Shown piece after piece: positions 1 to 35,382 of a stretch of 35,382 nucleotides of DNA; the first letter of the stretch is position 1; each line of letters begins with the position of its first letter. The notes under the pieces were generated by a model. It searched no databases and was not told the DNA's origin. It worked only from the letters and a program-made list of their open reading frames with translations. Source of the stretch: a virus; IMG/VR virus record IMGVR_UViG_3300025111_000095, positions 1 to 35,382 of that record, one strand, 5' to 3'. The position numbers were made by a program, and so were the translations under genes.

Positions 1-213
1 ATGAGACTCTATCAGCAGGTTATCGTTGAGGCGACGGCGGCCAGCGGGAAGGAAGCGGAATACATTGAGGACATTATGCGCAACGACATTTTTCACTCTA
101 CGTTGGACTGGCAGTCGCGGGCGCAGCTGGCGCGGGGCGCGCGGGAGGCGGTGAAGATGCTGAAAATATACCGCGCCGATCCATCGCTGGCAAAGCACTT
201 CCCTGAGGCATAG
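1..213 (+). CDS. Small phage-type hypothetical protein (5' end may lie outside window)
   Basis: A 70-codon frame opens with ATG at the first base of the window, so the true start could be further upstream. The product is small, mostly helical in appearance, and has the segment IFHSTLDWQ followed by an Ala/Arg-rich helix. I associate that layout with short conserved phage and plasmid proteins of unknown role, but cannot name a family. The stop lies five bases before the next start, and the Shine-Dalgarno of that next gene is inside this one, so it is part of the same plus-strand operon. No catalytic motif or membrane segment is visible. Confidence 0.6.
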   Translation: MRLYQQVIVEATAASGKEAEYIEDIMRNDIFHSTLDWQSRAQLARGAREAVKMLKIYRADPSLAKHFPEA

Positions 214-217
214 CTAT

Positions 218-736
218 ATGGAGATAAAAAAACGCGGTGACGAGATTCCGAAGGAGCTATACGAGAAAGTCTGGAGCCTTCAACCGGATATGCTGGCTCA
301 CCGCTTGGATTTAACAATCAGCGCGGCGGTCCGGATACACGCGCTGGTAAAAAGGGAATTGGTCAACGCAGGGATAATGACCCCGGACAATGTCCTGATT
401 CGCCGCAAGGAGGCAAAAATGAAAGTAACGCTGGAGGCAGACGTTCAAGTGGGCGGTAACCGCCCTCGCGGCACGGGATGCATAGGTTATATGCCGGAGG
501 GTACGCGCTATGAGGACCTTGTGCGCGTATTCGGCAAACCACTGGCGGGACTATCACCGGACGGCAAGGTCAAGGCGGAATGGTACGGGCGCATTAGCGG
601 CCTGGAGTTCACCATCTACGATTATAAATCCAGCCTTGAGCCTGAACGGAACACCGATTGGCATATAGGCGGCAGGAATCAATTGGCCGCAGTCCTGCTG
701 ATCGCATATTTCAAGACCGCAGATATCGCGGTATAG
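218..736 (+). CDS. Conserved phage hypothetical protein, possibly with a nested second start
   Basis: This 172-aa protein has two apparent parts. Residues 1-67 are helical and basic; a helix-turn-helix-like fold is only a guess. Residues 68-172 contain TRYEDLVRVFGKP, then AEWYGRISG, FTIYDYK and DWHIGG. I recognise this pattern from phage proteins of unknown function. A perfect AAGGAGG lies at 407-413, five bases before an in-frame ATG at 419 (codon 68), exactly at the boundary between the parts, so a separate 105-aa product may be made from 419. The upstream ATG at 218 has only GAGG in front of it. Sits within the packed early operon. Confidence 0.65.
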   Translation: MEIKKRGDEIPKELYEKVWSLQPDMLAHRLDLTISAAVRIHALVKRELVNAGIMTPDNVLIRRKEAKMKVTLEADVQVGGNRPRGTGCIGYMPEGTRYEDLVRVFGKPLAGLSPDGKVKAEWYGRISGLEFTIYDYKSSLEPERNTDWHIGGRNQLAAVLLIAYFKTADIAV

Positions 737-745
737 GAGGCAGTA

Positions 746-1207
746 ATGAAAACGCTGACTCAAGAGGACCTGGAAAAGCGTATGAAGCACTGGATATCCA
801 ATCGCGATGAGATATTGGACTTCTATGTGCAGGTCGCAGACGAGCCGACCAAGCGCATGATTGAACAGACCATCCGGTGCTACCGCCACATTATCACCAG
901 GAGCATAGTTTCTAAGGCCGCAGAGCGTACCCGGAAGAAGAGCATTAAATGCACGTGCGGAAGCGACCAGTTCAAAGCCCAAAAGATAACGCTGGAACTG
1001 CGGGGCGTTCCCTGCGAGATAACGGAGGACGGTCCGGAGTATGACGATAAGGCGGCCGACTACTCCGAGGGCTGGGACTACAACAATGAAAGCCGGGTGG
1101 CTTGCGTCGCCTGCGGGAAGGAATACGACATTGCGCAGGATGAGAAGGCGAATATCTGTATGTGGCCAGTGTGGGATGAGTCATATGAAAATAGAAAAAC
1201 GAGGTAG
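746..1207 (+). CDS. Zinc-ribbon-like phage hypothetical protein
   Basis: A 153-aa protein starts at an ATG preceded by TAGGAGG with good spacing. Residues 1-60 look helical. Two cysteine knuckles follow, CTCG at C69/C71 and CVACGKEY at C120/C123. Together they could form a four-cysteine zinc ribbon, although the first knuckle has CxC spacing rather than CxxC. Zinc ribbons in phage early proteins commonly bind nucleic acid or protein partners; nothing here identifies the target. The acidic stretch between the knuckles (about 93-112) is unusual for a DNA-binding ribbon. The 3' end overlaps the next gene by 23 bases. Confidence 0.65.
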   Translation: MKTLTQEDLEKRMKHWISNRDEILDFYVQVADEPTKRMIEQTIRCYRHIITRSIVSKAAERTRKKSIKCTCGSDQFKAQKITLELRGVPCEITEDGPEYDDKAADYSEGWDYNNESRVACVACGKEYDIAQDEKANICMWPVWDESYENRKTR

Positions 1208-1514
1208 GTATTGGGCGGTTTACGCGGTCGACGGCAAACTAATCTGCGTTGCTGTTTATAAAAAAGGCGCGCAGGATGTTATGCGGAGATTGGAAAACGC
1301 GCGGAGCACTAAAACGTGCGCGGTGCCTTGCGGAAACTCCGAAAGAGGCGTTATGAAAATAGTCAAAGACTATAACGAGATGGATGCATTGGAAAAGTTC
1401 GAGGGCCGGAAAGTTATTGTGCTGTATTCCAATCTTATCCATCAGGTTGTTAACGGCCAGTGGTCGGCGGTCGGCAAAGTAGATAAAGATGGAAATATTA
1501 CATACAGGAGGTGA
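1185..1514 (+). CDS. Hypothetical protein, possibly two fused or nested small proteins
   Basis: The frame is open from 1041, but the stretch before 1185 is Arg/Thr-rich, as expected of an out-of-frame reading of the upstream gene, so I start at the ATG at 1185 (109 aa, MKIEKRGRYW). The first half is a small, probably beta-rich unit with YWAVYAVDG and two cysteines. The second half, from the in-frame ATG at 1353, begins MKIVKDYNEM and ends VDKDGNITYRR; a GAAAGAGG lies four bases before that ATG. Translation could therefore start at 1185, at 1353, or at both. Function not recognised. Confidence 0.5.
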   Translation: MKIEKRGRYWAVYAVDGKLICVAVYKKGAQDVMRRLENARSTKTCAVPCGNSERGVMKIVKDYNEMDALEKFEGRKVIVLYSNLIHQVVNGQWSAVGKVDKDGNITYRR

Positions 1515-1518
1515 ACGG

Positions 1519-1749
1519 ATGAAAATGCCAAAAGACGACGTGCTCAACGCCTTACTGACCGACTTGGTAGCGGACCAGGTCATCCGGGCGTTGCAACTGG
1601 GCTATGGCCGCAAGGAAGTCGAGGCGGCTGTAGCTCGCGGTGTATCTCATGGCGTTTATGAGTTCAACCAGTGTCAGGTGGACGGGAGAGAAACGGAAAA
1701 AATAATCGGGGCCATGCGCCCCAGGAGGCAAAACCATGAAAGCAAATGA
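1519..1749 (+). CDS. Small helical hypothetical protein
   Basis: I use the ATG at 1519 (76 aa) because AGGAGG at 1506-1511 is ideally spaced from it; the in-frame ATG at 1489 has no such site and lies inside the previous gene. The product is predicted helical, with a central segment of repeated Ala/Val and charged residues and a single cysteine. No motif identifies a function. The 3' end overlaps the start of the next gene by 14 bases, which supports co-translation. Confidence 0.6.
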   Translation: MKMPKDDVLNALLTDLVADQVIRALQLGYGRKEVEAAVARGVSHGVYEFNQCQVDGRETEKIIGAMRPRRQNHESK

Positions 1750-2197
1750 AGCCAAGGTAGGCGAGAAGTATCTGTCCAAGACGGGCATTCCGGTCACGAT
1801 GACTGGTTCAAAGGCTGGCAAGGTCCTGATAAAGCTTGAGACCACCGGCACTACCATCATGGTGAACGGCGACTACGAGCTTAAGCCGTATGACGAAAAA
1901 GGAATTGGCAAAGAGTCCAAGCTTCTCCTTAAGGTCAACGGCAAGGGCAAGACGGGGGGGGGTGCCAAAGCGAAGAACGGCGGCTCACTGGCCGCTATCA
2001 TTGACCCTTACCTGCTGAGTGGCGGCAAAACAACGCAGGAGATTGCCGCAGAGGTGGCAAAGAAGGCCGGTGACGCGGGCAAAGGCAAAGACCTTGAAGC
2101 GAATGTGCGGGCGCGGTGTTGGACCTTCAAGAAAAAGGGCTGGCAGGTGGTCAAGGACGACAAGAAGCGGGTAAAAGTCTTCCAGAAGAAGGGATAA
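1736..2197 (+). CDS. Two-domain hypothetical protein with winged-helix-like C-terminus
   Basis: A 153-aa protein with AGGAGG in front of its ATG. Residues 1-55 look beta-rich, with alternating hydrophobics around VTMTGSKAGKVLIKLETTG. A Gly/Lys-rich linker follows at about 68-80. Residues 80-153 read as a helix-helix-helix-wing arrangement with basic residues (SLAAIIDPYL, TTQEIAAEVAKKAG, RARCWTFKKKGW, RVKVFQKKG), resembling small DNA-binding winged helices. The linker is encoded by an uninterrupted G9 run at 1954-1962, a possible slippage or sequencing-error site, although the frame is sensible on both sides. DNA-binding is inference. Confidence 0.6.
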   Translation: MKANEAKVGEKYLSKTGIPVTMTGSKAGKVLIKLETTGTTIMVNGDYELKPYDEKGIGKESKLLLKVNGKGKTGGGAKAKNGGSLAAIIDPYLLSGGKTTQEIAAEVAKKAGDAGKGKDLEANVRARCWTFKKKGWQVVKDDKKRVKVFQKKG

Positions 2198-2201
2198 CCA
2201 C

Positions 2202-2708
2202 ATGGAGCCATACGCAGAGAAGCTCAAGGCAGGCAAGGAAAGGATGCGGCAGCTTTGTATGCAGGCGGCCCTGGCCAACACACCGGCGGCGGTCAGGGTC
2301 GTCCGCATCCGCAGAACGCTGTCAGGCAGGGCTTATAGCGCCGCAGAGATAGCAGCGCCGAGGCCGGTTACCCGGCGGGCCCTGGCCATCTTCCTACATG
2401 AATGCGCCCATGTAGCCTTGGGGCACGTTAATGCCGCCCAGTTTGCGCCCACGTTGCCCCACGGCGGCTCCGGGCCAGCCCAGGCGGCCTCAGAACCAAG
2501 GATCAGGCGTAAACCCCGCCATGTAGAGGAATACGAGGCTGAACAGTGGGCCTTTGCCCGCATGCGGGAGTCCGGCATCCCTATACCCCGGAAGTCGCTG
2601 AGGCGGGCCAAGAGCTATGTGGCGTATAAGATTCGCCAAGCCCGGCGGCGTGGTGCCAAGGCGGTCGACCGGGAGGCCCAACGGTGGGCCGGGGGCGGGA
2701 CGCCATGA
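2202..2708 (+). CDS. HEXXH zinc-metallopeptidase-like protein (ImmA/IrrE-like fold possible)
   Basis: A 168-aa protein with HECAH at residues 66-70 within LAIFLHECAHVALGH, the classical zinc-binding helix of HEXXH metallopeptidases. A second helix at 109-118 (EEYEAEQWAF) offers glutamates 112 or 114 as a third zinc ligand, as in gluzincin-like and ImmA/IrrE-type proteins. ImmA-like peptidases in mobile elements cleave or antagonise repressors, and that is a plausible but unproven role here. N- and C-terminal parts are strongly basic (RRTLSGR, QARRRGAKAVDR), suggesting nucleic acid contact. The stop overlaps the integrase start (ATGA), so the two are translationally coupled. Confidence 0.65.
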   Translation: MEPYAEKLKAGKERMRQLCMQAALANTPAAVRVVRIRRTLSGRAYSAAEIAAPRPVTRRALAIFLHECAHVALGHVNAAQFAPTLPHGGSGPAQAASEPRIRRKPRHVEEYEAEQWAFARMRESGIPIPRKSLRRAKSYVAYKIRQARRRGAKAVDREAQRWAGGGTP

Positions 2709-3589
2709 GCCCGGATGCTATGCTGGCTGGCTTCATACGGCACCTGCGGGTAGAGCGGGGGCTCTCTCCATGCACTTGGACCAGCTACGGTTACCAAATC
2801 CGTGGCTATCTATGCTTCCTTGTGGGCCGGGGGCAGACCCCGGCCACAGCTACGCGAGAGGATGTTCTTACATACCTGGAGGCCAAAAGGAACGCGCATT
2901 TGGCGAGCAGTTCGCTCTTCGCGGCGGCTATCGCCATCCGCCAATTCCACCGGTTTTTGACGGAGCGGGGGCATGCCCCGATAGATCCTACCATCGGGAT
3001 GAAGCTCCCTAAATTTAAACAACGGTTGCCAGAACCTTTGAGCGTTCAGGAAATGGCAAGGCTTCTTGATGCGCCCATAGGCGATAAATTTAATCACGTT
3101 CGTAATAAGGCAATGCTGGAGACGATGTACGCCACCGGCATGCGGGTTTCGGAACTGCTGAGTCTCACGCTGGAACAGGTCAATCTGGAAAATTGCTGGG
3201 TAAAAATACAGGGCAAAGGCGGCAAGGAACGCATCGTGCCGGTTAGCCAGAAGGCCAAGGCCGCCATTCTCTGCTACTTGGAGGTAAGGAATCAGCGATT
3301 GCCTATAACACAGGCTACCCTTTTCGTGAATTCGCGTGGCCAGGCGCTAAACAGGGGCACGTTCTGGTGGGAACTAAGGCGAATGGCCGAGAGAGCCGGA
3401 CTACATGGCAGGATCACTCCGCATCAGATTCGGCACACGACGGCGACGGTTATGCTTGAGGGCGGGGCGTCGCTGCGCGTTGTGCAGGAAATGCTCGGGC
3501 ATGTGAGCGTGCTGACGACGCAAAAATATACGCACGTTACCGCAGAATTTATGAAAACGACCTGCAATAAGGCACACCCTAGGTTTTAA
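2705..3589 (+). CDS. Tyrosine recombinase (XerC/XerD-like phage integrase)
   Basis: From the ATG at 2705, which overlaps the upstream stop as ATGA, the protein is 294 aa, the usual Xer length. An N-terminal SAM-like core-binding domain (about 5-90) is followed by the catalytic domain. All expected catalytic residues are visible: R147 (GMRVSELL), K171 (GKGGKER), H240 and R243 (HQIRH), H266 (LGHVSV) and nucleophile Y275 (QKYTHV). It probably catalyses site-specific integration and excision, or resolution of phage genome multimers. It is the last gene of the early operon and is followed by a strong inverted repeat that may be its binding or attachment site. It lacks the extra arm-binding domain of lambda-type integrases. 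Confidence 0.93.
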   Translation: MSPDAMLAGFIRHLRVERGLSPCTWTSYGYQIRGYLCFLVGRGQTPATATREDVLTYLEAKRNAHLASSSLFAAAIAIRQFHRFLTERGHAPIDPTIGMKLPKFKQRLPEPLSVQEMARLLDAPIGDKFNHVRNKAMLETMYATGMRVSELLSLTLEQVNLENCWVKIQGKGGKERIVPVSQKAKAAILCYLEVRNQRLPITQATLFVNSRGQALNRGTFWWELRRMAERAGLHGRITPHQIRHTTATVMLEGGASLRVVQEMLGHVSVLTTQKYTHVTAEFMKTTCNKAHPRF

Positions 3590-3649
3590 CTTGCAAAAAT
3601 CGCCATTTTCATCGCGACAAGACGCTGTCGGGATGGTCTGCTACAATAT

Positions 3650-3716
3650 TTCTACAGCCGCACTTTACCAATGACCGACTTGTTTATACCTTACGAGTGA
3701 AAGTGCGGTTGTAGAA
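3650..3716. repeat. Long inverted repeat downstream of integrase
   Basis: Arms at 3650-3666 and 3700-3716 are 17 bases each and complementary apart from one position that would be a G-U pair in RNA (core CTACAgCCGCACTTT against AAAGTGCGGtTGTAG). The 33-base centre is A+T-rich and not self-complementary. No T-run follows the right arm, so it does not look like an intrinsic terminator. Location about 60 bases after the tyrosine recombinase stop suggests a recombinase-binding site, an attachment site, or an operator; I cannot decide between them. Confidence 0.75.
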
Positions 3717-3749
3717 CTATTGGATAGTAACGGGATAATTTCCCCAAAG

Positions 3750-3758
3750 TGTTATAAT
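3750..3758 (+). promoter_or_regulatory. Extended -10 promoter motif, distal
   Basis: TGTTATAAT carries the extended -10 element (TG, one base, then TATAAT at 3753-3758). No good -35 hexamer is present 17 bases upstream, which extended -10 promoters can tolerate. It would give a leader of roughly 225 bases before hsdM with no obvious gene in it. Could be a second RM promoter or a chance match. Confidence 0.35.
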
Positions 3759-3932
3759 TAAAAATAGAGGCATATGATAGGACCGAAACATTCACTCATG
3801 CGTGCTTCTTGTTAGGGCTTGTGGCGGGCATACACGCTTCTCTGGGGGATTTACAGATAGGTGAGGAGAAAAGTAATAGAGTGTTATGCTCCCATTACTT
3901 AAAATGGTCTTGGATTTAACACGCAAAGACAG

Positions 3933-3941
3933 TGCTATAAT
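3933..3941 (+). promoter_or_regulatory. Extended -10 promoter, proximal, for the hsd operon
   Basis: TGCTATAAT, a consensus extended -10 (TATAAT at 3936-3941), lies 46 bases before the hsdM start codon, which places transcription start near 3948 and leaves a leader of about 40 bases containing GAGAGGGAA as ribosome-binding site. The -35 region is weak (GATTTA with 17-base spacing). This is the best promoter for the RM operon, so hsdMSR probably has its own expression rather than relying on the integrase operon. Confidence 0.5.
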
Positions 3942-3987
3942 TAGACGGGGATACAACATCATCAGCAAAAGATTTTGAGAGGGAACC

Positions 3988-6027
3988 ATGTCTGAACAAC
4001 ACAAATCGCGTGAAATTGCCAATTTTATTTGGAACAGCATTGCCAATAAAATTCTATGGAATAAGATAAAAAAGGGGAAGTTCTCGGATGTTATATTCCC
4101 TTTTACGGTTATAAGGCGGATGGATTGTGTTTTGGAGCCTACCCATGAAAAGGTTCTCGCGGCACATGAAAAATACCACAAAGACCTCAAGAACCTTGAC
4201 GGAGTTTTAACCAAAGCTTCGGGGGCGATGTTTTACAACAAATCAAAATTCACATTAAAAATACTGCTGGACGACGCCCCCAGCATTAAAACCAATTTTG
4301 ACGCCTATCTTAATGGCTTTTCCCCCAATGTGCAGGAAATTATTGAGAAGTTTAAATTCAGAAACACTATAGATACCCTGCAGGAAAAGGAGATACTGTA
4401 CAGCCTGACTAAAGAGTTCTGCAAGCCTGATGTGGACTTGAGTCCCGCCTCATTATCCAACCACGAAATGGGTTATGTTTTCGAGGAACTTATCCGTAAA
4501 TACAATGAATCCACGGACGAAAACCCCGGCGAGCATTTTACGCCCAGGGAAATAATAAAGCTGATGGCGCGGATGGTTATTGCAAAAGACCATGACCACC
4601 TCAAACGCCGGGGAGCCATTGTCACGCTGCTCGACCCCTGCTGCGGCAGCGGCGGCATGCTTACCGTGGGCAAGGAAGAGATCTGCAAGGTCAACCCCAC
4701 TGCCAAGGTGGAGCTTTTTGGCCAGGAGTCCGTTGACGAGACATACGCGGCCTGTAAAGCAGACATGATGGTTAAAGGCGAGGACCCGGACAAGATTAAG
4801 CCCAACTCCAGTTTCTCGCATGATGGCTTCATCGGAAAAACTTTCGACTATATGCTTATGAACCCGCCTTACGGGTCGGATTGGACAGAGGATAAAGTTT
4901 TTATAAATACCGAGCACGATAAAGGCTCCAGCGGTCGGTTTGGGGTCGGCCTTCCTAGTATTGACGATGGTTCCCTGTTGTTTCTTCAGCATGTAATATC
5001 AAAGATGCATAAAGACAGGAACAAGAGCCGTATCGGCATAGTTTTCAACGGCTCCCCGCTTTTTAATGGCGATGCGGGCTCCGGCGAATCTGAGATAAGG
5101 CGTTGGGCGCTGGAGAATGACTGGCTGGAGGCTATTATAGGCCTGCCCAGAGACCTTTTTTACAATACCGGCATTTACACTTACATCTGGATGCTTACAA
5201 ACAGAAAGGATGAGGCGGATAGGGGCAAAGTGAAAATGATCGACGCCCGTGAGTATTGCCGGAAAATGGGCAAGAGCCTTGGTGATAAAAGGAATGAAAT
5301 AGCTGAAGAGCAAATATCCGAAATTATCAGCATGTATACCAGCGACCGGCAGAGCGAGAAAATTAAATTCTTCAAGACAACCGACTTCGCTTACCGCAAA
5401 GTACGCATAGAGCGGCCATTGCGGCTGAATTACCGTGCTTCGGCTGACAAGATAAAGAAGCTGGACGAGGAAAGCGGGTTCATTAACCTTGCGGTCTCCA
5501 AGAAGCTTAAAAATCAGGAGACAAAGGCACAGCAGGAGAGTGAAGGCATTGAGTTGCAGAAAAAGATTAAGAAACTGCTTGCTGGTTTGCCGGACAAGCT
5601 ATACAAAAACGCAGCAGATTTTGAAAGACTGCTTGACTCCGCATTTGAGAAGGCTGGGGTAAAAGTGCTGGCGCCCGCAAGGAAAGCGATCTTAAAGGCA
5701 CTGTCTGAAAAAGATGAGACGGCTGAAATAGTAAAAGACGCCGCTGGCGACCCGTTGCCGGATTCCGACCTACGGGATCATGAGTATATTCCGTACGCGG
5801 AGGACATCGAGAAGTATTTTGACCGCGAGGTTAAGCCATATGCGGCTGACGCCTGGATTGATAAAGGTTATGTGGATGAAAAGGACGGCAAAACCGGCAA
5901 GATAGGCTATGAGATAAACTTTAACCGGTATTTCTACAAGTACCAGCCGCCGCGCCCGCTTGAAGAGATTGAAAAGAATATTGCAACAGTTGAGGCTGAA
6001 ATAAAAGAAATGCTTTGGAGCAAGTGA
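3988..6027 (+). CDS. hsdM: Type I restriction-modification methyltransferase subunit HsdM
   Basis: A 679-aa N6-adenine methyltransferase that pairs with HsdS to methylate, and with HsdR to cleave, an asymmetric bipartite DNA site. The N-terminal helical HsdM domain precedes GEHFTPR at 181-187. AdoMet motif I is DPCCGSGG at 216-223 and catalytic motif IV is NPPY at 292-295, both intact. The C-terminal 200 residues are charged and end in a probable helical HsdS-contact segment. A GAGAGGGAA site precedes ATG 3988. The stop overlaps the hsdS start (TGATG), giving translational coupling. At 679 aa it is somewhat longer than enteric HsdM but normal for the larger subfamily. Confidence 0.96.
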   Translation: MSEQHKSREIANFIWNSIANKILWNKIKKGKFSDVIFPFTVIRRMDCVLEPTHEKVLAAHEKYHKDLKNLDGVLTKASGAMFYNKSKFTLKILLDDAPSIKTNFDAYLNGFSPNVQEIIEKFKFRNTIDTLQEKEILYSLTKEFCKPDVDLSPASLSNHEMGYVFEELIRKYNESTDENPGEHFTPREIIKLMARMVIAKDHDHLKRRGAIVTLLDPCCGSGGMLTVGKEEICKVNPTAKVELFGQESVDETYAACKADMMVKGEDPDKIKPNSSFSHDGFIGKTFDYMLMNPPYGSDWTEDKVFINTEHDKGSSGRFGVGLPSIDDGSLLFLQHVISKMHKDRNKSRIGIVFNGSPLFNGDAGSGESEIRRWALENDWLEAIIGLPRDLFYNTGIYTYIWMLTNRKDEADRGKVKMIDAREYCRKMGKSLGDKRNEIAEEQISEIISMYTSDRQSEKIKFFKTTDFAYRKVRIERPLRLNYRASADKIKKLDEESGFINLAVSKKLKNQETKAQQESEGIELQKKIKKLLAGLPDKLYKNAADFERLLDSAFEKAGVKVLAPARKAILKALSEKDETAEIVKDAAGDPLPDSDLRDHEYIPYAEDIEKYFDREVKPYAADAWIDKGYVDEKDGKTGKIGYEINFNRYFYKYQPPRPLEEIEKNIATVEAEIKEMLWSK

Positions 6028-7394
6028 TGAGAAAATATAAACAGTATCCAAAGTATAAACCCTCCGGAGTGGAGTGGATGGGAGTGATCCCGGAAGGGTG
6101 GGGGCTTAAAAGATTACGATTCTGCGCAGAAATTAACCCGAAGTGGGGTGGCGGCGTTTTAAATGGGTTAAAGGATACGGATGAAGTTTCCTTTGTGCCA
6201 ATGGAAGATGTTCCTGAGAACGAAACAGATTTAATTGCTGAAAAAACCGCGCTTCTTGAAAAAGTCAAAAATGGTTACACTTTTTTTACTGAGGGGGATG
6301 TTATCGTTGCAAAAATCACACCATGTTATGAGAATGGAAAAGGGGCGATAGCGGGGAAGTTGGTAAATGGTGTTGCCTTTGGCACTACAGAGTTGCACGT
6401 AATTAAAGCTGGGAAAGAATTAACAAATAAATATCTTTTTTATTACACAAAACTTAAAGGATTTAGAGAACATGGTGAAGCAAGTATGAAAGGCGCGGCC
6501 GGACAAAAGAGAGTCCCGGAATTGTATTTCAAGGATTGTTTGATTCCGATGCCTAAGTATGCGGCACAGAAAGAAATAACGAATTTTATAGACAAAGAAG
6601 CCGGACGCATTGATAAGGTTATCGAAAAGCAAAAACAATTTATTGAGCTTTTGAAGGAAAAGCGGGCGGCAGTTATTACCCATGCAGTCACCAAGGGCCT
6701 GGACCCCAAAGCCAAAATGAAAACGTCCGGAGTAGATTGGATCGGCGATATCCCGGAGGGATGGGAAGCGAAAAGATTAAAATTCCTTCTGAAACCTCAA
6801 AAAGGTGCTGTTAAATCTGGGCCTTTTGGCGCACATCTTAAAATAGATGATATGAAAGGGACAGACGTAAAAGTTTATGACCAAAAAAATGTAATCGAGC
6901 GCGATATAAATGAGGGCTCAAGTTATATTTCCAATGAAAAATTCGAAGAGCTTCAGGGGTTTGAGGTTTTTAAAGGTGATTTGCTCGTCACCACACGCGG
7001 GACTATTGGGCGTTGTTATATAGTTCCCGACAATGCGGAAAGGGGAATCCTGCACCCATGCCTCATGAGAGTTCAATTAGATGAACGCAAAATAGACCCT
7101 CTTTTGATTGAAATCTTAATTAATGATTCCAGTTTCTTTCTTGAGCAAATGCGGGCATTGAGCAATGGCACAACAATTGAGGTAATTTATACTGAAACAA
7201 TTAAAAACATAATTATCATCACCCCACCCAAGAGTGAACAAGCCGAGATAATTAAATATCTAAACGAAGAAATTTATCACACCGATAAGGTCATTGAGAA
7301 AACCGAAAAATGGATCGATTTAATGCAGGAGTACAGGCAATCCTTGGTCATCGCAGCAGTTACAGGCCAGATTGATGTCCGCGACGCAGAATAG
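6027..7394 (+). CDS. hsdS: Type I restriction-modification specificity subunit HsdS
   Basis: I take ATG 6027, sharing a base with the hsdM stop and preceded by GGAG, giving 455 aa. The protein has the expected internal duplication. TRD1 begins PSGVEWMGVIPEGW (about residue 12) and TRD2 begins TSGVDWIGDIPEGW (about 232). Each ends with a long conserved helix carrying DKVIEK (around 195-225 and 415-440). These two helices set the spacer between the two half-sites. The TRDs differ clearly, so the target should be an asymmetric bipartite sequence that cannot be read from here. No inverted alternative hsdS copy is present, so no shufflon-type switching is visible. Confidence 0.95.
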   Translation: MRKYKQYPKYKPSGVEWMGVIPEGWGLKRLRFCAEINPKWGGGVLNGLKDTDEVSFVPMEDVPENETDLIAEKTALLEKVKNGYTFFTEGDVIVAKITPCYENGKGAIAGKLVNGVAFGTTELHVIKAGKELTNKYLFYYTKLKGFREHGEASMKGAAGQKRVPELYFKDCLIPMPKYAAQKEITNFIDKEAGRIDKVIEKQKQFIELLKEKRAAVITHAVTKGLDPKAKMKTSGVDWIGDIPEGWEAKRLKFLLKPQKGAVKSGPFGAHLKIDDMKGTDVKVYDQKNVIERDINEGSSYISNEKFEELQGFEVFKGDLLVTTRGTIGRCYIVPDNAERGILHPCLMRVQLDERKIDPLLIEILINDSSFFLEQMRALSNGTTIEVIYTETIKNIIIITPPKSEQAEIIKYLNEEIYHTDKVIEKTEKWIDLMQEYRQSLVIAAVTGQIDVRDAE

Positions 7395-7408
7395 CAAGGG
7401 GAAACATT

Positions 7409-10360
7409 ATGACAACCATAAGCGAAAAAGACATGGAATCCCAAATCGAGAAGGACCTGATTAAAACCGGTTACTTTAAAAGAAACTCGGAGAAACACTA
7501 CAGCAAGACCACCTGCGTGGATAAAGACCAACTGATAAATTTCCTGATCGCCACCCAGAAAGAGCGCTGGGATGCATACGCAAAACACCATGGCGCCGGC
7601 GCTGAAGACGCTTTGATAAACCGGATAAAGGATTTCATCGACAAACACGGTACATTGGAGCTGCTGCGCAAGCCGCTCGGTATATACGGAGTATATTTCG
7701 ACCTGGCATATTTCAAGCCTGCAAGCGGCCTTAATGCGGAAGATAAAGTAAGGTATGAGGGGAACATCCTCAGCGTTATGCGCCAGGTGAAATACAGCGA
7801 AAAGAATGAAAACTCGCTGGACATGGTTGTTTTGTTGAACGGGCTACCCCTAATCACCTTGGAGCTTAAAGATAAGATGACCGCCTCCGGATATACGGTA
7901 AATGACGCTATAGAGCAATACCAGAAAGACCGGGACCCTAAAGAGCCGTTATTCCGCTTTAAACGCTGCCTTGTGCATTTTGCTGTAGATGAAGATAATG
8001 TGTACATGTCCACCGAATTGAAAGGCCTGGCAACATGGTTCCTGCCTTTCAATAAAGGGAACAAGAACCAGGCTGGCAACCCGTCTACCGCCGGTTTCCC
8101 TGTGGAATACCTCTGGAAAGAGATATTCCTGCGTGACAGCCTGCTTGAAATCATCCAGTATTTTATTCAGACTGCCCCGGTTCTGGACGAGGATGGCCGT
8201 GAAACAGGCGGGGAAATACTTATATTCCCAAGGTATCAGCAGCTGGACGCCGTAAGGCAGCTGCTTAAAGACGCAAAGAAAAATGGTGCCGGGAAGAACT
8301 ACCTTATACAGCACAGCGCCGGCAGCGGCAAGTCCAATACCATCAGCTGGCTTGTGCATCAACTGGCAAGCGCTCATGATGGTGCGGATCAAGTGGTTTT
8401 TGACTCCACAATTGTGGTCACGGATAGAAGGATATTGGACTCCCAGCTCCGGAACACCATCAAATCCTTTCAGCATGTCAGCGGCCTTGTTGTGGGCGTA
8501 GAGGACGGCTCAAAACAATTGAAAGAGGAACTGGAAAGCGGAACAAAAATAATAATAACCACGCTGCAAAAGTTTCCAAGGATAGAGAAGCAGATAAAAA
8601 TGCTGCCCGGCAAACGCTTCGCGATAATACTTGACGAGGCGCATTCGTCGTCGAGCGGGGAGATGTCAAAAAGTCTGAAAAAAGTGCTCAACCTTAATGC
8701 CGAAGATGATGCGGAGGAAAAGGAAGAGGAGACCTGGGAGGATAAAATTGAAGAGGATATAAAAGCCAGGGGCAAACAGAAAAATGTCAGTTATTTCGCC
8801 TTTACCGCAACCCCTAAACCTAAGACCCTTGAGCTTTTTGGTGTCAAACAGAAGGACGGCAGCTTCAAGCCATTTCACCTGTATTCGATGCGCCAGGCAA
8901 TACAGGAAAAATTTATCAAGGACGTTCTTCCGAATTATATAACCTATACCACTTATTTTGAGCTGATTAAAAAGGTTGCAGCCGACCCCGCATACGACAA
9001 AGCCAAGGCCTCGCGCCTATTAAAGGTTTTTGTCGAACTGGCCCCGCAAACCATAGAAAAGAAAACCGAAATTATAATAACCCATTTTATGGAGCATTGC
9101 GCGGCTGAGATGAATGGCCAAGCCAAGGCAATGATGGTATGCTCCTCACGGGCACAGGCCGTTAAATACAAGCTCGCTTTTGACAAATATCTGCAGGCGA
9201 ACAAGCTGCCTTACCAGGCCCTAGTTGCCTTTTCCGGCTCAATAGAGGATGGCAGCGGTACGGATTACACCGAAGCGCGGCTGAATGGTTTCCCTGAAAG
9301 CCAAACCGCTAAAGTCTTCCGAGATAAAAAATACAAGTTCCTGATCTGCGCTAATAAATTTCAGACCGGTTATGACATGCCGCTCCTCTATGCTATGTAC
9401 GTAAACAAAAAGCTGCATGGCGTTAATGCCGTGCAGACGGTAAGCCGGCTTAACCGGATCTTTAAAGACAAGAAAGATCCGATAACCATGGATTTCATCA
9501 ACCCGCCCAAGGTTATACAAAAAGCCTTCCAAGACTTTTATGAGGAAGTGGAGCTGGAGAATGAAACCGACCCCAACAGGCTGTATGACCTGAAGAAGGG
9601 GTTGGACGACGCCGGCTACTATACCTTGGCTGATGTAGATGAGTTCAACCGGATACTCCATACGGGTTCCTGTACTCAGAGCCAGCTTGTCCCGGTTCTG
9701 AACCGTATTGTGGATAAATTCAAGGCTGATAAAGACCAGAAACATCGTGATTTATTTAGGTCTACAATGAAAGCTTATCTGCGCCTGTATTCTTTCCTTG
9801 TGCAGATAGTGTCCTTTCCGGTTAAAGACTTACACAAGCTGTATTTGCTCTGCCGCATACTTTACCGCAAGCTGCCGCATGACAGTGTGCCGCTTCCTAT
9901 TGAAGTTCTGCAGCAGGCCGACCTTAACTCGCTGAAGATTAAAAAGATTAACACCGGCCTTACTGTAAAACCGGGGGAAGGCGGAGTTTTCAAGCCGGAA
10001 GAAGACCGGGTGTATGTTAAACCTCAGGAAGTGCTGGAGCCGCTGTCTATCATTATTAAATGGATAAATGAGCACTTCGGGACCAACTTTACCGAGGCTG
10101 ATAAGGAAGTTGTCGCAATAATAATCAGCCGCCTTAGCGGAGATGCGGAGTTTGAGGAGGAGGTGGCAAACAATCCGGAAGGCAGCGTTCTCCATGTATT
10201 CGAAAAAAGGTTTAATGGCTTACTGCAGGAAATGATAGAAACGCAGTTTGATTTCTATAAAAAGCTGAACAACAACTCAGAAGCTAAAGAGGACCTGATG
10301 AAGCGAATGTTCAAGGTCCTTTATGAGAAGCTAAAGAAAAGGGACGGCGCCAGACCCTGA
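7409..10360 (+). CDS. hsdR: Type I restriction enzyme subunit HsdR (nuclease and translocase)
   Basis: A 983-aa motor and nuclease subunit that translocates and cuts unmethylated DNA. The N-terminal PD-(D/E)xK nuclease shows D138 followed by ELK at 152-154. Superfamily 2 helicase motifs follow: Walker A SAGSGKSN at 303-310, and DEAH at 409-412 within IILDEAHSS. Later motifs include FTATPKPKT and a QTVSRLNR-type motif VI. The C-terminal helical region would bind the HsdM-HsdS core. A GGGGAAA site lies just before ATG 7409. All motifs appear intact, so the system should be restriction-competent. The stop overlaps a following ATG (TGATG). Confidence 0.96.
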   Translation: MTTISEKDMESQIEKDLIKTGYFKRNSEKHYSKTTCVDKDQLINFLIATQKERWDAYAKHHGAGAEDALINRIKDFIDKHGTLELLRKPLGIYGVYFDLAYFKPASGLNAEDKVRYEGNILSVMRQVKYSEKNENSLDMVVLLNGLPLITLELKDKMTASGYTVNDAIEQYQKDRDPKEPLFRFKRCLVHFAVDEDNVYMSTELKGLATWFLPFNKGNKNQAGNPSTAGFPVEYLWKEIFLRDSLLEIIQYFIQTAPVLDEDGRETGGEILIFPRYQQLDAVRQLLKDAKKNGAGKNYLIQHSAGSGKSNTISWLVHQLASAHDGADQVVFDSTIVVTDRRILDSQLRNTIKSFQHVSGLVVGVEDGSKQLKEELESGTKIIITTLQKFPRIEKQIKMLPGKRFAIILDEAHSSSSGEMSKSLKKVLNLNAEDDAEEKEEETWEDKIEEDIKARGKQKNVSYFAFTATPKPKTLELFGVKQKDGSFKPFHLYSMRQAIQEKFIKDVLPNYITYTTYFELIKKVAADPAYDKAKASRLLKVFVELAPQTIEKKTEIIITHFMEHCAAEMNGQAKAMMVCSSRAQAVKYKLAFDKYLQANKLPYQALVAFSGSIEDGSGTDYTEARLNGFPESQTAKVFRDKKYKFLICANKFQTGYDMPLLYAMYVNKKLHGVNAVQTVSRLNRIFKDKKDPITMDFINPPKVIQKAFQDFYEEVELENETDPNRLYDLKKGLDDAGYYTLADVDEFNRILHTGSCTQSQLVPVLNRIVDKFKADKDQKHRDLFRSTMKAYLRLYSFLVQIVSFPVKDLHKLYLLCRILYRKLPHDSVPLPIEVLQQADLNSLKIKKINTGLTVKPGEGGVFKPEEDRVYVKPQEVLEPLSIIIKWINEHFGTNFTEADKEVVAIIISRLSGDAEFEEEVANNPEGSVLHVFEKRFNGLLQEMIETQFDFYKKLNNNSEAKEDLMKRMFKVLYEKLKKRDGARP

Positions 10361-10431
10361 TGAATAAAGAGTTTGAAAATCTTTATAAAGTAGTTGGCGG
10401 CAACATTCCCCATGTAAACCAGGTTAGTTGA
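10360..10431 (+). pseudogene. 23-codon stub coupled to hsdR, possible remnant of a fourth operon gene
   Basis: The hsdR stop shares its last base with an ATG (TGATG), the same coupling used between hsdM and hsdS. The frame runs only 23 codons (MNKEFENLYK...HVNQVS) before TGA at 10429. It looks like the start of a once longer accessory gene, cut by a deletion or insertion junction. A functional micropeptide is an alternative. Nothing recognisable follows in any frame until 10546. Confidence 0.35.
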
Positions 10432-10545
10432 GGGTTGTTGAAAGAGCCGTTGTGTGTGGGCTGATTATAGGGTGAAGGTCAGACCGAATCCAAATTTGGG
10501 AAATAGTAAACTTAAATAGGACGGTTTTTAGGGGGAATAAAAAAC

Positions 10546-10953
10546 ATGGTGATGGACGAATTAACAATTGGTGTTGCGGCAATTGTTGTCAGTGCCCTAT
10601 CGTATTTTGCGGGAGTTGTACGGACCAAACAACAACAAGCCTCTAATGATCAAGATTCCCGGATTAATAAAGTGCTTGATAAATATGTGTCCGCATCACA
10701 GGCAGGGAGATGTAATTCTTATGGTGGACTTGTTCAGGCTGGAATTGGGCTACTTAAAAATGACAAAGAAATCAGGGAACTGCTTGATAGAATTGTTAAA
10801 CATGGGGAATCATGGGACCCGCGTAGTCAACTAGCGGGGATTGACACTTACCAACTTTTCCAAAAAGCGAAAGAAAAAAGATTAAACTTCAGCTATTCAG
10901 GTGTTGCAGAATCTCTTATCGCAGAAATGCGGCAAGGCACGGTGACCTACTAA
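10546..10953 (+). CDS. Small membrane-anchored hypothetical protein
   Basis: A 135-aa protein starting at ATG 10546, with AGGGGGA nine bases upstream; a second in-frame ATG at 10552 is possible. Residues 6-25 (LTIGVAAIVVSALSYFAGVV) form a single transmembrane segment. A soluble basic domain follows, with no catalytic motif I recognise. Composition is A+T-rich like the hsd genes and unlike the late phage genes, and the gene lies at the end of the cargo region, facing the lysis gene tail to tail. A prophage-expressed membrane gene in this position could act in superinfection exclusion or belong to the RM island; both are guesses. Confidence 0.6.
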   Translation: MVMDELTIGVAAIVVSALSYFAGVVRTKQQQASNDQDSRINKVLDKYVSASQAGRCNSYGGLVQAGIGLLKNDKEIRELLDRIVKHGESWDPRSQLAGIDTYQLFQKAKEKRLNFSYSGVAESLIAEMRQGTVTY

Positions 10954-10969
10954 TCAGAATTGCCATAAT

Positions 10970-11548
10970 CTAAAAATTAGTTCTCAATCCAATACCAAAG
11001 CTAAACTTCGCACCCCATCCAAGTCCAGCGATGCATTGGACTTCCAAATTTTGAAAAGGTGTAAAATCGTCAACGTGCCGCGAGATTCCAATCCCGCCGA
11101 ACTGCGGCGTTATCCCGGCGGTAAGGCTATAACGCCCCAAATACGCCCACTTGAAGTCTACCAGCGCCAGTAGCTTGCGCGAGTAGACTATTCCGCCGCC
11201 CAACCGACGAGTGAAGCCACGATCTTTGACCACTACTTCTGGCGGTTTCTCCGGCTGGTCCACCTTGCTCACGACCTCAACATGCCCCTCCGGCGGTAGG
11301 TAGCGGTCCCGGTATTCAATCTTCGTAGGCCCGTCCCGCCATTTGGTAACAACGTGCTCCCGGTAAATTGTCACCGTCTGCTTCGTATCCGGCGGCAAGC
11401 CCTCAATCTTGGCCGTGAGTTGCTCTGCCCGGCCAGTCTCGTGCCTGAGTTGCCAATACATGACCGCCAGCATTAAAGCCAGCAGGATAATGGCTGCCTC
11501 CTGTGGCCGCCGGATGATAAACCCGAAAATTTTAGTCAGAAGCGTCAT
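10970..11548 (-). CDS. Inner-membrane-anchored protein with beta-rich C-terminus, spanin-like position
   Basis: The second ATG of the frame (11548) is preferred because GGAGGAG is eight bases upstream of it but abuts the first ATG (11554); this gives 192 aa. An N-terminal membrane segment lies near residues 15-33 (AAIILLALMLAVMYW), followed by a short coiled-coil-like helix, a Pro-rich extended stretch with YRDRYLPPEG, then a glycine- and aromatic-rich beta region ending in phenylalanine. The gene follows the holin-like gene with a 17-base overlap, last in the late operon, where i-spanins are often found. The C-terminus resembling an outer-membrane strand suggests it bridges both membranes. 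No Rz1-like lipoprotein was seen. Confidence 0.6.
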   Translation of the reverse strand: MTLLTKIFGFIIRRPQEAAIILLALMLAVMYWQLRHETGRAEQLTAKIEGLPPDTKQTVTIYREHVVTKWRDGPTKIEYRDRYLPPEGHVEVVSKVDQPEKPPEVVVKDRGFTRRLGGGIVYSRKLLALVDFKWAYLGRYSLTAGITPQFGGIGISRHVDDFTPFQNLEVQCIAGLGWGAKFSFGIGLRTNF

Positions 11549-11852
11549 TTTCATCTCCTCCGGGCGGCTTGTGGTTCCCGTTGCCGTTCCCGTTCTTAAC
11601 CTTCTCGTAAGTTTTGGTCAGGACATAGCCGGTAAAAATGACTGACACAACGCCGCCGGTCACGGTGACAACCGTTGGAATCGCGTCCGGGTGGTAAAGC
11701 ACCGTCCACACGCAAATCCAGGCATAGAGGGCCATATACAGCCAATTCCACAGGGTCCTGAGCGACTTGATGTCCCGCATCAAATTCTGCGCGAGGTCGC
11801 TCTTGAAGGTGTTCCTTGCCAAGGCCAGTGTCAGTTGCTTTATTCTGTCCAT
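11532..11852 (-). CDS. Holin-like small membrane protein
   Basis: A 106-aa protein with two predicted membrane segments, about residues 36-54 (WNWLYMALYAWICVWTVLY) and 58-80 (IPTVVTVTGG then VVSVIFTGYVL). A basic N-terminus precedes them, and the tail is hydrophilic, Asn/Gly-rich and acidic. That two-segment layout and its place directly after the endolysin (TAATG overlap) fit a class II-type holin releasing a signal-less amidase. AGGAG lies ten bases before the ATG. Sequence alone cannot exclude an unrelated membrane protein. Confidence 0.65.
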   Translation of the reverse strand: MDRIKQLTLALARNTFKSDLAQNLMRDIKSLRTLWNWLYMALYAWICVWTVLYHPDAIPTVVTVTGGVVSVIFTGYVLTKTYEKVKNGNGNGNHKPPGGDENDASD

Positions 11853-12424
11853 TAGAGTTCACTCCTAAAAAGGCCCACGTCCCAGCATTTACCGGGACAC
11901 GATTTCTGCCTTGGCACTCCGAGGCGGTCGAATACCTCCCAGTGGCCTATGACGTGGCTGGCCGGTATGTGGAAGGCTTCCATAAAGGCGCGGGTCAGCT
12001 GTAGGTTGAACTCCCAATGCTCAGGCTTGGGCGGGGCTTTATCAAAATCGCCAACAGCACACAGGCCTAAATAGTCTGTGTTGTAAATATTTGATGCTCC
12101 TTTGACTCCTGCGTGAGCACCGATTTGGCTGAGCGGCCTGCCCCAGTTGAAAACGACCTGGCCGTTTACCCATTCCGTCCCGCCGTGGTATGCAATATCG
12201 CTCCAGGGCGGCTGGAATGATTGCCCCGCTCCGATGACCTGTCTGCGTTTGTATTCGTCTGCTGCAACAATATTCCCGTCTATGCGGTAGGATGTGTGGT
12301 ACCTGCGAATGGCGTCCCAGTCCCGCGCTGCTCCATCCGGACTGGCAGAGTGATGCCAGACGATGCCTGACCACGGTCTGGACCGGGACACATCAATGCT
12401 CAGCGTTAGTTTCGGTTTGCTCAT
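11852..12424 (-). CDS. Phage endolysin, N-acetylmuramoyl-L-alanine amidase (Amidase_2/PGRP type)
   Basis: A 190-aa zinc amidase that cuts between MurNAc and L-Ala of peptidoglycan. Visible family signatures are VWHHSA (H24/H25), the helix with AIRRYH, GWSDIAYH-like PPWSDIAYH around residue 80, GHWEV with zinc ligand H161, and KSCPGK with ligand C176. No signal peptide and no separate wall-binding domain, so it should depend on the adjacent holin for access and fits the compact endolysins of Gram-negative phages. AGGAGG precedes the ATG. The stop shares a base with the holin start. Confidence 0.92.
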   Translation of the reverse strand: MSKPKLTLSIDVSRSRPWSGIVWHHSASPDGAARDWDAIRRYHTSYRIDGNIVAADEYKRRQVIGAGQSFQPPWSDIAYHGGTEWVNGQVVFNWGRPLSQIGAHAGVKGASNIYNTDYLGLCAVGDFDKAPPKPEHWEFNLQLTRAFMEAFHIPASHVIGHWEVFDRLGVPRQKSCPGKCWDVGLFRSEL

Positions 12425-12472
12425 ATATGCCTCCTGTAGCTATAAACGGGATTCCGTCCGGTTTTGACGCGG

Positions 12473-14875
12473 TTATATCTCCGTTACCTCGGCCTCTATG
12501 GTATACCCCGCGTTCTTGAACATATCGCTGTAAGCAAACGACAAGGCCTCTATCTTCCAACCAACGTCAAAAAGGTCTCTTGGCCTGGCTTTAGGCTCCG
12601 GCCAAAATGTAATAAACGGATTTTGCTTAAAAATCAGTTCAACCGCGTCTTTGGAGGGGGAATCCGTCAGTATTATTTGCCACTTGCCCGTGTATTTGTT
12701 CTTCCCTCGATAAGCTATAAGCTTGCCTCCCAGGGTTCTGAAACTGCCTGACTCAAAAAGCTCTCTTTGCGGTGTATAAGAGTCAAAATTTGGCAGCGCG
12801 ACAAGTATCTGCCCGCAGTAAAGCTCACCTATTTTCTTATTCTGGTTCGCTGTCTTGGTCGTCCGGGCTTCTATCTGTATGACGGGAGTGGACTGCGGAG
12901 TGAACGGTATTATGATGTCGTCATCCAGTATCTCGCCGTCAAACAGCGTGGTTACGCCCATGAACACCCGCAGGCTTTTCAGGTTCGTGTTCCGCAGGAT
13001 AACGGCGCTTATATTTCTAAGCTCATTTCCGCCGGAAGGGCCCATGAAAGTAAGCTGCAAAGTAACCGGCGTCGAGTCCAATGCGGAAAGCGACGTCCAC
13101 TGGCTGTCAGCATCGCCGTCGGTCAGCTTTTTGGTGTTTGCCGTCTCCGAAAGTCCTTCCTCGCTTGAGGTGGCTATGACAAGGCCGGGCCCGGCCTCGT
13201 CCAGTGACAGGATTATCGGCTGGTCATCTTCGACCGCGGCCATAGCCGAGATAAAATCAAAGGAGTTAAGCGTCGGCCCCGGGCTGGCTTTTACGAATTC
13301 CAGCTGTGTCTCAAAGATGTTTGCGGCCGGGAGCGTTAATTGCCCGGTTTCCTTGCTGCCATTCGTGACTGTGGTTATGGGGTTCCCGAATGACTTCGTT
13401 TGAATCTCTTCGAGAGTGTCGCCTGCGCGAATGCGCACGTTAATCTTACTGGTTGGCGACTGTAGAGTGCGGTCTAAAGTAAAAGCTGTTACCAGATGCT
13501 TCTGATTAAAAACATGCCGCAGATTTATATGCCCGGAATCTGCCTCTACGCCCGGGCCGCAGAGCTTAAAATAATCAAAGCGAAACTTTGAGGCGTACAT
13601 CTGGTCCGAATTGCCAATATCCAGGAATCTACTGCCTGGCAGGGTTCTTAGGACTGGTGAGTCCAAGGTTTCAAGAACCACTTGTGCAGGATCATCATTC
13701 TTGATGACTTTCATCTTGATAGTGCCTAACGGCCCCTGTGTAACAAAGATCGTGAACGGCATACTCACCGTGTTTACCGGGAACAGCAGGGTGGGGGAAG
13801 CGCGGTTAAAAGTTACCCAGGCCGTGCCGTTCCACGTCCACTCCTGGCCGCCAGCGGCCACTACAACCGGTGTAAAATACACGGTGCTGTTTCCGGGCGA
13901 GGTCGAGATAAGCAGCTCCCACAGGAGAATAGCGTTCTTGTTCGCTATAGGGACTGCTGAGGGAATCGGGTTTGCCTGCAGGATGCCGAATCCCCATTTG
14001 GCCGAGCTTGGCGGCGCACCAGCGCCATAGCGGTTAAACAGGAACCGCGTTTCGCATTCGAGCGAGCTTAACGCCGAGTTTCGCAGGGTCTCGATATTCT
14101 TGGGGCTAGTCTCCGATGGATAGTCGAACTCCAGGTATCCGCCGGTTTCGGGCGGGTCAGCCGTGCCTGGCGGGGAGGTTCCCCAAAGTTGGAAGTGGAA
14201 ATCTATCAGGTCTTTCAGTTGGCCGCCTACCACCTCCCATAAATATTCCCAAGTCGAGGTGCTGGCGAGATAATATGTCGGTCGGCCAGAGCTGTAAGGG
14301 CTCAAAGGACTGCTCATCTGCGCGCCCCATTGAATGATGTTCGGATAGCTGTGTGACGCCCAGGTGGCCCGCAGAACAATGGCGTAAGGGATGTTTGCCT
14401 GAAGGGAAACGCCTGTCGAAAAAGTAAAATTCACGCCCGCTTCCGTGAGCGGAACGCTGGAGGCTGCTACCGGCTGCGAGGCACCGAGGACGGTGGTCGT
14501 GGGCGAATACATGCCGGTGGTGGTTCTTATTTCCGCGATTAAATTCTCACCGGCGACAAACGTGCCGAATCTTCTCAAGGGCAGCGTCACTTTTGTCACT
14601 GTCTTGGCCCGCGCGTGAGAGAATGCCTGGGCATGCGAAAGGCCGTTGATCTCAGAAAAACGATTTAACGCCGCGACATTAAAAAGCTGCTCAAAGGCTG
14701 TCTCACCTTGCGGCACTTCTTTCCAAAGCGGGTCCTTTACGCCGTCGTTAAAGTCGTCCGCCATTGCAAGCGGATAAGTCAGTCCCAGTTTGATTGGCAT
14801 AGCCGAAACGTCAATATTGGCGTTTTCTGTATTGGCCTGGAACTGGCCTGCGGTATTGAATATTCGCTTGATCAC
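12473..14875 (-). CDS. Large virion protein, tail fibre or tail-tip associated
   Basis: An 800-aa protein beginning at an ATG that overlaps the stop of the upstream tail-tip gene by four bases (ATGA). It is rich in Thr, Ser, Asn and aromatic residues and lacks long helices. ADDFNDG near residue 39 and the later EFDYPSETSP region resemble starts of lectin/laminin-G-like beta-sandwich modules. The last 150 residues (GGKLIAYRGKNKYTGKWQIIL) look like a compact beta domain. Position after the tape measure and tail-tip protein, just before lysis genes, is where siphoviruses encode host-contact proteins. Family not recognised. Confidence 0.7.
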   Translation of the reverse strand: MIKRIFNTAGQFQANTENANIDVSAMPIKLGLTYPLAMADDFNDGVKDPLWKEVPQGETAFEQLFNVAALNRFSEINGLSHAQAFSHARAKTVTKVTLPLRRFGTFVAGENLIAEIRTTTGMYSPTTTVLGASQPVAASSVPLTEAGVNFTFSTGVSLQANIPYAIVLRATWASHSYPNIIQWGAQMSSPLSPYSSGRPTYYLASTSTWEYLWEVVGGQLKDLIDFHFQLWGTSPPGTADPPETGGYLEFDYPSETSPKNIETLRNSALSSLECETRFLFNRYGAGAPPSSAKWGFGILQANPIPSAVPIANKNAILLWELLISTSPGNSTVYFTPVVVAAGGQEWTWNGTAWVTFNRASPTLLFPVNTVSMPFTIFVTQGPLGTIKMKVIKNDDPAQVVLETLDSPVLRTLPGSRFLDIGNSDQMYASKFRFDYFKLCGPGVEADSGHINLRHVFNQKHLVTAFTLDRTLQSPTSKINVRIRAGDTLEEIQTKSFGNPITTVTNGSKETGQLTLPAANIFETQLEFVKASPGPTLNSFDFISAMAAVEDDQPIILSLDEAGPGLVIATSSEEGLSETANTKKLTDGDADSQWTSLSALDSTPVTLQLTFMGPSGGNELRNISAVILRNTNLKSLRVFMGVTTLFDGEILDDDIIIPFTPQSTPVIQIEARTTKTANQNKKIGELYCGQILVALPNFDSYTPQRELFESGSFRTLGGKLIAYRGKNKYTGKWQIILTDSPSKDAVELIFKQNPFITFWPEPKARPRDLFDVGWKIEALSFAYSDMFKNAGYTIEAEVTEI

Positions 14876-17616
14876 GCGACCTCCAGCAAATCCAACTCCG
14901 TCCTAAAATTCATCAAATCCTGTGCGACTCCGATAATCCTAGCGTCGAATATCTGCCCTATCTGCCTGGGGGCGGGAATAGTGAACGTAACCCGGTCACC
15001 CAGTTCCAGCTCGGGCATAAACCGGGCGGTAAGCGTTGCCCGACGCTTGGGCTCCTTATAGCGGTTGAAATAACGCTTGGCCATGACAGTAGCCAAGTCA
15101 ACGTCGGTCTGGAACAGCATTCCGCCGCCACCCACGGATAAGGGTCTCACGCCGAACCGCTGGTTTGAGGTGGGTGCGGCCTCGCCCTCGGTCTGTGAGT
15201 CCACAGTCTTAACGAACTCGCCGAAGCTGGCGCGTATGCTGTTGAAAACCCTGTCCCAGCCCGGATTTATACTTTGGACTTTTTCTATGTTGGAGCCGTC
15301 CAAAGTAAGCAGCGAAACCGCCGCTGCCGCTTTATTCCTGAAGAAGAATCTGCCCATGCCGTCCATGCCCAGTTCGAAGTCTGCTATCCGGGCCAACTCT
15401 TTGATTACGTCCAGAACGGACCGGCTGGCGAAATTCGCCATAGAGATAAGAACGTTCCGCGTGGTCAGCGTTATCACGCTGAGCCTGTGGACCGGCAGGT
15501 TTACGCCGGACGTGTTCATGAGCGTGATAAACGCCATCTTCGCGGGCATCGGGAATCCCTGTGAGACCGCGAACTCGTCTGAGATTATCGTGTCGTTCGC
15601 CCCTAACGCCCTGTGGAAGCTGAATCCGGACTGGCTGTTAGCCCCGGCCGCCGTGAAACGCTGAACGCTGCCGTTATTGTTCTCAATGGCGGCTTTCCAT
15701 GCGTCCCAGGACACTGTCCCGGAGCCGCCGTCTATAAGCGGCGATTCCGCGATAGCAGGCAGCCATATCCGCTTGATGCCGTAAGGCAGGGATTCCAGCG
15801 TGTCCGTAATAGCTATCCTGAACTTGACATATCTCGGCGATTGGGCGTTTGTCCAACTGCCGATGTTACCGCCGTTTGAAACCGCTGTCTCAGCCGAGTA
15901 TGTCAGGTCATCCGCGCTCCATGAATGGTAAAACTGCGCGCCAGAGGCTAATCCCTGCAACTCCGCGAAGAATGGCCCCAGTGTGGTTATAAGCGAAAAC
16001 GTGGTCAGCCCGGCCAGCTGCGGGCCGTAATCTACTTTAAGTGTCAACTGCCCGGTTGACGGAGTGGCACTTATGCCGTTATAGCGCAGGTAATCGATAT
16101 AGAAAGTGTTGCTGCCGCTTGATTGTAGGCGTATGCCGGATGTCCCGCTTGGGAACGCGCCCAAGGTTCCCGAAAGGACTTGTGTGCCATCAACGAATAA
16201 AGCCCAAGTCCCGGCAGATACGCTGGTAAGCGTAAGCGCCAGCCGGAACGTATGAAACTGCGTTAGGCTGACCGAATAATTCGCGCTTGTGATTGCAGAT
16301 CGCACCCGGACCTGGTTCAGGTTGAGAAATTCGATTTGAGCACCGAGAAAAGGCGACTGGCCGACCATCGTGCCGAGCGTTACAGTGCCGCTTATCGAAC
16401 TGAACCGCAGTCTTGCGCAGACGCACCGTGACAGGTTGAACTCTTCGGCGGTGTTCTGAAGCACATAGTCGGCGCCTCCGGCATGCGTGACCGTTCTTAC
16501 GCTGCCCGACAGGGTTGCCGTGGTGCCGGACGGCAGGAACTCGAACCACGGGAACGCGTAATTGCCCTCAATAATGCTTTTTTCCTGTGCGGGCTCGTAA
16601 TCGGCCTCGTATTGCGACGTCCACCGTGGATGTATTCCATTTTTTATGCGGTCAAAATTTATCCGGCTTACGTTGAGGCCTGCCAGCCATTTGGCTGCGG
16701 TATCATATGCGTCTATCGTCAACTGGCCGTCCCCTGCAGGTGGTTCGTCCTCCGGGATTATCAGAGCTCTGTAGAGGCTATACGGCGCGAAATCGCCGAC
16801 ACAGGTGTGTAATATCTCACGCTGTGCTGCTGGGTCGAATTGAACGGTTTCAACAGCTGCGGTCTGGACCTGCGGTACTGAGGCCAATAGATCGTTTACC
16901 ACATTATGGATTTGCTGGTCGCGCTTCCAGACCACGCAGTCCGAGCGCACTTCAGCAGCCAGTTGAGGCTGGACAGTTTCAAATTTTATGACAGCCTTCT
17001 TTTGCGGGTCGTTAAGGTTTGATGCCGTCCATCTGGTGCCGGGCCGCATTACCTCGCCCGCTACCCGAACCTCTTTAACCGCGCCGACCGGGGTGTTTGC
17101 AAGTTCAAACTCAGCTCTTAAGCCGTCGCCGATGCCTAACAGCTCGTTGTTTACCGGGATAGCCGCCTTGTCGGCGTCCGCATCTTCCAGAAGTTGATCC
17201 ATTGACTGGATGTCCAGCTGAAGAGTAGGCATTCCGGAATCTTCCACGGCATCTTCAATAACGCCGGTGAATACAGGGGAAATCTCATCCGCGCCCGCAA
17301 CTTTAAGCCCCAATGAAATTCTGATTTGCGAGTGAAACCGCAGGAACCCGGCGAACCGTCCCACGGAACCGTCATCCCACAGCCGTTTTGAATTATCGAC
17401 TTCGATGCTGATATTGGATGCCTTGTATTCATTCAAAGCGTCAGTGTCTAGCTTCCATGACAGCCGGTCGAGCCGGACTATCTCGGTTGTGACGTCAATG
17501 GCCGCCGCTTCCCAGCCAGAGCCGTTCGTAAGCCGTCTGAAAAGCTCAACTTTCCTGACCGGATAAATCAGGTTTGACGCCTGCGCCGCTTTATAGCCTT
17601 GGGATACTGTTTTCAT
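14872..17616 (-). CDS. Tail-tip/baseplate hub protein with LamG-like insertion
   Basis: A 914-aa protein immediately after the tape measure gene (four-base ATGA overlap), the position of the distal-tail or central tip protein in siphoviruses. Residues 1-140 (VRKVELFRRL...ISIEVDN...FTGVIED) and the C-terminal region about 740-914 (RIADFELGMD, LELGDRVTFT) look like the halves of a tail hub fold. In between, about residues 395-520 form a Ser/Thr-rich beta-sandwich-like unit (SLTQFHTFRLALTLTS, GTWALFVDGTQVLSG, FYIDYLRYNG), the signature of LamG/concanavalin-like carbohydrate-binding domains. I infer a hub that also binds a surface glycan. Confidence 0.75.
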   Translation of the reverse strand: MKTVSQGYKAAQASNLIYPVRKVELFRRLTNGSGWEAAAIDVTTEIVRLDRLSWKLDTDALNEYKASNISIEVDNSKRLWDDGSVGRFAGFLRFHSQIRISLGLKVAGADEISPVFTGVIEDAVEDSGMPTLQLDIQSMDQLLEDADADKAAIPVNNELLGIGDGLRAEFELANTPVGAVKEVRVAGEVMRPGTRWTASNLNDPQKKAVIKFETVQPQLAAEVRSDCVVWKRDQQIHNVVNDLLASVPQVQTAAVETVQFDPAAQREILHTCVGDFAPYSLYRALIIPEDEPPAGDGQLTIDAYDTAAKWLAGLNVSRINFDRIKNGIHPRWTSQYEADYEPAQEKSIIEGNYAFPWFEFLPSGTTATLSGSVRTVTHAGGADYVLQNTAEEFNLSRCVCARLRFSSISGTVTLGTMVGQSPFLGAQIEFLNLNQVRVRSAITSANYSVSLTQFHTFRLALTLTSVSAGTWALFVDGTQVLSGTLGAFPSGTSGIRLQSSGSNTFYIDYLRYNGISATPSTGQLTLKVDYGPQLAGLTTFSLITTLGPFFAELQGLASGAQFYHSWSADDLTYSAETAVSNGGNIGSWTNAQSPRYVKFRIAITDTLESLPYGIKRIWLPAIAESPLIDGGSGTVSWDAWKAAIENNNGSVQRFTAAGANSQSGFSFHRALGANDTIISDEFAVSQGFPMPAKMAFITLMNTSGVNLPVHRLSVITLTTRNVLISMANFASRSVLDVIKELARIADFELGMDGMGRFFFRNKAAAAVSLLTLDGSNIEKVQSINPGWDRVFNSIRASFGEFVKTVDSQTEGEAAPTSNQRFGVRPLSVGGGGMLFQTDVDLATVMAKRYFNRYKEPKRRATLTARFMPELELGDRVTFTIPAPRQIGQIFDARIIGVAQDLMNFRTELDLLEVA

Positions 17617-19559
17617 ACCGCGTCCTTAGACAAGCGCCCCTGCTTTGAAAGGATGGATTTAACCAGCTCCGCACCCTCTGCCGCGCCCGAGCGGGTAACC
17701 TCTGACATCCGCCGCATTAATTGTCGGACCTGCTCGTCACCCAAGCCGGTGACTGTAATGGCGTTATGTTGTGTGACCGAGACGCTAATGCCGCCGCCGA
17801 ACTTCCCCAACTGGTCAAGCGGTATGACCGCCTCAGGGCCTTTCTCGGCGATTGTGGCAAGCACTGGTTCCCTTACAATAGCGCCCTCGGCAAACCCGAA
17901 GATTTTGCCGATGGATTTTGTAATGGGAGTCATAAGTGACACGGCCCCCGCGAATAAACCGACAGAGCCGAGGCCGCTAAGCGACGCGGCTTGCGTTGCG
18001 GAATTGGCCAGCGCCTGTTCTATGGCTATGCGGGTGAATGTCTCAATGGCGGTTCTTAAGACAGTGCTCATTACTGACTTCCAGGCATCCTCAAAACTCT
18101 TGCCGTCCATGATCATATCCGCCACGGCACCGGAGAATGAAGAAGCAAAGGAATCAGACACAGCCTTTTGAGTGTCGTGTATTGCTATCAGGTCGGCGTT
18201 TATGGCATCCCGTGCCTTCTGAGATTCCGCTATTGAGATGGCGGACGCGTTCAGCCTGGCGGCAATAAGCTCGTCCTCGGTTATTAAACCCTTGGTTCGC
18301 AAATCTTCGAACTGCTGAAACCGTTGTGTTTTCTCCTGCTCGATGAGCAGCAATCTGGATTCAAGGTTTCGGCCTTCACTGTCTAGCCGTTCAGCCTCAA
18401 GCTGTGTGAGCTTGTCATATGCGTCCTGTCCCAGGCGTTTTTTTTCGTCAGTCTCTTTTTGCGATTCTTCGATTGATTTTTGGGTTACCTTGGCTTTAAT
18501 CTCAACTTCCTGTGTTATCAGCCCCTCGCGTTCGTTTGCATAGCGTCTCTGCACTTCTGCCGCCTGTTCTGTGGAGGCTTCCTCTATGGCCTGCATCTTG
18601 ACATTGGCGTCCTGGACTATCTCCGGCAGGCGGTCAAACTGGCCTTTGAATATCGCGCCCCAGCCGCTGGCGGTTTGCTCTATGATGACAAGCGTTTTTG
18701 CTCCCCAATTGGCTATGACCACTCCGAGAATCTCAAAGAACTGTGTGCCTTTAAGGATCGCCTCAAGAAAAAACTTGAAAACCGGCAATACCCCGGCGCC
18801 CACTATCTCTTTAAAATCATCCAGCCTGTTTCTTAAAGACGACAACTGCATGGCAAAGCCGGACTCTTTCTCGGCAGCACCCATAAACTTCTTGGAGAGC
18901 GCGTCTATAACTTCCTGTGAGGTGGAAGCATCGCCTATAAACGCTCCAAACTCTGTTTTAAGCGCCCTCATGCGCGTGGAGTCACCGTTTAGGATAGGGC
19001 CAAGCAGCTCAAGGATGTGGTTTAAGTCCTTGCCGGATGCGGAAGCCAGCCCGAACGCCAGCTTCGTTCCCTGCATGGCCTGCCCGGCATCGCCGGTAAT
19101 CCTTGTAAGCCTGCCGAGTGCGTCATAAGTTTCTGTATCTGAAAATCTGGTCAGGGCTTGCTGCTCTTGGGCGAACGCCATAATGCGCTCTTTCTCTTTG
19201 CCAAAAGAGCCGCCGGTTGATTCAACAGCAAATTGCAGCCTGCGTAATGCCTCTTCTTCGGTTACGGCCGCGTCAGCCGTGGATTTGAAGAAGGCCGCTA
19301 TACCGGCAACCGTGGCAAAGCCCATCAACTGGTTCAGAAGCTGGTTGGCCGCGCCTTGGACAGCCGCCATTGACTGTGCCGTCGCGTCTACTTTGGGAGG
19401 GAGAGTTGTGAATGCCTTATCGGCCCGCGCTGTGGATTTTTCAATCACGCCCGCGAATTTATCGGAGCGCTGCGCGGCATCCAGCAGTTGTTGCGACAGC
19501 CGCTGAATAGCGGGCGAGGCCTGGTCAATGGCCTCGAAGATTATCTCGAAGCCGGCCAT
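17613..19559 (-). CDS. Tail tape measure protein
   Basis: A 648-aa, strongly helical protein. The N-terminal region (FEIIFEAIDQASPAIQRLSQ) has the usual tape-measure opening, a hydrophobic stretch lies near 80-92, and a long charged coiled-coil region spans about 335-470 with many Glu, Gln and Lys. The C-terminus carries GFAEGAIVREPVLATIAEKG followed by PEAVIPL, a hallmark of tape measure proteins. It sets tail length and helps genome delivery. The size would suit a tail of roughly 100 nm using the usual about 0.15 nm per residue rule. No lytic transglycosylase or peptidase domain is apparent. Confidence 0.93.
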   Translation of the reverse strand: MAGFEIIFEAIDQASPAIQRLSQQLLDAAQRSDKFAGVIEKSTARADKAFTTLPPKVDATAQSMAAVQGAANQLLNQLMGFATVAGIAAFFKSTADAAVTEEEALRRLQFAVESTGGSFGKEKERIMAFAQEQQALTRFSDTETYDALGRLTRITGDAGQAMQGTKLAFGLASASGKDLNHILELLGPILNGDSTRMRALKTEFGAFIGDASTSQEVIDALSKKFMGAAEKESGFAMQLSSLRNRLDDFKEIVGAGVLPVFKFFLEAILKGTQFFEILGVVIANWGAKTLVIIEQTASGWGAIFKGQFDRLPEIVQDANVKMQAIEEASTEQAAEVQRRYANEREGLITQEVEIKAKVTQKSIEESQKETDEKKRLGQDAYDKLTQLEAERLDSEGRNLESRLLLIEQEKTQRFQQFEDLRTKGLITEDELIAARLNASAISIAESQKARDAINADLIAIHDTQKAVSDSFASSFSGAVADMIMDGKSFEDAWKSVMSTVLRTAIETFTRIAIEQALANSATQAASLSGLGSVGLFAGAVSLMTPITKSIGKIFGFAEGAIVREPVLATIAEKGPEAVIPLDQLGKFGGGISVSVTQHNAITVTGLGDEQVRQLMRRMSEVTRSGAAEGAELVKSILSKQGRLSKDAV

Positions 19560-19561
19560 AA

Positions 19562-19939
19562 CTAAGTCTCCTTGGTTATGGAATCAAGCGTAAAATTTAT
19601 GATCTCAACATAAAGCCCGACCGCAAGCGAATACTCGGACAGGATGGCATCTACCGGAACCGCGTCTTTGTCCTCATCGCCGACGCAAATCTTCGGCGAG
19701 ATTACGCCATATAAAAGCACACGCCGGAATTGCGGCAGTTTGGGGTTTGCTATCAGCTCGTTGATTCGTTTGGCCAGCGCGTCTTTACCCTGCCGCGCAA
19801 TGCTCCAGAAATCGGCGGTTTCATCGCCAAGAAACAGCAGCGGGACCCGGCGTATCCTGAATGCCAGGCCGCAGACCTCTATGGTCTTCTCTTTTTTGAG
19901 CTTTTCCTTAAGCTCAGCCGCTGAAACAGGTGCGTTCAT
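19562..19939 (-). CDS. Tail assembly chaperone-like protein
   Basis: I choose ATG 19939 (125 aa); an in-frame TTG at 19945 overlaps the upstream stop and is less likely. The small alpha/beta protein (AELKEKLKKEKTIEVCGLAF, then DETADFWSIA) lies between tail tube and tape measure, the position of lambda gpG-type chaperones, which coat the tape measure during assembly. Only two bases separate it from the tape measure gene, and I see no slippery site leading to a downstream extension, so the usual G/GT frameshift product seems absent. Assignment is mostly positional. Confidence 0.7.
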   Translation of the reverse strand: MNAPVSAAELKEKLKKEKTIEVCGLAFRIRRVPLLFLGDETADFWSIARQGKDALAKRINELIANPKLPQFRRVLLYGVISPKICVGDEDKDAVPVDAILSEYSLAVGLYVEIINFTLDSITKET

Positions 19940-19941
19940 AA

Positions 19942-20904
19942 TCAATATCCCGTTACCGCGTTCGTAATGATGGCCTGCAGGCTGTAACCCAAGACCGGGT
20001 CCAGCTCGGCCTGGAAGGTTACGGCGGAGCCGAACAGCCCTTCCAACGTGCCGAATGCATAGGCGGTGTATTTCGCCTTCGGGATGCTCAGCTCCAGCTT
20101 ATTTTTGAAAGCATCTTCTATAATGTCGCCTGTAAGCGCGAGATCTATCGCCTGAGGCAGGTTATCCAGGAATTTCTGGCGGTTAGCTTCGGTCTCGAAA
20201 TAGATCTCGTAGCCGCCGTCGATTGCGAATTTGCCGGACGACACGATGTCTTTAGCGTCTCGGGACTGGCTTAAGGTCCTGTGTGCCACCGACGCGTTAT
20301 CAATACTCAGGGTCCAACTTTTGACATCCTGGTTTATAATCCCGTCCAGCTTAAATTCGGTCTGAAAGAACATCAGCGGCTTCGGTGTGCCGAATACCGC
20401 CGAGAACGCGGAGGCTGGTTCTTCCGTCTTGAACAGCACATCGGCCGCGACCTGGCCTTTGCCGTCTACTGCACCGGTCATTGTCAACTTCTTGATCACC
20501 GTGAGCGGATAGCGCTTTGCACCCAGGCCCCGGTCCACAAAATAAGTAAATGAGGGGAACTGCACCCGATTGTCGGGCTTAAACGTATGCTTGAACACTG
20601 TCGGCGAGTTGACGGCATCCGGCTGGGTCGTGGTAACCTTGCCGAGACAGCCAAGCAATAGGTCGCCCAACGTGTCCGCTTCAAGGTCAATGGCAGGCAA
20701 CTTCCCGCTGCCTTCACGTATCCCGGTGGCAGAAGGGAACGTCTCTTTTGAACCTCTGATCTTATCGTCCGCGATGAGCAGCGACTTATAATCCAGCAGC
20801 GATTCAGCCCCGACCGCTAAAAACTTCTGCGGCGCGGCCTCGGCTATTCCACGAGTGGCTTCTTTCTTGAACCCATATTTCTGATTTTCAATTGCAAAAG
20901 GCAT
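19942..20904 (-). CDS. Major tail tube protein
   Basis: A 320-aa protein with AAGGAGATA before its ATG. The sequence opens MPFAIENQKYGFKKEATRG, then SLLDYKS, a DLEADTLGDLLLGCLG segment, many beta strands, and a C-terminal GYSLQAIITN. This layout matches the tail tube proteins that open with a self-referencing beta-barrel (I would expect the Phage_tube_2 family). It would polymerise around the tape measure as hexameric rings. Downstream neighbours are the chaperone and tape measure, as expected. Larger than lambda gpV-type tubes, so an extra domain may be surface exposed. Confidence 0.85.
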   Translation of the reverse strand: MPFAIENQKYGFKKEATRGIAEAAPQKFLAVGAESLLDYKSLLIADDKIRGSKETFPSATGIREGSGKLPAIDLEADTLGDLLLGCLGKVTTTQPDAVNSPTVFKHTFKPDNRVQFPSFTYFVDRGLGAKRYPLTVIKKLTMTGAVDGKGQVAADVLFKTEEPASAFSAVFGTPKPLMFFQTEFKLDGIINQDVKSWTLSIDNASVAHRTLSQSRDAKDIVSSGKFAIDGGYEIYFETEANRQKFLDNLPQAIDLALTGDIIEDAFKNKLELSIPKAKYTAYAFGTLEGLFGSAVTFQAELDPVLGYSLQAIITNAVTGY

Positions 20905-20918
20905 AGTTTATCTCCTTG

Positions 20919-21410
20919 TTATTTCCTGCTTGTGGTTTCCACTGTGAATACCAGTGCAGCCGCCGTCATACTGGCGTTTATGGTGGCGACCAGATTATCC
21001 TCTGGCGGCTCCCATTCAATCGTGTTTAGGATTGAAAACAGGACCTGTCCGTTGGGTAGTGACAGTCCGCCCAGGTCTACATTGTCTATAAACAACTCGG
21101 CCAGTTTCTGTGTCTCCTGGGTCTTGAGTTTGACTATCTCTTCGCCCGGTCCGAACGATTTAACGAACACTATCCTAAAGTGATAGACGATTCGGTAAGT
21201 CTGGCCCGTCGTTATGCGCTCAAGATTGGTGGCCGGTGCCGGTTTAACAAAGACAGCCGGGACATTGTCTGCCAGAGCCTCCAACGCGGGGAAGAACTCC
21301 AGCGCGCCGATGGCGACCACCTTAAGGCCCAACTGGTCGGCCAGGTTCTGGTCTATGAGCTCGACGATTCTCTCGGCGATAAGCGTTTCGTGCAGTCGTG
21401 GCGCGGGCAT
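20919..21410 (-). CDS. Tail terminator/completion-like protein
   Basis: The frame is open from 21593, but residues before 21410 overlap the previous gene and look like noise. ATG 21410 overlaps the previous stop as TAATG and has GGGAGG upstream, giving 163 aa. MPAPRLHETLIAERIVELID at the start, followed by an alpha/beta core with TYRIVYHFRIVF, is typical of proteins between the gp10-like connector and the tail tube, i.e. tail terminators that cap the tube at the head end. Assignment rests on position, size and overall pattern. Confidence 0.7.
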   Translation of the reverse strand: MPAPRLHETLIAERIVELIDQNLADQLGLKVVAIGALEFFPALEALADNVPAVFVKPAPATNLERITTGQTYRIVYHFRIVFVKSFGPGEEIVKLKTQETQKLAELFIDNVDLGGLSLPNGQVLFSILNTIEWEPPEDNLVATINASMTAAALVFTVETTSRK

Positions 21411-21898
21411 TAGAGCGTGCCTCCCGCCTGCTGCAGGGCTTCTAAGATGCGCGTCTGGAAAATGGTCTGAATCCTGGGCGTTGCACCCAATAAGGCAGGC
21501 CTTAAATATGGCTGTGCCCTGAACCCACGCCGCTTGATGGCTCTGGCCACCACAAAGGCCAGTCGTTCGTCGCCGAGCTTGCGCCGGGCCCATGCTTTCA
21601 GGTCACCGGACGGCGGCGGCATAGCGCCGGGCCACGGGTTTCGGCCTTCTTCGACCACGGATGCATACGCCAGGCCCGAGCCGACCTCGCCGGTTATGCG
21701 GCTGCCTTCCTCTGATACATTCTGGCTGATGGAAACGCGCAGCAATCCCCGGAAGACAGGCGCATAAAGCTTGGCGTAGCTCTGGACTAAAACAGCAGAC
21801 TCCCGCATCGCCTTTACAATGGCGTTGCGCAACCGCTGCGGCAGTTGCGGCAGGGTCTTGGTTATCTCGCCCTTTTCCTTAAAGATAATGCGTATCAC
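21410..21898 (-). CDS. HK97 gp10-like head-tail/tail completion protein
   Basis: I choose GTG 21898 (162 aa, read as MIRIIFKEKG): it overlaps the upstream stop as GTGA, and GGAGGAG is five to eight bases upstream. The in-frame ATG at 21937 would lie deep in the previous gene. The protein begins with an amphipathic helix, followed by ESAVLVQSYAKLYAPVFRGLLRVS-type features, the GSGLAYASVVEEG motif and PYLRPALLG near the end. These are characteristic of HK97 gp10-like proteins, which act at the connector-tail interface. Confidence 0.85.
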   Translation of the reverse strand: MIRIIFKEKGEITKTLPQLPQRLRNAIVKAMRESAVLVQSYAKLYAPVFRGLLRVSISQNVSEEGSRITGEVGSGLAYASVVEEGRNPWPGAMPPPSGDLKAWARRKLGDERLAFVVARAIKRRGFRAQPYLRPALLGATPRIQTIFQTRILEALQQAGGTL

Positions 21899-22218
21899 CT
21901 CTTCTCCTCCAGAACGGCTTCCATGTGATGGCCCCAAAAATTCTTAACGTCGGTTGCTACGAATGTTTCGTTGTCTGACTCGCGTATGACCTCGTAATTC
22001 GCTTTAAGCTCGGTCTGATTTAGAAACAGCCGAAACGAGCGTTTAGGCGTTTGCCCCAGCACATTCCGGCTTGAGGCTGTGCCGCCCGGATTGAACCGGG
22101 ATTTAACGCCGGTGGCGATTACCTCATAGTCAAATACCGGCTGCTTGGTGCCGACCACAAAACGCTGGACAGGCTTGCGGATAGTGATGCTCTCAGTTAA
22201 AAGCCGCTTTTCTATCAT
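21895..22218 (-). CDS. Head closure/head-tail joining-like protein
   Basis: A 107-aa, beta-rich protein whose ATG overlaps the upstream stop (ATGA). It opens MIEKRLLTESITIRKP and has an internal VIATGVKSRFNPGG segment and a terminal VKNFWGHHMEAVLEEKR. Its size and its place between the adaptor and the gp10-like gene match SPP1 gp16/lambda gpFII-like head-closure proteins, which stop the portal channel after packaging. The assignment is contextual. Confidence 0.7.
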   Translation of the reverse strand: MIEKRLLTESITIRKPVQRFVVGTKQPVFDYEVIATGVKSRFNPGGTASSRNVLGQTPKRSFRLFLNQTELKANYEVIRESDNETFVATDVKNFWGHHMEAVLEEKR

Positions 22219-22808
22219 AGGGTGAATATCCTGAATCGCTTACCAAGCCCCTCCCATGCCCTGTCCAGTTCGTCGTTTAGCTTTTTGAACGTTCTTGTCT
22301 GCGAGAAATCGCCGATATTCTCGCTATCCACCAGCGGTTCGAATCTGGCCGACAGCGCGGTCTTTGCGACTATCAGTGTGGCTATCTTCTGGACTAAGGC
22401 CGGGACTTTAGGATAGCCGTGAATGCCGCTGATGATTACATTGGCTATGCCATACGGCGTCAAGCGGTCTTTAAGCCTTATAATCCCTGTCGCTTTTTTG
22501 AGGACGTATTCTTTCGGCTGAATTACTTCGCCATCAAGCACAAGCACATCAATTTCAAGGATCGGGAAACAGTCCAGGAAGATAGCGTCGGAGCCGTCGC
22601 CGTCTAAAACATTGGTGAACTGCTTCGTGCGGAAGCACATGCCCGAGCGCCGGTCAATCTCTTCGGTGGCGGCCTCTATCCATTCCGGGAGAACTTTTCC
22701 CTGCGGTACCTCTCCGCCGGTCATGGCGGAGACAAGCGCGGGGGACGTGTATTCAGTCGGCGCAACGTCCATGACCGCCTGTGATAGTAAAGAGGCCAGA
22801 ACCGCCAT
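22215..22808 (-). CDS. Head-tail connector/adaptor protein (gp6-like)
   Basis: A 197-aa protein. An N-terminal helical part contains WIEAATEEIDRRSGMCF, which I recognise as the adaptor-type helix of phage connector proteins. A beta insertion (IFLDCFPILEIDVLVLDG) and a long C-terminal helix (VQKIATLIVAKTALSARFEP) follow. Such proteins form the first ring below the portal. The upstream stop abuts its ATG, with AAGGAGG in front. The gene order adaptor, head closure, gp10-like, terminator, tube is canonical for siphoviruses. Confidence 0.8.
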   Translation of the reverse strand: MAVLASLLSQAVMDVAPTEYTSPALVSAMTGGEVPQGKVLPEWIEAATEEIDRRSGMCFRTKQFTNVLDGDGSDAIFLDCFPILEIDVLVLDGEVIQPKEYVLKKATGIIRLKDRLTPYGIANVIISGIHGYPKVPALVQKIATLIVAKTALSARFEPLVDSENIGDFSQTRTFKKLNDELDRAWEGLGKRFRIFTL

Positions 22809-23132
22809 TTACGCGCCCTCCTTCAGTCGCTTGTCGTACTCGGCCAATTTCTCCTCGAGCTTTTTGCTCAGTTCCTCAATAGCGTCCTTATTGGCTTTGC
22901 GAATTGTCTCCCTGCGCTCTAATGAAAGCTCGCAGATAGCGGCGAAGTATTCAAAGAAGGCCAATGCTTCATTGAGCCTGGCATAGTTGTTCTTCAGGTT
23001 TTTGATGAACCGGGCACGTTTGGCCTCCGCCGGGGTCAAAGGGCGTTGATTCTTTTCGACAAACACGACCGCCCTGGGCGCGTGCCCGGATTGATTGACG
23101 TGCAAAACTGGGGTCTCATTATCCTTTGTCAT
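22809..23132 (-). CDS. Small coiled-coil hypothetical protein
   Basis: A 107-aa protein with a Pro-containing N-terminus (about 1-35) and a long highly charged helix from about 36 to 104 (ELSKKLEEKLAEYDKRLKEG). The helix should form a coiled coil. It lies between the FN3-bearing genes and the adaptor. GGAGG is present twelve bases before the ATG, slightly far. It could be a minor head component or an assembly factor. No family recognised. Confidence 0.6.
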   Translation of the reverse strand: MTKDNETPVLHVNQSGHAPRAVVFVEKNQRPLTPAEAKRARFIKNLKNNYARLNEALAFFEYFAAICELSLERRETIRKANKDAIEELSKKLEEKLAEYDKRLKEGA

Positions 23133-23137
23133 GGCGA

Positions 23138-24469
23138 CTATCTGCCTCCAGTGCCGTCGCCTGCGCCAGAGGTCTTGGAAGCGCTTGTGTCTAGCGTGGG
23201 GATGTTAGACGTGCCGTCCGTCCAGTAAGTCGTGGAGTCCTCGGTTTCAATCTTATAGGCGTATGTCTGGCCATCCACCGGGTAAGGAACTTCTGTAGAC
23301 GGCCTGCGGTTGGAAACATTGCCCGCGCTGTCGTCAAACGACACCCTGCCTGTGCCTTTGGGAATAAGCGTTGAATTGGCTTTAACAGCCTGAACCGGGT
23401 CAAAGGTCGCGCCGGGTGAACGGAAGATGTTGTATCCATTAGCATTAGGGTCGGACACTGCGTCCCAAGATACGTTCACCTTGTTGCTGGAAACATCGGT
23501 TGAGAGGTTCTGGACTATCGTTGGAATCAACTCCACAAAAGCCATGTGTGGGTTTTGCGTCATAACCTCGCTGGCAAGATTGGAGGCGTTGCCCTGATCG
23601 TCCATGCTGAACAGGTAATACGTGAAGTCCTTACCGTTGTCCGGGTCTAGCGGGGTCTGGTCCTGGAACGAAGTGGCGGTTGATGGGATTGCTGAACTGA
23701 CAGCGGAAACGCCGGAGGCTGCCAGTACGTTCGCTTTTGTGGGGATGGACACCGGAGCATTACCCGGAACGCGGTAAAGCTCGTAATGGTCAAGGTCCTG
23801 CAGTGTGGCTTGGTAGCGTATGGCGATTCTATTGCCAGCAGTAAATCCGCCCGCCAGCTCGGTCAGAACGCCGGTGGATAGCTCAAGAGTATAATGTGTT
23901 GCCAGAGCCTTTGAGGACAATACCGCCTGCTTAACCACAGCTCCTGAAGCGTGTGGGTAGAATAGCCCGTCCACGAGCGTGACGTCGCCGGTGAGCGTGT
24001 TTACCGCCTTAACTTCGATATACTCTTCTTTATTGGACACGCCGTCATCTACGACTATCTTGGCGCCGACTATGATGTCCGCTGGGACGGGTGTGCCGAT
24101 ATTTATAATACGCTGGCCGTGCATTGTGGAGGCTGTAAGAGTCTTGGTGTTGGACGATACTGCGGTTCTTTCATATACGGTAAAGGAGCCTGCCGCAATC
24201 GGGTCGAACTGCATCTCGTGCAAAGCGGATGCGACGCCGTCGGCCAAATCTGGCGTGCCGTCCGGGTTTTTGAGGAGTTCTCCGCCGATAAATTCGTTTC
24301 TGGTCGGAGCCGTCCAGTTGAGTGTTATGCGCGTCTTGCCTTTCGGCGTCAGGCCGTCGATAAACTGGCTGGCTTGTATAAGCCCCAGAATAGCGGGCTC
24401 TGCCGACAGGATGTCGGCCGCCAAATTTCCAACCACCTGCTGCGATAACTGCGATTCAAGTATTGCCAT
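23138..24469 (-). CDS. Fibronectin-III-like virion protein
   Basis: A 443-aa protein with AAGGAGA before its ATG. The N-terminal 45 residues are helical (MAILESQLSQQVVGNLAADI). A beta region with VYERTAVSSNTKTLTAST and two FN3-like units follow. Unit one contains LDHYELYRVPG and FTYYLFSMDDQGNAS (about 225-300). Unit two contains NKVNVSWDAVSDPNANGYNI and YAYKIETEDS (about 315-420). FN3/Ig-like domains on virions usually bind the host surface or decorate the capsid. Being in the head module rather than after the tape measure, it may be a head-decoration or head-fibre protein. Confidence 0.7.
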   Translation of the reverse strand: MAILESQLSQQVVGNLAADILSAEPAILGLIQASQFIDGLTPKGKTRITLNWTAPTRNEFIGGELLKNPDGTPDLADGVASALHEMQFDPIAAGSFTVYERTAVSSNTKTLTASTMHGQRIINIGTPVPADIIVGAKIVVDDGVSNKEEYIEVKAVNTLTGDVTLVDGLFYPHASGAVVKQAVLSSKALATHYTLELSTGVLTELAGGFTAGNRIAIRYQATLQDLDHYELYRVPGNAPVSIPTKANVLAASGVSAVSSAIPSTATSFQDQTPLDPDNGKDFTYYLFSMDDQGNASNLASEVMTQNPHMAFVELIPTIVQNLSTDVSSNKVNVSWDAVSDPNANGYNIFRSPGATFDPVQAVKANSTLIPKGTGRVSFDDSAGNVSNRRPSTEVPYPVDGQTYAYKIETEDSTTYWTDGTSNIPTLDTSASKTSGAGDGTGGR

Positions 24470-24479
24470 TTTAGTCTCC

Positions 24480-25760
24480 TTAAGCTTTCTTGTATAACGT
24501 CATTCTGGAACCAAGTTTCCAGGTATTCTCGATGTTTATGGAGGTGACATTCTGATTTCCTGTTACCGTCGAAAAACTGAAGCGTTCGGAGGTAAGGCCG
24601 TTAAACGTGGCGAAGGCTGCTATAGACACGAATCCTTGGACGAATCCTTCAGGGGTTATGGCAAACTGGATTTCGTCCGTATAGACTCTTTTTGCGGTGC
24701 CTAAATTTCCGGGGACTACCCCTGAATAGTCAGCCACCGGGGTTTTGACTGTTCCGACGCCACCTACGTCAACATATAATTGTTGTTCGCTGGTCGCTGA
24801 CAGGCGCAGGACAAGCAGGTAATCCCCATCCACTGATAGGTTTAGCCCGCTGAACCCCGTGAAGGCCCCTGCGGAAGCAAGGATTTCCTCTGCGACTTTG
24901 ACCCATCTTCCACCACCAGATGGTGTTTGCCAGGCCGCTGCCGTCGCCGAGGTCGCGGTTAGAATTTGCCCTGCGGCTGGAGAAGCGGGGACGCTCGTCC
25001 CATTGACCTTGTTTACGGTCGGGTTGGGATAGGTTCCGCTGAGATCGCCTCCGGCCGCGCCGTTCGGGGTTCTGGCGTTGCTGTTTCTGGGGTCGTTGTC
25101 TCCGACTGCTAGTGGATTGGTTGCTATAGCTGGCGCAACCGACAGTTTGGTAATACCTTTTACCGTATCTGAAGCGTCGGATGGCCCGGCTGCGCCTGCC
25201 GCGTTTATCGTCACATCGCCGGTGCCGTCAGTCGGGGTAACCGTTATATTGCTACCTGCGATTATCTTAGAAACCGAGGTCCGGGCCGAATTGGAAACCG
25301 GGACCGATATCTCAGGATTGGTCGCGGTATTTCCGTCGTCTGTGAATGTGGATGATGACTCGCCGGAAACCGAAGCGATAAACTTCTCCTGCCCGGAAGC
25401 GATAGCTTTATAAATCTTGTATCCCGTCGCGCCCTTGACGGTTTCCCATTGAATGATGACAGGAAGCGGAGTCTCGGGCTGGGTGACCTGGGCTTCCACA
25501 ACCGCCGGGATATTGCCTTCAGTGGTCTCGCCAGCGGCGTTGACTGCCGTTGCCTTGTAGAAATAAGCGATATTCCCTGCCAGGTTAGCGCCAACAGCGC
25601 CGCTTCCAAGGGTTGCGGCGAGAGTCCTTGGAGGTCTGAGTATAGCCCGTTGGCTATGCGCGTCAACGGCTTCCATGTTCGCGTTAGCGCCCAGCCCCCA
25701 GTTTAAATCGCCTGTGTCGCGTTTAGAAAGTTTTAATTTTTCAGTAAATGTTTCTGCCAT
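24480..25760 (-). CDS. Fibre-like virion protein, paralogue A (FN3-like plus collagen-type fibre segment)
   Basis: A 426-aa protein. The N-terminus has SKRDTGDLNWGLGANANMEA, a pattern I recognise from phage fibre N-termini, followed by one FN3-like unit (about 60-145: YFYKATAVNAAGE, GATGYKIYKA). From about 190, a repetitive fibre segment carries GGDLSGTYPNPTVNKVNG, a frequent trimeric-fibre motif, and a C-terminal beta domain of about 140 residues. Its first 189 residues are near copies of those in the neighbouring 405-aa protein, while the C-terminal halves are unrelated. Probably a trimeric virion fibre or decoration with receptor-binding tip. Confidence 0.75.
   Translation of the reverse strand: MAETFTEKLKLSKRDTGDLNWGLGANANMEAVDAHSQRAILRPPRTLAATLGSGAVGANLAGNIAYFYKATAVNAAGETTEGNIPAVVEAQVTQPETPLPVIIQWETVKGATGYKIYKAIASGQEKFIASVSGESSSTFTDDGNTATNPEISVPVSNSARTSVSKIIAGSNITVTPTDGTGDVTINAAGAAGPSDASDTVKGITKLSVAPAIATNPLAVGDNDPRNSNARTPNGAAGGDLSGTYPNPTVNKVNGTSVPASPAAGQILTATSATAAAWQTPSGGGRWVKVAEEILASAGAFTGFSGLNLSVDGDYLLVLRLSATSEQQLYVDVGGVGTVKTPVADYSGVVPGNLGTAKRVYTDEIQFAITPEGFVQGFVSIAAFATFNGLTSERFSFSTVTGNQNVTSINIENTWKLGSRMTLYKKA
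25194..25760 (-). repeat. Duplicated gene segment, copy A
   Basis: Encodes the conserved 189-residue N-terminal module of the 426-aa fibre-like protein. Manual gapless comparison with copy B (26452-27018) gives 152 of 189 identical residues. The upstream TTTTGAGGCA leader before each ATG is also shared. Confidence 0.85.
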
Positions 25761-25800
25761 TGTATTGCCTCAAAATTGCATTGTTAAACTTCATCCTGCT

Positions 25801-27018
25801 CTACACCAGTTTGTAGAGGCGTAAACGAGACCATCCTGCCGCCTGCCCCCCGGCAGGTTTAATCACTATGCTTTCCAAGTCGTTCACGGGGTATTGCGCC
25901 ATCTGTAAAGTGTGCAGCCACTGATAGAGAATAATCTTCGGGATTGAGACGCCCAAAGGACTGCCTTGAGGCTGCAACACACTGAATCGAACGTTCCCTG
26001 ACACCGTGTCATGAGTTGGACCAAAAATCATCTCAACAAAACCTATCTGCCCTGCCAGGAATTCCGCAATACGTGGAGAGTTGGTGCGGTCAGCGGTTAT
26101 ACTGGCTCCGTCAACCAGTAGTTTTTGCGAATAGTAATCGGTCAGCGTCAAGCGGCCATTGACGAACATGTTTAGCGTTAAAGCGCCACCGTCAGCTTGG
26201 TTGACCTCCAACAGCAGCTTGAATAAATCAGCGTCGCCAGCTGGAACCGCGATGGTTCCGGAAGTGCTCCACCATTCCGAAAGATTGACTTCCGCAATTT
26301 TGGCCCATGCGCCGCCTGCCGCAGCTGCGATGCTTATTTTGTTATTCACAGCGTCCTGTGTCATGGTAATGTTTGAACCGGCCTCAAGCTTGACATCGCC
26401 GGTGAGACCGGCAGCTTCGCTAAGTCGCCGCAAGCTCGATACGCCTGACCCGCCAGCCGCGCTTATCAGCACTTCACCGGTGCCGTGAGAAGGTGTGACC
26501 AATATGCCGGAACCCGCAGTTACCTTAGAAACGGAAAGCGTCGCAGTATTGGCGGCCGGGACTGAAATGGCCGGATTGGGGGCCGTATTGCCATCATCCG
26601 TATAAGTTGAAGTGGATTCGCCTGAAACTGAAGCCAGGAATTTCTCCTGACCTGAGGTGGTGGTTTTATAAATCTTGTAGCCTGTCGCGCCTTTAACTGT
26701 TTCCCATTGGAGAATGACCGGCAGAGGAATCGCGGGCTGCGTCACCTGTGCTTCCACAATCGCTGGGATCTTGCCTTCTGTGGTTTCGCCTGACGCATTG
26801 ACCGCCACTATCTTGTAGAAATAATTGGTATTTCCGACCAGATTAGCGCCTACCGCGCCGCTGCCAAGTGTCGCGGCAAGCGTTCTTGGCGGCCTAAGTG
26901 TGGCCTGCTGGCTGTGCGCGTCAACGGCCTCCAAGTTCGCATTTGCGCCCTGGCCCCAGTTAAGATCGCCGGTATCGCGTTTTGAAAGTTTCAATTTCTC
27001 GGTAAATGTTTCTGCCAT
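25801..27018 (-). CDS. Fibre-like virion protein, paralogue B
   Basis: A 405-aa paralogue of the neighbouring 426-aa protein. It has the same fibre-type N-terminus with DTGDLNWGQGANANLEA and the same FN3-like unit, but the collagen-type GTYPNPTV segment is replaced by a short linker (SLRRLSEAAGLTGDVKLEAG). The C-terminal beta domain of about 170 residues is different (LNMFVNGRLTLTDYYSQK, YQWLHTLQMAQYPVNDLES). A conserved anchor with exchanged tips suggests two proteins assembling at equivalent sites on the virion but recognising different ligands. The ATG is preceded by TTGAGGCA. Confidence 0.75.
   Translation of the reverse strand: MAETFTEKLKLSKRDTGDLNWGQGANANLEAVDAHSQQATLRPPRTLAATLGSGAVGANLVGNTNYFYKIVAVNASGETTEGKIPAIVEAQVTQPAIPLPVILQWETVKGATGYKIYKTTTSGQEKFLASVSGESTSTYTDDGNTAPNPAISVPAANTATLSVSKVTAGSGILVTPSHGTGEVLISAAGGSGVSSLRRLSEAAGLTGDVKLEAGSNITMTQDAVNNKISIAAAAGGAWAKIAEVNLSEWWSTSGTIAVPAGDADLFKLLLEVNQADGGALTLNMFVNGRLTLTDYYSQKLLVDGASITADRTNSPRIAEFLAGQIGFVEMIFGPTHDTVSGNVRFSVLQPQGSPLGVSIPKIILYQWLHTLQMAQYPVNDLESIVIKPAGGQAAGWSRLRLYKLV
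26452..27018 (-). repeat. Duplicated gene segment, copy B
   Basis: Encodes the conserved 189-residue N-terminal module of the 405-aa fibre-like protein; partner of 25194-25760. Substitutions are concentrated at residues 61-80 and 155-189, with the first 60 residues almost unchanged, as expected if these form the virion anchor. Confidence 0.85.
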
Positions 27019-27027
27019 TATAGTGCC

Positions 27028-27453
27028 TCAAAAGCCGAATGGTTCAAATCCGAACGGAGCCTCGCCCCAACCTTGCACCGGCGCGCCCCAGGGCCGTGAA
27101 TTAAACGGCATCAGGTGAAAACCACCTGGATCAGGCTGGCCGTAGGGGCCTGTGCCGTATAACCCATCGCCCCAGCCGGAATCCTCAACGGCCACCATGG
27201 TGTAAAACCTAGCAGGACCAGCATCAGCTTCATGGTCGTCATATTGGAACACCCCGGGGCCCAGGACTGTCTCGTCGGCTATTCTCCTGCCCAATTCATC
27301 CTTGACGGCTGATTTGTAAAGCCTGAACCCGCGCAGCCGCCGGTTTGCCTTAAATTCCAGCGGGTAATCGGACCAGGTCATCCGTATATGCGTCGGCTCC
27401 ACTTGCGCCACTCTGAAATTGGGTGGTGGGGGCAGGGGGAAAGGATGTGCCAC
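27028..27453 (-). CDS. Single FN3-domain protein with Gly/Phe/Pro-rich tail
   Basis: A 141-aa protein starting at GTG 27453, with AAGGAGATA seven bases upstream. Residues 7-95 form one FN3-like unit: PPPPNFRVAQVEPTHIRMTW, RGFRLYKS, then FQYDDHEADAGPARFYTMVA. The last 45 residues are Gly-, Pro- and Phe-rich with repeated GxxPFG-like turns (WGDGLYGTGPYG, WGAPVQGWGEAPFG), probably a flexible or stacking tail. Closest to the capsid genes among the FN3 proteins, it may be a capsid decoration protein. Confidence 0.65.
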   Translation of the reverse strand: MAHPFPLPPPPNFRVAQVEPTHIRMTWSDYPLEFKANRRLRGFRLYKSAVKDELGRRIADETVLGPGVFQYDDHEADAGPARFYTMVAVEDSGWGDGLYGTGPYGQPDPGGFHLMPFNSRPWGAPVQGWGEAPFGFEPFGF

Positions 27454-27456
27454 GGG

Positions 27457-27669
27457 TTATCTCCTTTTTTTGCCTCTCCCAGTCGGCTTTGCCGGTGGCT
27501 CTGCGGGTAATTCCGTATAGCCTGTTTTAAGCAGCCGGTCCCTCGTTTCCGGCAGTTTGACCTCGCAGAGTCCGTCCACTACCTCAATAGTGCCTTCGGC
27601 GTAAGAGGCCTCTATAACTGGCGCGTCTTTTGTGCCGAATGGGGGATACAGTTTTTTAAGCCTGAACAT
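27457..27669 (-). CDS. Small protein following the major capsid gene
   Basis: A 70-aa protein with AAGGAGG five bases before its ATG. The core (EGTIEVVDGLCEVKLPETRD and KTGYTELP) matches a type of short beta protein commonly encoded just after major capsid genes. Its tail is Pro- and Lys/Arg-rich (PAKPTGRGKKRR). Role unknown; possibly capsid stabilisation. Confidence 0.65.
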   Translation of the reverse strand: MFRLKKLYPPFGTKDAPVIEASYAEGTIEVVDGLCEVKLPETRDRLLKTGYTELPAEPPAKPTGRGKKRR

Positions 27670-27678
27670 CCGGCCTCC

Positions 27679-28581
27679 TTACAAAGTCACACCGGCCAGC
27701 CGTGACGCTTTAATGTCATTAGCCAGAACCAGCGTGATATCCTCGAAGATGTCGAACTCTGAAAACTGCGATGACTTCTGCGCCAGGCGAAGCATCTTTA
27801 GAGGCGTCAATTCACCCACCCACACTGCGCTCGTATCCACCACCAAGATGTCCGTGCAGTTGTTGGCGTTGCCTTGAACTTGAGTTTCCGAGACAAAAGT
27901 AGAGCGGAATATCGGGATGCCGTTATAGTTCTGCAGGCGGAACCCGCCCTTTACCTCCATCGTGTCCGTGAACCGCTGCTGGGCCTGGAGCAGGCCGTTT
28001 AGCTTGCGGTTGGCTTTCTTGGACATTATCAGCATGCTGGGGTTGCCCCGGTTTAGGTCTATGGCGGCATCCAACAGCTCAAGGCTCAACGGCGCACCGT
28101 TTGTTCCTGCTATAACCACCTGTCCGGCAGGAATAATCTTGCGCATACCGTTAAACTGCTTGGGGTTGGCTACCGAATCTCCGTTGATGATGGCATCCTC
28201 CTCAGCATCTCTGACTGCCTGGAGGGCGTTATCAACTTCCTCAGTCTCGATGTCCAGAAGCGACTTCCCTACGGCCTGGAGTTTGCGGGTCACCTTGCCG
28301 CGCTGGATGATGGTCCGATATGGAAACTTCTTCTGAGCATAAGAAGCCTGAGTTTCCGTAGGTTCATCCGTGTCGTCTACAAAAGCCCCGCCCGCGCCGC
28401 GTGATGTGCGCTGGTTGAGAATCCACTCTGATCCGGAACCTGTTTTCCTGGGCAGGTTTTGCCGCAGTGGATTGTTTACTTCTATGAGTTCCTGCAGAAC
28501 CGTGTCTATCATAGGCTGTTGCAACGTGCCGCCCGCGTTAGCCAGGTTCAGCGCTTTTTTCAACTGTTCTAAATCATTCAT
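27679..28581 (-). CDS. Major capsid protein, HK97 fold
   Basis: A 300-aa protein with a very strong ribosome-binding site (TAGGAGGAATAAGAA before ATG), as expected for the most abundant virion protein. An N-arm (MNDLEQLKKALNLANAGGTL) is followed by an E-loop-like segment (PYRTIIQRGKVTRKLQAVGK), the spine helix with VRDAEEDAIINGD, the P-domain segment SMLIMSKKANRKLNGL, and a final beta region ending DIKASRLAGVTL. There is no 100-residue delta domain, so scaffolding must come from elsewhere, consistent with the scaffold-like tail of the adjacent protease. Confidence 0.88.
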   Translation of the reverse strand: MNDLEQLKKALNLANAGGTLQQPMIDTVLQELIEVNNPLRQNLPRKTGSGSEWILNQRTSRGAGGAFVDDTDEPTETQASYAQKKFPYRTIIQRGKVTRKLQAVGKSLLDIETEEVDNALQAVRDAEEDAIINGDSVANPKQFNGMRKIIPAGQVVIAGTNGAPLSLELLDAAIDLNRGNPSMLIMSKKANRKLNGLLQAQQRFTDTMEVKGGFRLQNYNGIPIFRSTFVSETQVQGNANNCTDILVVDTSAVWVGELTPLKMLRLAQKSSQFSEFDIFEDITLVLANDIKASRLAGVTL

Positions 28582-28593
28582 TTCTTATTCCTC

Positions 28594-29160
28594 CTATTTC
28601 CTTTCCTGAATTGCCAGCGCCGCCCGGAGTTTCTTATCCGGCGGAAGGTTGTCGAACTGCTTTTTTACTTCGTCGGCCTCTGTATCCGGCTGGATGAGGC
28701 CCTTCCTTAAAGTCGGAACGGCCTTGAGAGCGGTTTCGACCTGCTTGGAGACCTCACCGGCTATCAGCTTCGCCAGGTCGTCAGTGCTGATCGTCTTGGC
28801 GGCCGCCGGAATAGGGGAAACCGGGTCCCCGGCCATCTGCTTGAGCAGAGTCTTGACCTGCTGCGCGAGAGCGCCAGCCGGTCCGCCCAGGGCGATCAGC
28901 TTGTCCAGCAATACAAACGCCGGTTCAAGCCGGGCTTTTATCATGCCCATATCGGTCTTCTGGATTTCTGCGGGCTTCTGCGCTTGTGCCTGCACTACGG
29001 CATCCGCTCCTTTTGGCTTTTCCTCTGGGGCGGGCGCATTCTGTTTGGCAGGGGCGGGAATGGCAGCCGCAGGCTCCGGCGCAGACGGTTCGCTGGGTGG
29101 CGGCGGCGTTGGGGTTTCACTCTGAGGGGGAACTTCTTCTATGATCACTTCTTCTGGCAT
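28594..29160 (-). CDS. Nested scaffold protein (in-frame internal start)
   Basis: ATG 29160 (codon 178 of the protease frame) is preceded by AAGGAG exactly eight bases upstream (29169-29174), stronger than the site in front of the protease itself. Translation from here would give 188 aa with only the acidic/Pro-rich linker and the helical scaffold-like part. This is the same logic as lambda C/Nu3, where the protease gene contains an internal start that yields excess free scaffold. Supported by RBS strength and the exact domain boundary; not proven. Confidence 0.6.
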   Translation of the reverse strand: MPEEVIIEEVPPQSETPTPPPPSEPSAPEPAAAIPAPAKQNAPAPEEKPKGADAVVQAQAQKPAEIQKTDMGMIKARLEPAFVLLDKLIALGGPAGALAQQVKTLLKQMAGDPVSPIPAAAKTISTDDLAKLIAGEVSKQVETALKAVPTLRKGLIQPDTEADEVKKQFDNLPPDKKLRAALAIQERK

Positions 29161-29691
29161 TGTTTTGTCTCCTTGTTCTTCGGTTTCGTTAAGGGCTTTT
29201 GCTATGTACCACCCGATGGCTTTGGCTTCTGGGTTTGCGGGGACTGACACGAGCGATACTTCAACCAGGCTCATGCGCTGGATAATATTGACCATGCGGT
29301 CGTGTTCCGTAGAAAACTTCCGTTCCCTTTCCAGCACCTGCCCGCGAATGGAAAATTTATTGAGGACGCCTTCCTTGATTTTCTGGATGATGTCCTGTTC
29401 GGTTTTTGAGATAAGCGCGTCTATCAGCAGGCCATGCTGGTCGAACTCGACCTTGGTCACCTTGCCGATGGGCAGCTTCATGTCGTGATTCAAAAGGACG
29501 GTGGAGTTTTTGAGTAAATCAAGAGAGGATGCTTTGAGAGCCTCTTCGGTTATGATGTCGCCCTGCAAATCAAAATCGGTCGTGGCGGCATAACCGACCA
29601 CGTGGAACTCACCGGCTTCCTCGGCATACTTCAATACCTGTACCGGGAATGAGAATCCAATCTTCTCCGAAAGTATCGTTTGTGTTTTCAT
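28594..29691 (-). CDS. HK97-type prohead protease fused to scaffold-like domain
   Basis: Starting at ATG 29691 with GGATAA upstream (the open frame to 29706 begins only with TTG), the product is 365 aa. Residues 1-165 are an S78-type prohead protease: H69 in LLNHDMKLPIG, S114 in KFSIRG, and the LVEVSLVSVPANP signature at 142-154. The Pro/Ala-rich linker at about 185-240 leads to a helical, charged C-terminal region (about 250-365) typical of scaffolds. The protease processes scaffold and capsid during maturation. A second translation start for the scaffold part is likely at codon 178. Confidence 0.88.
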   Translation of the reverse strand: MKTQTILSEKIGFSFPVQVLKYAEEAGEFHVVGYAATTDFDLQGDIITEEALKASSLDLLKNSTVLLNHDMKLPIGKVTKVEFDQHGLLIDALISKTEQDIIQKIKEGVLNKFSIRGQVLERERKFSTEHDRMVNIIQRMSLVEVSLVSVPANPEAKAIGWYIAKALNETEEQGDKTMPEEVIIEEVPPQSETPTPPPPSEPSAPEPAAAIPAPAKQNAPAPEEKPKGADAVVQAQAQKPAEIQKTDMGMIKARLEPAFVLLDKLIALGGPAGALAQQVKTLLKQMAGDPVSPIPAAAKTISTDDLAKLIAGEVSKQVETALKAVPTLRKGLIQPDTEADEVKKQFDNLPPDKKLRAALAIQERK

Positions 29692-29700
29692 GTTTATCCA

Positions 29701-29750
29701 AAACAAAAAAGCGCTGCCGGTCCCTGTTACATCGGGACCAACAGCGCTTC
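29701..29750 (-). terminator. Intrinsic terminator between the 59-aa gene and the protease gene
   Basis: On the minus strand the stem is AGCGCTG...CAGCGCT (29742-29748 with 29710-29716), followed inwards by GGTCCC/GGGACC with a nine-base loop and a two-base internal loop, then TTTTTTGTTT (29701-29710). A strong rho-independent terminator inside an otherwise continuous late operon. Late transcripts must read through it, perhaps by antitermination, or the protease gene has another promoter. Confidence 0.88.
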
Positions 29751-29769
29751 GACTCAGTTCGACAGCGCT
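29743..29769 (-). promoter_or_regulatory. Second hairpin overlapping the terminator stem
   Basis: Just upstream of the terminator in the transcript, AGCGCTG TCGA, a six-base ACTGAG loop, then TCGA AGCGCT can pair. Its 3' AGCGCT is the same segment that forms the 5' outer stem of the terminator, so the two structures compete. The core GGTCCC/GGGACC stem could persist in either state, so switching strength is uncertain. Confidence 0.5.
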
Positions 29770-29775
29770 AAATGA

Positions 29776-29955
29776 TTATTCTTCCTTCAAACCGCGCATA
29801 TCCTTCACAAGAAGAGTTTCATGTTTCTTAACCCGCACAAGCCGGCCGTCCTGATAATGAACTTCCAGTGTGCCGTAGAAACGCTCACGGCGGAGCTTTG
29901 CTGTAAGCTCCTCGAATTTAGACTCCAGTGTTTCCAGTGCCTGCGTTTCTGCCAT
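29776..29955 (-). CDS. 59-aa protein, DUF2292/YezD-like
   Basis: A short minus-strand gene of 59 aa. The N-terminal helix (ALETLESKFEELTAKLRRE) precedes a small beta unit FYGTLEVHYQDGRLVRVKKH, resembling the YezD/DUF2292 pattern (YG-x-V-x-I-x-V-x-DG-R-V). The function of that family is unknown to me. The gene has no clear Shine-Dalgarno, but a sigma70-like promoter ends six bases before its ATG, so the message is probably leaderless. It is bracketed by an operator-like palindrome and a strong terminator: a moron-like independent transcription unit in the head gene cluster. Confidence 0.7.
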   Translation of the reverse strand: MAETQALETLESKFEELTAKLRRERFYGTLEVHYQDGRLVRVKKHETLLVKDMRGLKEE

Positions 29956-29961
29956 ATCTAA

Positions 29962-29990
29962 ATTCTAATGCATCGGTTGCCGTTTGTCCA
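29962..29990 (-). promoter_or_regulatory. Sigma70-like promoter for the 59-aa gene
   Basis: Minus-strand TGGACA (29985-29990) and TAGAAT (29962-29967) each differ from consensus by one base and are separated by exactly 17 bases. The expected transcription start, about six to seven bases beyond the -10, coincides with the ATG at 29955, implying a leaderless mRNA. Confidence 0.65.
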
Positions 29991-29992
29991 TG

Positions 29993-30008
29993 AACTGTTT
30001 AAACAGTT
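29993..30008. promoter_or_regulatory. 16-bp perfect palindrome, operator-like
   Basis: AACTGTTTAAACAGTT is a perfect dyad, placed two bases upstream of the -35 hexamer of the 59-aa gene promoter and ending at the stop codon of the methyltransferase gene. Size and position fit a dimeric repressor or activator operator. No second copy was noticed elsewhere in the window by eye. Confidence 0.6.
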
Positions 30009-32023
30009 TACGCAGCCGGATTGCTGCTGACAATCTCAGCATGCGTTTCGTCGGTCCCCTGTGATTTCTCAAAGTAAAGATTCAGCGGCTTGAGCGGGAA
30101 GTTTGAAACGAGGAGTTCGTATTTATGACGCACTCCTAATTGGTGCATGCCGGTCCACAAGGTTTTTACGCGATAGGTTTTGAAGCCTTTGAAAAGCCCC
30201 AGTTTTTCCAGTTCGTAGCTCAGGATGAATTTCCCTTTGATGCTTTTGAGTGCCGGGATTAAATCTTCCTCTTTGAAGAATTTGGAGCCGTGATCTCCGC
30301 CCTCTTTGGGCCAGTGAATTGGATAGGGCGGGTCAAGGTAAAAGAATGTATTGTCGGAATCATATTCTTTGAGGATGTCCTGCCAATCCCATGAATGGAG
30401 CGTTACGTTCTTAAGCCTCTCCTGGATGTCGGGCAGCTTAAGCGGTAGTCTGATGTGATAGCCCTCGCCGTTTCTGCCAGTTCTAACGCCTTCCCATGAG
30501 TCAGTCCTGCCCCAGTAGGTCGCCTTGTTTAGATAGGCGAAGCGGTAAAACCTTTCCCGCGGCGTTTTGGGCTGGCTCTCAAACAGCTTCCGGGCCCGGA
30601 TTCTGTGTATGACCCAGTCCTGTTTATTCAGCCAGTTTAAATCCTCTGGCGTCATGCTCTTGATGAAGCGATAGGCGAACATGAGGTCGGAGTTAACGTC
30701 ATTGATGACTTCCGCATCCGACCGCTTCTTATGGAAGAATACCTGGGCGCCGCCGCAAAAAGCCTCCACATAATTCTTATGCTCCGGGATAAGCGCCAGG
30801 ATTTTCTTGTAAAGCCGGTATTTGCCGCCGGGGCTTTTGAAAGCGCCATGAACCTTCTCCAGTTCCGGCGCGTCCTCAAGCTGCGGTAGAAATGGGGGGG
30901 CTTTATCCTCCATGCCTTCCGGCTCGGGTGTTAGGTCCTTCTCGATGTAAAGGTGAAGTGGCTTTAACGGGAAATTAGAGGCCATCATCTCTGTGACCCA
31001 CTCCTGATTGCCGCCCGGGCCTCTCATCTGATTCCTGCGCTTAACTATGTAGACGTTGTAACCCTTGAAAACTTTGACTCGTTCAGACGGATATGAGATT
31101 ATCCATTTCGCCTTCAGGCCCTTAATGGCTTTCAGAAAGTCCTCTTCTTTGAACCCGAAGTCAAAGAGGTTGAATTTGCCGGGATACGGTGGGTCCATGT
31201 AGAAGAACGTCTCCGGGCTGTCATAGTCCTTTAGCACCTGCAAATAGTCTTTGTTGGTGACCGCCACGTTGCGCAGCCGCTCTTGCGCGCGATCCACGGT
31301 GTTCGGGAAGTCTATCTTTACGCCTTCGTTGGCGGGGTTAAATGAGCCGCCTCGCATTTTGCCGTAGGAAGACCGGGTCAGATAGAATGATTTGTAGAAG
31401 CGGTCGCGGTCGGTTTCCGGCTTCAGGGCTTTAAGGCGTTCGTGGGTCTCCCTGAGGATTGTCCATTCGCGTTTTGCCAGCGCGTTGCTGTCCTCCGGGC
31501 TGTGGTCCCGTATAAATTTATGCATGAAAGCGATCTCCGCGTCGCGGTCGTTTAATGCTTCCTGCGGCGATGGGTCCTTGGCATAGAGCACAGCCGCGCC
31601 GCCCGCGAACGGCTCGACATAGGTGCGGTGGTGGGGGATGTACGAAGCTATCCGGTGAGCCAGATAGCGCTTTCCGCCGTAAGAACCGAACGCCTGGCGC
31701 ACGCCTTTTTCTGCGTCGTTATCATAATCCGCCTCTGCGACATCCTCGGCGATTATCGCCAGCGTTTGCTCTTGCAAATCGTCCTGAATAGTATGCTGGA
31801 AGCCCCGGCGGGTCATCTCCAGTTGGACTACGATATGCAACGCCAGGATGTCCTGCGCGTCCCAGTTCGTGGTTTCGTCAAACACCTTGTGCCCGGCCTG
31901 CAGCATGGTCCATGCCCTGTGCAGGATGAAGTCCATGGACAGCAGCTCTTGATCTGGTAACTTGGCCGGGTCCGAACGGAATAGCTCGCCGTAATCCGCA
32001 AAGTTAATTTTCACTGTTTCCAT
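30008..32023 (-). CDS. Tandem two-domain Dam-like (D12 class) adenine-N6 methyltransferase
   Basis: A 671-aa protein with GAGGAGA before its ATG. Residues 1-108 form an extra helical N-terminal domain of unknown role. Two complete D12-type methylase domains follow. Domain one (about 111-362): GGKRYLA, motif I TYVEPFAGG at 134-142, motif IV DPPY at 277-280. Domain two (about 393-653): GGKYRLY, motif I NYVEAFCGG at 417-425, DPPY at 564-567. Both end SNFPLKPL(H/N)LY(I/F)EK, so they arose by duplication. Both look catalytically intact. The linker (about 365-390) is Pro/Glu-rich and contains a C7 run. Likely methylates phage DNA against restriction; target unknown. Confidence 0.85.
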   Translation of the reverse strand: METVKINFADYGELFRSDPAKLPDQELLSMDFILHRAWTMLQAGHKVFDETTNWDAQDILALHIVVQLEMTRRGFQHTIQDDLQEQTLAIIAEDVAEADYDNDAEKGVRQAFGSYGGKRYLAHRIASYIPHHRTYVEPFAGGAAVLYAKDPSPQEALNDRDAEIAFMHKFIRDHSPEDSNALAKREWTILRETHERLKALKPETDRDRFYKSFYLTRSSYGKMRGGSFNPANEGVKIDFPNTVDRAQERLRNVAVTNKDYLQVLKDYDSPETFFYMDPPYPGKFNLFDFGFKEEDFLKAIKGLKAKWIISYPSERVKVFKGYNVYIVKRRNQMRGPGGNQEWVTEMMASNFPLKPLHLYIEKDLTPEPEGMEDKAPPFLPQLEDAPELEKVHGAFKSPGGKYRLYKKILALIPEHKNYVEAFCGGAQVFFHKKRSDAEVINDVNSDLMFAYRFIKSMTPEDLNWLNKQDWVIHRIRARKLFESQPKTPRERFYRFAYLNKATYWGRTDSWEGVRTGRNGEGYHIRLPLKLPDIQERLKNVTLHSWDWQDILKEYDSDNTFFYLDPPYPIHWPKEGGDHGSKFFKEEDLIPALKSIKGKFILSYELEKLGLFKGFKTYRVKTLWTGMHQLGVRHKYELLVSNFPLKPLNLYFEKSQGTDETHAEIVSSNPAA

Positions 32024-32025
32024 AA

Positions 32026-33987
32026 TTATTTCTCCTCAAGCACCGAAACAAAGGTGCATCTGCAATTTGGATGTGCTGGCAGTACGCCAGACGCTTCGTC
32101 CAATGCCATGATCTTGCCGAGTTTCTCACCGGGCGCAGTCTCAGCTGCGTCCGCGCACTCAATACACGCGTCGCCCGCCAGCAACCATTGGACTTTTTCA
32201 ACTCCGGCCTGCTTAAGCGCGTCCAGATTGCCCGCATTATACGCACGGTTCGCCTCTGTGCGGGCTATAACCTCGGCCAGAACATCTTTGCCGATTACCC
32301 GACTGCTGGCTTCCCGTAAAACATTTCCTTGAGCATCTATGACCGGCTTTACTGTAATGGTCTGGCTGCCGACCCAGTTCTCAATGCGCCGCATAAGCTG
32401 TGGGATGGTTTCATTGGCCGTAATTCCAGCCGATAATTCTTCCCGGAGCCGGTCAACCATCCCACCTGCTAAATCTCCAGCCAAGGCGGAGGCCTCACTC
32501 TTGATTTTCTCCTGTATGCCTGGGCTTAAGTCCTCGACTCTTTCAAGTCCGTCTCTCTGCGCAGCCAGTGCAAGACCCTTCCGCGCGGCCTCCAAAGAGA
32601 ACTTCTCTATGGTTCTGGCGATGCCGTCTTTATCAACCAGTTGGAGCAGCACCTCTAAATCACCCTCGCGTTTGATGCCCGGCAGTTTTGCTTTGACTGC
32701 GTCGCCTATCTTGCGAAACATGGTCCGTACAGCCTCAACGAACTTGTTCTCAAGCGACACTATCGCCCGTGTGGCGTTGACTATGGTCTCACGTGGATTC
32801 AGCGATTTCTGCATCTCCGGCATTCTGGGCGCGACTATCCTGCGCACCTCGTCCGGGCTGAATACGCTGTTTTGCAGGTAGATATTGAAAATCTCGGCTT
32901 GGTCTTTCTCGTCTATCGCCCGCTTGTTGAACTGGAACGCCCAGTCGTTGATGCCGAAGCCCTGGCGGATGACATGCTTTGTCAGCTTCTCCGCCAGCCG
33001 CATCTGGAAGGGGGAAATAGTCTCATCGTAAAACGTGGCCGTCTGATGATCGCCAGTGCCCGCGCCGATGTTCCCGGTCTCTATAATAGACACCTTGCTC
33101 GGCGGAACGCCGTAGACTGCCAGTATCTCGTTTCTGGTGAACTCCCGGAGTTCCAGGAACTCCATGTCTTTCTGTGTCGTGCTTATCTGCTTAAACTCGA
33201 TGTCGCCCTCCAGCACCAAATCCGAATGCGCCATGTCCGGATTCTTGACCCTGGCCTCCATATATTCGCGGTTACGCTCCACCTGCTCCGGGGTCGCGTC
33301 TTTCATAATAAATGCGCCCCTGATTTTTGCGCCATTCAGGAAGAACGCCCGGTTGTATATCTGCGCGTATTTATCAACCGTAACCGGCAGTATCAATGAA
33401 GCCAGCGGGGAAAGGCCGTAGAGGGTAGCCCCCTTGGTTCCCAGTTTGAAGTGAATAACTTCCCTGGGTGTGAATTCGACCTTTCCCGACTGGTTCCTGG
33501 GGACTTGGATGTAACCCGTAATAGTGCCGTGCTCGTCCGCTTTCACCCGCACCGTGGTCGCGTCCAGATTCCATAGTTCTCTGGGCTTACCGTCCGCGCC
33601 GTAGACCACCTCAAGAAACGCGTTGCCGAATACATAAACGTCGCGGGCGATATCGTCCAGTATCTCCAGCAGTGTGTCGTTGGGATTGCAGTTGGCGAAG
33701 AACTCCTGCAGGACTTCGGCGTTATTGGAGTCGGCATTGGCCTTTGCCGGCGATAGCGAATATCCCCGGGCGGTGACCGCCTTGCAGATGACGCCGACTA
33801 CCGCGCGGACCCAGGAGGTCTGCTCATACATCTGGTTAAAAATCTCAAAATCTATGTCCGGCAGGATGCCCTCGGTTGAGGACTGCAAGCCGGTCACATA
33901 GGAGATTATCTGCTTGGATGATTTCTGCATTTCCTCCCGGATAACGCCGCCGAACAGCGCCTTCACAAGTCTTTCTCTTATGCCCAT
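32026..33987 (-). CDS. Portal protein fused to MuF-like minor head domain
   Basis: ATG 33987 has AAAAGGAGA seven bases upstream and gives 653 aa; the open frame upstream of it lies in the previous gene. Residues 1-400 are a portal of the HK97 type: FNQMYEQTSWVRAVV, ARDVYVFGNAFLEVV, HFKLGTKGATLYGLSPLASL, EILAVYGVPPSKVS. The C-terminal part (about 480-653) has MuF features: EVIARTEANRAYNAGNLDAL, then CIECADAA and AHPNCRCTF. Portal and MuF are usually separate adjacent genes; here they are one polypeptide. The portal ring is the DNA channel; the MuF part would be inside the prohead. Confidence 0.9.
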   Translation of the reverse strand: MGIRERLVKALFGGVIREEMQKSSKQIISYVTGLQSSTEGILPDIDFEIFNQMYEQTSWVRAVVGVICKAVTARGYSLSPAKANADSNNAEVLQEFFANCNPNDTLLEILDDIARDVYVFGNAFLEVVYGADGKPRELWNLDATTVRVKADEHGTITGYIQVPRNQSGKVEFTPREVIHFKLGTKGATLYGLSPLASLILPVTVDKYAQIYNRAFFLNGAKIRGAFIMKDATPEQVERNREYMEARVKNPDMAHSDLVLEGDIEFKQISTTQKDMEFLELREFTRNEILAVYGVPPSKVSIIETGNIGAGTGDHQTATFYDETISPFQMRLAEKLTKHVIRQGFGINDWAFQFNKRAIDEKDQAEIFNIYLQNSVFSPDEVRRIVAPRMPEMQKSLNPRETIVNATRAIVSLENKFVEAVRTMFRKIGDAVKAKLPGIKREGDLEVLLQLVDKDGIARTIEKFSLEAARKGLALAAQRDGLERVEDLSPGIQEKIKSEASALAGDLAGGMVDRLREELSAGITANETIPQLMRRIENWVGSQTITVKPVIDAQGNVLREASSRVIGKDVLAEVIARTEANRAYNAGNLDALKQAGVEKVQWLLAGDACIECADAAETAPGEKLGKIMALDEASGVLPAHPNCRCTFVSVLEEK

Positions 33988-34751
33988 AAGCTGTCTCCTT
34001 TTGAAATCCCAGCGGAGTGCCGGAACCGCCCCGACCCCTTGAGTGTGGGACACTCAAAGCTCTCTCTTGAGCCCTCCTCCGCATCTATCCACCACTTTAG
34101 GTCGCACTTCTTGGGATACTCGCTGCGCCAGTTAAACGGCGATTCCTTGAGCAGCGCCTTCCGAATCTTGTGCGAGCACATGAATTTGCAGTACCTGAAC
34201 TGGAAGCCCGAGATCTTGGTCAATCCAATGCTGCGGGTGAACCCGTTGGCTCTGGTCCCGTAGCGGGTTATCAAAAGCCTGGGATGGACAACCTCGCCGT
34301 CTGCTGTGCAGTAAAACTGACTCTTGATAAAACCGCCGTAAAGCCAGTTCGCCGACTGGTAAACATAACCGGGCTTGCCCCGGAGACCATCAGCCCAACT
34401 AAACAAAACGTGGACACAGGGGAAGTCCTGCTCTATATGCAGGCCGCACAATTTCAAAAACATACTTTCGGTATTGCGGGGCATCTCGTCCAGCACGCAG
34501 AACCTGTTCAGCTCCAGATAGTTGTTCACGCCAAGCGACGGGAATAGCCTGCGAATGGTATGCATAGGCCGCGTACCGAAGCCCCATAGCGCAACACCGA
34601 CCAGTTTCTCGCCTTTGAACAGGCCGTAGGTTATCTTCGTTATGGGCGGGCAGATGACGGCGTAATGATGCGCCGCGACAAAATCCCTCCCCGTTGTGTT
34701 GGGAATGGCGGTTATGGATAAAGTTTCGGCTGCGCCGTTCAGTTTAGACAT
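33978..34751 (-). CDS. Mom-like DNA-modification protein (GNAT-fold family)
   Basis: ATG 34751 overlaps the terminase stop by eight bases and gives 257 aa; the frame upstream of it is a shadow of the terminase gene. Residues about 20-190 show the pattern I know from phage Mom-related proteins: a HHYAVICPP-type opening, LVGVALWGFGTRP, NNYLELNRFCVLDEMPRNTE, LFSWADGLRGKPGYVYQSAN followed by WLYGG. In Mu, Mom converts adenine to a carbamoylmethyl form that resists restriction. The C-terminal 60 residues are basic with cysteines (CKFMC, PKKCD). Chemistry in this phage is inferred from family resemblance only. Confidence 0.72.
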   Translation of the reverse strand: MSKLNGAAETLSITAIPNTTGRDFVAAHHYAVICPPITKITYGLFKGEKLVGVALWGFGTRPMHTIRRLFPSLGVNNYLELNRFCVLDEMPRNTESMFLKLCGLHIEQDFPCVHVLFSWADGLRGKPGYVYQSANWLYGGFIKSQFYCTADGEVVHPRLLITRYGTRANGFTRSIGLTKISGFQFRYCKFMCSHKIRKALLKESPFNWRSEYPKKCDLKWWIDAEEGSRESFECPTLKGSGRFRHSAGISKGDSLWA

Positions 34752-35382
34752 AATTATCAAACCGCCTGGAATCGCCCACGTAATATATCTTCGGCACAAC
34801 GCGCTGTGTTTCCAACGCCTGGATGGCCAGCCAGAGCGCGTCCAGCATATCTTCGGTGCCATGGGGGAAGTGGAGCAGTTCTTCTTCAAGTTGCGTTAGC
34901 CAGGCCATGCCGTTCGGCTTTGGCAGGCGTATAGCGCCGTTCTCAAAAAGCGGGGTTAAGCCGCGCAGCCTGGCATGTTTATCATCGGACGCGTTTATGG
35001 TTTTAAGCGGCATACGCTTGGTCTCTTCGTCCGTACGCAGCGACTCGGCAAAGGCCGCCTGATAGCCATTGGATTCTACCGCCATCAGGCATGGGTGGTA
35101 CTGGTGAAATACCCGTTTAGCCGCTTTGAGTTGCTCATTGAACGGAATCCTGTCGCGGTAGGCGTCAATGACGTAGACATTCCCTGCTTTATCCTTGCCG
35201 ATGACGCAATAAGCAAATCGCGAACTGCCCTCCCGCCGGGAGATAGCCAGATCAATCCCCACGTAGATCGAGAGACCATCCGGCACGTGGTCATACCTGC
35301 CGGAATCAAGCCACGCCGCCTTAAAGTCAGAGCCCTCCTGGCCGGATGGATCATTGAGATACAGGCAATTGTAAGAGCTCGT
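34744..35382 (-). CDS. terL: Terminase large subunit, C-terminal nuclease part (truncated by window edge)
   Basis: The frame is open from the right edge of the window to 34744 (212 codons visible), so the gene starts outside; an apparent GTG start at 35286 is internal. The visible part is the RNase H-like nuclease domain that cuts concatemers into headful or unit-length genomes. Acidic motifs are VGIDLAIS, then VESNGY and the final HGTEDMLDALWLA. The ATPase domain is missing because of the edge. The stop overlaps the Mom-like gene. It is the first visible gene of the leftward late operon. Confidence 0.9.
   Translation of the reverse strand, partial: TSSYNCLYLNDPSGQEGSDFKAAWLDSGRYDHVPDGLSIYVGIDLAISRREGSSRFAYCVIGKDKAGNVYVIDAYRDRIPFNEQLKAAKRVFHQYHPCLMAVESNGYQAAFAESLRTDEETKRMPLKTINASDDKHARLRGLTPLFENGAIRLPKPNGMAWLTQLEEELLHFPHGTEDMLDALWLAIQALETQRVVPKIYYVGDSRRFDNYV

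Follow-up and report, generated by a model that had tools for sequence, protein, structure and literature searches.

A covarying two-state RNA, possibly a conditional terminator, between a small YezD-like gene and the head genes of related prophages

The window analysed here, a viral DNA of 35,382 nucleotides (IMG/VR record IMGVR_UViG_3300025111_000095), contains between its methylase and head maturation protease genes a small gene followed by an RNA that can adopt two mutually exclusive conserved folds, one of which is an intrinsic terminator. From sequence comparison, this two-state RNA looks like a new regulatory switch and not like an independent passenger gene. With slightly better than even confidence, the whole unit is read as the late leader cistron and conditional terminator of the head operon, and not as a passenger cassette. 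In the mechanism proposed, a late promoter, of which the prophage has two similar copies, would yield a leaderless mRNA for a YezD-like protein of 59 amino acids. Past the stop codon, the RNA would fold either as a hairpin, P1, or as the terminator, P2, with one strand in common; P1 would form first, and the full P2 stem would win only once the last nucleotides are made. If P1 is stabilised, the polymerase would read through into the protease and capsid genes; if P1 is lost, for example to a terminating ribosome over its 5′ arm, the transcript would end as a short YezD mRNA.

The unit lies on the minus strand, and every feature that a preliminary description of this DNA had placed in it was found, with correct coordinates. 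In the direction of transcription it comprises: a palindromic site, CGTAAACTGTTTAAACAGTTCATG (29989–30012), whose perfect core spans 29993–30008 and whose centre lies about 45 nt 5′ of the predicted transcript start; a -35 element, TGGACA (29985–29990); a -10 element, TAGAAT (29962–29967), at a spacing of 17; the YezD/DUF2292-like gene (29776–29955), whose ATG is the predicted transcript start; P1, a bulged hairpin that competes with the terminator (29743–29769); and P2 (29705–29749). The protease gene (28594–29691, minus strand, ATG at 29691) is the first gene past the putative conditional terminator and is followed by the major capsid gene (27679–28581). The terminator is as strong as had been proposed: its stem (29749–29734 paired with 29724–29709) and the six U that follow (29710–29705) give -32.1 kcal/mol, with a z of -7.6. 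A simple terminator scanner missed it because its loop has 9 nt. Since the U-tract ends only 13 nt before the protease ATG, a transcript entering from upstream reaches the head genes only by passing P2.

The terminator had also been described as a dual hairpin. The second hairpin, P1, is real, but it competes with the terminator instead of adding to it: one and the same strand serves P1 as its 3′ arm and P2 as the lower part of its 5′ arm, and the folds are mutually exclusive. In each of the seven element types that were folded, P1 has a bulge of one base or a small asymmetric loop at a constant position, and it usually starts 3–9 nt past the stop codon (more than 100 nt in G164_C7 and G169). 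Over 13 elements, paired cells amount to 95.4% for P1 and 94.6% for P2. Over 25 elements, P1 is 91.6% paired with 23 two-sided changes (7.9 ± 2.4 in shuffles, a type of test inflated by the relatedness of the sequences), and P2 is 99.1% paired with 20 two-sided changes. When partners are slid, pairing is far lower for both stems, falling to 21–51% for P1 with slides of 1–3 columns in the 25 elements. The lower stem of P1 is a near-invariant GCGC, which covaries little and says little alone. The best sign that the RNA may do double duty comes from the columns common to both stems, which change only in ways that preserve both: where a shared C becomes U, P2 compensates and P1 retains a G-U or A-U pair. 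The 5′ arm of P1, which P2 does not need, is nearly invariant. In folds of the growing RNA, P1 is best from nt 36 to 66 and the full P2 wins from nt 69, with a final lead of 5.8 kcal/mol; because P2 is far more stable at equilibrium, P1 would need help to matter.

RNA antiterminators of the BglG/LicT type are examples of attenuators. In transcription attenuators in general, antiterminator and terminator folds compete (PMC7430163), and the present element has the same structure, with a short hairpin overlapping the 5′ arm of an intrinsic terminator and both mutually exclusive folds conserved; P1 would here be the antiterminator. The element differs from attenuators in having no Rfam family and, in phages, in its place within an operon, past a small gene's stop codon. 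An Rfam search of positions 28000–31000 at E up to 5 left the window copy without a family and returned only an unrelated chance match elsewhere (14.5 versus 70 bits). Antisense matches of the RNA model were discarded, being merely the inverted repeat itself.

The element is not confined to head operons. A covariance model built from 13 elements was used to find previously unseen ones, and the host class was found to hold 28 elements in 13 of 235 genomes. They lie upstream of prophage proteases, before primase-like genes of integrative elements, before a tail-tube gene, and, in G164 and G165, in the 5′ leaders of class III cyclase-like genes, a short way past sequences that resemble promoters. 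A YezD-like ORF stands upstream of 17 of the 28 (18 counting a weak match, by our own tally); at the primase-like genes it ends 1–2 nt before the match (G178, G182, G215 and, weakly, G192). One prophage, G164_C7, has two P1/P2 elements, and three chromosomal PF10055 genes inspected in the phylum have no P1/P2 behind them. In the G223 element, P1/P2 and a similar palindrome promoter are accompanied by an integrase and a primase-like gene; its locus (L243, G223:C60:108000-120000) shows a palindrome promoter of the phage type, GTTTAAACGGATTATGGAC, and then TAATCT at spacing 17, and may be a satellite employing the same type of promoter as the phage. The cyclase-like genes with leader elements number seven (PF00211; L185, L201 and L203–L207), each with its P1/P2 behind a promoter-like sequence, and one of them matches PycC in PADLOC (E 1e-4). 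Two further loci in different families, L190 (G333:C9) and L191 (G140:C90), share the same element and a downstream gene of 119 aa whose YezD-like similarity is weak (E 0.52), which reflects either a recent transfer or a shared contaminant contig.

The gene upstream of the element is very probably translated. Purifying selection acts on it (dN/dS 0.07–0.23 among six orthologs), which argues that its protein is made. The reported absence of a Shine-Dalgarno sequence holds: the duplex energy is +0.2 kcal/mol. Random sequence averages -2.8, and among the 18 other phage starts that were scored, 16 reach -4 to -11.5 kcal/mol. Most orthologs lack the sequence too. The distance from the -10 to the ATG is 6–7 nt in most of them, 10 nt in G177–G179, 15 nt in G164_C7 and 19 nt in L050. 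A -10 about 6–7 nt 5′ of the ATG and no Shine-Dalgarno is the arrangement of leaderless genes, and the leaderless promoter of the preliminary description becomes a probable leaderless start, with transcription predicted from the ATG and the -10/ATG arrangement kept in diverged relatives. The one ortholog with a ribosome-binding site, L050, also has TATAAT at spacing 17 and a terminator; relatives combining an ordinary site with the loss of promoter or terminator did not appear. Leaderless genes with a -10 adjoining the ORF have been described (PMC12340547). The likeness lies in the -10 hexamer 6–10 nt before the ATG in most orthologs and in the missing Shine-Dalgarno, and the difference in that a single gene is concerned here, in a phage whose other genes mostly carry one.

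As to the protein family, the proposed DUF2292/YezD assignment stands for the similarity and fails for the membership. Syntenic orthologs in G177 and G178 pass the Pfam gathering score (28.0 and 27.7 bits), but the window protein stays under it (15.4 versus 22 bits) and is filed as YezD-like, not as a member of DUF2292 (PF10055). Thirteen of the 15 members have a PF10055 match with E no higher than 0.1, and two match OscA. With the DUF2292/YezD/OscA family (PF10055, NF033785) the protein has in common a helix plus β-hairpin and the pattern FYGT-E-x-QDG-x-VRVKKHE, from which the strand RVKKHE is basic and conserved; it differs in its sub-threshold score and its phage operon context. The oscA gene is annotated with a role in sulfur starvation (PMC10433965), whereas nothing in the phage data points to sulfur. 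An AlphaFold model likewise gives a helix and a β-hairpin (mean pLDDT 81). A fold search returned no PDB match and no solved relative, only one unnamed viral protein at E 0.017. The YezD-like protein was found neither in the phage record collection nor by a pattern scan of GTDB contigs.

The near-consensus promoter was confirmed (29990–29985 and 29967–29962, 17 nt apart, 10 of 12 consensus matches), and a promoter with spacing 17–18 is conserved over seven lineages. In offset profiles that took one sequence per lineage and counted the best -10 match downstream of the -35, the head copy has a mean best match of 4.43 of 6 at spacing 17, against a background of 2.2 ± 0.58 (seven lineages). The 16-bp perfect palindrome AACTGTTTAAACAGTT was confirmed too; the window holds two such palindromes against 0.55 expected, and it is not significant alone. 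The real evidence for it is its conservation, not its perfection. The preliminary description had recommended a search in related prophages, and there the site, scored like the promoter copies by weight matrix, is conserved in diverged relatives and weak in the G164 type (5 of 11 positions). Shuffled palindrome arms matched as well in 0 of 1000 trials in one spacing class, 28 of 1000 in a second, which is marginal, and 262 of 1000 in a third, which is no better than shuffled. The palindromic site is probably a contact site for an activator or sigma factor. Several other explanations of these sequences were tried and set aside. Protein-coding conservation over the palindrome, suggested by KxFKxxYGL in several copies, fails as the frame differs among copies and start codons are absent; a mini-ORF from ATGGAC, present in several copies, leaves the -10 peak at spacing 17 unexplained; a single-subunit RNA polymerase promoter was rejected because no such polymerase occurs among the scanned proteins, which covered part of the genes. 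A LexA box was ruled out on a spacing that we take to be wrong for the E. coli type. Pattern matches in coding sequence (L036, L043) and in another context (L037, L045) were put down to probable chance. The promoter is also distinct from the late promoters of P2-like phages, which are activated by the zinc-finger protein Ogr at TGTTGT-N13-ACAACA and show no -35/-10 (PMC5694545). The likeness lies in a palindromic site upstream of several late promoters and a small phage-encoded zinc-finger protein; here, in contrast, the site is about CATAAACNGTTTAAACNGTTTATGGAC and a -35 and -10 are present, outside the pattern of a TGT-N12/13-ACA site without σ70 elements, and the zinc-finger protein matches no Pfam activator family.

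A second copy of the promoter motif lies 5.5–10 kb upstream, at a zinc-finger gene before the terminase, in all 11 prophages whose flanking sequence reaches far enough; in the prophage of the window it falls past the window end (G000:C27:92180-92201). Its -10 profile also peaks at 17 (4.0 versus 2.08 ± 0.57). The two copies of one phage tend to have phage-specific letters in common: CAGTTCATGGAC in the window phage, CCAGAATA in the G164 type, and GGCGCT followed by GAATGAAGA or GAAATGAAGA in G005. These letters and the recurrence of the motif at zinc-finger/terminase genes suggest a trans-acting factor and a regulon shared by both copies, and the individual regulation proposed for the small gene finds little support. 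One candidate factor is a sigma-like protein encoded about 9 kb upstream of the terminase copy (G000:C27:101331-101939; L008:11332-11940, minus strand), and found in every one of the 11 related prophages whose flank is long enough; in the window phage it scores 27.9 bits for Pfam Sigma70_ECF (PF07638), above the cut-off of 21.1. Another is the basic zinc-finger protein encoded at the second copy itself. There the -10 overlaps the zinc-finger ATG in half of the sites and follows it in the others, so the zinc-finger gene must be transcribed from further upstream. That the promoter is paired with one at the terminase speaks for late expression in the lytic phase, and expression in the lysogen, as suggested earlier, is poorly supported.

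The original interpretation of the unit was that of a moron: an autonomous cassette of promoter, gene and terminator that the lysogen expresses and that benefits the host. Phage morons have their own promoter and terminator (PMC6469090); the window unit has both within 310 bp around a small gene, conserved in relatives, and its GC content is slightly lower than that of the adjoining head region (0.49 versus 0.54). Comparison with relatives nevertheless makes this interpretation quite improbable. Searching 341 genomes of the host phylum with the protease added further related prophages, several of them from one genome, G164; for RpoB, identity between the host and the named genomes found did not exceed 50%. 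The gene is not sporadic, being fixed in the lineage and occupying this position in 18 of the 19 related phages examined; its promoter motif is common to the terminase genes, and head genes stand directly behind its terminator, conditional as proposed. Nor is a self-contained cassette supported, given the 13 nt to the protease and the single exception, G005. This phage lacks the small gene and the terminator at the head site, and the same promoter leads directly into the protease; elsewhere on its contig a PF10055-type gene has a weak P1/P2-like match behind it (20.2 bits, E 0.13). Three independent viral contigs retain the block from palindrome to protease, and the DNA before it changes. Related phages carry differing reverse-strand cargo genes between methylase and YezD-like gene (L003:2066-3903, L002:3455-3871), one of which weakly resembles candidate defence families, and the interval may be read as a cargo hot spot bordered by the palindrome. 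The window also has a type I restriction-modification system (3988–10360, plus strand; HsdM, HsdS and HsdR by Pfam), situated within the part listed in IMG/VR as provirus, and a Mom-like DNA modification gene (33978–34889, minus strand; PF25680, E 1e-38) that overlaps the terminase end and precedes the portal. A convincing moron reading of one genome thus changes once relatives are aligned.

It might also be that P2 terminates unconditionally, as an ordinary terminator insulating a small late gene, with P1 merely a stabilising or pausing hairpin and the head genes expressed through leakage or general phage antitermination. The strength of P2 and its win at equilibrium agree with this; the covariation of P1, its conserved yet P2-dispensable 5′ arm and the shared columns do not, nor does the recurrence of the whole element ahead of primase, cyclase and tail-tube genes, which in cyclase leaders places it immediately past promoter-like sequences, and we regard this explanation as unlikely. 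About as doubtful is the proposal that the palindrome is a repressor operator silencing the promoter in the lysogen instead of an activator or sigma site: it adjoins the -35, and it is perfect over 16 bp, but it lies upstream of the -35 and not over the promoter, a position typical of activators, and the -35 and -10 are imperfect in most copies. If the unit is a conditional terminator, the candidates for its trigger are a protein on P1, perhaps the YezD-like one, and a terminating ribosome covering the P1 5′ arm. Control by the ribosome is weakened by the elements lying more than 100 nt past the stop codon in G164_C7 and G169, and because of such distant elements and of cyclase leaders without a YezD ORF a trans-acting factor is favoured. 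That the YezD-like protein itself binds P1 and decides between the two folds, in cis and perhaps in trans, is a tentative idea, a little less doubtful than the two preceding ones. It fits the YezD-like ORFs found ahead of elements in head and primase operons alike, the constant bulge of P1, a feature frequent in protein-bound hairpins, the basic strand and the two elements of one prophage; it fits less well with the empty result of the fold search against solved structures, the chromosomal PF10055 genes devoid of P1/P2 and the cyclase leaders that lack an adjoining YezD-like gene.

Whatever the trigger, a covarying RNA of conditional-terminator type without Rfam match recurs within one bacterial class in the head operons of prophages, in the primase operons of integrative elements and in leaders of cyclase-like genes. 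Speculatively, the YezD/DUF2292-like proteins of these phages and integrative elements might be RNA-binding termination regulators that act on P1/P2, a new RNA class setting the expression of structural and primase genes and present also in leaders of host cyclase-like genes. If the element is a switch, it would explain the timing of capsid synthesis in these phages and would provide the first concrete, testable role for a DUF2292-like protein.
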